Shown: positions 1 through 64,000 of the stretch, piece by piece | How the letters are laid out: the number at the start of each line of letters is the position of its first letter | Numbering within the stretch: position 1 is the first letter of the stretch | DNA from: Powellomyces hirtus | Taxonomy: Eukaryota > Chytridiomycota > Chytridiomycetes > Spizellomycetales > Powellomycetaceae | DNA: 64,000 nt | Direction: 5' to 3' | NCBI GenBank assembly: GCA_025526995.1 | Contig: JAHLKG010000021.1 | Coordinates: 124,001 to 188,000 of the forward strand | Position numbers and translations under genes: made by a program | The notes under the pieces: generated by a model | Told to the model about the DNA's origin: nothing | Database searches by the model: none | The model's input: the letters and a program-made list of their open reading frames with translations, nothing else

Positions 1-114
1 CGCGTGCGGAAGGAATAGGGAAGAGTTGCGGGGGCCCACCACACCTTGGCCCCGTCCTGGAATGTTGTCCTCCTTACATTTGCTGATTTTTCCAATGTTT
101 GATAATTCCCATAG

Positions 115-1801
115 GATCATGAAGCGAGCTACAACCAGGAACTCATGACCGAGTACGATAAGGTTAGTTTTCCATTTCATGCAGCCAAATGCATTATTCA
201 TGTCACTAACCCACTCACTCACCATGACCATGTATTTCCTTCATCACAGTACCAAGACGCGCAGGCAGAGGCCAACATGCTGCAAACGCGGTGGCAAGTG
301 CATACCGCCAGACGTGCGGAGGAACTGAAGCGCACGTTGGCGGAAGCGGAATCGGTCTGGGAAGCGAAATTGGATCAGAAGAGCGCTGAGATCGAAAAGG
401 TAAACCAAAAATGATGCCCAACACAATACAGCAGCACTGACACAGTAACATTATTCTTCCTCTCACAGCTCCAAGCCAAAATGGCCACCCAATACTCCGA
501 ACACATTGAAGAGCAGCGTCAAGTTTCCGAAGACATTGATACGGAAATCGAGCGGCTTCAGCAACGCTACGAGCGCAAACTCCTCTCAGAACGCGAGGAC
601 GGCGCCCGACTCAAAGGCGAGAATGGCATCATGAGGAAGAAATTCAATACCCTTACCAAGGACATTGATGATAACCGTATGGAAACCACGAGAATGAGAG
701 CGGATGAGAAACGATTAAAAGCGGCGATTGAGGCCCTCGAGAAGGAGATTGCAATGTTGAAGCATGATGTAATGCGGTGAACCCTGTTTCTGTCAGGGAA
801 TGGGCGGAAAAGAGACCACTAACTGGAAACACTCCCCTTGCTCGCACGTTTACCGCAGATGTCGGAACGCGATGTTGCGATTCAAGAAAAAGAACGTCGC
901 GTCTACGACCTCAAGAAAAAGAACCAAGAGCTCGAAAAATTCAAATTCGTCCTCGACTACCGCATCAAAGAACTCAAAGAACAAGTCGAACCGCGGGAAA
1001 ACCACATCAAAGACATGACCTCCCACATCAAAGACATCAACGGGTCCCTTGAGACTCTCTCTGCCCACAAAGCCGGCTTCAACAGCACCATCGCGGACCT
1101 CAGTTCCAAACTCGCCGCGACGAAAGAGGAGTACGCCCTGCGTCATCGCCAGGCGCATCAGCTGGAACATCAAATCAAGTCGTTTACGACTGATCTGCAT
1201 GGCGCGATACCGTATATCCAGGATGCGGCGGTGTTGAGAGCAGCGGTGAATAGACTGTTGGGCAAGTACTTGAGTTCTGCGAATCAGGAGGATTTGACTC
1301 TGGCGGAAGTGGATAGCGAGGTGGCCAAAGAGGGTCGGATGCAGCAGCAGGTGTTGAGAGATCGTGTGAAGGCGCTCCGGAGAGTTGTGGAGACCAATGC
1401 AGCAAAATTCAGATTGGATTCTGTGGGAAGCGTCGTCGTGAACAGGAAGTTGATTGGGTATGTTTTGTTCTGTTATCTGAAAGTGTTTTCCACCGTCCTG
1501 TGCTCCGCGCCTCTCATCTGACCTCATGCATGTAAACAGAGAAATCAACAAACTGCGCCAAATCGGCAAGCACAGCGCCAAACAGATTCAAAACCTCCAG
1601 GTCCTCGCCATCGCAGAGGTCCCACGGCGTGCAGCGCCAAGCGCCAGCACCACCACCAATTCCATCAACCCCACCATCAACACTACCATTGCACGACCAA
1701 CCACCGCCGCAGCAGCACCCGCACCGTCACAACTCGGCCAACACGCCCATCACAAACTTCCTACCATTGTTGGCTCAAAAGCCGTCACGTTTGCGACCTA
1801 G
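115..1801 (+). CDS. CFAP57: CFAP57 (WDR65), C-terminal coiled-coil part, 5' truncated by window edge
   Basis: Exons read as 115-162, 250-399, 469-768, 859-1457 and 1540-1801; phases close and give 452 residues ending at a stop. The first ~110 bases look like the preceding intron, ending in ATAG. The protein is almost entirely coiled coil and contains RVYDLKKKNQELEKFKFVLD followed by IKELKEQVEPRENHIKDM, the hallmark of the C-terminal half of cilia- and flagella-associated protein 57, then a conserved TDLHGAIPYIQD segment and an EINKLRQ segment. The N-terminal WD40 repeats of the family lie outside the window. In other organisms CFAP57 sits in the axoneme and supports inner dynein arm assembly or regulation. 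Its presence argues that the fungus makes a motile flagellum. The last ~60 residues are Thr/Ala/Pro-rich and not conserved. Confidence 0.9.
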
Positions 1802-2457
1802 CCTAGCTGGAGAATTAAGCCCATCCCGCGCTCGACGCACGGTCGACTTCACAAGCACACAATACCACTTGCGATTTTTATATCTTTCCTGTCGTTTTTA
1901 TTCTCTTTCTTTTGTACAATATTTTGGATCATCATGCAAGGCTCTTTCTGCTGTATACAGTTTGCCAGGCATTTTTTTTTTCTCTGGGCGGAGGTATGAG
2001 AAGGCCTGTCAATTTTTGGGGAGGTCCTGTCAATGTGGCGCAGGGAGCGCGTCTCTTCCTTCCTTCCCTATTCTTCTGCGGCTTGTGATGCTTCGCTCGT
2101 TCGTCGCTGTGCATTGATGAAGAAAGAGATGAGATGTTGACGCTATACCTACAGAATTCAGTCCTTGTGCAAGATGTATCAAACGGAAAGCAGCAGGTCC
2201 CACTCCCGCTCCTCAGCCGCCCAGCTTTTACACTCACGTGATGGTCAACAACTATCGCCTCCTTACAAATATCACAGCACACATCCGGCGAAACCCGACG
2301 TGGAACACTTGTCAGAAACCTACTGAGTAGCCGCCAACACGGTTTGGATTCGCGGCGCTGAAGGAGAGGCCGCCTCTGACGGGAATCTCGGAGATCTCTG
2401 CCGGGAGGCCGCATAGTCCTTCTCCAAGTTCTGGACCTCCCTGCAAAGCTCGTTTTA
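1802..2457. other. 3' flank of CFAP57, no gene recognised
   Basis: AT-rich 3' untranslated-type sequence with T-runs (around 1970-1982), then non-coding sequence. Short open frames on both strands show no recognisable domain or splice structure. Confidence 0.4.
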
Positions 2458-2931
2458 CCCATGGGCGTTTGGCCGCCTTCAGCGGAAGCTACAGCCAACG
2501 TGGCGTCGCGGATATTACTCTCCGCATTTGGGATGGGTCCTGGGTCAACTTCTTACCCTCCCAGTACAGCACGGTGACCACATACACCAACACGGCCGCC
2601 CCTGCGGAACTGCCCGCTTTGTGGAACGGAGTGAATATCAGTGAGCCAATTATTGAGGTGAAGATATGATTTTCGATACTCTATGACAGCGGCGGCGCCA
2701 CGATCCTCCTGGCATTCAAGCTCATGACGGGCAGTTCTCGATCATTGGCTCTTTCACGCCCTACGAACTTGAACTCGCCGCCACTGCGGAATCACGTTCG
2801 TCAATCTTCATTTCGGCGACCCATACCTCACAACACCTCCCTCCCGCGGGCTCAATTATTGAAGCGTGGGCCGATAACTGCGGCTTAAGGATTGAGTTCC
2901 AAACATATCTATCATTGCGAGCTGACTGAGG
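2458..2931 (+). pseudogene. possible decayed gene fragment, unknown family
   Basis: A 66-codon frame (2469-2669) with protein-like composition (ADITLRIWDGSWVNFLPSQY) runs into a TGA. A second protein-like stretch in another frame (about 2735-2931) contains GSFTPYELELAATAESRSSI and ends in a stop. The two pieces look like alternating beta-strand sequence and could be exons of one gene, but I find no good GT-AG pair of normal intron size between them and no convincing start. I do not recognise the family. It may be a frameshifted relic, or chance. Confidence 0.25.
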
Positions 2932-3528
2932 ACTTTCCTTTCATTCTTTTATCCGCGGCTTCATATCCGGCGCCGCTGAAGCCCGCGCGTTCGGTCGCCC
3001 TCTTTATGATGGTCGCTTATGCGGGGTTTTTGTGCTTAGCTGTATGATTCTGTCTGCCTTCCTTGTTTGCGGGAGTCCGCTCCGACCTTTAGTATTATCC
3101 CATATACCTCCTGGTTTGCGGCTGTTGTGTTAGGAGCATAAGCTTCTCTACTTCCTTATTGGCCGCTATCCTGTATCATATGATATTAAGATGCCTTCTT
3201 TTCTCTCCTCATCTCTTTTGTACATCCTGCCATGTGATGATTGAGTTCCACTCAAGAGTTATCACGAAGAAAAGGCGCGTGTGAATTTATGTCACCAGAT
3301 GTCACACCACAAAGGGACTGACTGACTGACTGACTGACACCTTCATCAACGACTCAGTGACTGATTGACTAACTAGCCGTGTGACAAAGTGACGAAAGGG
3401 CTCATGGATGTAAGTGGAGTGAGACCCCCCGTAGCGCTCACGAGGCACCACGCACTTGAAAAGTATAAAGCTCGACCAGCCAAACGTGTTAGCGCATACA
3501 GACCTTTTGCCAACACTACCGCACACAT
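2932..3528. other. intergenic, upstream of membrane-protein gene
   Basis: No gene seen. It contains a short GACT microsatellite (3316-3338) followed by degenerate copies, and the presumed promoter of the gene starting at 3529. Confidence 0.4.
3316..3338. repeat. (GACT)n microsatellite
   Basis: Five-plus perfect tandem GACT units, with related TGACTGATTGACTAACTAG sequence just downstream (3358-3376), suggesting a longer tract that has decayed. Confidence 0.8.
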
Positions 3529-4659
3529 ATGCCCAGCAATTCCGAAACCTGCCTTCTGACAACTTTCTTTCTATCGCTCACTTCCTTTGTTCTCGTATCA
3601 ATTTCGTTTGGCAACTATCATCGAAACATGTTTTCTACCGCTGGCGTTCTTGGGTGGGATGATCCTCACACTGTGAGTGTGATCTATCGATGTTACCTCG
3701 CTGCGTATTGTTGGTTTTGTCCTTGACTGGCTGACGGCTGGCCATACACATAGATGCCCAACTACGAAGTGCACAGGGGATACTTGAGAAGCTTGTGGAT
3801 TGTGCCTACGGTGTTGGGAGGCCTGTTTGCGGTATGATTTCCTGCTCCCCACATACTCTCATCTCAAAAACACCAAGAGCTAATTGTGTTTAACAGATTA
3901 CGATGATCGGCCGCTTCATGGCCACGGCTATGTACTATGGCGCCTTGGACGTCAAAGAACAACTCAAGTCGCTGAAACCTGGCAGCCGTCGCGATAGCCG
4001 TCAGGAGGCCTCCAGCTCGGCCGGTGAAGGCGGTGGCGCTCCCGGTTCTGTCGCCGCGGAAATTGAGGCACTCCCCAGCCGTGCAAGCACTCTTTATGGC
4101 GGGGAGGGAGAGGAAAGAGGCGAGGAAGAAGAGACCAAATCTACTTTGGTATGTACTCGGTCAATACTGTCAACTAGACACAATGACAAAACCCTAGCCC
4201 TCACTGTTGCTTTTCCCATTCTATTTCAACCCCACAGTTGAAGCGCTGGGACCGAGGCGCCGAAGCAGCTCGCAAGGCCTTCTTTCTGTCGCTTCTTATC
4301 GCCACCATCTGCTCCTTGCCCATCGAATACATGTGCTCCGGCAGCCCCGATCTGATGCCGGTCCCCGAATGTACCACATGTCTCACCAATGGGGCCTCTC
4401 TTGCCACCGTGATCTTGTCTTGGGTTTTCTTTGCACTCTCGGTGGTAAGTTAGTGTGACGAAGTATTCAGATGCCCTTCTGAGCTCACTACTACCTTCCG
4501 CTCCAACAGGTTTGGGTTTTTCTTGATCTCGGTCTCGCGCACGGCATCAGCGTTGCGGGTACCAGTCTCCTAATGACCTTGCTCGCCCAGCCCCTCATCG
4601 TCGCTGCGTTTATCATTACTTTTCGACGTTGGAGGGAGCTTCGCGATCGCACTTGCTGA
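3529..4659 (+). CDS. orphan multi-pass membrane protein
   Basis: Five exons: 3529-3672, 3754-3831, 3897-4148, 4238-4444 and 4510-4659. All junctions are GT-AG in phase 0 and give 276 residues. Hydrophobic segments occur near residues 8-28 (could be a signal peptide or TM1), 57-80, 165-185, 205-230 and 237-262, so four or five membrane passes. The loop between the second and third segments (residues ~90-155) is a soluble, acidic Ser/Gly/Glu-rich stretch. A short CSGSPDLMPVPECTTC loop with three cysteines lies between the third and fourth segments. I do not recognise the family. An internal ATG (MFSTAGVLGW) is an alternative start that would remove the first hydrophobic segment. The exon chain is well supported by phase; function is unknown. 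Confidence 0.7.
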
Positions 4660-5206
4660 ATTGCAACGCGCGTCGACGCGTCCTTGTCACGCTATCGGTT
4701 TCCTTGACCTACATTTGTATTTGTTACCGTGATTCTGGGAGGCGCCCGTTCTGGAGGTTGTTTTCTGGCTGCGCGTAAGATTTGGAGGAATATGGAGTGG
4801 AGATGTTTTTTCTGGTTTCTTGTCTAGCGTAGGTTTTGCATATCAATCCAGAGATGCGACATATCATCGTTGTTGCAAAATTTCAAACCCTTGCACCAGG
4901 TGTGATTACAAATTTTCATACACAAGACAAAATCCATGAAGAGTGGCTTTGAAATGAAAGGCTCGGTAGTTTCTTTTGACAAAGAACTCTGTTTGATGAC
5001 TGTGACTATCGGGCATCGTGTCAATCAAGCTTTCCAGCAGTGGAACACTCAGTAAAGCCTTGTTCTTCTATGTATCAAGCGGGAAGGGAAAGAGAGGGGA
5101 AAAGAAGAGTCCACAATGAGCCGAGTGCTCATGTTTTTGAAACCAAGAACATGATGATATTGGGGACGCGACGAGGGTAATGTTCCGCAAGGGAGAAAAA
5201 TGTTTT
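4660..5206. other. convergent 3' region between two genes
   Basis: 3' flanks of the membrane-protein gene (+) and the CHY/RING gene (-). No coding signal recognised. Confidence 0.4.
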
Positions 5207-7497
5207 CTATAGCTGCTCCAAGAAGTCCGAGTCACAGGTTCCGCATCGCTGAGAGCCCGCAACCATGACGGGATGTGTGGAAGCCTGGCACTGATGGCAC
5301 CAGAACGACACACCTCGTTGCACCATGCTCGCACGACGATTGCCACCACTGCTACTCGCCAACGAAGTCCTACTCCCACTCCTGGACCGCGAAGCCGCCG
5401 GTTGTTCCTGACCACCACCACCGACCGACGCCGCATCCATTTCCTGGGCACCGGGGGCCGCCGCCGGGTTAGCCGGCGCAGCGGTCGATGTCAACGGAGC
5501 CGAGATGGCTCTGAGTTCCTCGAGAGGGATCTGGTTCTTGTCGGCGGTGTTGAGAACTTTGGTGTTGTACCCTTTGCATTTGACGCATTTGTGGTACATG
5601 AAGTGGAATTTCGCGTGGCATTTCTTTTCACAGTCGTTGCAGTAGATCTGGTTGTATAGGTCGCTGTATTCCTGCGGCATCTGTTGCTGCGCGAGTGCTT
5701 GATCAATCCGGCGGAAGTAGTCCGTCATGTCGGCCAGGGATTTGAGACAGGTGGGACATTGGTACGAGGTTTGGATGTACTCTTGATGGCATTTGTAGTG
5801 GATGCAGTGTCCGCAAGGCTGTGGAAGAGAAAGGAGGTTAAACAGATGTTTTCAAATGTTCAAATTCTCTTCACTTACCATGAAAATGACTGTGGTGGTG
5901 CTCGTGAACATGTACTCTCCACAAATCGGGCAATCGCTCTCCAAGTTTCTCTCGATGCACTTATGTCTTCCCTTGAGACTGATCGCCATGCAGACGTTGC
6001 ATTTCTTGCAATGGAAGTAGTCGATTCCAAGTCCCTTTCCGATCCGGCAGATTCCGCAGTCGTGGCAGTGGTAAATGTTCTTGCGCGGATCGCTGTCCCA
6101 CAACTTGCATTCCTTGCAGTAGTATTTGGCGACCCGACGGCCACAGGCTTCGTTGATGCAGTCTTGACCAGCGGGTTGCACGGTTGCGCAGTACATGCAC
6201 ATCATGGTCGTGATCAGGTTCCTAGAGTTGGCAAAATGTTTAGTTCTCCCACATCATCATAACACCAAAACAGTTTTCTTTGTTTCTTTGGTCGTACCTA
6301 ACAATGTTGTGATCACTGACTTCATCGTGACAGAATCTGCACGTGTCCCATTTGCCGCAGCAGTGAGCTTGGAGTTTGGCGGAGCGCTGATAATGTCTGC
6401 AACCCAAAATCCCGTTGGCCTTGTCATGGTACGTGGCGTGTTTGTCGAGAATCGTCAGCTCGTTGAAGTCCCGACGGCGGTTCTCGAGACGGTTCGTCAC
6501 GCGGGCGCTGGTGGTTGCACGGCTCTGCTGCTTGGCGGACCAGCCTTGTGTCATCAAATCCTGTGGAGAAAAAAATTGAACAACGGAGTCAGTTAAGCAA
6601 GGAACTGCGAAAAGCAGGGAGGTTTTCAGGTGAGTTACGAACCTGAATTTTCTTTGCTTTCTCCGCAGCTGGGATGCTGGTGTCCTGCTGGATGACCATG
6701 ATCCGTTTTCGCATCTCCGTCTGCCTTTCCTGTGTTTGCTGTTCCTTTTCTTTGTCCTCGTTGCTTTGACCAGCATCGCCCTCATCGTCCTCTTCGTCAC
6801 CGTCCTCGTCCATATCATCACTCTCCTCTTCCTCTTCTTCCTCTTCCTCTTCATCCTCCTCATAGTAATCTCCCTCCTGATCCTGGACATCCTCCATCGA
6901 GTCGGGACGAGGATAAGGTGTGGCGTGAGACTCGTCACCGTGGTGGTGATGGTGATGGTGATGGTGATGGTGATGATCATGCTGTGCAGCCTCATTGGCT
7001 TGGTGGAGAATGGCAAGCAGAGAATTGTTGGACCCGTCATTGTCAATCACCATCGCCTCCGACGCCCGTTGTGGCGGGTTGGGGAGTTGCTGAGCCAACG
7101 CTTCTTGCGAAACTCGGCTACGGAGAACAGCGGTGCTGCGTGGAATGTTGCTCGGCGGAAGTCCCGCCAGTCCTTGATTGTTGGAAATGCCCGGTGGAGC
7201 ATAATTGTAGTTGGGCCCGAGATTCGTGTACGAGGACCGCCCTGACATCGAGCTAGCCGAACCCGTCAGAGAATTCCGGGCCGACCGTGGCCTGCTGAAT
7301 TGGAAGCTGTGCTCATGGTGGAGGCCGTCCGGGTGTGATAGATGCTGTTGTAGTATTTGTTGCTGTTGTTGAACGAGCTGGTCCGGATGTTGCGCTTGTC
7401 CGGTCGCACCCCCGGCCTGGTCGCCATCCTGGTTGGGCACTGCCAAAGCTCCGCTGAGCGTCCGGAAAATGCTGTGAAGATTTGCAGTGTACGACAT
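5207..7497 (-). CDS. CHY zinc finger/RING-H2 E3 ubiquitin ligase, RCHY1 (Pirh2)-like
   Basis: Exons on the minus strand: 7497-6643, 6560-6298, 6221-5879 and 5818-5207. Phases close to give 690 residues. The start is the ATG at 7497; the frame extends four codons upstream only through a GTG. Residues ~1-310 are a low-complexity extension with Gln-rich runs, a tract of about 13 His (DNA 6940-6977) and a Glu/Asp-rich block. The conserved part follows: CHY zinc finger (CRHYQRSAKLQAHCC, HDEVSDHNIVR), CTCHY zinc finger (YYCKECKLWD, YHCHDCGICR, HCKKCNVC), RING-H2 (DCPICGEYMF then PCGHCIHYKC and CPTC), and a zinc ribbon (CNDCEKKCHAKFHFMYHKC). This order is that of RCHY1 and fungal relatives, which act as E3 ligases in cytosol and nucleus. 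Family RCHY1 is about 260 residues, so the N-terminal extension and a C-terminal ~110-residue tail that ends in a further CHQC...CGTC pair are extra. Confidence 0.9.
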
Positions 7498-9111
7498 TGT
7501 GCAGGGCACTGGGATTCAATCAAAATCTTGAACGTGGGAGATATTTGCTTGAATCGCAAACACAAACGTCGCTTGCTACAAGGTCTGATTGTGCTCAACA
7601 GGCTTTCTAGAACAAAGCAGATGCAGCGGACGGACTATGAGAAAAGGAACTGGAACAACAAACGCAGAAGGGAAGGAGCGACGAAAGAGGGGAGCGAGCG
7701 AGCGGAGTGTATCACAAAACAGCAAATGATGCGGAGATTATAGGAAAAGCACGACAGATATTTGTGTGAAAAACTAGACCCTTGAAACCCAAGCCCGATT
7801 GATCTCGTATTGCGAAATCCGCATGATGTGTATATACACAAAGTTGGGTCGTGCAGCTGGGTTTTCTCTCGTGTGATTCTATCTATGGGAACAGCTCTAA
7901 GCTCTTTAATGGGTGTGAAGTTGCGTGGGTGACCCTAAAATGATCCCGCCTCAGCGTGATTTTCTTTGGGCTCTACTACTAACAAGCATTGCTGCATACA
8001 GCTAGACACCACTCTTCACCAATAGGGTCGGAGCGGAATTTTGCTGACGTCTGGTGTCGCACTTTGGTGAAACATCGCTTTTAGTTACGATGCGCGTTTA
8101 GTCGGGCAATTTTCCTCTTGCTATAATTGGGTACACTGTGCACAACCGGATCCACTCCGGGGCCTAGGGACATCTAGAGGGTGTGGTCGTGTGATGAATA
8201 GAAAAAAGAAGCGGGTCTCTACCCGGCTTCAGTTGAGATCGTTGTGTAACCGTCTTGTAAAACAAAACAATCGTTGAGTTTGGAAGTATGAGAGAACGCC
8301 AGTCTTATGGCTTGATCTCCTCCGATCAAGATGGGATTTGAAAAGCGTTGTTTTTGTTTGACCATCATGATGCAAAATAGCAAGCTATCAATTATGAGTG
8401 AATGTTTGCGGGGCAGTAACAGAGAGGAGGGTCCTGAGTATGAAGCATTATTTTGCCCAACAAATTTTTATCGTGTATTTGTCTGGGTAAGCGGTCATTG
8501 TTCGCGGAGTTTACTGATTGGCGTCTGATAGCAGAGCGACGTACGTCTGATGTTTTGTTTTATTATTGTTGATCGGAGCGGAGAACTTGCTTACTATGCC
8601 CAAACCCCGCGCGACTAAGCGCGCACGTGACCTCTAAAGGGTCTGGATGTCGCGTGTATGACTGTGAATCTCGAATAGAGATCGCAGATAGAGAAAGAGC
8701 GTAGTCTCTCCATCTATCCATTTGGGGATGGCCAAGACTGTGGAGAAGCAGAGTGCATTTCGATGTAAACCAGAATGCCCAGCGGCAATTAAGGTTCGCT
8801 AGATATTTGCGGCTGGAACAAATGATTCGAGCAATGTGGGCTGATACCGTAATGCCATTTGCCTCCAATCTGCCGAGGAAGCGAACAATGCGGACACTTC
8901 TTGGAGTGTACATTTTTGTCTATCAGGCTTTGTGAAAGAACGCAGACGCTGTCGTCGTGCGGCATTGCCTTTGAACGTGAGCTTTTCTCTATTGTGACAT
9001 TATGACAATCGTTCGGAGATAATCCCTGGGCTTCGACACTCTATGCATGCCTGCGCCCTTCCAATATAATTTCATTGAATGATTAGTGTAATTAAGCAGG
9101 ATCTCTCATCC
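7498..9111. other. intergenic, 1.6 kb, no gene recognised
   Basis: Upstream region of the CHY/RING gene, then sequence up to tRNA-Ala. Frames up to ~116 codons exist on both strands but lack domain, composition or splice support. Confidence 0.4.
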
Positions 9112-9184
9112 GGGGAATTAGCTCAAGTGGTAGAGCGCCCGCTTAGCATGCGGGAGGCACGGGGATCAATGCCCCGATTCTCCA
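9112..9184 (+). tRNA. tRNA-Ala (AGC)
   Basis: A 73-nt cloverleaf. The acceptor stem pairs GGGGAAT with ATTCTCC (one G-T pair). The D arm contains GCTCAAGTGGTAGAGC. The anticodon stem CCCGC/GCGGG holds the loop TTAGCAT with anticodon AGC. The T arm pairs CGGGG with CCCCG. No intron. A pyrimidine-rich run with TTTTT follows shortly after 9184, consistent with RNA polymerase III termination. Confidence 0.95.
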
Positions 9185-9368
9185 TTCATTTTATCTTTTT
9201 CAATGTTCGATCTTAGACCTTTTTTTTTGTCATATTTTGGACACCGCAGGCGACATCTTTGCCGATGCAAAAAATGGAGCTAGATATATACAGGAACAGG
9301 ACGGATGTGCCATAAAAACCCATAACCCGAGAAGATGCTATGCGAAAAATGCCATCTCCGCTCGGAAC

Positions 9369-10522
9369 TCAGAGGAGATCAATCAGGGACTGGTCATCCA
9401 TCTGCTGCGGGTTATGCTGCTGATGGTGACCCGCAGTATGGACCTCCTCGCTTCGTTGTTCCACCTGTCCCTGCTGAACTCCCTGCTGAAGAGGAGCCGG
9501 TTCGTTGAAGTGAGGAGTGCCGCAGATTGTGTACCCAGGAGGAAGCGCGAGGCAATATGGCGGAAACCTATTCGATTCGTCTCCACCACCAATAGGGAGT
9601 TGATCGTGCTCTGGAAGGTGTTGCTGATCATGTGGGCTGAGAAGGTTGGGCGTGGTGTGGTATGCGTGGATGAGGCACAACATCTGACGAAAAAAAGCGA
9701 TGATAATGGAAGACGAGAGTGAATGTTAGCATATGGTTGAAGGGGGGGGGGGGGGGGGAATTACCTGAATGGTGGCGACAGTGAGCATCGCAGTCCCGAA
9801 TGTTGTCATGAACGCCGCGTATTCATTCTTGACGATTGGGAAGCACGCTTCGTGGAATCCATACTCGGGACTATCGATGCAGGACGTCTTGGTCTTGGGG
9901 TTTTTGGGCACGCCGCGGTCGTTAAAGCTGCTAAAGCCGCAGCACTTGTGCTGGAGGGGAGGCAAAGAGTGTGTCAGAGCGGATTTAGTATGACAGAAGT
10001 TGCAATAAGGATTGCGAGATACCTTGTGTTGTTCTTCGTGCAAAAGATAAGGAGCTCGCTCGTATGCGAAGGACCAACGTTCATTGAGGTATTCTTGGAC
10101 CTATTTGCACCATATGGTAGTGAAAAGGGAAGGGGATCGGCCAGTGGAACGACCGCCATGCCAAACTGGCCGGGGATTTATCGACGCACACGTACATCTA
10201 GATGCCCACCCAGTATCTGCGCAGCCGCGAGCACAGCACTAGTCGCACAGATTGCCATCGCCGCCTTCCACCACAAAGCGACCGACTCCCTCGTTGCGCC
10301 CCGCCACGCAAAATAGCCGGCAACAAGAACCGCGACCATCAGTCCGTCCTGCAGCGTTGCGAACCAGAATGCGCTGTGCAGGAAGTCGTGATCGTTGGCA
10401 GCGTCCAGAAAACTGTCTGTCAGGAACCCCGAGGCGTGGGTGAAGCCGTATATGTTTAAAATGGGGATTGCAAGCGCAAGGAGCTGTAGATGCAGTGATT
10501 TCAATGATTGCAAAGCAGACAT
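9369..10522 (-). CDS. tetraspanin-like four-pass membrane protein
   Basis: Exons: 10522-10196, 10100-10023, 9950-9765 and 9683-9369, all GT-AG in phase 0, giving about 301 residues. Three hydrophobic segments lie in exon 1 (around residues 12-30, 47-70 and 85-103). A predicted extracellular loop follows with YLNERWSFAYERAPYLL, then CCGFSSFNDRG, an isolated Cys and FHEACFPIVKN, and then a fourth membrane segment AFMTTFGTAMLTVATIQ. The CCG motif plus two later cysteines in the loop between TM3 and TM4 is the tetraspanin signature. The C-terminal tail (~95 residues) is Gln/His/Pro-rich and presumably cytosolic. The last intron carries a run of 17 C on the coding strand. A frame upstream (10741 downward, beginning MNTNANVDTSALG) could add an N-terminal exon only through an unusually short intron, so I start at 10522. 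Confidence 0.75.
9742..9758. repeat. poly-G/poly-C homopolymer inside tetraspanin intron
   Basis: Seventeen consecutive G on the plus strand, which is the poly-C side of the intron 3 pyrimidine region on the coding strand. Its length may be unreliable in sequencing. Confidence 0.85.
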
Positions 10523-11982
10523 TTTGTCCTCTTGCGTAAATTGGGGGAGCTAGACAATGCTCTTACACCGTAAATTTTGTACGCGGAAAGGCAATCTTTC
10601 ATTTCTTGTAAAGGCGGGGCAGCGTCCTCGTCCCTCATTCCTGACCTGAGGAGATAGTACCGTGCGTCAGTGACCGCTTGATGGATGGCATGCTCGTCGC
10701 TGCTGCTGTCACGCCCCAAAGCTGACGTGTCTACGTTTGCGTTCGTGTTCATGTTATCAACCAAAGTACTTTTTCCTTCGTGGTTGCAAAAGGTGAAGGC
10801 ATGACAGAAAGTCCGAAACGGAATATCTGCACTTGTGTGCGAAAATGACAACTGCAATCGTGAGTCACCAAACGGTGACGGGGACCTGACCCGAAACAAG
10901 CATTTGAAAAGGGGTGTCACTGCATGTTGCCATAATGACATTGCAGAGAGGGTGCAGGGAGTCCCAAGCCACAAAGGGACCAATAATCATCAGGTTGACA
11001 CCGCTGGACAGAAAAGCACGTCTCACACGTTCTCTGAATGAGGCTAGAATTGGAGATTGCTTGACATAGTGCCTGAGACAATTGTGGCTCTACACATGTT
11101 GCATTACAAACATAGGCACTTTCAGACCTCTAGTATGGAGTAGAAAGATGCGGTTACTCCACACGGCCTCCATCCAGACCTACGAGAATCGTCACTTGCT
11201 ACCCCACAATATGTTCAAAAAACCGTTTTCCTGCAATGAGTGTCAAATAAAAAACAAATCTGCGGGCTTTCAACTTGAACATACCAAAGTAACACCGATC
11301 GAGCCACAGGGCGGACGTCAGCGTGTGCATGCGTTCCGGCACTTGAGATGACTTTCCTGGTTCCTTAGATGAACGCTGTTTTTCCGCCACAAGAGTCACA
11401 GCTTTCTTCTGACGTTCACTGCGAGGGGCTCTTTTTTTCATTCTCCCATCCGGTGTCCAGCACAGAATCGTAATCATAAGACACGTGAGACGAATTTTTC
11501 GAGTCAAGAACACCAGTCACTCTATGAGAGGGAAGGTCTTCAGAGGGAAGGAATAGAAGGAAGCCGCGAGGGATGTCCGGAGGCGCGTTACCTTCTTTTC
11601 CTTCTCACACTTCGCGTTCGGACACCTTCATTACGTAAACGTGTCTATCTCGCTAATTTAGAACGCGACTACCCGTTTGTGTTCTTCTACGGCTCCCCCT
11701 TTATTTTATGAGCTGCGCGTCCCCCCAACTCCTTCTTTTGCGCCCCCGACAACGAAGAATGAAACGACTGACTTCTTTGGCTTGGGTGCTTCCAAAACCT
11801 TCTCTGGCATGCATGTCCCCTATTGTGAACAGCAGTCCTTCTTTTGGTCCGCCGCCAAACTCCCGGGACCAGCATTCTGCGCTCTCAACGTTCGGTGCTT
11901 CCACGCAGCTATAGAAAGAGAAGCCTCGACGCGCGTCCTTCTGCCGCCCCTGAACGCGTTCCTCTCGCCCTTGTTTCTCACT

Positions 11983-11990
11983 TATAAAAG
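11983..11990 (+). promoter_or_regulatory. TATA box of the DPBB secreted-protein gene
   Basis: TATAAAAG about 190 bases before the ATG at 12179, in a C/T-rich context. A start site near 12015 would give a ~165-base leader. Confidence 0.6.
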
Positions 11991-12098
11991 CAGCTGGTCG
12001 CACCCGGCTCCCCGCCCATTCTGATCTCACATTCCACTTCCCTACCCTACCCGACCTGCCTGCCTCACACGCAGACCGTCAGGGCTTGATCACTACTA

Positions 12099-12115
12099 GC
12101 TATCTATCTATCTAT
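12099..12115. repeat. (TATC)n microsatellite in 5' leader
   Basis: Four tandem TATC units in the presumed 5' UTR of the downstream gene. Confidence 0.7.
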
Positions 12116-12178
12116 TGACCACCCCGTCTATTTATACCCGTTTCTTTCTCACCCGTCTTCTCCGTCTCGAGAACCAAC

Positions 12179-15100
12179 ATGGTCCTTGCACCGTTCGTCG
12201 GCATGGTTTATGCCTTGGCCACCATCTTCCTCGTCGCCTCTCCGGCCTTCGTCGACGCCGCCATCCACATTAAAGGTCGTGGGTACACGGGCGGTGACTA
12301 CCCGTTTGAACTCACTCGTCTCGTCGGTCCCGAGGCGTGTCCTGCTGCACCCTGGATGCGTCACGTTCCTCTCGCTGCATTCGGTGCTGATCCTCTCAAG
12401 GCATCGGCGGTTTGCGGTCGCTGTGTCAAGGTCTCCACCTCCCACTCTGGCACTTCATCTGTCGTCCGAATCATCGATATTACTAAGAGGGTATGTATCT
12501 AAAAACTTTCTCGCACCCGTTATCCCCTTTGCAACGACCTCACATTCGCTGACCATGTACCGTCGCAAATTATTAACCTCGCTACGATCCTTTGTCTCAT
12601 AGATCTCCCGTGGTCGTCTCGCTCTCTCTGAGGACGCGCTCCAAGAGCTCGGTCTTCCCGGGCGCACCTCGGCTCACTTTAAGTGGGAAGAGGTTGAGTG
12701 CCCCGAGACTCCCGAACTCGTCGAACAAGTGTTCAAGCGCGACACGCCCTCCAACAATATGCCCGTCTTCATCTGGAAGGAAATGAAGCCTTCCCAGAAA
12801 GAAGTCGAGGTCGCCATCGCCAAGCGGGAGCACGCTCTTGCTCGTCGTCAAGGTCCCAACCCTTCGGTTACGGCCACGTCCACATCTACCCTGATCAGCG
12901 CTACCCCGGCTTGCCCTACTGTCATCGTCTACGCTCAACACATCCAAGACTGCACAAACGTGACAACCACCTCGGGTACTGTTACCGCCACGCCTACCGA
13001 GACCTTGACCACGACCATTGACACCACAATCACGGTTACCCCGACCCCCGGCTCAACCGTTATCTCCTCCACTCCTATCGTCACCGTCACCGTCAGCACC
13101 ACCGTAATCACTCCCACACCTGGCTCCTCCACCGAGGTTCCTACCGGCTCTACCGATATTCCATCTGGCTCTACCGATGTCCCATCTGGCTCGACTACCA
13201 TCGTTGTCCCGTCCGGTTCGACCACTCCCGTTGTTACCACGACCGTAGTCACCACCATCGTCGCCAGCTCGTCCAGCTCCTCCACCTCCACTCGTCCCTT
13301 CCCAACTCCCCCGGACAACAGCGGTTCCACCCTCACCGGCTCCACAATTGGTACCACTGATGTGGGATCATCTACTGATATCGTTGGCTCCACCACTCCA
13401 GTCCCATCAGGCTCCACCACTCCCGTTGTCACCACCACCATTACCACCGTCGTCACTACTCCCGTCCCCAGTGGATCTACTGACATTCCATCTGGCACGA
13501 CAACTGATGTCCCATCGGGTTCCACCTCCATTGCCGTTCCTTCTGGATCCACCGACGTCCCACCTGGCACAACCACTGATGTTCCGTCTGGTTCGTCGAC
13601 CGTCATCGTCCCATCTGGTTCCACGACTACTGGCGTCTCCACCACTGAAGTGCCTTCTGGTTCGACCTCTCCTGTACCATCTGGAACCACCACTGATGTG
13701 ACCGCAACTGGAACAAGCACTGATGTCCCGTCCGGCTCCACTTCCCTTGTTGTGCCCTCGGATTCTACTACCGTCATCGGATCAACGACTGTTGTCATTC
13801 CCTCGGGCTCAACCACCGTTGTGGGATCCACCACCGTTGTCGTTCCAACTGGCTCTACCACCGACGTCGGATCATCGACTATCGTTGTTCCATCTGGCTC
13901 TACAACTCCCGTCCCCACCACGACCGTCATCACTACCATTGTAACCAGTCCCTCGATCTCCTCAACCTCTTCTCGTCCCTTCCCCACTCCTCCTGACAAC
14001 AGCGGTTCCACCCTGACTGGCTCCACCGTTGGTACCACCGATTTCGGATCCTCCACTGATGTCGTCGGATCTAGCACTGCAGTACCAAGCGGAACCACCT
14101 CCGTCTTCACCACCACATCGGGAACTGAGACTGTCACCTTCACGGTCACCACCACTCCTGTGCCCACCGACACCACTGTTGTTCCTTCTGGTAGCTCTTC
14201 GATCCCCAGCGGCACGGTCACCGCCACCTTTACCGTCACCACTGCGACCACCTCGGCGGAATCTACTACAGATGTTGGCACTACCACCGTCGTCGTCCCA
14301 TCTGGTTCGACCACTCCCGCCGGTACCACGACCATTACTACAGTTGTCACCAGTCCCTCAACCTCCTCAACCTCCTCTCGTCCCTTCCCCACTCCTCCGG
14401 ACAACAGTGGTTCTACCCTCACCGGCTCTACTGTCGGTAGCACCGATATCGGATCCTCTACGGTCACTGTTTCTACCACTACTGTCATCACCACCGTCAC
14501 TTCTTCACCTACACTTTCTACCTCCATTGTGACCACCACCGAAGTGCCTTCCGGCTCAACTTCCCTTGTTCCGAGTGACTCGACCACCATCGTTGACCCA
14601 TCTGGCTCCACCACTCCTGGTGGCTCGTCTACCGATGTCCCGTCTGGCACAACTTCCGATGTCACTGGAACCTCCACCTCCGTACCTCCCATCACCACCA
14701 CGACCATCGTCACCACCGCCACCTCTTCCACCACCTCTCAGACTGAGCCCAGCACCACTGGCGTCACCGTGTCCACCACCGAAGTTCCCTCCACCACCAC
14801 CGACTTTGGGACCACCACCGACGTTGGAACTACCACCGACGTTGGAACTACCACTACCGTTGCTGGGACTACCACTACTGGGACCGTCACCGTGTCTACG
14901 ACCATTGTCACCCAGACCACTGTTCCTCCCACGACTACCGTGTCAACCACATTCACCATCACTGCGACACCTTCGGCCACGGAGACTCCCACGAGCACTT
15001 CGACCAGCTCTCGCCCGTTCCCTACTCCTCCAGACAACGCGGGCAACCCAGCCCGCCGTCTCTGCACCGTTCAAGATGCCCCGCGTGCACCCGCCGGACT

Positions 15101-15518
15101 CAACCAGTGCGACTACACTGTGCAACGCGGCTCTTGCTCCTTCCCGCTCAAGAACCAGGATGCGGACGGTTGCACATACACAGTCACCATCAACGCCAAA
15201 CCGGATGGTCCCGTTCAGTTCGGTTACTGGGCCCTCGTCAGCGCTTGCCGAAACAACCAGTACGTCAGCCGATACCGCGGGGCTCACATCACCGGAGGCT
15301 CCTACCAGTTCGCGGCCAACCCGCACTACATCTTCAACCCGCAGCAGGCGCTCTTCAACACTCCGCTACTCGCCAACCAGACCACTCAGTTCTCGTTCAC
15401 CATGGCATGGCCCAGATTTTCGGACTTGTCAGCCGAACTCGAACTCTCAACCCCGGACGTCTCGGTCTTCTGCCCCAAGACCCCCGTCCTCGGCTTCAGC
15501 CCACTGCCCTTCTGCTAA
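12179..15518 (+). CDS. secreted DPBB-domain protein with very long Ser/Thr stalk and Cys-containing C-terminal domain
   Basis: Two exons, 12179-12490 and 12603-15518, give 1075 residues. Residues 1-27 form a signal peptide. Residues ~30-150 look like a double-psi beta-barrel (RlpA/expansin-like): AVCGRCVKVSTSHSGTSSVV, RIIDITKR, ALSEDALQELG, AHFKWEEVECP. Residues ~165-915 are Thr/Ser/Val/Pro-rich, built from short PSGSTT/DVPSG-type units and likely heavily O-glycosylated. A distinct motif, SSRPFPTPPDNSGSTLTGST, occurs at 13292-13346, 13973-14030 and 14379-14436, and a fourth shortened copy (RPFPTPPDN) at about 15009 leads into the C-terminal domain. That ~155-residue domain has several Cys, is not low complexity and I do not recognise it. 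There is no clear GPI tail, so it is probably secreted or wall-bound. DPBB domains in fungi bind wall or plant polysaccharides; substrate here is unknown. Confidence 0.85.
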
Positions 15519-16045
15519 ACAGCACACCAAACGAAGGCACCATCATGCCTTCGCCGCGAGCTCTGGGCTTGAAATTCTTCTAGATATGTGTTTTTTTCTT
15601 CTTGTTGTTGATGTGATTTTTTTCCCGGCAAACTTTTGTATTGTAAATAACGGGTTGGAGGCCTCTTGGATCAACCCCCGTCTCCCCTATGCCAGGACGG
15701 AAGACTTGGGACTCTGATAGTCAGAGTCACCGCGACAGCGGATTCCCTCCCTTTGGATATTTATTTTGTAACCTTGTGCCTTTGCTTGTAAAAAGTGGAA
15801 AATGAGAAGAGCGACTTTTATTTATGTACTTTCTTGCACTTTGCCTTTGGCGTCTTGCCGTGTTTCCGGTCTGCTTCGCAAAAGGCATTGACCTTCTCGC
15901 GTGCAAGCAGTGATAACACGCGGCATTTTGATGACAAATTTGATCATTACGCACCGAGTGTATCTCACCATTTTGGCAGTATCTGACCTGTTAAGGTCAC
16001 AAAATGTTCCTTATGAATCTATATACGGGGAAGTGTATTTACATT
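15519..16045. other. convergent 3' region
   Basis: AT-rich 3' flanks of the DPBB gene (+) and the RasGEF gene (-). No gene seen. Confidence 0.45.
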
Positions 16046-18191
16046 TCATTTCCGCCCTTTGCTACGGTTTATAAATTTTTTTAATGAATCAGACCAAGAT
16101 GAGGACGACGTCGAGGAAGTTGCCGTCGAGGGTCGTCGGCGAGACGGGACAGAGGCAAGCGTGTCTGTCGATCTGGCTCTTCCCGCAACAGTCGTTCGCA
16201 CCAGGTCCATCAGCGAGGCGCGGCTGTTATTTGTGGTATTGCTGGGCGGAAATATGGGCAGTGCGGATACATCGAGAAGTGATGGTGGAACGGCGATACT
16301 ATGTGCGGCGAGGTAATCCATGTCGGAAGTGATGAATGGCGGATCCTCATTGGGATGGTGGTGTCGTGGGAGCAAGGCGTCGCGGATCTCGCCAATGGTT
16401 GGGACCCGTTTCGTGTCACTGCTGCCGGATGATGCGTTTGTGGCAAGGTTTTTAAGTATTTTTGGCTCTCGAGTTTTGGATAAGGCATCGAGTTCTTTTT
16501 CGCTGTAACATTTTCTTGATAATAGCCAGTGTGTGATGAAGGTGGTAACCGTCTCGTCGTCGGCTTGCTCCAAGAATGCCAGGTCTGCGGATGCGCGCGA
16601 CGTCAATAATGTGTAAGCTTTAGAGCTGCTCGTTGCCGGGGACCCAGTAATGAGGTTTGTGGTTTGTTGTGGCTGCGTGAGCATCATGATGGCAGATAGT
16701 TGCTCAACCGAATATTTATGTCCGTTCTGGTAATGCTCCATCTCATCGCACAGAGCCGCAAAGTTTGCTTCTGCCGCTGGTGTTGCGCCACCCTGCTTGC
16801 GGATCGAGACGTAATATGTGGTATCGTGGGTGTACACGCCCAGACACGGGACAAGGGGTCTGTTGACCGTTCGGTCTGCATGGCGCTTCCGGAGCCGGGC
16901 GTAGTTGTCAAGCGGGGACACGATCGCGTCGAGCAGTTTGAGCTGCGCAATATGTTTTTTCGGTACCAAGCTCCAGGTTGATTTCATTCTAGACACGGCA
17001 ACACCCTGCAGTGAATAGACGACAGCTTGCAGTGCACTGAAATTGCGGAGTTCGTTGAGTGCAATGGCGGTGTAGATCCAGTGTATGGCTGTTCGTGCGC
17101 GGTCCTGAGCGGTCTGTGGAGCCAGGATGGTGAACTCAACGAGGCGGCCGAGATAGTTGAACCATGCGGCGTGGGCTTGCATGGGACGGGTGACTTGCTC
17201 GGGGGGTTTGTGACGCAGCAAGTCCAGAGGGCGAATTTCAGCGAACAATTTTTGGTCGATGCCGCAAAGCGAGAAGGCGATGGCCTGCGGGTGGAATGAG
17301 AGCACGGTAGCGGTGCTTGCGGCAAGAAGAATTTGGTATACGATTTGGTCGTGGCGGGTTCGAATGGACTCGTCCGATGAAAGTGAACATCTGCGGAGAA
17401 GCGAGTGGGAGGAGCCATGATAACCGAGATTTGCCGTGGCGGTTGCTGCGGCGTCCCGCATTTGTTGGTCGAATTCTTTGCGCAACTCGGCATCTGTTTC
17501 TGGACTCAGTTCCATCTCGTTTGCGATTTTCTCCATGCTCTCGCCTGTTGTGTAGGCTCTGTGAAGCATAGCTGACAAATCTCGATATTGATTCAAAAGA
17601 GGGGATGTCGGCAGATTGGCTGGAGCAGGCCAGGGACGTGTGGGGGGAAGTAAGACGGCGTTGGCAGGTGCCCGCCGTGCGTCATCTGGGGAGAGATGGT
17701 CGCTACTGGTGAAGGGTGAGGAGGCAGGAGACCGGCTCCTAACTACACCCAGATGGAAGAAAAAACATCAGAGAAGGCTTTCCCGTATGCATGACAGGAT
17801 AACTTACAAGAATCCAATTTCAAGTTGCTTGTGCCTCGGCGCGTCTTCTTGGGGCCCTCAACCAGGGCCTCCAATTCTTTCATGACGTCCGCTGCGAGGG
17901 CAAATACCGCGAATGCATGTGCAGCATCTGGACAGGGACGGGATGAGTGATTTGAATTCGAGCCGGCTTCCCGTCCGGGGCTTCTGAACCTTCATTGGCA
18001 GCATACCATGTCCTAGGGTATCATTCGGCAAAAACACCTTGAGAGCCTTCAATCCTGAAAGTGTCCCGACGAGGAAGTCCACTTTGCTCTGAAACAGCTA
18101 CACAAAGCCCAACATGGTCCCCCTTCAGTACAAACCAAGTCCACGATGGACAATCGCAAGCTACACATCTCCCCACCTGCTGTTGGGCCAT
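16046..18191 (-). CDS. Ras guanine-nucleotide exchange factor (RasGEF/CDC25 domain)
   Basis: Exons: 18191-18177 (MAQQQ only), 18088-18007, 17927-17808 and 17742-16046; phases close and give 637 residues. The catalytic CDC25-type domain lies at about residues 215-430 and shows RLVEFTILAPQTAQDRARTA, HWIYTAIALNELRNFSALQA, VVYSLQGVAVSRMKSTWSLV, PLDNYARLRKR and VPCLGVYTHDTTYYVSIRKQ. These match the flap/helical-hairpin core that opens Ras-family GTPases for GDP release. The N-terminal ~70 residues (helical, VDFLVGTLSGLKALKVFLP) precede a Pro/Ser linker; I do not see a clear RasGEF_N, SH3 or PH domain. The C-terminus is Ser-rich and ends in a basic tail (SLKKFINRSKGRK) that could bind membrane. A 15-nt first coding exon is unusual but fits splice signals and phase. 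Confidence 0.85.
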
Positions 18192-19635
18192 TTTTATTGA
18201 TAGCTGGGCGGCTGCGTGAGAGCAATGATAGCTGGGAAGGTAGGTGTGGATATTTTGCGTAATATCCTGTTCGATGTGTGTGTGATTGCAGTGAAAGTAA
18301 CGTTTGGAAAGATTCCACAGAATTGGAGACCGTGGGCGGGCGGACACGGTCACTGGAAATACGCAGTTGGGGCTGACTATCCGGAGGGTTCTACATCCCG
18401 ATCCTAGAACAATGGAAGTTTTTCGGGGGTCGCGACATAAACTCCGAGACTACTGACACGTGAGACATCCGGCGCACGTATCAATCGTCGAGGCGAGTGG
18501 GGATACAACGTTACAATCAAATTAATTGCAGCAGAAATAATTCCTATCGCTCTTCAACTACAATGTTTGCAGCTTTGTCTTCTTTACAGTTTTCGCCCCT
18601 TATAACAACCTCTCCTTAGTCTGTCTTCCGCCTCACTTTAAAGCGGAGCTTAGGATCACGTAAGCACTCGTAAACAAAATTTCCGACGATCAATCTTCGA
18701 CCAGCTACCTGAAACTGGTGCACAAATGTGTCGTTGCATGAGAGAAACGGACGGCGATCGTAGATATTGTTTCCGCGAAACTGATGCCTCTGATGGCTTC
18801 CGTAGACAAAGAATTCTTACAATGGCCTCATCAGGTTCCAAAAAGTCGCCTGAATAAATTCAGAGCACTCAATCGGAGACGCTGAACTTCAAGCTGCTCA
18901 GAAAAGGCTTGCTCAGATTCTGAACCGCATTTGCTCCCACTCGAAAAACATCTGTAATGCTGTTTCTCAGAAGGCAGCCTGTGACAGACTCGAGGGAAAC
19001 GCGTGGGTGGCACAGTTTTCCGTCAATTTCACACCTTTTGAGATGGGTTCTGGCCAATGCCCCTTCGCATGGTACGATTCGACCATTCGTAGCACATCCC
19101 ACTGAGCATTGTCCATGCACTTTTGTATTTATCAGAGCTGACCACGATGAATACAAGCAATCGGGGTTTCTCCCCAGCTCAGGAACAGAAAACACACTCT
19201 GCGTTTTGATTGTGTCATCCACGATCGAGTCACGTGTATTCGTTGCTTGTCCGAACAGCTGGTAAGAGCCCGATGAAGTGTGAATAAGACAAGGGTCTTC
19301 TGTTTACAGAAACTCAGCTCGGAAAAGCACACCTCGGCGTGAAACAGCACACTTTCCCATCTGACACTCCCACACTCCCACAGTACATATACTTGCGACT
19401 TTTACACACATACAGAGAAGATCCTTGACACCCGCACCTGTTATTGCGAAAAATCTGTCCTCAATTTCCCACGTGCGTGCGTCCTGTGTCGGTGGTCTGG
19501 CACAATTGTGCTCGCTCCGTGTTGGTTTTCTTGAGTTTGATATCGACGTAAGACTTGCAACTAGTCCATGCATTACATCCCTTGAGATGGCGTTTCATTG
19601 ATTGCTATCGTTTATAGCCGTCTTGCAGTTGAAGC
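18192..19635. other. divergent intergenic region, 1.4 kb
   Basis: Shared upstream region of RasGEF (-) and the zinc-module gene (+). Only short frames without domain or composition support; nothing recognised. Confidence 0.45.
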
Positions 19636-21883
19636 ATGACATTCGCTAACGCCCATGTGGCTACCCGGCCAAAGGACACCCCTCGCACTAGCCGACAACC
19701 ATCGGCAGTACCTTCAACAGGACGGTTTAGAATGGGCTCTGCAATGGATTGCGACCGGCCCATCAAACAGGAACCCCGGGAAGACGATGGTGAAGAGCCA
19801 AACCGAAAATTTATGATTTGTTTGTGGTGACGACCATTGTTTTGTAATCATTTTTTTGCGTTTGTTCTTCTTTGCGTGTGTGCTAGGATCCATGAATAGT
19901 AAGACATCGTCGTCCGTGGCCAGAACAAGTAAGAAGATTGACGAAGATGAGATCCGGCGGATCCTGTCATCCATCTCTAGTGGAGGCACCGGTGAAGGCG
20001 TAAATGGGAATGGAAATGGACGTACCAGCGTTAAACACACCGCTGATGCTCTGAGAGAAATGCTACAACGCCACCGCCACTTGTCTGCGCAAAATGGGAG
20101 TCGCTCACGAACAGAATCACAGCATTCCAAAATTGAATATGCGCCGTTGGATTTGAGGCTGATAAAGCAAGAGATTCCACAACGAGAGTACGATCATGTT
20201 CCGCGCCCTGCGGACCGTGTGCCTAGCGCCTCGGATTTGAACACGAATCCAAATGGTAACGGACGCGAACGAACCACAAGCCCCACCACTGCACCGCCGG
20301 GTGGGATATTGAGATTTGGGCGTTCTTCGGGCGCATTATCTTCATCGATGACGAATGGAGTTCAACGACCGTCCGGTGATCAACATCCTGAAGCCGCACA
20401 ACAGCGACCATTCGTCCCACCTCCTCCGCGAGGGTTTCCGCCCCTCCCTCTGGTAGACGTAGCATACGAAGTGCACATGGCGCTCCTCAAGCGCGTCGAA
20501 CGCGAATACCATGAGGACAAAGAGGAGCTGTCGGAAATCGAGACGCAGCATTCCACGCTCGCAAAAGACACGGACCTCGTTTCGCAAGAGGTGCAAGAAC
20601 TGAAACGCCAATTGGAAACGAAAGAAGCGGCCTTGAACAAAGGTAGATCACAGATGAATGAACTCGAAGGGATGGTAAAGTATTTGACTAGAAGACTGAA
20701 ACTGAGGAAAGAATCCTGGAAACTGGGAACAATCAAGGCAGAGGAAATGAGGAAACGACAGCAAGCCGTGCAAATGGCTGGTGCTACTCCCCAATCTGAC
20801 GCACCAAAGAACCTCGTGACCGCCCCGCAGAGCAATGTATCATATGAATCGCCTGAAAAACGTCGCAGGCCGTCGGCGATGGACGTTGTTGAAGAATCGG
20901 CTCGGACGCAAACCGCTTCATTACAGCGTGGCACCGGCACTCACAACAACAGCGGCCCTGTCGTGATCCGCGCGCGAAATGGCAGCGGTGGGGCCATTGT
21001 AGCCCCGCTGGCGACGGCATCTCCTGCTGCCTCTGCAAGCGCTAACGGAAAGCGAGCGCAATCTGCGGGAGACGAACGTGTGGACTCTGCCACTGTTCTC
21101 TCTGCGACCCACGAGCGTACATTGCTCCCAGTCCCGGGCGACAACCATCCCATTGCCCGGCCTCGCTCCACATCCGGCACGCAGCAACAAATGGCTCTTA
21201 CTACGACCGCTCCAGCCACGCCCATGACTACACACTCACGTCAGCAATCGGCGTCTGGCGCCAGCGGACCGAACGGCGTGCATGACATCTGCTTTGACTA
21301 CAACCGCAGCGAATGCCGGCACAATAGCAAAACCAGCACATGTCAGCACCGCCACGTGTGCATCATCTGTCTCGCGCCCCATCCTTTCTATGTCTGCACA
21401 GCGAAACGCACTTCCTGCTTCCGTTTTAACAACGAAGAATGTTCTTCCCAGTGCCACCGCGAACATCGCTGTCTCCGCTGCGCGGCCGGAACCCACCGGT
21501 GGCTCGAATGCATGGTCCCACCCGCACCCGAAAACGGCCTCGAGTACTGCCTCACCTGGAACTCATCGCAGAACTGCCATTCGGGACCCAAATGTGAACG
21601 ACGCCACCAGTGCTTGAGATGTAGGGGATCGCATGCGGTCATCATTTGTCCCGAGAATGTCCCCAATTACTTTGATACCCTCGATGGACGATTCTTGCCC
21701 CAGCTGCCGCCCCCGCTGCAACGAATACCACCTGGCCCACCGCTCATGTCTATCCCGCCCCAGTTTGAGAACCATATGGTGCCGTACTTTGATCATCCGC
21801 ACCATGCATACCCGCCCCACATGCAGTTGATTCATGGACGGGACTCGGCTGCCCACGACCACAAACGGCCGAGAATCGAGTGA
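19636..21883 (+). CDS. coiled-coil protein with three tandem CCCH-CCHC zinc modules
   Basis: Exons 19636-19789 and 19887-21883 (phase 1 junction) give 716 residues. The donor GATG|GTGAAGAG was chosen because other nearby GT sites create a stop or break frame. Residues ~1-190 are disordered with two KQE sumoylation-like sites (IKQEPRE, LIKQEIPQ). Residues ~210-305 form a coiled coil. Residues ~520-639 hold three repeats, each a C-x7/8-C-x3-8-C-x3-H finger directly followed by a C-x2-C-x3/4-H-x4-C knuckle: unit 1 starts CFDYNRSEC, unit 2 CFRFNNEEC and unit 3 CLTWNSSQNC. All zinc ligands are present in all three. The C-terminus is Pro/His-rich and ends in a basic patch (HKRPRIE). Such fingers typically bind RNA or single-stranded nucleic acid; the nuclear role is inferred. 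Confidence 0.75.
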
Positions 21884-22788
21884 GAACGAATACCGATGAA
21901 GGAAGCGATGCTACCTTCTCGACAATAGATGAAGTTACGGCCATGTTGGACCCGCTTTGAACTGTTTCGACAATTCGGAACTTGAGTACTATATTCGACA
22001 AATCATGAACTGATCAGTACATCGGAAACGGCGTTATATGCGCAGAAAGGACATTTCGAGAGAGGAGAGCAGAACTCGACTGCAAAGGACTGGAACATTC
22101 AGAGATCTATTATACTTGCGTTGCTAGCGGCTTCGTCCTACACACACCTACTGCACTCCCTCCCCCAAAGGACATTGTTGTTAGCGTTTCGTTTCATTTT
22201 TGTGTGGCTGTTTGGACCCTTGTGTTATTTTCTTTATTCGTTTGTCTTGCGCACGTCTGTTTGTTTGCGCGTCCATAGACGATTAGAGAAAAACAAACTG
22301 TTTCGTTGAAAATGCTATTTCACTTCATTTTCGCATAATTTTTCTTAGGCTCGAGCACGAGAATCGAGCGCGACGCGTGAGGTGTGATGTGGCGCAGGTG
22401 TTGCGTGACTTGATGAATTGGAAGTAGCTTATTTTTGACAGCTTTTCGACAGGATCGCCCCTCATAGTAATCTGTAAAGTTCAATTTTTGACGTCGCTCC
22501 CATCAGCCAAAGAAAAGAAGTCTCAGTTGAGTTCAGAAATGCATTTAAGACACAAGGGAGAGTCCCTCGGTCTCATAGATCCCTGAAACAGGTCTTGACA
22601 CCGTGTGGGAAAATCCGATTAGTACAGCCTGTTCATAAGTAGGCTTCAACCCCAGACGGTATTCGAATTGACCAAAGACTGGCATTTGCGTTCTCTTGCC
22701 CGCGCAGTGATCTCGCCTGCTGCTGTTTTTGTTTTCTCTTGTAGTTTTGTCTTGTGTCGTTTCGTATTGTCCGTGTGCACATATCACA
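21884..22788. other. intergenic, 0.9 kb
   Basis: 3' flank of the zinc-module gene and promoter of the next gene. No coding feature recognised. Confidence 0.45.
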
Positions 22789-24090
22789 ATGTCATCATCC
22801 GTATCATCCTTCGACTCGTCAATCGAAGACCACTGGGCCTCGTCGATTGATGAAATCGGCGACGAGCTGGCGGAACTGAAATTGCAAGCGGCTAAGGCCT
22901 GTGGCGCTGCGACGGCACCTCCTGCTGCTGATTCCCCGGCCGGGAACAAGGCGAAGACTGTGGTTGCGACTGCCTTAGGAGCTCCCAAATCCACCGCAGC
23001 CCATGGCCTTGTGGCGACGTCGGTACCTTCTCCGGAATCAAAGACGCTGACTGCAGCCACTCCAACCACTCGTCCGCCTTTGCTTGCTCCTCGGCTCTCA
23101 ACATCAACCTCGGCAAGCGGGAAGCTCCCAGCATCAGCCGCCGACAAAGATAAAGCACGTGAGACCAGTGACGTGGTGGTCTCGTCAATTGTCGATACGC
23201 CTTCTTCTGCGGCGGTCAACGGGAGGCCCCTTCCGTCAACCGCCAACAAAGCTCAAATACCCGAAAACAACGCCATGCTGCGCCCATCGACCATCAACAA
23301 GCCAGCGACATCTGCGCCCGCTGAGGGTAACATCCGGTCGACCCGAATTGACAAGCCGGCAATGATGCGTATGCTCGCTGCCTCCGGCATGAAAGGCTTT
23401 CCTCCTCTGCCAGAGCCCAGAGCTCCGGGCCAGCAAGCGGTTGCCACGATTGCACCTCAACAGCTGCACCAATCGACGCAGCAGCGGCGGCAGTATCGTC
23501 CGTGGATGAAGCAGAGCGCCCGCCCCACAGCTCGCCCAACACCACGAAAGCGCCCTCCGTCACCTCCCCCCGGGGCAACCCCCGAAGAGCTCAACTATGT
23601 CCCCATCGACCCGGAAGTCCACGCGGCATTCGGATGGGGCGCGGCCGTGCACGAGAAGCCAGTCATGACGGCCTACCCGCCTCTACCGCGCGACTATGTG
23701 ATCCCGTCTAACCTTACCAAGGCCTCCCTACTCGACGCACAGAACCAAAAAAAGAGCAGGGACACAGTCCCAACAAACGCAACCAAATCATCTGCGCCGA
23801 GCGCACCTAAAAAGCAAACGGCTGACATTGACAAGCCAAAGAACATTCATCAGCGCCGTCATGTCTCCCCTGAACAAAATGAAACGATACGAGGGTGGAT
23901 CAACAGTGTAGAGGCAGCGGTTTCGCCTGAAATGGGCAAGATTCATGAAATCGTTCGGGGCGCGGTGACGGCGTTGAACCAGTACGCCGATGGAATAATC
24001 AAGAAAGCACATCATCCAGATGGAAACAAAGGCGATGATGAGGAAAAGGGTTCGCCCGGAGGTAACTTCTGGGAAGCCTTTACATCATAA
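22789..24090 (+). CDS. disordered Ala/Pro/Ser-rich hypothetical protein
   Basis: A single exon of 433 residues starting at CACAATG. The frame is open further upstream from an in-frame non-ATG codon, but the ATG at 22789 has the best context. The N-terminal 40 residues are acidic (SSIEDHWASSIDEIGDELAE), then long Ala/Thr/Pro/Ser-rich disorder follows. Two PPLP segments occur (FPPLPEPRAPG and YPPLPRDYVIP). A short possibly folded helical region lies at the C-terminus (QNETIRGWINSVEAAVSPEM, IVRGAVTALNQYADGI). No known domain recognised. The GC-rich codon use fits a real gene. Confidence 0.65.
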   Translation: MSSSVSSFDSSIEDHWASSIDEIGDELAELKLQAAKACGAATAPPAADSPAGNKAKTVVATALGAPKSTAAHGLVATSVPSPESKTLTAATPTTRPPLLAPRLSTSTSASGKLPASAADKDKARETSDVVVSSIVDTPSSAAVNGRPLPSTANKAQIPENNAMLRPSTINKPATSAPAEGNIRSTRIDKPAMMRMLAASGMKGFPPLPEPRAPGQQAVATIAPQQLHQSTQQRRQYRPWMKQSARPTARPTPRKRPPSPPPGATPEELNYVPIDPEVHAAFGWGAAVHEKPVMTAYPPLPRDYVIPSNLTKASLLDAQNQKKSRDTVPTNATKSSAPSAPKKQTADIDKPKNIHQRRHVSPEQNETIRGWINSVEAAVSPEMGKIHEIVRGAVTALNQYADGIIKKAHHPDGNKGDDEEKGSPGGNFWEAFTS

Positions 24091-24508
24091 ATACCAACCT
24101 ATCTCTGATACGTCTATTGTCGCAGCAGCTATGCAAGGTATTCGCCGTTCATCCACAAGTAACATACGCAATGTGAACATTTAGAGCATGCATCACGGTC
24201 GTAGCACCCCTCATTTGGTTATCCGCTTTGGTTTTCTCGAACGATATGTGTACATTCAAATATCATATCTGCATTTGAATGCAGTGATTTCTGCGGGGCA
24301 TGATCGGTGAAGTTGCAAAGCCAGCACTTTGTATCCATTTGTAGTGCTATGTCGCTGACCCACAGAGTATATGTGGTCAAAAGCGTCAATGTGAAGGTTC
24401 CCGATGCAATTCTAGCAGGGAAGGCATTTGCAATGTGATTGACGGTTGCGCAGTGACTGGCCATGGTTGCAATTCTGCCATTGTACAGGAGAGGTGACGG
24501 TAGGACTG
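24091..24508. other. convergent 3' region
   Basis: 3' flanks of the disordered-protein gene (+) and RNase H2B gene (-). Nothing else seen. Confidence 0.45.
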
Positions 24509-25971
24509 TCATTTCTTGAAGAAACTAGTGATGCTCTTCATCCCTTCCTTGTTGGCTTTCGCCAGAGCTCGTTGACCATGATTCAGTTTCGCTTTCTACG
24601 AATCCAAAAAAGATGCATGATCAGCAAGTGGAGGAAAAGGGTACAGAAGAAGCATCCGTTTCGAAGATGACACGCACCTTAACTGCCGCAACCGACTGTT
24701 GCTCCGCATTGCTGTTCGCCAGCGGTCGTTTGACGACATTTTCAAAGTAGACGTACTCGGATACAGGAGCTTCTTTCAACCTGCGAGAAATGGCATTGGA
24801 TTATGAGACTAGGCGCTGCGTGCGGGGTTCTAAGCACCAGAATCGAAATCGACAGGTAGTTGCTGTCACTACATACCCATACGAGTCCTTAAGGAGGACA
24901 ATCCATGACGGTGGTAGGTAGTCGCCGAGTAATCGGATGGCGACGTGTCTGCGGGATTCTGAGAGAAGAAAAAAAACGCAGGTGTTGGTTGCTTGAAAAT
25001 GCTATGATGAAATGGCGGTCATGTCGTCTCCATACCCAATACTTGTTTCTCCTTCAGTAACTTCTCGCCGGAGCGGAGTGATTGCAAAAGTGTGTACGTG
25101 TCGAACTTTCTTACAATCAGATCACACTAAGCGAATATCGACACGTCAGTAAGTCAAGCTTCGGCTTGGACGATAGTTTGATACACACACCTTTGCTCTC
25201 AGCCACGCAACAACTTTCTCATCGTTTAACCGAAAGAACTGCATGTCCGGTGCTGGTGCTAGCAGCTGAAGTAGATGAGCATATGAGGTCCCACACTTCT
25301 ATGCCGTGCACGGGGCTTCTCTCACATGTGATATCACAGATGCTGTCTAATTTGGCAGGGAGGGCGGCAATGGCTGTCAGCCTGGCGATCTCAGAGTGTT
25401 CTTCGATGTGGAGTAGGTCTTCAAGGGATAGAAAGGATCCTGCTGTCTCTGGAGTCTTGATGTGCAATTATGAAGTAGAAGTCATGATCACAAGCTAGCA
25501 ATTGGTACGCCTCCCCATGATCGCCATACCTTTCGTCTTCGAGCGTCCAGGATCGGTAGAACTAGCAAAAGCGGGTCGAATGGGGAAAATGCATATATGC
25601 TCCCATCTGTGGAATACATTGAACATCATGATGTGATAAAGTGATAACTGCCGCACACCGAAGTCTTACCTTTTTGGACAGTATTGTCAATGAACCACGA
25701 GGTGCGCTCATTCCCATCGACTTGCTGCAATTCTAGCAAGCATGGTTCTTGTGGTCGCAGCATAAAATACACTAGCTCTCCTAACGCACAGCAACACCGT
25801 TCCAATATCAGCCCTTGTCCAGACCACAAAGAACAAAACCCTCTTTCCAACAATACCGGTTCGCGGATGGGGAAGCTGAAGCAAGATGGGTGATGCGACG
25901 TCCTTTCCATCACTTTGCTGAACATTTGGTAGTTCGCTTGGGGTCTTCTGGAGACATATGAAAGCAGACAT
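24509..25971 (-). CDS. RNASEH2B: ribonuclease H2 subunit B
   Basis: Nine exons: 25971-25857, 25780-25670, 25606-25530, 25455-25326, 25252-25191, 25105-25036, 24958-24877, 24780-24678 and 24595-24509. Every phase closes, giving 278 residues. Recognised by a chain of family segments: SPILLQLPHPRTG, ERTSWFIDNTVQ (family: SWFI..TVQ), a FSPFDPLLLVLPIL strand-helix, FRLNDEKVVAWLRAK, IRLLGDYLPPSWI, and the C-terminal QRALAKANKEGMKSITSFFK. The last carries a PCNA-interacting (PIP) box, M-K-S-I-x-x-F-F, as in human RNASEH2B. With subunits A and C it forms nuclear RNase H2, which removes ribonucleotides misincorporated in DNA and degrades RNA:DNA hybrids. The fifth exon's acceptor has a close alternative three codons away; the N-terminal start is the least certain part. 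Confidence 0.85.
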
Positions 25972-27437
25972 TGAAAACGCTCTTAGGAGAGGAATGTGTT
26001 TACATGGTATAAAAATCAAAGATGCCGCGTGCGACATGAAATTGCAAAAACATTCTTTACCTCACAGATTTCCGTGAGAGGATGGAACTGATCCGAGCGA
26101 GCGGATAGCGGAGGAAAGTGGACTTTAGTTATGTGAAGGAACCCGGAGGTATTGGATACTCGGTATTGACAGTATCGAGCACATTTGCATTGACAGTGGA
26201 TTAGTCCGAATGCGTCGGACAGGGCGCGCGTTCCTCACACGACAAATATCCTGGTGGTCGATTGACATCACGCTCGCACATATAAAATCAAACAACGGCA
26301 TAATGACATCAACATTTTGGCACTTTGACTTCACGCAAAAGCGGCTTGCTTTCGAAAACCAGCCGTTCATAACACCATCCCGAGAAACTCAATTTCGCCA
26401 TCTCTTGGTCCCTCATTTCAGCTTGGGAATCCCATCTGCATGAACAGGATCCCATGTTCCTTTGTATGTGATGAACGTAGTGCTGCAACTGCATACATTG
26501 CAACACCACCTCCTCCCTTCCTGTCGATGTCACCTATTTGCAACTGACCTCTCAAGCAACAAACATGCCCAAAGGCCAGCGCGAATGGTAATGGGATTCT
26601 ACGCACCATCCGGATACTAGACAACCGCTATGCCACTCTGAGACTAGTGCGGGTCCCTCAGGATCACGGAGGCGATGTTCAAGGCATAAGCACACATGGA
26701 AGTGAAGAGGAAAAGAGAGGGGGGAAATGGGCAGGATGAGCGCCTTTTATAACCCGGGGCCTCGGGTCTCTCCTACTTTCTTTTCCCATTTTCTTTTTAT
26801 TTTTACCCTCGTCGTTCATGCTATTCATGCCTTGGAGTCAAGATATAATTGACTTGTAAGAATTTGGGCATAGTCGCGAAAGCCTCTCCGATAACAGCTC
26901 TCACACAAACACAACCATGTAAGAAAACCCGCTCCAGCGGTATTTTATCGTAGACCAGCCCAAACACCACACCCGCACTATGGGAGTTCTGCGGTCCTTA
27001 TAATCAGGACTACGGGGACGATGATGAACTATCTCTATAGCATAGGCACACGTGGGAAACAAAGGGAAGATCAGAAGGGAGTCTCAGGAAGCGCCACGCT
27101 TTGTAGCGAAGAGACGCACCACGCGTTGCAAGTGCGAACACGCTCATGGTTGCTCCCATCTTACTGGGGGTTATGTGCGCTGAAGCGCCGCTTGATGCCT
27201 TATACTTAAGGCGGTAACCTTTGTGAAGTTTCTAATCACTTTTTGTCCAGAACGTGGAGACCGCGGATGGTAGTATTATAATCGTATTATGAATGTAAGT
27301 ACTATACAAGCACCAATTAGAAGGATGGTAAAGAAGGAAACTACTATGCCAATATGAACTCGACGCAAAGTGCGTGTGGTAAAGCTGTATATACAGGTAG
27401 CGAAAATGTGAGGAAGAAAAGTGCGATTGTTGATAGC
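25972..27437. other. intergenic, 1.5 kb
   Basis: Upstream of RNase H2B and 3' flank of the hydrolase gene. A TTTTATAACC element near 26745 resembles a TATA box but no plus-strand gene follows. No coding feature recognised. Confidence 0.4.
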
Positions 27438-28925
27438 CTACGCTTGGCGCAATCCGCACGCTTCATATACCCTGTCTTGCACGACGGTCATACACTCCTT
27501 GCGGAACATCAGCTCGCCGTGCGTGACATCGTCGAACCACATCAAATCGACGTTGGGGTGGTTGGTCAAGTACCTTCGGACCTTCGCAGAGGGAACGATC
27601 TGGTCATGAGAAGACAGGATGACCGTGTTGTTTTTCTGTCCGGTCAAGACGTTGGATGGCAGTTCGTCTTTGAAGAGGATGTTCTCGGACCAATTGAAAT
27701 GGCGCGCGAGGGAATGGGCAATGTACAATTCGCGCGCAACAAAGTATTGCATCAGCAGTTCGAGAACGGTGGAAGGTTTGCGGTAGACAAAGTTGTAGGC
27801 GACGGCGGGATCGACAAGAAGGAAGACGATCGGGTCCATGAAGACGGTTGAGGCTACGAGGTGAGGTTTGGCGTGAATCATCCAGCTAACGGCAGCGGTT
27901 CCCAATGAGTGGGCAACGAAACTCGCGCGCGGATGGCCGTGTTTCGCAAGCATGGCTGAGATGCTGGCTACGGTATTTGGGATGGTGGGGACTGATTCGG
28001 CGAGGCGCATGGATACGTGTGGCCAGTCGAGAAGGAACACGTCAACGTCGCGGGGAAGACGGGCGATTAGCGGGGCATAGTGAAGGTAACCGATGCCGAT
28101 GCCGTGTATAAAGACGATCGGGAGCGCCGAGTCGGACTTCTTTGCTGCGGACGCCCGTGCCGGTCGGTAGAAGTACCGCTGAGGTGAGGCGGGTTCGTGT
28201 TCGCTGTTGATGAAGTGGCTGCCAGACGGGGTCACAGAGGTTCCGCGAAAGCCTTGTGCGTGCAGGAAGATGGCTGCAATCGCGTGCATGGCGGATATGG
28301 CAGCGTAGTAGATGAACGGTCTGTGAAACATCTGCATGTCGTCGATGGTCAAGCGCATGCAGTTCATGTTCCGGTCGTGGCCTTGCAAGAAGGAGACCGC
28401 CGAGGCACGTTCGGTGAGGTCGATGAAAACCTCGATTTCGTCCATTTCGGAATCGCTCAAGTCCACCGGCTCGCTGTCGAACATCGCCCAGGCTAACCAA
28501 AGTCTCAGGTTTCCTCTCCGGATCGTCGCAATTGGTGCGCCAAAGAACCATCCAGATATGGAGATTTTGACGGCATCGTGGTCACCTAAAGCTTCCAAAC
28601 ACCGTTCATACAGACGTTTTCTGTCTTCCGGGCTTTTGGCCACATGAGCCGGGAGCCGGCGTGCACGGAGTCTGTTTGCTGTGAAGTGGTGGTATGGGAA
28701 CCAGAGAGTCTCGATGACCATCCAGAGGGTGAGCAAGGAAAGAGCAAACAGCGCTACCCAGGAATTCTCTTGAAGAGTGGAGAGCCATGTTGTGTGGTTA
28801 TCTTTGAGGTAGAAGAAAAGGGATATGACATAGATGTAAGATAGCGGAGTGACGGCGAGGATGATGGCTACGACGGCTTGCCAGAGGCGATAGCCGATGG
28901 ATCGACCAACGATGGCGACTCCCAT
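27438..28925 (-). CDS. membrane-anchored alpha/beta hydrolase
   Basis: A single exon of 495 residues. Two hydrophobic segments near the N-terminus (residues ~13-40 and ~55-75) would anchor it in a membrane. The hydrolase core is in the C-terminal half: oxyanion strand IVFIHGIGIGYLHYAPLI, LLDWPHVSMRL, nucleophile elbow VAHSLGTAAVSWMI (Ser in A-H-S-L-G), acid VILSSHDQIVPSAKV and catalytic His in DDVTHGELMF. These give a complete Ser-Asp-His triad. The middle (residues ~110-230) is a helical insert of unknown role, possibly a lid. The substrate is probably an ester or lipid but cannot be read from sequence. No introns, unlike most neighbours. Confidence 0.85.
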   Translation of the reverse strand: MGVAIVGRSIGYRLWQAVVAIILAVTPLSYIYVISLFFYLKDNHTTWLSTLQENSWVALFALSLLTLWMVIETLWFPYHHFTANRLRARRLPAHVAKSPEDRKRLYERCLEALGDHDAVKISISGWFFGAPIATIRRGNLRLWLAWAMFDSEPVDLSDSEMDEIEVFIDLTERASAVSFLQGHDRNMNCMRLTIDDMQMFHRPFIYYAAISAMHAIAAIFLHAQGFRGTSVTPSGSHFINSEHEPASPQRYFYRPARASAAKKSDSALPIVFIHGIGIGYLHYAPLIARLPRDVDVFLLDWPHVSMRLAESVPTIPNTVASISAMLAKHGHPRASFVAHSLGTAAVSWMIHAKPHLVASTVFMDPIVFLLVDPAVAYNFVYRKPSTVLELLMQYFVARELYIAHSLARHFNWSENILFKDELPSNVLTGQKNNTVILSSHDQIVPSAKVRRYLTNHPNVDLMWFDDVTHGELMFRKECMTVVQDRVYEACGLRQA

Positions 28926-30469
28926 TGTTGCAAAGGAATCAAACTAGATTGGAGGGAAGCTGAAGCGGAGTTTGTTGGAGAAGACAAAGTGCGAGGGAGA
29001 CCGGTTCCTATTTTATAGAAGTGCCAAGCTATTTATTCTCTAATGATGTAAGGTTCGCGTGTCTGTAGCGTCGTGGAATACCAAAAAGAACTCTGGGCGA
29101 TCACTCCGCTTCCATGTGATGAGCCGTTCATCCTTTGAGGAGATGTAAAAACGTACCTTTTTTGCATGAAGAGGTGTGATGATTTCTTGCTTGCGGAGCC
29201 ACGCGCGTGCGAGAAACGCGATGGGTTCCGGGTGAACGGAGGGTTAAAAGGTTGACATGAGACAATCGTGTAACAACGATAAAGACAAATATACATCATG
29301 CCATCAAATAAGGATGATGAGATACATCTTGCTGAGGCTTTTTGACAGCCAGACATTACGTCGTGCATATCCATACAGTACGTGGTGGGATACGGACATT
29401 TGACAGTTGTGTGCGGTAGATGTGGACGATGAATCATCATCATACCGCTTAAATGCGGACGCTGTCAATGCATACCGTAGCACGCATTGTACTACTGCAC
29501 AGCGTAAATTCCCGATTAAATTCATCCAGCCCGCGGAATAGAAGCAGCGGCGGTCTCTGCTTCCGTACGCGATGAATAGGAAACTCCGCCGATCGTTAGA
29601 GAATGCTGTCGCTTTTTGAGTTAACCTTGTTGCAAGATGCATCTTTCATTATCGCACGGTGATGATGATCTATCTCACATAGGCAGGACTCAAGAACATG
29701 TTGCAACGTTATCTCTGCTTGCACGACATGACATCCCACTTGTGAGCAGATATCGTGGCGGCGACATTTTATTTGCTGTCCGTCTTTTCATTCAGTCTTG
29801 ACGTGCTCCTGCAATTAAGGGGAGCCTTACCATGACACTTATCTCGGAAACTGATACGGCGGAAATGTAGCCGTTGTCGACATTCCAGATGAAAGCGAAC
29901 CTTCATTGTGGACAGGCCGCAGTTTCTGCTGGGCAAACCCCAGAAGGGTCCACCAAGCGTCTCTCTAATTGGGCTGTGGCGTTACGCAGATGGACTTGAT
30001 ATGTTGATGGTCTCGTAAGTGGCATCGGCTTTCCTGGACAGTTTTGCCGTGCTTGCGGGTATGATCAATGGTTTTGTAAATCCAGGTGAGGGGATAAATG
30101 GAAGAGAGGGGCGTGAGAAGGCGTGGCACTGGAAGGCATGATTGCCGGTAAGCAATGAATTCATCATCTTGTATCATCAACGAAGATGCCATCGCCCTGT
30201 TCGGTAATATGATCAAGGCTTGCGCTCTTCTTGTTTTCATTTCCTAGTGGTTCAGAGCCGAGTTGCACTGGCCATTCTCTCCAGCCTCCAAAAGGAAAAA
30301 AGTCTTGAGGATGCCACAAAAATCTGGGGCTCTCTCGCTGTGGTGCATTTGTCACTACGTACGTGAGTCGATCGCTGTGGGTTCTAAGCGCGGAGAGGCA
30401 GGCAAAGGTATGGGCCGTCGAAGGCAGGATGCCCTCCGTCGCCTGCTAGCTTACTGCATACATTACTTT
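28926..30469. other. intergenic, 1.5 kb
   Basis: Upstream of the hydrolase gene and left flank of the decayed ABC transporter. I looked for the missing N-terminal membrane segments of the transporter here and did not recognise them. Confidence 0.4.
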
Positions 30470-33400
30470 TCAAAGAGGATCTCTTTATTGTATCTCGAAC
30501 GCTTGCTTCGTCAAGAGATGGCCTGGTTGGACACGGTAAAGCGCTCCTGTGAATTGCTAGATTTCTAAGGGTCTCCGAAGCTCTGAGGCTGTTTCTTCTG
30601 ATGTACAGGCACAGGACCAGGCGCTGAGTAGTTGTCTCACGAACGACGACGTCCATCTTGTCAAGCTGGGAATCGGGGAGGATGCCAGTGCTCTGATCGC
30701 ATCGATGGCGTCCCTAATCGGGGGCTTGGTCATAGCTTTCTACCACAGCTGAATCATAACGTTGATTGTGTATGTGTACGTTCATATAGCACCAACCGCT
30801 CCAATGCTGCCCTTCGTCTCATTTTTTCCCGCACTTCCCTCCAGATTGGCGTTGATGCCACTCCTGATTGGCGCAGCCTATGTTCTCGTCAAGATCGAGA
30901 CCGTCATGCTGGGCCGAGCCAGCCATGCTCTCGGTCAAGCAACACCTGTTGCAGACCAAGCACTTGCTGGAATTCGCACCGTGTATTCATTCTCGCTGCA
31001 GAGACGTTTCGCTGACAGTATGACGAAAAGCTGCAGGAAGTGTCGAACGCAGATGCCAGAAAGGGCAAGGCTGCCGGGTTCGCGGCGGGACTGTTCCAAG
31101 CAATCATTTTCTTGATTTTTGCATTTTCTTTCTGGTATGCAACGAGAGCGGCCATCAATATTGAAATCAGTGGGTCTGATGCTGCGGTGAGTGATTTTGG
31201 ACGCAGGTCTGCTTCAGACATTTCTAGCGAGTTGTGTTCAAACCTCATAAACAATTGACCACCAACAATTCATTTGCAGATCGCAATTCTAGCCATGATG
31301 ATCGTGGCGTTATTGCTAATGGGTGTACTAGACGCTCTATTAGTGCCAGCAAAAGCCCAATCGGCAGCCCGAGTAGTGTATCATACAATCGGCACTTGCG
31401 CGCCCGTGCATGGAACTCACGTAACCGCAGCCGCACCCTCATCACCGGAAATGACGAAATGCACAAACTATGAGCGACATATCTCGTTCCGCAACGTTGA
31501 TTCAGCTACCCGGCCCGCCCGGACATACAGATTCTGAACGGACTGTCGCCGGAGGTCAAATCTGGCCAGACGGTTGCGCTTGTAGGTAGGTCGGGGTCCG
31601 GCATATCAACGACCATTGCGTGTTGCAGAGGTTTAGACCCTTCGGCTGGAAACATCTATCTTGATGGCAGGATATACGATCAATGAATATAACAGTCTTG
31701 CGAAACCAGATTGGATCGTTGGGTATGTCACAGACTCTGTACAGCAACGCGAGGGTTTTGCCTCCAATCAAGGCTGATTTCCCGTTCTTCTTCTGCCAGT
31801 CAAGAGCCTGTCCTCTTTGCTCTTAGGATCAAACAGAACATTCTATTGGGACTTGGTGGGCTGGACAACGTCCCGCCGGCCCGGTTCATAGCCGTCTGCA
31901 AGATGGCACAGTGTCATGACTTCATTTGTATATTCCCGTTGGGCTATGAGACTCCTGTTACTCAGGGCGTGTTGTCTTGGGGCCAGAAGCAGCGTATTGC
32001 TATCGCTTGCGCACTGATTAAGGAAGTCAAGATTCTTCTGCTCGACGAAGGTAGGGCAAGAGCGGAAGGTGTTAGGAGTCTGGCTTAGTGTTCCCGACCA
32101 GGGGGGAGATGACCATCCGTATTTGCGCAAACACTCACGAGTATTCAATTGCGACTCATCATAGCGGAGGAGTTGGACTGCTCATTGCATCAAAAACAGG
32201 CGTACTGACTTTGCTGCTGCTTTCTCTGCCAATCATTACGTTCAGCTACGAGCGCCCTTGATAGCAAGGCCGAGCGCTTGGTTCAGAGGGCTTTGGACGC
32301 AGCTGCTCGGGGCAGAACAACCATCGTTACTGCTCACAGGTAAGAGAGGCGGATTTGTTTCCCTCTGGCCCATCATGAGGCCACTGACTTGTTTTTGTCT
32401 CTCGTCACGGCAGATTATCCACTGTGCGCAACGCCGATGTGATCTATGTAATGAACAGCGGGCAGGTCATAGAGCAAGGAAATCACAAGGAGCTTTTAGC
32501 GCGGAATGGTGTGGATGGCGACATTGTCTGTTCATCAGCTAGATTTCCCCACTCATCACTACCTCATATTGTGATCATCAGGCGTTTACACAAGCCTCGT
32601 AGACAAACAAAAGCTCAGCGGTCACAAAGAAGACAGCAAATCATCAGTTGTTGAAAGAGGAATCGAATCAGCCGACGCACCCGACGCCGTCATGAACGAC
32701 CAAGTTCGCCGGATGATGCAAGAGTCGGTCTTGGTCATGGATTCACCGGAAGTCATTGCCAAGCAGACGCAGTTGCGGTTGAAAGAAGACAAGCTCCGCC
32801 AGCAGAGCGAAAATGATTCGGCGTCGTCGAGGATTGTGCGGAGTGCTGAGATGATGACGACCGAAGGATGGTCGGTTGCTGGTGGGACCATCGCAGCGGG
32901 TATTGGGGGATTGGTAGGTGATTGAGATTGTATCGGTTCAGGCTTTCGTCGGCCTTCTCATTTGCTTTTGCTAATCTCTCGCGCGAGTCGTAGGCGTTCC
33001 CAGGCTTTGCCATCGTTTTGGGTCTGGTCATCGGAAAAATCTCGAAGGAAGAGACAGCAGATACATACATTGCTATGAAGGGTGAGGAGCTCATATTTTC
33101 CGGGCATCCGCTCATCTGGGTGCCAAGAGATTGCTCACCTCCGTCTTTTGCCTTCCCCCCTCTCCTTTTTTCCCTACCCTCATCAGTCTTCCTGGCCTTC
33201 CTCGGTTTCTTCAGCACATGGGCCAAAATCGCGGCATTCGGCAAAGTCGACGCCCGCCTCACATCCCGCCTTCGATTGGCAGTGTTCCAGAATTGGATGC
33301 GGCAGGAAATGGGGTTCTTTGACCGAAAAGAAAATGCTAGCTCTGTTTTGACGTAAAAGCTCAGTTCGATTGCTGAAGTGTCGCATTGCGTCACGGATGT

Positions 33401-35489
33401 CTGGGGGAAGTGTCGCGCAGTTAGGAATGGTATGTGGGCCGACTTGCAAGTGGAGTGTTGGAGTGGTCACTAAGGTTTTGTTTAGTTAGACTGCGTTTAT
33501 CGGTGTCTGCTCTTCCTTACCTTTCTCCCTGGTTTTGACGGTTACCCTTCTTCCTCAGGTAAGAACAAAGGAAAATGCAAGGGAATGGGAGGCAGAGAAA
33601 CATGTTCCTCGGCTCCTGTACTTCTTATCTGTCCGCCTCACAGTTGATCAATCTGTGCTTCATGCGCTGCACCATTCACCATCCGGATTGCTCTTGTTCA
33701 GCATTCTCAACCAATCACTACCTATCATCAGGCGCCGTTCATTCGCCGGCTGCTAGCAAGCGAACGCCACAACCCGCTTTCGCAGCCAAGAGCGCCGAAG
33801 CCACCGAGCAAGCAGCATCTGTCGCGGGCGAGGCAGTCCGGGACGTAAAGACAATGAAAGCGCTGCAGCGTGAGAAACTTGCAGTTCAACGTTATGACAC
33901 ATTCCTCAGCGAGCCCTTCCGCTAGATGAAACGGTGAATGATTGTTGCAACCTGTTGATATTTGACTAGTACAAGCCTTTGGGTTCTGTGATCGATTAGG
34001 AACGCGGTGATTGACTCGTTGGCTGATGCTTTCCAGGTACGGGCTACCCGTGCTGAAACCCGCGTAACCTGAACCTGAAGCTCATTATGCTTTCTGTAGC
34101 CTCAGTCAACAACTGCAATGCTTGTCCTATGCATTGGTTCTCTTGCTGGGAAGAGTCTCTATGAACGAGGCGAGATTGACATCTCAAACGTAAGACGCCC
34201 ATTTGTGCGAAAGATGTTGAAGGTACTTTGCTAACGTCTGTTGACTATAGACGATCACAGCCACCCTAGGCATGATGACAACGATGATCTCCGTGGCAAG
34301 CGCCGCGGCTGCAACAACTGGCTACTCGAAAGGACGTTTTGCAGCCAAAATGGTAAGAAGAACGCTTGGATTAAATCCAAGCTCATACGTGCTGAGTGAT
34401 TGGTTTGCAGACTTTCTTGTTGCACGACCGCAAATCTGACATCGACCCTGACAAGGGTGGGCACATGCCGGGTGAGTTCAAAGCGGGCTTCAACTTTCAG
34501 AACTTGTGGTTCCAATACCCGACCTCGACCGAACCTACTTTCCGTGGAGAGTTCAATTTGGAAGGAAAGAAGAATACTTTTCTTGCTCCCTGCGTCCCTG
34601 CAAGTCCCTGCAGCTTTGCAGACATGTGAAAACAGCTAGAAGACTGATGCATTTGATCTGCGTTGATTAGGTTGGCCATCTGGTTGCGGCAAGTCGACCA
34701 TCATTGGTCTTTTGCAAAGATGGTATGGCGCGAGTGGAGGTGATGCCACGATCGACCACATCCCAATCCGAAACTATGCCGTGATGAAAGGGTTGGGCTC
34801 CAACATGGCGTTGGTCGGGCAGGTAAGCAAAGCAGTCTCGTCGTCCGTAACATTCTAACTCTGCTTTCCCTCTGCAAACCGGGTCTGACTGCTCTTAGGA
34901 AACAGTGCTTTTTGACATGAGCATCACAGAAAACATTGCATGGGTTCCGAAGTGCCAGTTACCAGGGATGAAGTCATTGAAGCGGCGAAGCAAGCAGACG
35001 TGCATACGTTTACCAGCGCATTGCCACAAGGTTACGATATCAGAGTCGGTGCCAAGCGATGCCACCTTCCTGGGGGCCGGAAGCAGCGTATCACTATCAC
35101 ACACGTGCGTTGATTAGAAAACCCAAGACCTTACTCCTTGATGAAGGTTAGGAACCCAGAGCCCGCCTTCGTACATGCAGTTGTTATGACTGATCCTGGT
35201 CTCCACAATGATAGCTACGAGTGCTCTAGACAGCACCGCAGAAGCCGAGATTCAGAAAGCAATCGATAAAGCCGCAGTCGGACGCACGACTGTTACGATC
35301 GCACATAGGTAAGTCCAGAGTCATATACAGTAGCTTTCAGCATGCCATCATAGACTATTCCTTACAATGAAAAATGTGGACCACATTGCTGCGGTGAATG
35401 AGGGAAAGATTGTCGAATATGGTACACATTCCGAGCTTAGCACCTTAAATGGCATCTTTGCTGAAATATGTAGACAACAAAACTTCTGA
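30470..35489 (+). pseudogene. decayed full-length ABCB (P-glycoprotein/MDR-type) transporter
   Basis: Traces of both halves of a P-glycoprotein-like exporter with introns in place. First half: YLERLLRQEMAWLDT, IGGLVIAFYHS, ALAGIRTVYSFSLQRRFAD, HISFRNVD, first NBD. Linker with MMQESVLVMDSPEVI. Second half: FQNWMRQEMGFFDRK, AGEAVRDVKTMKALQREKL, second Walker [34 protein letters not shown], and the closing VDHIAAVNEGKIVEYGTHSE. Disabling lesions: in-frame stops at 30750 (normally Trp), 33354 and 33923; frameshifts near 31017, 31500, 34940 and 35102; Walker A lysine of NBD1 replaced by Ile (codon 31603-31605, GSGIST); signature LSGGQ changed to LSWGQ in NBD1 and LPGGR in NBD2. The N-terminal membrane segments before 30470 and part of TMD2 (33430-33770) are not recognisable. 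Individual exons still look open, so automated predictions may split it. Confidence 0.9.
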
Positions 35490-35755
35490 TAGAGAACGGA
35501 GCGTCTCCAAAGCTCGGAAGCGGTTGCAATCAATACATTGAATTCAGATACAGAACCCAAATTTCAAATTCATATATCTGGTGCAACTGAGATATATCTG
35601 TAGTGCAAGTCCCACAACAGGGACGGCATGTGCATTGTATTTACAATACACATTTCTAAGTCCAGCTATATACATAGGACGCCTGAGGAAAATCACGGGT
35701 ACATTGAGGGCAAGATATGAATTTGAGTGTTCATGTCGTGGGGCGTTCTTGTGGA
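35490..35755. other. short intergenic spacer
   Basis: AT-rich spacer between the ABC pseudogene and the 3' end of the next minus-strand gene. Confidence 0.4.
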
Positions 35756-36410
35756 CTAAATACGCTTTATTTCCGCGACCAGTTTTTTTGCAAACCCAGT
35801 CAAGCCCTTCTTCTTAGAGTGCGCATCTCGAGAATGAGATGTAGGATCCCCATCGAGCGATTTTGCCGCCGATGGTTTCTGTGGAAAGCTTCCATTCGCG
35901 TTGCCAAACACCTCAGCAAGTCGGCTCCCCACAGCCTTCGCGTGCAATTTTTGCTCGGCAGTAGGTGGAACTTGGCTGTTTCTGTGTCGACGTAGCGTAC
36001 CACCAAGTCGCAAGTTAGAAGGTTTGGAGAGCAGTTTTTGCTCGGTTGATGAATGCGTCGTGGATGAGGGGGTCGCAGATGACGTTGTGAATGAGTTGTT
36101 CCCGGGTGCAAGGGTTGTAGATGAGTGGCTTGAAGAGGTACTTTCGATACTGCTTGCAAAAGACCCCAATCGAGCTCTCGGAGTATGTGACGTGGACCTG
36201 GGTGGAGGTGTTGGAGTGGGTGATGGGTGCCTGGAGATGCCGGCGTCATTGTCTATGTTTTCGTGAATGCTGGAATATCCGAGACTGGGCGACGCAGATG
36301 TATCAGTGCCAGGCTTCTGTTCGGTGATGATAGGCAGATAGGGGTGTCCATTCCATGATGCCAAGTCTCTAGGTGAAAAGACTGGGGGAGGGGGAGGATG
36401 CGGACGATGC

Positions 36411-36447
<37 letters not shown>

Positions 36448-37095
36448 GTTTCGAAGGCCCCTCTACTGTGCATTCCAAAACAGACGAAGCCGATGACAAA
36501 ATGAATGAGTACCAATCCGAGAAACCTCTTCCGTTCTCATCCTCCACTTACCGAATGTGCCGTCTTCAGAACTTGAAGGAACTGGGGTATCAGGCGGTGG
36601 GGTCGCGCCAAACGCAGATGAGGGCCTATCTGCTTCTCTACGGCCATTGGCGGTGTACGCGGGAGGGAGGGAGTTCACCGTTGCCCGCCCTGCCCGCCCC
36701 TGGAGATCCCAGCGGGTATCCTCATCCTGAACCCTCGGAAGTTGGACCAGCAAGTGAAGCCGTTTCTTTGATTTATCGCTGATTTCCGGAATCCATGTAT
36801 TCACATCCTGCAAGGACTCTGGAAACGAATCGGGAAGAGCCACAAGCTGAAATATTTTGCTTGGGTCGTGGTGCTCATCCGATTCGAGTAGGCGCTTATC
36901 GTCCTCCAGAATGTCTTCATCGATGCGATACAGACTGAAAGCGCCAGCGTTCCAGCTGTTTGCTTCAAATCCAAGTCGGGTTGCCACATGGATTCTGAGT
37001 TCGGTAAGGGGAACGTCAGTGTCAACTTTCACGCTGAAGACCCGATACCGAGTTGTCGATGCGACGAGAGCGTGCAGATACACGGTGCTACCCAT
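35756..37095 (-). CDS. protein with Crinkler-type (ubiquitin-like) N-terminal header and Ser-rich tail
   Basis: Exons 37095-36552 and 36465-35756 (phase 1 junction) give 417 residues; the start is the ATG at 37095, since the frame opens upstream only from a TTG. Residues ~1-115 look folded: VYLHALVASTTRYRVFSVKV, DVPLTELRIHVATRLGF, FSLYRIDED, then a spacer, NTWIPEISDKS and RLHLLVQLP. The order of elements parallels the header of fungal and oomycete Crinkler (CRN) proteins (AFSV.I, a helix, LxLWKV, then HIHVIVxxP). The rest is low complexity: Pro/Ser/Thr-rich with a 12-Ser run (DNA 36411-36448) and a basic C-terminus (SKKKGLTGFAKKLVAEIKRI). No classical CRN effector domain and no signal peptide are seen. 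A generic ubiquitin-like/PB1-type fold is the main alternative. Confidence 0.6.
36411..36448. repeat. (ATG/CAT)n trinucleotide repeat encoding poly-Ser
   Basis: About 12 tandem trinucleotides inside the coding exon of the minus-strand gene, read as TCA (Ser). Likely length-polymorphic. Confidence 0.85.
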
Positions 37096-38148
37096 TGACA
37101 GGAGAGCAGGCAACCACGGCGAGTCGGAGGAGCGGAGATTAATTCAAAAAGAATTCCCAACCAACCGCTCTTGTCCCCGGCTAACTCCATCGTTGATATG
37201 TGCAGTGTGTGGAAGAACGCGCGACCACGAGAAGTCTTTATCTTTTTCGCAAGTCTCGCAAGGTGACGCCCGTTCATGCAGCCCACCCGCGCGAAGCGCC
37301 GAGTTCAGTGTGATAGTAGATACCAGGAACCAAAGAGCAGGACGCCGGCACGCAAACACGACGCATCTACTGTAGCCTAGTAGAGCTACGCAAGAATAAG
37401 AGAGGCTTCCGGTGCCAACAAAAGACCATTGGCTGAGTTGTTACCGCAACTTACCTGATTTACAAACCATGAAAGAAATGGGTCTAGTCGTACATGTGCA
37501 CGTAGGCACAGCCGGATCGGATCACTGGGTATACAAGCCGCGACAACCGCACACCATGGGTTGAGCAACCTGAAGCGTGCCCAGAGAGCCTCGTGCGCGG
37601 TTGGCAGTGATATATCCCAAAAAGGCCTTTGGCGCTTAGCTACCTGTCACTTTGCCACATCTGCGACACATGTCTTGAGATGCCCGCTTTTGTAACTGTG
37701 TGCACATATATGCGAGACAAACCCTGCCCGTCGTTTTGGTGCAAACATTCGTCAAGTTGCATCCTATGGACATGGTTCGTCCGGCGGAGTTTCCCTGGTT
37801 TCGTTCGTCGCACATGGATGGGTTATTCCGCCCCTATGTTGATATGGATTCAAAAGAATGTATACAGATAGCACCCTGGCACCACATCATGTCTATGATA
37901 CTTTATTCTATCCCTCCCACCTTGCGCCCCATTGTTGAGGCGTGACAATGAGAACACCCGGCAAAAACCGAGCCGCAACCAGCCACACAAGCCACAACGC
38001 CACACAACAGACCATCGTGGGCCGCAGTGGCAAAACCTCAACTCAACTAAGACCCACATGGGCACCGAGTCCCCTTTGTATTAAAAATTATGACATGATT
38101 GTATTCAAAGTGATTTCACATTTTGGGGTGGAGACAAAAGAGATAATG
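37096..38148. other. intergenic, 1 kb
   Basis: Upstream of the Crinkler-header gene and right up to the tRNA-Ser 3' end. Nothing recognised. Confidence 0.4.
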
Positions 38149-38240
38149 CGACACGAGCAGGATTTGAACCTGCGCTCCCATAGGGAACTGCCTTTCCGGG
38201 TTTTTCGAGGGCAGCGCGTTAACCACTCCGCCATCGTGTC
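38149..38240 (-). tRNA. tRNA-Ser (CGA) with 10-nt intron
   Basis: Class II tRNA on the minus strand. The acceptor stem GACACGA/TCGTGTC has discriminator G. The D arm contains GCGGAGTGGTTAACGC. The anticodon stem CTGCC/GGCAG encloses a loop that is ten bases too long: CTCGA then A-rich sequence with CCCGG. Removing 10 nt after position 37 restores the loop CTCGAAA with anticodon CGA. A long variable arm (TTCCCTATGGGA) and T arm with GGTTCAAATCC follow, typical of tRNA-Ser. Confidence 0.95.
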
Positions 38241-38461
38241 TTGTGCCGACCGGACTCGCCAGATACACTTAAGGAGATAGAGATTAAGGCGGTTTGCAAT
38301 GTGGGGCTGAGTTCACTATGAGGCCCGTCTTCACTCTCGACGGAAACCCCTCAAGAGCTGATAACGATTGCATGTGCAATATAAAGTGCATGCAAAAGAG
38401 AGTTCCTTTGTACTGGCAAACAAAAAAAAGAGTCTATGGAATCTAGCACTACCAAACACGT

Positions 38462-40348
38462 CTAATACCTGTTTACCAGGCGCAGTCTCATCACTTCCAA
38501 CTGCCTTTTGCCCTGTGCACTGCGTATGTTCACAGCACCTTGGCACAGCTCGCCGGCTGCCCGCATGTCCGGATGGTTCAGACAATAAGCAAACTCGTCA
38601 CGGGCCGCAACAGCCTCCGCAACGTTCTCAACAAAAAGTCCGTCAATGCCCAGGGCCATGAAGTATGCCAGCTCGTGCTTGCGGTTCTGCAAGGGAGTCA
38701 TGGTGGTGTCTTTTGTGCGTGGAAGCTCGTAACTTGAGTAGACTGCGAGATGAAGTTGGCGATTAGTAGAGGTCAAACGAATGTAGGGTCTTCTTGGAAT
38801 ATCTTACAGGTGTACGGGGTTTGTTCCAGACCGCGCTTCTTGATCTCTTCGCTCAGGTCCGCTGGTGCGATGAGTCCTCCATTCTTTTTGATCAGCTTGT
38901 CAACTTCGGCTGGCAATGGCGCGCCCAATTCACGTGTCAGAGTCTCTTTGGTGCCGTAGATGTAAACATCCTTCAAAGCGTCCGCATCAGCGAGCTGCTG
39001 CTTCCTCAAGTGATTAACAATTTTCTTGTAGCCATACCTTCCACAGACCCAACGAGGTCGCGTACTTTGCAACTTCGTTGAGACCCTTCGGTGTCAACAT
39101 CTCCGCGCCCTACGGAATGGTCAAATTTGTTTCAACAGCACACCCTCCAAAGTTTAAATGCCATGAGGGAAACCTACGGCATACACCAATTGCACAATGT
39201 AGACGTCGCTCCTCTTGCGGATGTATTTCGCCGCTTCAGCCTCAAAAGACTGAACTCCAACAAATCCACGAAGAGGACGAGTGGTGGTTTTCAGTTTTCC
39301 ACCGCGACGCTGGAGATATCCATTGGCTTCCAGCGCAGCCAGCAGAGCGTCTTCCATGTGGTGCGGATCGCTAGGGTAGTGGGCGTTGTGCCATTCAGGA
39401 TGTTTGATCTCAGGAATAATACCGATCCCACGGCCCAGTTTCGAAGCATCGGCGTGAATGAGGTCCAGATATTCTTGGAAAGTCGGGATCGTGAAAAGTC
39501 CGTCAAAGAATGGAGTTCTCATGCTCGTCTCCTCTATTAACATGAATAAAAGAAGCACGTGAGCTTGCAAAGTAGAAATGCGGCTGCCAACACAAACATG
39601 GCCGAGGATTTTCACATCCTAAAACTTACTGGGCCCGCCTCCCACCACCTTTAGCTTGAGGGTCTTGAGCTCGGCCAGGGTGAAGTCATGGATGAACCAA
39701 TCATTGGTGATGGTAACGTTTCCTCCGCTCCCATTGGGGTCCGAGAACGTGCCGTTGCGCATGCGATCTGCGAACTCGGGGTGTTCCGCGACATCTGAGC
39801 TGCTCTTGATCGTCAGCTAGAGTAACATGAGGATGACACTCCAAAGTTCAGATCTCACTAGAGACATTGCAACCGACGGGAAATACGCACATCATGGTAT
39901 AGGACGAGTTGCCCATCTTTCGTTAGGACCTGAGAGGACAAGTAAGATTCGCTGAATGGTGCATCGAACCAGAAAATGCGCGCTTACAAGATCGGGCTCA
40001 ATGTAGTCTGCATGCTCCCTGATGGAATTAGAGGCAAATCAAGATGATCACATTAGAGAAGAGTGAAGAATACGCGAGAATAAGAACGCTCAAGAGTCAC
40101 TCGTACCACACAGCCATATGATACGAGGGCAACGTGTGCTCAGGCAAACTGAAAGCGCTCTCTCCTCTGTGTGCAATGAGTCGGGTCGGCTTTCCATCAA
40201 TAGTGTTCCATTTCCGTGTTGAAACAGACGTGGCGTCCACGCGAATCTGAGTTGGACGGGCGAGCACTCCGCAGGCCTGCACAAGCAAGACCACGAAGGA
40301 GCACACGCCGAGATGCGGGGCTCTGAATGACGACGAAAGTCTGACCAT
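38462..40348 (-). CDS. secreted glycerophosphodiester phosphodiesterase (GlpQ-type)
   Basis: Eight exons: 40348-40107, 40018-39988, 39929-39891, 39816-39630, 39533-39178, 39109-39038, 38994-38808 and 38742-38462. All phases close and give 464 residues. Residues 1-30 form a signal peptide. The GDPD TIM-barrel motifs are present: LIAHRGESAFSLPEHTLPSY (catalytic His in HRG), ADYIEPDLVLTKDGQLVLYH (metal-binding Glu/Asp), FFDGLFTIPTFQEYL, GIIPEIKHPEW, LTPKGLNEVAKYATSLG and a final YSSYELP...GIDGLFVEN. It hydrolyses glycerophosphodiesters to glycerol 3-phosphate and an alcohol, probably to scavenge phosphate or phospholipid head groups outside the cell. One intron (39037-38995) is only 43 nt. Without it the gene would look frameshifted. 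Confidence 0.9.
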
Positions 40349-41901
40349 CTTCTCAGTAAATCAGACGCGCGAGGGTGTCGGATGGGTACAAAAAGACCGA
40401 TGGGGCGAGGGAATCCGGGAGGGAATTTTATGGCATTTATACAAGCAAGGTGTGGCGCAGGGGCGCGTTGCGGCAGCTAGGGAACCTGTTAATCCGCCAC
40501 GTGCAGGCAGAGCAGCGTCATTTACAGCGTTTTCGGAAAGACGTTGCTTTTACTCATCATGGGTATGTACGACCATGTTGTCCGAACAACCTGATGACTC
40601 AGAGCACCAGTGAAAGCTACACCACGATGTTCTGCTCCGGAGGTCATCGACTGTTTCTAAGGCAATTCCTGCTTGGTAATTTTACATTTTGTGGCAAGCC
40701 GGCGCTCTTTGGATCCTCGACCAACGGGCATTGGTGTCTATCTGAAGAACGTGAGTATCGGGCTGGTATCTGAGTAGGCTATGAGATCCAACACGTTGCA
40801 TTGCATATAGCGGGATGATTCGGTCGGAAAAAAACATGATACCGACAGGAGAGAGCCGGACGGACCTCGTCGTTCGGGCAAGCCCCCCATCTGCTTGCAC
40901 ACTTATTCGGACAGAAACTCCAGGTTGACAGCTCATTCACATTGGGTGTTAGGGCTCGTAAGAAGAGCCGGGAAGCATACTTATGAGCAAACATCCTTGC
41001 CTCGGCCTACATCAAGGACACGAAAGTGCATATGGCAGTTACACAGTGCTCAACGCAGAAAATCAAGATATTTTGCATTGCAAAAGACTGCTCAGAACTG
41101 ACACTGTCGTGGGTTGCGAGTCTCCTTCCCGAGCTCTCTGTAGGAACTTGCGACGAAGAGCGCCGTGGCGTGTGTGTGGCTTGGGCTCCCGTGAGGCTGG
41201 GAACATCCGTGAAATGGCCAAAGGCTATATGGACATCTTCAACAGCTTTTTCGACACTTTATCAGTTGACTGGCATGCAGCAGCTCTGGAAAGGCTAGCT
41301 TGGCTTGAAGCGATGAAAGAGAATCTGTTGTGGCGATATGTCTAAATGTTCATCACCATTTGTCGCAGCATTCAAAATGCTACGCATGCTTTGACATCCG
41401 AGATGAGCAGTAGCAGTGCTGGGTAGCGACAGTCCTTCAGCATATGCAATATGTTTATAGAGAAAAAGAGGCAAAAGAATGTGCCTCATATGTTTGAGAA
41501 GCAAAAAAAAACGTGTTGAGACCGTGGTTCGAGGTCCATAGTTTCAAAGTTGACCGCCCCGGCGGAAAGTAGTTCGCTCAAGCACCCCAAGATAAATGTT
41601 TACGAACAACTGCCGTTTATATAACAGAGAGGAAGGCCGGTCCGCAATGGCGGTGGGTAAAAGATGGATCCAGCCAGCCAGTACCGACAGTTCAGAAAAA
41701 AAGGACGGGTGTTCACTTTCAGAGCTTCAGGGACGCGTCCGCGTTGTGTCCGGCTGTCCGGACGCTGGATGTGTCATCGTCGATTTCGTTCTTTCCAATT
41801 CGTTCACAATTCTTGTTTTTAGCCTGCGAGCCAAGCCCTGCTTTGTATCTCAAAGGTTCTTGTTCATTCATAAGAGAGTGGGGGCCATACTCTTATTGTA
41901 C
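40349..41901. other. divergent intergenic region, 1.55 kb
   Basis: Upstream of GDPD (-) and Timeless (+). A 120-codon frame at 40983-41345 has no recognisable domain or splice support. Confidence 0.4.
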
Positions 41902-44900
41902 ATGGCCGGAATGGAGAAAAGCGAGAGAATTCGAATTGAACCACCAGCCCCGCCCCCACCAGACTCGAACCTCCTCTCGATATGTGCGGCTTTGGGCGGG
42001 TTCGAGGTGGTGGAAACATACGTCGCTGGCGTAGGAAACGTCTCGTCGAGGCAGTACGTTATGGGAGATGAGACCTTGGGTATGGCTTCCAGATTGCGTT
42101 CCCAGCGTTATTTCTGGTGGTTTGACTTTTGCGCATTTTGCTTATACGTTGTTCTATGCTAGCTTGTTTAAGAGATTTGAAGCGGCTACTCCGGAACGAC
42201 GAGCAATCGAAAGAGAAAGAAGTTGCACGATCCTTAGGACGCTGGAAGATCTTGCAAACTGATTTGGTGCCGATATTGTTGGCGGCGCACGCTGAAGGGA
42301 AAGAGAAGATTGCTCAAGCTGTCGGTTAGTGCGAGGAGGTGACACCACAAAAATCTAGGGAATTATCTCTGATCCCCGAAGCGACTGATCTGCCTCTTCA
42401 GTGCAACTCTTTGTGCCTTTGACGTGGCCCATCGACACGAAATCCCACGATGCGGCAGGTCAGCAAGAGATCCAGCGCGGTTACAAGGAGGTGTTCCTGC
42501 AGGAAAGCGTGTTGAGTGCTGTACTGGATCTGCTGCTGAAACCCTTGTCGGTGATACACAGGTGGGTTGAACAAGGAAGGGAGAGAATGCCACGTTTCTT
42601 ATGTCCTCGCGACTGGTTTGTAGGGAGCGGACGGAGAGAGATCATGCATTTATTGGACTCATTCTGACGCTGTTCCGAAATTTGCTGGCAATTCGGGACA
42701 CGCAAACACATGTCTTGTCAACGGGGGAGAAGTACATTCGGTCGACGTTGCAGGTAAGGGAATCGCCTGTGAGAACTTTAGGTTTCCTTTTACAAGGCGG
42801 CTTGGTGGGACCGGCGCCCAGAACTGATCTGCCCATGTTCGTCACCTTCACAGGAACATCTCATAATCAGCATGTCGAAAACTGACATCATTCCACTGCT
42901 CCTCTCTTTCGCTGGATCTCTCAGTGAGCGAGAATACAGCGACTGGAACTTGACGATCATGGAGGTGTTCTACTACCTCTTTCTCGAACGAGATCCCGAA
43001 GAGATGTTCAGGACAGTCAAACACGGGTCAACTTCCGCGACCCGAGAATTAGGCAAATTGCTATTAGAGGAAGAAGCGCAGCGAAGGAGGGCCGCGCGGA
43101 TCCCCAGATCCCGCCACTCGCGCTTTGGGGGCACGCTGACATTCAAACTTAGTGACGGGCAGACATTCAATGCACATAACCTCGCCCTAGCTCTAAACAG
43201 CCCAGAGGAGACACTTGATCTGGGGAAATCGAATAAGCCGGGAATAAGAAAGACAGCAAAAGAAGACGAATACCAAAAGTCCCGCGCGATTAGGAGTCGC
43301 GAAGCGGCGAAGGTATATGTGTCAACTGCAACGGCGTTTCTGGAAAACTGCTTCAATGAGATGGTGGAGAGCGTTAAACGCGATTTTGCCGCCGAGAAGG
43401 ACAAAGTGCAGGAAGACCACTATGCGCGATTCATGTGGCTTTGCGCTTTTATCCTCAAGTTCCAGCGGTGTGCTATGCGGGATAACGCGACAGAAACCGA
43501 GGCCCACAACAGCGGCAGTGGGGACCCGCCTCCGGCATTGCTGGATTTCGATACCATTACGGGCTTCCTCGACATCCGTGGCGTGGCGTTCGTGACCGGC
43601 CGTATCTCTCAATCGATTGACGAGAAGCGCATGGGCGAAGTCAGTGTCGGCGTAGAGTGCCTGAAACAGATGCTGCTCACACTCGATGCGATGGCCAGTT
43701 CCCCCATCGAGGACTTCCGTGACGTGTCCCTCGACGTCCAGAACAATATGTACTACGAACATTCGACGATTGATATTGCCATCAGTCTGGTCCGCGAATA
43801 CAAACAGCAGATCCATTTGAGTCATCTGAAAGCGGTTGTGGAAGTCATCCACGTGCTGCTAAAAATGCTTGAGGAGTACTCAAAGACCAAGAGTGTCGTC
43901 TTCCGGAAAAAGGCGCCCAAGAAGAAGAAGCCGGCTAGGAAAGCAGTGGGACCGGATGAGGACAATGAGTCCGATAATGACGTTATTGAAGACGTCAACG
44001 CGGATTCAGCGCTTGCGGAAGTCAAAGAAACCGAACTGAGTTTCACCCGCATAGTGTCCCGCTTTGCGTCCGACACCATTCTCAACAACTACTACCTGCT
44101 GCTCAAACACTACCTCGAGCTCGACGCCCGCCACATCTACTACATCACAGTCATGTTCCACCGTATATTTCTTACCGCTGACCCGGGCGCGCCGCTATTT
44201 TACAAGTTGTCCATCTTGCACCTTTTCAACAAGATCCTCAAGGATCGCCGAGTGCTCCCCGCCACATCCGCCCACAGGGAGCTTTACGCTTTCATCACGT
44301 TCATGTTAAATCGCTTCTTTAAAAAGGCGAAAGAGTACCCGATCTTGTTTGTTGAGATCCTGTTTCCGAAAACCAAAGGCGATTGCGTCAGGATACAGTT
44401 TGGAAACGAGGATGTACCGACCGCACCCGTAGAGCCAAAGGAGCAACGACCGGAGAAGGAAATTGAAATCGTACCAGGCCTGTCGTGGACCGAGGAGGTG
44501 CAGGTTGCGGTTGAGTTGCTGCTTGAACGTGATCAGGAGAGTATGATTCATTGGGTGGCGGAGACGCTCATGGATGCGGCCACTCAGCGAGTTCCGCCGC
44601 CGCCCCCGCCGTATACGGAAAATGAGGAAGAGGACGATATGCCGCCCCCGCTGCCTGTCGAACATCCAACCTATGATGTGCGTAGTGAAACGGATGAGAT
44701 AACCAAGGCAATGAGGTGCAATGCGGCTTTCCGACTTTTGCTGCGGTTGTTGTCGTTCCAAGAAGTTGATGCCGCGGAAAACGAAGCGGGTAACGTGACC
44801 AACCTACTTGCTTCAAATCGTGACAGGTGCAACCAGATCTCTCATATTGTGTATGCTTTTAATCCCATAGTCACGAATACCGGCATGTACCAGATTCCAG

Positions 44901-46083
44901 GCACCGTAACCGCCAACGAGCTGCTTGCACACCGCGACACTGTACTGCGGCATGTCAAAGCTCAGAAAGACGGAGACGGATTGCAGAAGGATCTTTTGAC
45001 AATGGTGCGTAAGAAGCGAAAACCGCGACGTAAACATGATGACGGCAGCGAACCGACGCGGAGAATGAAGAAACCCGGGGACACGATGAATATCAAGTCT
45101 GCTGCTGTGAGTATCAGCAATAAGCATGTTGTCACCTCCTTTTGTTCCTTGGATTTGGATGGCGGCTTATGTGAGGTCTTGGTTTGTGTAGTACATATCC
45201 GATAGTGACGAAGGGTCGGAAGCCGACGCCGCCTTTTTTGAATCTGAGCGCCAGCTGAAGGCCAAGATGGCGGAGATGAACGGCATGCCTCAGATCAAGG
45301 TTTCTGATCCCATCAAAAGAAAGGCAAAAGCAAAATCGAAGCTCGCGTCGACACCTGCCCCTCCCCTTGATCCCGCTGGCTCAAACTCAAACGATCCCGA
45401 CGAACAGGAGGACGTTGACAGCCCTCTGGACTCAGATTCGCTCAGTGGTTCTGATTCTGAAAATGCTAACGATTCTGACGGCCAGGACGGGGAGGTGGAG
45501 CAGATACACAAAAATATCACCGACACGCCAATGACACTGGAAGAGGCGATGGCTAGTATCACCAACAGCTCCCGAACCATGCAAGGCGCAGGTCTTGATG
45601 TCGAACATTATGAATCCTCACAGGCCACATTAACGGAGTCACAGAAGCGCAGGAAGCGCACGCGCGGATTCGTGCTTTCCAGTGATGAGGACGATGACGA
45701 GGCAGATGAAATGGAGAGTGGACGCGTCACATCGAATGCCTCTCCTTCACATTCCCCGGCGAAAGTAAAGCCGGCAACTACCGGATCATCCCAGCCGCGA
45801 CGCCCGTTTGGCATGATCTCGGATTCCGACAATGAAGACGATCGGGATAGGGAACCCGGCGCCGATGTTCAGAAGGTGCCTCCGGTTGCGGACGGTGAAC
45901 CCAATGATGAGAATAGAGATCCTGCTCTTGTGAGTCCCGCCGCTGGGGTGCCTGTTGAGCCTGGACATAAACGACGGAGATTGTTCCTGGTATGTCTTTT
46001 GACGGTTCTAGTTCTTGTAGTGATAGTGTTTCCTTTCGTCGTAACTTACCCTCGGGGCGTCATAGGATTCGGATTCAGAATGA
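41902..46083 (+). CDS. TIMELESS: Timeless/Tof1/Swi1 replication-fork protection protein
   Basis: Exons 41902-42079, 42163-42324, 42402-42561, 42624-42753, 42854-45106, 45192-45989 and 46066-46083; all phases close and give 1232 residues. The TIMELESS N-terminal armadillo-type region shows LLSICAALGGFE, CLRDLKRLLRNDEQSKEKEV, FVPLTWPID, IGLILTLFRNLLAIRD and NLTIMEVFYYLFLERDPEEM, then ARIPRSRHSRFGGTLTFKLS. The middle carries DTILNNYYLLLKHYLELDAR and MLNRFFKKAKEYPILFVEILF, typical of the family's second half. The C-terminus is acidic, with several SDSD/SDEDDDE clusters that look like CK2 sites. With Tipin/Csm3/Swi3 it stabilises stalled replication forks and mediates the S-phase checkpoint in the nucleus. 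The final coding exon is only 18 nt (DSDSE plus stop). The start ATG at 41902 has a second ATG three codons later. Confidence 0.92.
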
Positions 46084-46388
46084 AAGCCACCTTCTTTCCC
46101 TTTTTCCCTCTTTCCCTCTATCGTCGAGTAGTGTGGGGGTGTCTCGTGTCCCGTTGGGGTACCAGATGCATTCATCTCGAATTTACGCAGAAGTTCACGT
46201 AGAACTTAGCGGGCAGGCAGAACTCTTTCTCTTATTTACTTTTGTACACATACATTGCATACATCATATTTACACATTCTACGCCACGCTTCTTTTCCAT
46301 GCAGACATTTCCATTCATCCAGAGGCCAAGCAGCGCGTAGACTAATGACCACTTTCCAATCACATAATACGCCACATATGGAGGAAAG
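46084..46388. other. convergent 3' spacer
   Basis: AT-rich 3' flanks of Timeless (+) and the helical-protein gene (-). No feature seen. Confidence 0.5.
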
Positions 46389-47817
46389 CTACAGTTTCAA
46401 AGCAACTGCTTCACCCGCTTCATCTACTGCCTGGCGATATGCCATGAAAGCAGTCCATGCAGATTTGAGCAACACGGTCCTGCTTCCCGAGTCGCACTCA
46501 CTATTATGCGCGTATCCTTTGATAAAGATTGTCGCAACAACACGCGCAATGGTAGCGTCTTTGGCTGCCGCAGGCGTCGATTGTTTCAAGGAAGGTGGCG
46601 ATTGGGATGGAGGATGATGATTCTGTCGCGTGAGAGCTGTCATGACTATCCGCGCAACGCGTGCGTCAGCGTGCACGAGCGGGGTATGCAGAGCGACAAA
46701 TATAACAAATCGAGCTGCAAAGGATCGACAAGCCAGAACGAGTTGTGGGTTGTATGTTACTGTTTTGGTGGAACATACGATGTCAGTGATTTTGGCCACA
46801 ACGTGCCCGCACGCGCGTGGATCGGCCTGCTGCACGAATATGTCAAACACGCATGGAATTGCAAGGGCTTGTAGCAGTCCTTTGGCAGCGACTGCTGTAT
46901 GTATGTTGTCGCTCTGTTGCAGAAGTTGTGGGAGGGATGTGGTTGCGAGTTGCGTTGTGATGCGAATTACGGTAGCTCCATCCAGATCTGCCCAGTGGTT
47001 GTGGGTAAGGATTGTGTTGAGGAGCTGCGTGGCGGCAATGGCGGCAAATGCACTGGGAGGGAAATGTGGGTCCGCTGTTGTGTCTTGGATTGGTGTACTG
47101 AAATTTTTGCTTTTGCAGATTAGGTTAAGGGCTGCAGGGAGAGCTTGCGGTGTATGTGGTATGAGGTCGGCGAGTGTGAATATGCAAATAGTTTGTGCGG
47201 CGTGCCTACGCAAGACAACTTGATGTCAAAGGCAGCATCCAACTAGGATCATGCTGTCTTCCAGCCTACCTGTCTCGATCTCCCGCTTCGCTTTTCCCTA
47301 ACCGCCCGAACAAATCCTCAACGATACGGCACACCTCCAGTTCGTCCGCGGTGTCCTGCACACAAGCCAAAAGCTGACGGCAGCAAAACCCTGCAGCCCA
47401 AGCATCATTCTTCCCATCGCATGTATTGACGTATTTTACAATCCAACCAGCAACCACCCGAGCTTCTTCAGCGTCTGTTGGTTTGAGGTACGGTAGCTTC
47501 GCTAGTTCACAGAGGAAGGCCATGACCACTGCTATAGGGGGGAGTGGTGGTGATGAGATTGACGTCGGTGACGCGGTGTGTGTGGTTAGAGAGTGGAGGA
47601 TTTGTTGCGTGATCGACAGAGCGGTGGTGAGGGCGCGCAGTGGTGGGCGGTGTTCGCTAATGGTTTTTGACAAGAGTGCGAGATGTTCGGGTAAGGTTGT
47701 CGTGGAAGGGTCGTAGAGGGCATTGAGGGCTGCAACACTCGAGGGGAAGTCCAATGTACCTGGGGGCACTGAAGCGGAAGCATCACTTGCTGGTAAATCT
47801 GTTGTCGTAGCAGCCAT
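46389..47817 (-). CDS. hypothetical helical (HEAT/ARM-like) protein
   Basis: Exons 47817-47270 and 47205-46389 (phase 2 junction) give 454 residues starting MAATTTDLPAS. The composition is strongly helical and Leu/Ala-rich with amphipathic helix pairs (for example SVAALNALYDPSTTTLPEHL and GLLQALAIPCVFDIFVQQ), suggesting a HEAT- or armadillo-type solenoid. I find no motif that names a family. It has no signal peptide or clear TM segment. Its start lies 188 bases from the divergent PLAC8 gene, so the two probably share a promoter region. Confidence 0.65.
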
Positions 47818-48005
47818 TCTGTTATGCTTGACCCAAAGAAAAACGACGGGAATCGCGGAGTGTGAAAAAGCACACATGGCACCCTCCGCGATCCCGTTTA
47901 CGTAATGCACACTCCGGCCTTGAGGGAGGCACTTTTGACAGTGCTGCCGTGGATCACTGTCCAGATAGAGCAGGTGCCACATACCGTTAGATACAACGCC
48001 CCAGC
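47818..48005. promoter_or_regulatory. compact bidirectional promoter region
   Basis: Only 188 bases separate the ATG of the helical-protein gene (-) from the ATG of the PLAC8 gene (+), so both promoters and leaders must lie here or overlap the genes. No TATA box recognised. Confidence 0.45.
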
Positions 48006-48829
48006 ATGTATCCGCAGCCATACGTCACGCAGCCTTCGCCGGTGTACATGCAAAATGTCCAACAGCCATCGCAGGCAAACTTTGCACAAGTAGGATATGC
48101 TACAAATGTGCAGACTGTGCAGCAGCAGGTCTATGCGGCCCCGCAACCAGCGTATGTGCAGCAGCAGCAGGTCTTCTCTGTGCAGCCACAGATGACGCAG
48201 ATTGGGCTTCCTACTACGAATGTATGTCACATTTTTTAATGCTTCAGTATATCATTTTGATACTGAGATCTTTGGCTAATTGGTGATTTTGATCCCGGTG
48301 GCCAGGTCGTGGTTATTTCTCAAGCTGTGCAGCGACCACCAAAGGATTGGAACCATAGCATCTTTGACTGCTTCAGCGATTGTGGATCCTGCATGGTCGC
48401 ATGTGTGTTCCCGTGCCTGATGTACGGCATGAACAAGAGGGACTTTTCGCATCGAGGATCTTGGTTCGGGGTATGCCAAAACTCTTGCTATGATATTGCT
48501 ATATGGGTGAATCTGTCAGCTTATCATACGCAACGCACACTAGGATGGCCTCATGTATTCCCTGATGCAGTGTGTTGGGTTCTCAGCTTGTTTGGGGGGT
48601 GGGACACGTACGGGCATTCGGGCAAAGTACAATATCAAGGTGAGCAGACGATTCCTGAAACACAGAAGAGGACATATCTCCATTGACAACTATACTAACG
48701 CCTTTATCATTTCTGCTTCGTCAGGGCGACAGCTGTGAGGACTGCCTATGCCATTTGCTCTGTGTCCCATGTGCTTTGACGCAGGAGCGGATGGAAATAG
48801 ACGACATGATGCGGGCAGGTCTAAACTGA
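48006..48829 (+). CDS. PLAC8 family cysteine-rich protein
   Basis: Exons 48006-48221, 48306-48470, 48544-48639 and 48725-48829, all phase 0, give 193 residues. The N-terminal ~75 residues are Gln/Pro/Tyr-rich with repeated VQ and QQQ. The PLAC8 domain follows: DCFSDCGSCMVACVFPCLMY (family CCxxxxCPC variant), then RTGIRAKYNIK and GDSCEDCLCHLLCVPCALTQ with the second cysteine cluster, and a closing ERMEID. PLAC8-domain proteins (plant PCR/FWL and fungal relatives) sit at membranes and influence metal transport or cell size. Which applies here is not shown. Confidence 0.88.
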
Positions 48830-49067
48830 AGAATTATGAGAGTGAATGTAGCATACCTCCGTAATCTTCATGTTATCAGATTTTGATCAGAGAAGACAGT
48901 TTGATTTGCATAATGAATCGCGGCTTGTCGGACGAAAACGCTTTGTCCGATCCTGAGTGTGAAATGTCACGCGTCGCGCTGCTTACGGGGCCCCCAGCCA
49001 CCTTTGAGCCCATGTCACTCGCACACTCTTGTTTTCGCCATTTTGTACGCTTATTCGTCTCAACGAT

Positions 49068-50185
49068 ATGGCGGATGAGATTTATCAACACCTCTTACGA
49101 GGGGCTGTAGCTGAAGGCAATCTGTTTCAGGTCAAGCGCTTCATTACACGGAAAGGCGTGCCGCTGCAATGCCCCGACCCGACGAATGGGTGGCCGATTC
49201 TGTTTTATGCCATGCGCTATTCGCAGAATGAAGTTGTGCGCTTCTTGATTGATGCTGGACATGATGAAAAGGAGATATCAAAGGTGTGCTGAACATGGAA
49301 TAAGCGGGGGTGTTAGTGGTACGCTGGGGAATGGTGTTCACGGGGACTTGTGGTGCTCACGGCGGAAGGCACTATGTTCTTCTAGGACTTTGCAAACAAT
49401 ACGGCTCTAATGGTTGCAGCAAACCACAAGAATGAAGAGGTACGTCATTCTGTCTACACCTCTGCACCTTATTGTCTTATGATCTGGACTGACACTTTTG
49501 ACATCCAGGCGTTTATGATGTATGTAGCGCTCTATCCACAGACGATCCACTGCACAAACGACGATGGCAAGACGGCTCTGATTGTCGCAACAGAGCGCGG
49601 CATGAATGGAATTATACAGGTGCGCCTAACGTACACACACAAGCCGGTCAATTGTTCAACGACAGTCCGCTGACTGCATGCTTATCTGTTTACGAGCAGG
49701 TCCTTCTCGACATGGGAGCTGAGGTGAACTCAGTGGACAGCACCGGCTCGACGCCGCTACACCAGTGTGTGTTTTTGTATTCACTCCCTCAATCATGTAC
49801 TCATACTGATCTGCACTTGTTCTGTATGTGCAAAGTGCGGCGGCATGGGGCTATTTCGACACGATAACGCTGCTGATTGGCCGTGGAGCGCACTATAACG
49901 TCAAGAACAAGCGTGGATGGACACCGTTTGACTGGGCTTATTCAGTGGAGACCAGGGATCATCTTCAAGGTAATAAAGTTGATGCTCCCTGAGTTGCCCT
50001 GCTGCGGGTAATGCTAAATGCTGTCTACCCTTGAATCTTGCTCAGAATGCGCAACGGCAATAGCCGAAAAGAAACCGATACCAACCCGCTATATCGCGCG
50101 CTCGTCAAGTGGGATTCCTAAATCCCCTTCTATATCTGCGTTTTCGCCGCAGCCGCAGAAGATTGATCTCCGGTCGTTTTTCTGA
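49068..50185 (+). CDS. ankyrin-repeat protein
   Basis: Exons 49068-49283, 49386-49439, 49509-49619, 49700-49764, 49836-49969 and 50046-50185; phases close and give 239 residues. Ankyrin repeats span residues ~5-190: LLRGAVAEGNLFQVKRFITR, GWPILFYAMRYSQNEVVRFL, NTALMVAANHKNEEA, GKTALIVATERGMNGIIQVL, GSTPLHHAAAWGYFDTITLL and KRGWTPFDWAYS. It ends in a short basic Ser/Pro tail. This is about five to six repeats and no other domain, so it is likely a small adaptor; partner unknown. The exon breaks do not coincide with repeat borders. Confidence 0.88.
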
Positions 50186-50864
50186 TTCGAATAATACGAT
50201 TTCCGAGGCATCAACATCAAATCGTTTGAGCGGCCTTTCCGCTCAGATTGCGTCCGTCACATTCTCCTCGTCCACCTGTACGGGAGCTCTATACTCGTTT
50301 CTCGCGGATGTGGACACGCACCATTCATGTACATTGTTATGAGCGTGCAGCATTTGCACATTGACACGCGTGCGAGTGACTAGCATGCGTTTATCTGCCT
50401 GGTGACACTAGCATTTTGACAAGGCAATGCACAGACACGTTCCTCAACCTGAAGTGAATATCGCCACGGTCCTGTACTCTAGCCGCATATCTAGGCGGAC
50501 TGATTGTGTTTCGCCCACATTTACAAAATGAAAATGTTGCGGTTCTTTTGCATCATTAATCAACCAAGCACCGCCTGAGATTAGCAATGGGAATTGAGCG
50601 CCCTTCAATTGGTGTTGAATCACCTGTGCTGTTTGCATGTGAATTTATTTGCTTACTACAAAGGGGAATGGGGACGTCTGCAATAATAATAAATACAATA
50701 ATAATACTTTAAAATAACGGCTCCATGATAAGTATGGTCCAGGGATAAATAATCTGGTCTAAATGTACTCGATCTAACAAATATAAACTATGTACGAGAA
50801 TTTGTTCTGTGCATGGATTTGGCCTTGTTTACGGTTGCTTGTAGAGGCAAAAGTCGGAGTGAAC
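50186..50864. other. convergent 3' region
   Basis: 3' flanks of the ankyrin gene (+) and the aerolysin-like gene (-), AT-rich with A/T runs near 50690-50720. No gene seen. Confidence 0.45.
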
Positions 50865-52706
50865 TCAGTCAGCATATGCGACCTCCATTCCGTCGATGTT
50901 CGTGAAGCCGATGTTCCTAGGGAATATGCCGCGCTTGGCAAGTCCGTTGCTGAGATCAGCGTAGTCAGCCTCACGGCGTTCGAGAACACTAGCAGGGTCG
51001 GCGAAAATGGGCTCGGTGCCGTTGATGGAGGAGATGGACTTGGTGATGTTAGCGCCGGCAAAGAACTCAGTGTGAGAGAGATCTCGCTTCCTGCTCTGGC
51101 AAACCTCGATGATGCTTGATGCCGAGTTTGCGTTGACGGCGAGGTTCAGGGTGGTGGATGCCATGTTCTTGTACTTTTTGGGATCCATCAGCTTCTCGAT
51201 ATTGAAGGCCCAGAAATAGTGGCCGTTCTTGCGCTTCTCAAACGTGAACCAAACCCAGCCCTTGGCTCGAAAGTGAAGCTCGCCGGTACCGGACACGGTG
51301 CAAATATCCTGCTTGACCTGGTAGCCACATCCTTTGGGCGGAATCTTCTTGTGCACGGTCTGGGTGATCATAGCCATGATGGTATTGGTTGTGGTCTCGC
51401 CCGACGTGTGCGTGTAGTCGATTGAGGTTGAAATCTCGCCAGTGTGTTGCGCAACTGTGGGGACACCGACAGTGACGGAATATTTGAGCCCGAGCCCGAC
51501 CGCGACACTGCTGGTGGTGCTGGTCGAGAGCGAGTACATGCCCTGGGTGGCGATAGAGATATCGATTTGATCACCAACCACGGAGCCGTCGTTGCCGCAA
51601 CCCGTGGTGCAGGTCTGACTGATGGGCGAGCATTGCGCTTCGTTCCATTTTTGGTTGACGAGATGGCCGTGGGTACAGACTTCAGCTTTGAGCACTGGGA
51701 TTTTGGGCATGTTCCAGTTGACGTACATTCCGTTCCATTTACCGTAAAGGCCCCTGACATACTCGGTCATTTCGAACCAGCCGGGCATGTTTTGCACGTC
51801 CTCAAGCTTTGCAGGGTTGCACATCTGGACCAGCTTGCGTGCTGGTGCTTTTGCTTTTGGCTTGGCAGGCGCAGGTTTCTTTGGTGCGAGGACCACCTTG
51901 CTGACTGTCTTCATGGGGCCCTTTTTGGCTGCGGGCGCCTTGGCTGCAGGGTGTTTCTGACCAACAGGCCTCCGAATGGGCTTCGTGATGGGCCTCTTGG
52001 GTTTGATTGCTTTCAGCTTCTCGTACGCTTCCTTGTTGGTTCTGGGTCGTCCAGGAGCGGGCTTGTTAGCGACGGGCTTCTTAGCGACGGGCTTCTTAGC
52101 TGCGGGCGCCTTGGCTGCAGGGTGTTTCTGACCAACAGGCCTCCGAATGGGCTTCGTGATGGGCTTCTTGCGTTTGATTGCTTTCAGCTTCTCGTACGCT
52201 TCCTTGTTGGTTCTGGGTCGTCCAGGAGCGGGCTTGTTAGCGACGGGCTTCTTAACCACGGGCTTCTTAGCTGCGGGCGCCTTGGCTGCAGGGTGTCTCT
52301 GACCAACAGGCCTCTGAATGGGCTTCGTGATGGGCTTCTTGCGTTTGATTGCTTTCAGCTTCTCGTACGTTTCCTTGTTGGTTCTGGGTCGTCCAGCAGC
52401 GGGCTTGTTAGGGCCGTGCTTCCTGGCCGGCTTCTTGGCGGCAGGCTTGCGGGCGGCGGTGTTCTTTTTCGCAGCGGGCTTCTTGGCGGTAGGCTTACGG
52501 ACACCGGCGGGCTGCTTAGCAGCAGGCGGCTTCTTCGTGACAGATTTGCGAGCGGGTCTGGGGTTGACGATGACGTGAGGTGCTGCGTTGTTATTCGCAC
52601 GAGCCATGAGGCTGTTGCCCTCGGTGCTGGGAGCGGAACTGACTACCAATGGCATGGCGGCCATAAACATGACCATCGGGGTCACCAGACTCTTGAAGAG
52701 AACCAT
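50865..52706 (-). CDS. secreted aerolysin/ETX-MTX2-like protein with lysine-rich repeat arm
   Basis: A single exon of 613 residues. Residues 1-25 form a signal peptide. Residues ~50-290 are a Lys/Ala/Pro-rich arm resembling histone H1 tails, containing three tandem 57-residue repeats (residues 105-275) that begin GRPRTNKEAYEKLKAIK. Residues ~295-525 form the globular part with several Cys. Within it, residues ~385-480 show the alternating Ser/Thr-rich strand pattern of aerolysin-fold pore-forming proteins: SSVAVGLGLKYSVTVGVP, STSIDYTHTSGETTTNTI, then a VHKKIPPKGCGY turn. The C-terminal ~75 residues carry three dibasic sites (KR 540-541, RR 577-578, KR 591-592) typical of Kex2 cleavage. The pore-forming assignment is from pattern, not a database match; a non-toxic beta-rich lectin-like secreted protein is the alternative. 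A TATA box lies ~115 bases upstream. Confidence 0.65.
   Translation of the reverse strand: MVLFKSLVTPMVMFMAAMPLVVSSAPSTEGNSLMARANNNAAPHVIVNPRPARKSVTKKPPAAKQPAGVRKPTAKKPAAKKNTAARKPAAKKPARKHGPNKPAAGRPRTNKETYEKLKAIKRKKPITKPIQRPVGQRHPAAKAPAAKKPVVKKPVANKPAPGRPRTNKEAYEKLKAIKRKKPITKPIRRPVGQKHPAAKAPAAKKPVAKKPVANKPAPGRPRTNKEAYEKLKAIKPKRPITKPIRRPVGQKHPAAKAPAAKKGPMKTVSKVVLAPKKPAPAKPKAKAPARKLVQMCNPAKLEDVQNMPGWFEMTEYVRGLYGKWNGMYVNWNMPKIPVLKAEVCTHGHLVNQKWNEAQCSPISQTCTTGCGNDGSVVGDQIDISIATQGMYSLSTSTTSSVAVGLGLKYSVTVGVPTVAQHTGEISTSIDYTHTSGETTTNTIMAMITQTVHKKIPPKGCGYQVKQDICTVSGTGELHFRAKGWVWFTFEKRKNGHYFWAFNIEKLMDPKKYKNMASTTLNLAVNANSASSIIEVCQSRKRDLSHTEFFAGANITKSISSINGTEPIFADPASVLERREADYADLSNGLAKRGIFPRNIGFTNIDGMEVAYAD
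51882..52394 (-). repeat. three tandem 171-nt coding repeats
   Basis: Near-identical units of 171 nt (57 codons) within the lysine-rich arm; for example the string ACCAACAGGCCTC recurs at 171-nt spacing (about 51960, 52131 and 52302). The high identity indicates recent duplication or ongoing homogenisation. Confidence 0.85.
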
Positions 52707-52820
52707 CGCCTTGCAAGAGAGGGGATTAGGAGTAAAAGAGAGGAGCAGGCAGAGAAGTAGAAGACTGCGCAGAGGATGTGGGATGAAGAAACGGGACGGA
52801 AGATGGCCCAGCTCGGCGGC

Positions 52821-52827
52821 TTTTATA
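52821..52827 (-). promoter_or_regulatory. TATA box of the aerolysin-like gene
   Basis: TATAAAA on the minus strand about 115 bases upstream of the ATG at 52706, in a GC-rich context. Confidence 0.6.
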
Positions 52828-54206
52828 TTCCTGTGATGCTTCTATTGCGGCTCATATTGACAGCGGCCCTGCGGCTCAGAGTCTTATGATCCATGTTGCT
52901 AGCTTTTGTTGCGTTGACGCGTCATGGCCTTCGACTGACAGGGTCTGAAAGGACCGTTCTCGTTGCGAGCTGTAAAATCAAGTCGATACCTGGCGCAAAA
53001 CTAAGGAGCCCAGCGACGGTTCCTGTCACATTTATGCTCTTTTGCATGCTAAGAAAGACAAGGATGCGGAACTTTGAGGCTTGATCTGAATGAATCTGAA
53101 CAAAACGTCTACGCGCGTGGCTCAGAAGCGAGTATGGACGTGGGTTGTAGTGGTACCTTCGCCACCGAAGATGCGGAAGGCGACATAGAAAAGCAACGTA
53201 TCCCGAGATTGCGATCCACTATTTTCGGGACCACGGGATCGGGTACAAAACAGCGGGGCAGGAACACCGATGAGGTTACGATGCATCACGTTCAAAACGC
53301 GACCGAGTCTGCTTTATGAAATCCGATCGCTGGACCCCATAAAATGGAATCTGCATGATTCTGCTCACAAAACATGGCCCTGAAAGACGAGTACCTGGCC
53401 TTGGTGAACATCATGAGTTCTCTGCATTGTGAATGCAGCATTATTGTCCAAAAGTGCTCAATTGCCCGGGTATGGTAAGTCCCGATTCAAAGTGCGCATC
53501 TTTTTGACACGAAGACGCGTGGGACCCACGTGGCGCAGTGCTTACTCATTCGATCGACAGTGTGATATCACGTGACGTTGATCAGATTTGAAGGAATGCC
53601 TGCTCGTTTGGGGTTGTCTCGGCACGTTGCCACTTTTCAGACGATGATGATCTCTTCGCAATGAACTGGGCGCGGTGGAAATGGACGGGGGTCGGAAGAG
53701 TCCCTACAGTATTTGTGACCCATGAAAAAAAAACATCCAAGAACAGAAGCAGCTCAGAAAATATCAACGTCTCTGCATCAGCAACGAAGCACCGAGATGC
53801 CCCGTTACCATAAGAGTAGCGATTCTTTTTGGTTGGCTATTCTCATCTTTGCTGCTTCGCGCTTACAGAATCGGTTTCCCAAGCAAAGGCTTCCGGCGTC
53901 CAATGTGCCATGTCTTATCAATGACTGATCAGCGACTTGGTAGATTGTAACGAGAAGCTATGCGTTGCATTGTCGTTATTATGGACAAATGCGAACAAAA
54001 GTAAGAAATGGCGAAGAGGCCGAAGAAGCGTTTGGCGGCCAGTTTTGTAGGAGGGAGAAAAAATGATGTGTGCATGTGATCTCATGTGACCGCGTGCGCA
54101 GCACCTCGGTTCGCACTTCCCTCTAGCTTTTTCCCGTTTTCCTTTTTTTTTGTGCAATTCACACGCACATTTCACTCCAGCAACCAATACGTGCGAGGTC
54201 TTCAGA
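52828..54206. other. divergent intergenic region, 1.4 kb
   Basis: Upstream of the aerolysin-like gene (-) and the basic-motif array gene (+). Frames such as 53074-53319 show no domain or splice support. Confidence 0.4.
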
Positions 54207-57200
54207 ATGCCCAGCTTGGATACGCCGCGAACTCCAATACGACCATATGTCGCTAAACTATGTGCAAGTCCGGGCGAGTCAATGTACGCGGTGTCGCCGA
54301 GGGAGAACCTGGGAGAAGTTACGGACTTTGCCCTGCGCGTGGCTCTGCAACGACTTCCGCCAAGCACGCAAACTTTGTCAACACTTCCAACGCAGCTGTT
54401 CACCGTGCTATGCGCGAATCCCGCTACGACAAAGGTCTCGGAGCTGCAAGAATATCTGACCGGTCTGAATGGTCCAAGCTTGAAGAGCGTGGCACAAATA
54501 TACGCTGGTCACCCGCGTGCCGACTACCCGCTAGAATACCGCAAACCTCTACTGGAACTCAACAATGTCAATGATACCGAGGTTCTGAGAGTGGTGGTCT
54601 ATACCAAAGACTATTTTGTCGTACCGCACAACCTCACGCTCAACGAGGCTTTCGATTCTGGAGAGCTGATTTATGTTGCGAAGGTGGCTCAGACAGAGTC
54701 TCTCGCGAGGCCAGCCACTCTATCTGCCAGCTTTTTGCGCGAGCTTACGATACCAAGACAGAAATTCGATACAATGTTGACGAAGCTGCAACCACTTCTG
54801 GACACTTTATCCAGTGTTGTAAAGCGTAAGCGTGAGGATATCGACTCGGAGAAGCCCGAGATACTTGCATTAGTGGAGCCTGATGGCATTACAAAGAAAC
54901 GCCGAAAGCGTGGACAACGAAAGGATCGGCCAAGTGACCTCCCCCAGTCTTCCCCCGACGGGATGTCAAGCCATGAGGAGGAGGTTATGAACGGCTCCAC
55001 CGTAGACCAAGTTCCCGTGGTTCCATCTCATGAATTTTCGCAGGCTGAAGTGGGCGCATCAATTGAAGCAACCGTGCAGTCCACGTCCCCTCCTTCAAAC
55101 CCTGGCGTTTACGCTGTCTCATCCTTGGACCAACTACAAGACACAGAAGCGGATGTACAGCCTCCTCCGCTACGCCGGAAACGGAATACCAGAGGCAAAA
55201 GGACGAAGCGGAAAGAGATGGAGGAGAATGTGGATGATGAACCGTGTACAGCGCCCAAAATGGACGCCTTGTTGCACGATGACCAGCTGGTACCCCAACG
55301 TTCGGGTAGTACAAATATGGAGATTGCGCCCTCGGTAGCACCCGACAACGCCGAGCCACGACTGCCGTTCCTAAGTGAATTGAAGGTCATCTTGGAGCAG
55401 GAGCTAGATTACTCAGAGCAAAATGTGGTGAGCTCGAGAAAGCGGACGACACGCGGCAAAAGAACAGGCCGGAAGGAGAATGCGACGGGCGAGCCGTCCG
55501 ATGTTGATCACGAACCATCCATAACGCTCGTAGAGAACGTCTCAGGACCTGTTGAAAACGCAACTGTCCTCGAGGACACGCCATTTGAGAAGGAACCCGT
55601 GGCACCCCAAGACGCAGGCCATCATAGTGAACCAAATGTGTTCGCGACAACGGAACAGCCAGATGAGGATACTGAACCATTGCCGAGTGTTGGGCAGGAG
55701 AGTACGGAGACTGTACCGACACCTGGAAAACGGAAGACCAGAGGCAAAAGGACGCATCGGAAGAGGGCTGGTGATGAAGTTTTGCCGACAAGCGGACAAT
55801 CTGCCGATGAGTTAGAAGCAACGCATGAAAAGCCCCCTCCGAACACCGCAGAAGAGCACAGTCACCAGGAGAGCACGCCAACATTTTTAGAAACAGAGAC
55901 TTCACAAATGGAAGTTGATGGGGAGGAAGTAGCGGACCTCGAAATACCACATGATTCCGAAAGCGATGTGCCTTTGTCCGACGACGAACCACCAGTATCC
56001 GTTTCTTCAAAAGTACCTGGACCGGTCGCGCACGATCTGTCTCCTGACGAGAAACCAGGTTTGAGCAAGCCAAAGCGGAAGGCTGCAGACAAGAACACCC
56101 CGCCAAAGCTCAAGACGTCGAAAGCAGAAAAGGGCAACACAGCTGTTGAAGAAGGATGCGCGTCAGCCGCTTTCGCCCCTGTTCCGAGCAATAATGATGC
56201 GCCAGCCATTTTGGCTGGAAAGCGCAGAACTCGAGGCAAGCGGACAAGTCGAGAAAAGAAGACAGAAGAAGCAACTACGGAGATTCAGCATGTCAATGAG
56301 ACGCCAGTCCTCTTCACCGAGAAGCGGAAACTGTCGATGATGGACGGTGGCGATCAGAGCTCCGATGATGAGGCACCTGTTGCGGTCTCGAGTAAGATGA
56401 TACCAGATCCCAAGACAGCTATCAAATACAATCTGATATCGTCATCTGAAAACATGTCGAGTCCAGACAAAAAGCCCAAAGTCCAAGACGAGCCACTGAA
56501 GAAGAAACAGCGAACGAGGGGCAAGATAGTGGAGCGAGAGATTGCACGACAGACTGATAAGCCTTTATCGGAACCAGATGCGAAAATATCTATGCCACCG
56601 CCTTCTGCTAGCGCACCTGCAGTGGAATCCCATGTAATCAGTGCGCCAGCACCCACTCCTGAGAACCGCAAAGCTCGCCGCGCGAGGTTGCAGGCAAAAA
56701 CACGTGGCGCTCAAATATCATCGGCCTCCACGCCATCCAGCGACAAACCGTTCCCACCAGAGCCCACTACGGTACTTCCTTCCATTCAGAACTCGCCCGT
56801 GGAAGGCGAGCCCCTTTCAAGCCCTCACAAAGAGACATCTGCCGACTCCAAGCATAGCACACAGACCATTGCCAATGTCTGCGAGACGCCAACGTCCGCA
56901 CTTAAAAACCGTCGCGCTCGACGGGAGAGATTGCGACGATTGTCGCAACTCGCATCTCAGCCAAAGCTCAGCTCGGCATTGCTCGCCGACAACGTGAGTG
57001 AGAAGCCTGCGTTGGTCTCCCAAGAAACCCCTCCTACGGGCACAGAGGCGACTTCTGGTGAAAAGCAATTATCCCATCCTGGGGCGCTCTTGGCTGAACC
57101 TGTCGCTCCCAATCTTACGGAACCCCTCGTTGTTGCCCTTCCGTCTGTACCTGAAAACCGGAAGGTTCGACGCGAGAGGCTGCGACGGGCTTCTGCATTC

Positions 57201-58505
57201 GGATCTCAATCCACAACGGACTCCACATTGCCTGCTCAAGATGCTGGACCTCAACATGGAACGCCGACATCAAAATCTCTACCGATCACGCCAGTTGTGA
57301 AGAACGTTGCACCGTCATACGATGCACCACCATCAAACCTTCCCGCCATTGCAGCGGGTGTTAAGCCCCCTGCGTTCGATGCAAAGGAGAGGGGAACGCA
57401 CGGCCTCCAGGCCGCCCCATGCACACCGACAAACCGCAAGGTCCGGCGCGAGGTACTGCGACAATCATCTCAATCGGCTTACAAACCAACCTCGGATTTG
57501 CCAGTGCCCGTCGATGATGCTACCTATCATCATGAAGCACCCACTTCAGACTCCGTAACATCCACACCCGCTACCAACAACAACACGCCGTCGGACATCG
57601 GACCAACATCAACCACTCCAGCTACTACAACGAGTGCCGGTATCACTTCTCTCAATGACCCGGAGAAAGGCACACTGGTTCTCGATCCGCCTGCATCGAC
57701 ACCAGCAAACCGTAAGCCGCGACGGAAGAGATTGAGGCAGGCTTCAGACTACCTGGCTCTCTTGATATCAACTGCCACTTCACCTAAAAAGGCTGGCACA
57801 GAAGTCAGCAAATCCACCACAGTGAAAGAAAAATTGCCAGCGACTCCTGGGATTGCAGTACCGGATGATCCGAAAATTGAGAATGAGAGGACCTCTTCTG
57901 GGGTGCCAATCGTGGATTTGGAGTATAGCGAGGGCACACGCCACGGGTCGTTACAAGGCTCCCAACTCGCTGCTCAATTAACGTCGCCTCCCGATTCGTC
58001 GAGCGGTGAAATGAAAGATCATCATGATATTATGTCCAAATCCGTGTCCCAAACAACAAATTCCGCCTCTCATCAGCCCGTGATGGATCACACACCATCG
58101 CTAGCCACTCAGAAGAGACGAACGCGCGGCGCAAGGAGGAACCGAAACGAAACAATACAACGTAGCCTACAAAGCGCATCGTCGGCATCAAGTGACCACG
58201 CATCGCAATCCCAGTCGCAGAGCACATTATCGCAAATTTTGGACTCATCTCCTTACTTTCACGTGGAGCAACTAAACAATTACATCGATACCCTTGCGCT
58301 ACCGGATTCTCTGGACCTCTACAATGAGGTCGTGGACATCACTCCGGCTGCAGCGAATCGCATTGCTAGGGAAGAGCATGATCTGGAAAACCACCTGCAT
58401 GGTATTCTAGACGCGCCAACCACGCCGTCCCGGCCCCAGACGTCTGGTGCAAAGACGAGCATAGTGAAAGCTACGGAAGAAAAGTCGATCTGGGATAGCA
58501 TATAG
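54207..58505 (+). CDS. large disordered protein with regularly spaced basic motifs
   Basis: A single exon of 1432 residues. I start at the ATG 54207 (MPSLDTPRTPIRPYV); the frame continues 19 codons upstream from a non-ATG codon. Residues ~35-205 look folded (FALRVALQRLPPSTQTL, SVAQIYAGHPRADYPLEYRK, VLRVVVYTKDYFVVPHNLT), unknown family. The remainder is acidic disorder punctuated by ~12 basic motifs. Class A is TRGKRTxRK-like, near 55170, 55432, 55725, 56217, 56502 and 58110, with a weaker one at 54892. Class B is NRKxRRERLRxxS, near 56662, 56904, 57153, 57430 and 57706, often preceded by TP. Spacing is mostly 80-98 residues. The C-terminal ~100 residues (LSQILDSSPYFHVEQLNNYI, DLYNEVVDITPAAANRIARE) look like a second folded or helical element. 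A nuclear or cytoskeletal scaffold is possible; function unknown. Confidence 0.75.
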   Translation: MPSLDTPRTPIRPYVAKLCASPGESMYAVSPRENLGEVTDFALRVALQRLPPSTQTLSTLPTQLFTVLCANPATTKVSELQEYLTGLNGPSLKSVAQIYAGHPRADYPLEYRKPLLELNNVNDTEVLRVVVYTKDYFVVPHNLTLNEAFDSGELIYVAKVAQTESLARPATLSASFLRELTIPRQKFDTMLTKLQPLLDTLSSVVKRKREDIDSEKPEILALVEPDGITKKRRKRGQRKDRPSDLPQSSPDGMSSHEEEVMNGSTVDQVPVVPSHEFSQAEVGASIEATVQSTSPPSNPGVYAVSSLDQLQDTEADVQPPPLRRKRNTRGKRTKRKEMEENVDDEPCTAPKMDALLHDDQLVPQRSGSTNMEIAPSVAPDNAEPRLPFLSELKVILEQELDYSEQNVVSSRKRTTRGKRTGRKENATGEPSDVDHEPSITLVENVSGPVENATVLEDTPFEKEPVAPQDAGHHSEPNVFATTEQPDEDTEPLPSVGQESTETVPTPGKRKTRGKRTHRKRAGDEVLPTSGQSADELEATHEKPPPNTAEEHSHQESTPTFLETETSQMEVDGEEVADLEIPHDSESDVPLSDDEPPVSVSSKVPGPVAHDLSPDEKPGLSKPKRKAADKNTPPKLKTSKAEKGNTAVEEGCASAAFAPVPSNNDAPAILAGKRRTRGKRTSREKKTEEATTEIQHVNETPVLFTEKRKLSMMDGGDQSSDDEAPVAVSSKMIPDPKTAIKYNLISSSENMSSPDKKPKVQDEPLKKKQRTRGKIVEREIARQTDKPLSEPDAKISMPPPSASAPAVESHVISAPAPTPENRKARRARLQAKTRGAQISSASTPSSDKPFPPEPTTVLPSIQNSPVEGEPLSSPHKETSADSKHSTQTIANVCETPTSALKNRRARRERLRRLSQLASQPKLSSALLADNVSEKPALVSQETPPTGTEATSGEKQLSHPGALLAEPVAPNLTEPLVVALPSVPENRKVRRERLRRASAFGSQSTTDSTLPAQDAGPQHGTPTSKSLPITPVVKNVAPSYDAPPSNLPAIAAGVKPPAFDAKERGTHGLQAAPCTPTNRKVRREVLRQSSQSAYKPTSDLPVPVDDATYHHEAPTSDSVTSTPATNNNTPSDIGPTSTTPATTTSAGITSLNDPEKGTLVLDPPASTPANRKPRRKRLRQASDYLALLISTATSPKKAGTEVSKSTTVKEKLPATPGIAVPDDPKIENERTSSGVPIVDLEYSEGTRHGSLQGSQLAAQLTSPPDSSSGEMKDHHDIMSKSVSQTTNSASHQPVMDHTPSLATQKRRTRGARRNRNETIQRSLQSASSASSDHASQSQSQSTLSQILDSSPYFHVEQLNNYIDTLALPDSLDLYNEVVDITPAAANRIAREEHDLENHLHGILDAPTTPSRPQTSGAKTSIVKATEEKSIWDSI

Positions 58506-60042
58506 GTGCGCCCGCCAATCCGCCATACATTCACCGCGTTTTTGGACTCAAATTTATCATGTTCCCATCATGTCAATTTTGTTTTGCTTGAGAGGGTAGT
58601 CCGTTTGAGCGTGCATGCCAGGTGTACCAAGTTTGTCCCTGAAATACCATGGTTTCCCAAATATGGGCGGTATCTCGCGCCCATCAAGTTCACTGCTGGC
58701 TAAGCAGGTCAAATCGTGTTTCCAACGCGCGCTTTCCCACTACGAGATGCCGTGGCATGGCTCCAAAGTTGTGCGGTAAAGAGGTGCAGTAAACACTTTC
58801 ATTAACTGCACAAAGTCAAAGACTATGTCGCTCTCCGCGTGCTGCTACAGGCTACAGTTCTTTTTTCACGAGATCTCGCTCTAACATTGTCTTTCTGCAA
58901 TGCTGAGCGAGTTAGCCAGCCAATGGCAGTCGCGTGTGGCGCATGCAAACTTGCTTCCCCACCTGCTCCAAAACTCTACCTCCTCGCCCCTCCCCAAATT
59001 TCTCTTCATCCTATTTTCCTCACACCTATTCTTCTCCCCGTCACTGCATGGTTCCCCAGGGGGTTCTGTATGGTAGTGCTGTGGAGTGGGAAATATGGTA
59101 GTGTGGGAGGGGGGCCGTGCAGCGGCGCGGAGCCGGCCCAAGTTGGATTGGGATGGGTCTAATTTTTCGAACACATGAGCCTTCGGGTTCATAGGACTTC
59201 AGTCCACCATTACCTAAAAAGGATGAAAACATTTATGATTATGATCGTGATGACTGCTTTCTCGGAGGGACTGTTTTCCCTTGTTGATGTTGATGGCTGA
59301 ATGGTCACTAACCACGACGCGTGCATGGTGTCCGATAGTCCGAACCTTATCATGTCAGCAGCAGACGTGTGCCGCAGGGCTGGCATTTTCGTCCTTTTGC
59401 TTCTCATCAACATCAACTTCGGCCAGTATACAGAAAGCCGTCCCCAAGTAAGTGGAGTAACAGTACCTACCAGCGTGGCTGCCAGTTCCGGGGCAGCCTC
59501 TCCTGGAGAACCAACCACATTTTTTTCGTACGAGGAGCTACATTTCGCTCCTTTTGCGCCAGCTGCATTCCCGTACTTTTGGAAGGCCCAACCAGGACAA
59601 CCTCTTTTGAGGAACTTGGACTCCTTCTAGAGATGTCTGTCCGTTGAGTCTGCTGTGCAGGTCCACCGTTCCAGCGGCATATCCCTACTTCTTGAAGGTG
59701 TTTGGACATTCGGTGTGGAATGTTCGTTGCTTCACGCATATCCTTCGTCCTGGTCCAGCCCAGCTGTGACGTGCGGTGTCCGTGCTGCACGATACATTTT
59801 TCTGCTTTTGTGCCAGCGGCATGCCTCTACCTTTAGAAGGTCCAGCCAGGACATTCTCTTTGTTTGGACGATTGATGTGCAATGCTCGTGGCCTCACGCA
59901 TACACTTAGCTAGCTCCTTCGTTCCAGCGGCATGTGCAGGCATATGGATTTGGTGCTCTACATATATGGTCTTGAAACATTGCAGATATCTAACATTTGT
60001 TGTGTTCAAGGCATTTCATGAACATTTGGTTCCCGATCAACA
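58506..60042. other. intergenic, 1.5 kb, containing degenerate repeats
   Basis: 3' flank of the array gene and promoter of dienelactone hydrolase. A frame at 59352-59630 begins with a signal-peptide-like stretch (RRAGIFVLLLLININFGQ) and encodes ~92 residues; it may be a small secreted protein or chance. Diverged repeat units lie at 59537-59865. Confidence 0.4.
59537..59865. repeat. diverged tandem repeat, two clear units and partial copies
   Basis: Unit 1 (about 59540-59612) and unit 2 (about 59790-59862) align over ~72 bases, sharing CTTTTG(C/T)GCCAGC, GAAGG(C/T)CCA(A/G)CCAGGACA and CTCTTT. Shorter fragments with TTCCAGCGGCAT occur near 59668 and 59925. On the minus strand both main units read GPSKxxGMxLAQK but in different frames. 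Confidence 0.6.
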
Positions 60043-61001
60043 ATGCTCACAAAAGAATCATACGTCGATCTGCCCACCTCGACCACGCCCATGCGGGTGT
60101 TTGTCATCGAGCCAAATCTGCCGTCTTATCCGAATGCAAAATTCCCGGCGGTTATCGTGTGGTCAGAGATCTATCAAGTACGGTATAACACAAAATCTTA
60201 CCTACCTGTTCTCTCCGTCACCTACCTTTTGCTCACAATGCCTCACCAGGTAACAGGACCCGTTTCCCGCTTTGCAACGCAAATCGCCTCACAGGGCTAT
60301 ATTGTCTGCTGCCCGAGCGTTTACCACGAGTTCGAAGGGCCTGAGCCACTCGCGTACGACGAAAAGGGCACTGATAGAGGGAACGCGCTGAAAGTGGAGA
60401 AGGAGCTGAAAGCCTACGATGAGGACGCGAAGCTCGTCGTGGACTGGTTGCTGAACGAGTCAGCGAGATGTTCTGGCCGAGTTGGTAGCACCGGAATGTG
60501 TCTCGGCGGACACCTCGCTTTCCGGGTATGTATGAAGCAACCGTGTTCAAACATAAACCTCATACGTCTGATGATTGTCCTTACCACCTGCAACAGACGG
60601 CGTTTGACCCACGAGTCTCTGCAGCAGTGTGCTTCTTCCCAACGGACATCCACAGCGAAACCCTCGGACGCAACAAAAGGTCGAACACCTTGTCCCTTGT
60701 TTCCCAGGGATCCCTCTCTCACGCTGAACTGCTGATCCTCCTCGGGAAGCAGGACACGCACATCCCGCGTGCGGGGCGAGACTTGATTCGGAAAACGCTC
60801 GAGGACGCAGATGTGGTTGTGAGCTGGTGCGAGTACCAAGCACAGCACGCATTTATCAGAGACACGTCGTCAAAGAATAGATATGATGCGGCACTGACAG
60901 CCGTGTGCTTCCAGCAGATGTTGGAGCTGTTCCATCGGACGTTGGTGTTGGACCTAGGGCAGAAAGTGGGCGCTAGCGGCAAGATCGAGCATGTGTGCTG
61001 A
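60043..61001 (+). CDS. dienelactone hydrolase family protein
   Basis: Exons 60043-60177, 60250-60525 and 60597-61001, all phase 0, give 271 residues. DLH-type alpha/beta hydrolase: PAVIVWSEIYQ, FATQIASQGYIVCCPSVYHE, nucleophile motif GSTGMCLGGHLAFR (Cys in G-x-C-x-G-G), acid in LLILLGKQDTHIP and His in YQAQHAFIRD. The Cys-Asp-His triad is complete. Family members open dienelactones in aromatic catabolism or act as general carboxymethylene-butenolidase-like hydrolases; the substrate here is unknown. No signal peptide, so cytosolic. The 3' end lies 387 bases before COQ2 on the same strand. Confidence 0.9.
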
Positions 61002-61388
61002 TGTTCCTGTCCTCGCTTCATGGCTACAGCCCCGGATTCTTGCGGATTCTCTTCTCTGTGTGTGGCCTATCCTTCCTTCTTCACGGCTCAAGGTGTGTCT
61101 AGGCCGATTGCGGTGCTCATTGTATACATGCATATGTTCATCAAGGTTATACAATTTTATACAATATCTCAAAAGCATCTGTGACATCAGGCGTTCACAT
61201 GTGATTTTACTTTGTATGCGAATTATTCTTCTTTCTTTTCGTCTTCGAGTTGAGGTTGTCGGGCGCGGGCGCGTTCTACGCACTGTAACTCCTCACGTTC
61301 CCGAAATCCCGCTGCTTGACGATAACTTAGCTTCGTGGACGTTAGCCAGCAATCAAATTCTGTGGAAGTTGTTTTTTAGAGCGCCGTG
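61002..61388. other. spacer between DLH and COQ2
   Basis: 3' flank of the hydrolase gene and presumed COQ2 promoter; pyrimidine-rich, nothing else seen. Confidence 0.45.
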
Positions 61389-62513
61389 ATGCTCCATCTT
61401 GCCACGAAATCGCGGGCGCACACGTTGGTCCAGCGGTCTTCCTCAAGAATCCGCTGCACGGCAACGCTCCCTCTTCGCCCCGCCAATGTCCCACCACCAC
61501 CGCCACTAATACCCACTCTTCCGCCGTCATGGATCGACCGAACGCCGAAGAGTGTGCAGCCTTACCTCCACCTCGTTCGTCTCGATAAACCTTCTGGAAC
61601 ATACCTCTTGTACCTGCCATGCACCTGGTCAATTGGAATGGCAGCACACGCCGCTCAGGGTACAGTCTCCCCTGCGGTCACCGCTGGGTACCTTTCGCTC
61701 TTTGGAGTGGGCGCTTTAGTGATGCGCGGAGCTGGGTGCACTATTAACGACATGTGGGATCGGGATTTGGACAAGAAGGTGTGGCGGACCCGCGCACGCC
61801 CCTTAGCAGCCGGAACTGTCACGCCTTTCCAGGCTCTCGTCTTCCTAGGCGGACAACTCTCAGTTGGGCTCGGGGTCCTGATGCAGCTAAACTGGTATAG
61901 CATTGCCCTGGGGACAGCGTCACTTCTTCCGGTGATCACCTACCCGCTCATGAAACGCATAACGTACTGGCCGCAGGCTGTACTGGGGTTGGCGTTCAAC
62001 TACGGAGCGCTGCTGGGATGGTCAGCTATGCTAGGAACTTGCAACTGGATGGTGTGTGTTCCCTTGTATGTAGCTGGGATCAGTTGGACCCTCGTGTACG
62101 ATACCATCTATGCGCTCCAGGACAAACGGGATGACGTCAAAGCTGGGATCAAGTCTACGGCGCTCCGTTTCGGAGATAATCTCAAACCGTGGCTGTCTCT
62201 ATTCTCTACCACGTCCGTCGCTGGCCTTGCTCTTGCAGGATACATGAATGCGCAGGGAGTACCGTTCTATGCCATCTCTGTTGGCGGTGCGGCTGCCCAC
62301 TATGCTTGGCAAATCAGGACTCTTCGCCCTGATGACCCCACCAATGCGTGGACAAAGTTCAAGAGCAATGCGGGTTTGGGATCCTTGATTCTCGCAGGAA
62401 TACTTATCGATGTGGCAGTTAGCTCTCCTACCGACCATGTTGTGAAGGACGGTGAAGAAGCTGGTGAAAAATACGGCAAGACTCCTTCAGCAGCAGTCAT
62501 CACCCCCGTTTGA
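61389..62513 (+). CDS. COQ2: 4-hydroxybenzoate polyprenyltransferase, mitochondrial (COQ2)
   Basis: A single exon of 374 residues starting at the ATG 61389 (the codon just before it is GTG). The N-terminal ~40 residues are basic, Ser/Thr/Arg-rich without acidic residues, as in a mitochondrial targeting peptide. UbiA superfamily features: [20 protein letters not shown], the first Asp-rich motif [20 protein letters not shown] (N-D-x2-D-x3-D), the second in [13 protein letters not shown], and about eight hydrophobic segments. It transfers the polyprenyl chain to 4-hydroxybenzoate in the inner mitochondrial membrane, an early committed step of ubiquinone synthesis. Length matches fungal COQ2. No introns. 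Confidence 0.95.
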
Positions 62514-62804
62514 AGTCGTGGCATGGATCGGAGTACGAATTTTTGGAGCTTGTTTGTGAACGGGCATGGCAGCTATAGCTCGCGACACTGCCCACGACAG
62601 CGGAACTTATGAATATCCTGTTTGGAAGAACTCTCTTTATCTTACCACCATTTTGTAGCATCACTTATTTAAACATAGTTGCACGCTTCCCTTAGAATAC
62701 ACAACAAAATAGATATTGCAAGTCATTTCTAATTTCTTATATCATTCAGCTACCCGCGCCGAAGTTTACATTCACATTTCCCACTATGCACATTCGTGAT
62801 CCGA
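62514..62804. other. convergent 3' spacer
   Basis: AT-rich 3' flanks of COQ2 (+) and the acidic protein gene (-). Confidence 0.5.
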
Positions 62805-64000
62805 TTAAAATCCTCCGTCCTTGTCACCATCGTCATAGGACAGTCCATCATCAGAGAACACAATTTCACCCTCTTCGTCATCATCGCTTGGATCCTCGAC
62901 CAAGATCTGGTCGTCCTCATCTTCCACGAGTATCTCATCATCCGTGTGCCCCGCACCGAAATCTGATGACACATCATCATCGTCCTTCGGTTTTCCACCC
63001 TCATGCTCATTCTTCTTGTCATTTGCCGACGACGATGGAGTCGCTGCTTTGTTCTCAGTGAGATCGATTTTCAGATACTTGCTCGCGGGCGCTGCTAATG
63101 GCGCTGCGACAGGTTTTGCAGTGGTCATTCCAGCCAATGGCGGCAATCCGCTCAAGGATGTTGGGGCAGCGGCGGCAGCCGAATCGGTGTTTGTGATGGT
63201 AGTTGGAGCACTCGGGGTGTAGCCCACATCATCGTCATCCTCGCTTTCGATGTCGAACTCTTCAATGTCTTCGCTGACAACGTCATCATCGCCTTCAATC
63301 GGCAACGTGGATACGGGAGCAGGTGTCGTTGCCGAGACTAGCGGAGCCGTTGTGGAGAAGCTCGTGGTGGAAGAGGCGGTGGTGAGCTCTACTGGTTGTG
63401 GCTTTCCTAGCGGCGTCAGCTGTGTTATCGCATTCGGCAGAGGCGCCAGCTTGGACGCTATCCGGGCGGGAGTCGGGAGCGGCTGCTCTTTCACGGGAGT
63501 CCGGGTCGCGCTAGCGTGAGACATGACCGAGGGCGGAGACATAACGTCATCGGTCAAACTCTTGTCGAGAGCTGCCAATACTCCCACTTTCCCATTGGCG
63601 GCCGCAACTCGTTCTTCTCGCTCAATACGTCGTATCTCGGCCTCAATGCCCACATCCTCGTCATCGCTCAACATAAGACTGTCTGGATAAACGTCTTTTG
63701 CTCGCTGTTGTCGATCATGGATAGCTTCAGAGGAATTGCCCTTGTTCGATCCGGGCGTTGAGTTGGAGAATCCGAAAGAGTCGTGTCCTTCAGATGCTTG
63801 GTCTTCCACCGCCCCACCTTCCTCCGCCTCGTCACCATCTGCCTCGTCCTCCTCCTCGTTATATTCCTCAATGTCCTCTTCAATGTCGTAGTCGTCAGCG
63901 GAGGAGGATGTGGCCTTAGCCGGCGGTTCCGCGGGCTGCTCGTTGGGTTCTGATCGACGCGGTTGAGGAGCGATCGTGGCGGCGATTGCTGAGGGTACCT
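62805..64000 (-). CDS. acidic disordered protein, 5' end outside the window
   Basis: The frame is open from the right edge of the window to a stop at 62805 (at least ~398 residues); no start is visible. Composition is mostly Asp/Glu/Ser/Ala/Pro-rich and disordered, with long acidic clusters (IEEDIEEYNEEEDEADGD, EEFDIESEDDDDVG, DDDEEGEIVFSDDG). One short helical element, GIEAEIRRIEREERVAAANG, could be a coiled coil or partner-binding helix. A basic/hydrophobic KYLKIDL segment is near the end. I do not recognise the family; centrosomal or chromatin scaffolds often look like this but nothing here proves it. Confidence 0.7.
   Translation of the reverse strand, partial: VPSAIAATIAPQPRRSEPNEQPAEPPAKATSSSADDYDIEEDIEEYNEEEDEADGDEAEEGGAVEDQASEGHDSFGFSNSTPGSNKGNSSEAIHDRQQRAKDVYPDSLMLSDDEDVGIEAEIRRIEREERVAAANGKVGVLAALDKSLTDDVMSPPSVMSHASATRTPVKEQPLPTPARIASKLAPLPNAITQLTPLGKPQPVELTTASSTTSFSTTAPLVSATTPAPVSTLPIEGDDDVVSEDIEEFDIESEDDDDVGYTPSAPTTITNTDSAAAAAPTSLSGLPPLAGMTTAKPVAAPLAAPASKYLKIDLTENKAATPSSSANDKKNEHEGGKPKDDDDVSSDFGAGHTDDEILVEDEDDQILVEDPSDDDEEGEIVFSDDGLSYDDGDKDGGF

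Follow-up and report, generated by a model that had tools for sequence, protein, structure and literature searches.

A secreted-type protein of the chytrid Powellomyces hirtus with an aerolysin-like domain, a polycationic repeat arm, and C-terminal dibasic sites

Known aerolysin-family proteins and the Powellomyces hirtus protein

In 2025, K62 of Saccharomyces was reported to be the first yeast protein of the aerolysin family, and with it a large family of fungal proteins, whose function is unknown, was opened up (PMC12691639). According to that paper, parasporin-2 is the top structural match of K62, changes of Cys to Ala abolish its function, a KR site lies between its N-terminal part and the core, and K62-like homologues in Chytridiomycota account for 0.5% of the top 1000.

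The protein described here is encoded in a 64,000-nucleotide stretch of the genome of Powellomyces hirtus, referred to below as the window, by a single open frame at positions 50865..52706 on the minus strand, which the original prediction had left unstated, with coordinates that are exact from ATG to stop. The 613-aa product (the window protein) resembles the K62-like proteins in being fungal and of secreted type and in having a parasporin-2-like core, Cys residues in that core, and a dibasic site. However, the dibasic site of K62 precedes the core, whereas those of the window protein follow it, and the term "lysine-rich" is absent from the main text of the K62 paper (PMC12691639). The domain, taken separately from the arm, matched the full length of parasporin-2 itself (PDB 2ZTB), an aerolysin-family toxin of Bacillus thuringiensis, at 14 to 16% identity. 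The parasporin-2 core is without disulfides according to the same source (PMC12691639), whereas the domain of the window protein has eight Cys. The aerolysin-like parts of Mpp75Aa1.1 (7ML9) and Sarol-1 (7R55) were matched by both sequence and fold. However, 7R55 is titled a beta-trefoil lectin, whereas the window protein carries a charged arm, and no lectin family was found for the whole protein at a Pfam E value of ≤10.

Fungal aerolysin-like killer proteins are already known; what differs here is the polycationic arm, the occurrence of two arm positions, and the location of the dibasic sites after the core. None of the 10 profile-search matches among 5.8 billion proteins was an ascomycete-named protein, with 2 of the 10 lacking a name. 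The literature searched, some of it by title and abstract start, yielded no combination of an aerolysin with a lysine-rich or polycationic arm, and nothing on aerolysin-like proteins in chytrids beyond the count in PMC12691639. Titles and abstract starts concerning Powellomyces hirtus and Geranomyces variabilis contained nothing on these proteins, and the words aerolysin and Powellomyces were absent from the passages of PMC11291939 that were examined.

The explanation that we favor, with a probability of about 60%, is that the product of the window gene is secreted, has an aerolysin fold, and most likely serves the chytrid as a pore former against competing or prey microbes, with an arm that would hold it on anionic surfaces and a C-terminal piece that would be cut off by a Kex2-like protease. 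The architecture, its recurrence in a close paralog, the presence of basic arms in more distant relatives, and the conservation of the dibasic sites are established parts of this explanation, and the fold is supported with moderate confidence.

The predicted signal peptide corresponds to residues 1 to 25 (52632..52706, minus strand), a signal-peptide-like start with a hydrophobic core, in which we read cleavage after SSA, and 14 of 23 aligned residues within positions 1 to 24 were identical in the paralog. Similar N termini were recognized by eye in 9/9 chytrid proteins of the family, with hydropathy computed for seven. Elsewhere in the window, a 1,451-aa frame (54150-58505, plus strand) had no Pfam match at an E value of ≤0.01, and recurring basic motifs like TRGKRTxRK and NRKxRRERLR were seen by eye in its translation. 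A 929-aa frame (12729-15518, plus strand) overlaps several tandem repeats of 18 to 72 bp and possibly encodes a repetitive surface protein.

The aerolysin-like domain

Profiles and a structure model both placed an aerolysin-like beta domain with eight Cys at residues 296 to 536 (51099..51821, minus strand). With the ETX_MTX2 profile (PF03318), the search that the original prediction had proposed, the printed score of 22 for residues 290 to 613 equaled the gathering cut-off of 22, the whole protein scored 19.9 and thus fell below it, and the match of residues 391 to 457 covered part of the profile. The best PDB match of a three-member profile was parasporin-2 (E value, 2e-5). Other profiles were weaker or silent: PDB profile searches with the N-arm pair, with seven chytrid rows, and with six C-arm rows gave little. 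NCBIfam matches were discarded as chance-like (FlgH, E value of 0.0094; histone-like models far below cut-off). A search of the organism's own genome with PF03318 gave no match, a result that is uninformative because 14 controls were equally silent.

Fold prediction and a fold search gave a result in line with the proposed aerolysin-like fold. The structure model (pLDDT, 64.8) showed, at moderate confidence, a core of long beta-strands with an insertion loop. All 30 of its PDB fold matches at an E value of ≤0.001 are chains that we assign, in part by their titles, to the aerolysin family. The alignment used for the model included two parasporin-2-like rows, and folding from the single sequence was useless (pLDDT, 29.5). 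A viral fold library gave one match at an E value of ≤0.001, to a protein without a name.

The alternation of strands in the Ser/Thr region, which had been offered as a sign of an aerolysin-like protein, was not significant on its own. The best 12-residue alternation in residues 296 to 541 was equaled by 195 of 2,000 shuffles, and that of residues 400 to 434 by 95 of 2,000, not clearly beyond chance. The strand-rich character of the domain is suggested by the structure model rather than by the alternation pattern. Residues 400 to 434 (51405..51509, minus strand), which the model places with low confidence between long strands, may be regarded by analogy as a putative membrane-insertion hairpin. 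Taken over the profiles, parasporin-2, and the model, the aerolysin reading of the domain has moderate support.

An aerolysin fold might also serve a protein without pore activity, for instance one with a structural or storage function in the wall or matrix, anchored there by its arm. Not every aerolysin-fold protein is toxic, as illustrated by 2d42, titled a nontoxic crystal protein, which was among the fold matches, and activity is known for no chytrid member. However, the titles of the most closely related solved structures name toxins or pore formers, and we consider this possibility unlikely.

The polycationic arm and relatives in the Powellomycetaceae

The arm of roughly 240 Lys/Ala/Pro-rich residues in the original prediction proved to be a polycationic Lys/Ala/Pro/Arg segment of 242 residues with three 57-residue units (residues 50 to 291; 51834..52559, minus strand), in which K, R, P, and A make up 69% of the residues and the net charge is +74. 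In the DNA, repeat analysis identified a 171-bp (57-aa) tandem repeat within the arm, with 2.9 copies at a 96% match (51921..52422, minus strand), and successive occurrences of the motif GRPRTNKE lie exactly 57 residues apart. Three amino-acid changes and one silent change separate units 2 and 3. Compared with these two, unit 1 shows 16 and 17 amino-acid changes, with 13 and 12 of them falling within its first 20 residues. These differences indicate that the repeat is partly recent, and because most of them alter the protein, strong constraint on the precise arm sequence is not visible. A search of the organism's own genome with the arm unit gave no copy elsewhere, with two matches inside the same arm and one chance match (E value, 1.9).

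The label "histone-H1-like" held for the composition of the arm and not for its homology. The HC2 profile (PF07382) matched the whole protein with an E value of 9.3e-8, and none of four shuffled arms matched any Pfam family, so that the match is not mere composition; it is the KKPxA-like pattern of the arm that underlies it. The arm also had weak histone H2B matches in the PDB (best E value, 0.021). However, the scores of 32.8 for the whole protein and 32.9 for the arm alone lie below the gathering score of 40. The HC2 match is no evidence for histone descent of the arm, and histone or HC2 homology was rejected on the basis of the subthreshold score and the secreted-type start. These matches might otherwise suggest a nuclear protein of the histone H1 or HC2 type whose start was misread, but the Cys-rich domain and the signal-peptide-like starts of all nine chytrid proteins also contradict this reading, and we regard it as extremely improbable. 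Other Pfam matches of the arm (Extensin_1, VAPB_antitox, and others) were all below cut-offs.

The 29.3-Mb assembly of 60 contigs was searched for relatives; introns were ignored and only the best candidates were scored, so that the resulting count is a lower bound. The genome of Powellomyces hirtus contains at least three family genes: the window gene, L003, and L004. L003 is a relative beyond doubt (49% identity over the domain; E value, 1.2e-96). L004 encodes 366 aa, with 28% identity over part of the core, and its single-sequence link to the window gene is weak (E values of 0.050 and 0.068 in the two directions), whereas a Geranomyces relative of L004 reached the window gene with an E value of 0.0062. 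Two further matches, L005 and L006 (E values, 0.28 and 0.58), were dropped as chance. Beside L004 there is a 198-bp tandem repeat (L004:2395-3000; 3.1 copies, 97% match) with runs of 23 to 24 A at the same spacing, and Rfam gave no match on L004 at gathering score.

A first protein-database search found the window protein alone and missed P0002, which is 48% identical to it, and absences in that search are therefore weak. P0002 and P0003, the latter being the L004 protein, are named Powellomyces hirtus by NCBI (family Powellomycetaceae, a chytrid). The profile with which 5.8 billion proteins were searched included L004, and it returned six strong matches (P0004 to P0009; E values, 2.5e-62 to 7.1e-39), all from Geranomyces variabilis, which also belongs to the Powellomycetaceae; one of them, P0005, is 58% identical to L004. 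As these are primarily relatives of L004, the link between proteins with an N-terminal arm and those with a C-terminal arm was tested separately. Comparison of the profile of the N-arm pair with that of the six C-arm proteins gave an alignment over 178 columns with a probability of 83.8. Six Cys occur in the same order in 9/9 chytrid proteins, with five (C296, C344, C460, C469, and C536) falling in aligned columns, and the last core Cys pair is spaced nine residues apart in all nine. These similarities make it likely that the two groups are related. In a tree of the nine domains and P0011, the N-arm pair was split off by a branch with support of 100/100, and the rest was unsure, with long branches. 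Viral contigs and bacterial and archaeal genomes yielded 167, 111, and 37 pattern-matching stretches, among which tblastn found no relative.

P0010 and P0011 are 99% identical to each other and were left out of the family count, their E values in the family search (0.54 and 1.4) not being significant. Their profile aligned with that of the N-arm pair over 98 columns with a probability of 94.3, compared to 33.4 for the C-arm group. They are parasporin-2-like (P0011 versus 2ztb; E value, 7.3e-13), with an N terminus that looks lipoprotein-like by eye.

Among the eight relatives, one has the layout of the window protein, six have a shorter C-terminal basic arm and an acidic tail, and one has no clear arm. 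The arm of P0002 is N terminal, with +63 over 148 residues compared to +74 over 242 in the window protein. That of P0003 is C terminal, with +17 over 46 residues followed by a tail of -13, and five of the six Geranomyces proteins (not P0006) have C-terminal basic segments with charges of +7 to +12 ahead of tails with charges of -4 to -13. P0006 is predicted as a single protein together with a mitochondrial GrpE (E value, 8.5e-47), a fusion that is probably a gene-model error. The tandem-repeat units are unlike each other (171 bp in the window gene, 36 and 111 bp in L003, and 15 bp in L004). That the charge of the arm is kept while its repeat unit and position change suggests selection for charge.

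The KR pairs within the arms make release of arm peptides possible. In that case the arm might be a peptide precursor, cut by Kex2 into cationic peptides as in the KEX2-processed repeat proteins (KEPs), with the aerolysin-like domain released separately. KEPs share a signal-peptide-like start, tandem repeats, and KR pairs with the window protein; the window protein differs in its attached Cys-rich folded domain and the sparse KR pairs of its arm. KEPs are described as widespread in fungi, with 14 of 19 chytrid strains positive in one survey (PMC7329392; see also PMC6339444). In the P0002 arm, KR precedes a residue other than Pro nine times, and the last four of these pairs recur every 12 residues, with one in each repeat unit; the 242-aa arm of the window protein has two such pairs. 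However, the sequence PKRP in the third 57-aa unit of the window protein is a context that Kex2 is expected not to cut. Furthermore, of six C-terminal arms, only that of P0009 has a Kex2-type site inside; P0003, P0008, and P0009 have one at the arm end, and the other three have none. We consider a peptide precursor rather unlikely.

The C-terminal dibasic sites and the proposed role of the protein

Three dibasic sites had been predicted near the C terminus, and they end at residues 541, 578, and 592 exactly as claimed. The candidate Kex2-type sites, identified from the sequence and the paralog, are the basic triplet RKR at residues 539 to 541 (51084..51092), RR at 577 to 578 (50973..50978), and KR at 591 to 592 (50931..50936), all on the minus strand. 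Among 10,000 shuffles of residues 537 to 613, 115 had as many [KR]R pairs preceding a residue other than Pro; the number of sites alone is only mildly unusual. All three are basic pairs in P0002 too, and this conservation, as judged from the aligned sequences, is stronger evidence than the site number.

The last site is followed by a C-terminal peptide of 21 residues (593 to 613; 50868..50930, minus strand), recognized by paralog comparison, in which 15 of 21 residues are identical to P0002, compared to 119 of 239 in the domain and 10 of 36 in residues 537 to 576. From residue 296 on, 9 of 300 windows of 21 columns reach 15/21 identity, and the tail accounts for four of these. Conservation of the end peptide thus equals that of the best parts of the domain, which is more than a discarded spacer would need, and it may have a job of its own. 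In the organism's own genome, the last 42 residues matched only the window gene and the paralog L003.

Processing of K62 suggests a different role for the arm, that of an N-terminal propiece whose removal, comparable to the proposed cleavage of the N-terminal part of K62 at its KR site, would activate a domain kept inactive in the producing cell. According to the K62 paper, yeast-expressed K62 is smaller, fitting the loss of 9 kDa from the N terminus, and a dibasic motif is present at the boundary between the N-terminal part and the core in 57% of K62 homologues (PMC12691639). However, residues 179 to 490 of the window protein contain no [KR]R with a residue other than Pro next, only RK (residues 290 to 291) at the boundary between arm and domain, and the arm of the distant relatives is at the opposite, C-terminal end. 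We consider an N-terminal propiece very unlikely.

If the protein is a pore former held on surfaces by its arm, as we propose, the domain (residues 296 to 536) would oligomerize and insert a beta-hairpin, as expected from the fold. The polycationic arm, N terminal here and C terminal in distant relatives, would take the place of a lectin-type binding domain and would hold the protein on anionic microbial walls, membranes, or extracellular nucleic acid. A Kex2-like protease would cut off the short C-terminal piece at the dibasic sites, either in the course of secretion or afterward. A broader and more tentative possibility, which we hold to be doubtful, is that these chytrid proteins are pore formers that rely for their aim on charge and not on a lectin: a polycationic arm of changeable position, built from units unrelated from gene to gene, would load the core onto anionic microbial surfaces or extracellular DNA, and an acidic or conserved C-terminal propiece would silence it until a Kex2-like cut. 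If true, this would represent another way of aiming pore formers, with bulk charge instead of sugar binding, and the natural N-arm and C-arm members of the family would make the role of the arm directly testable.
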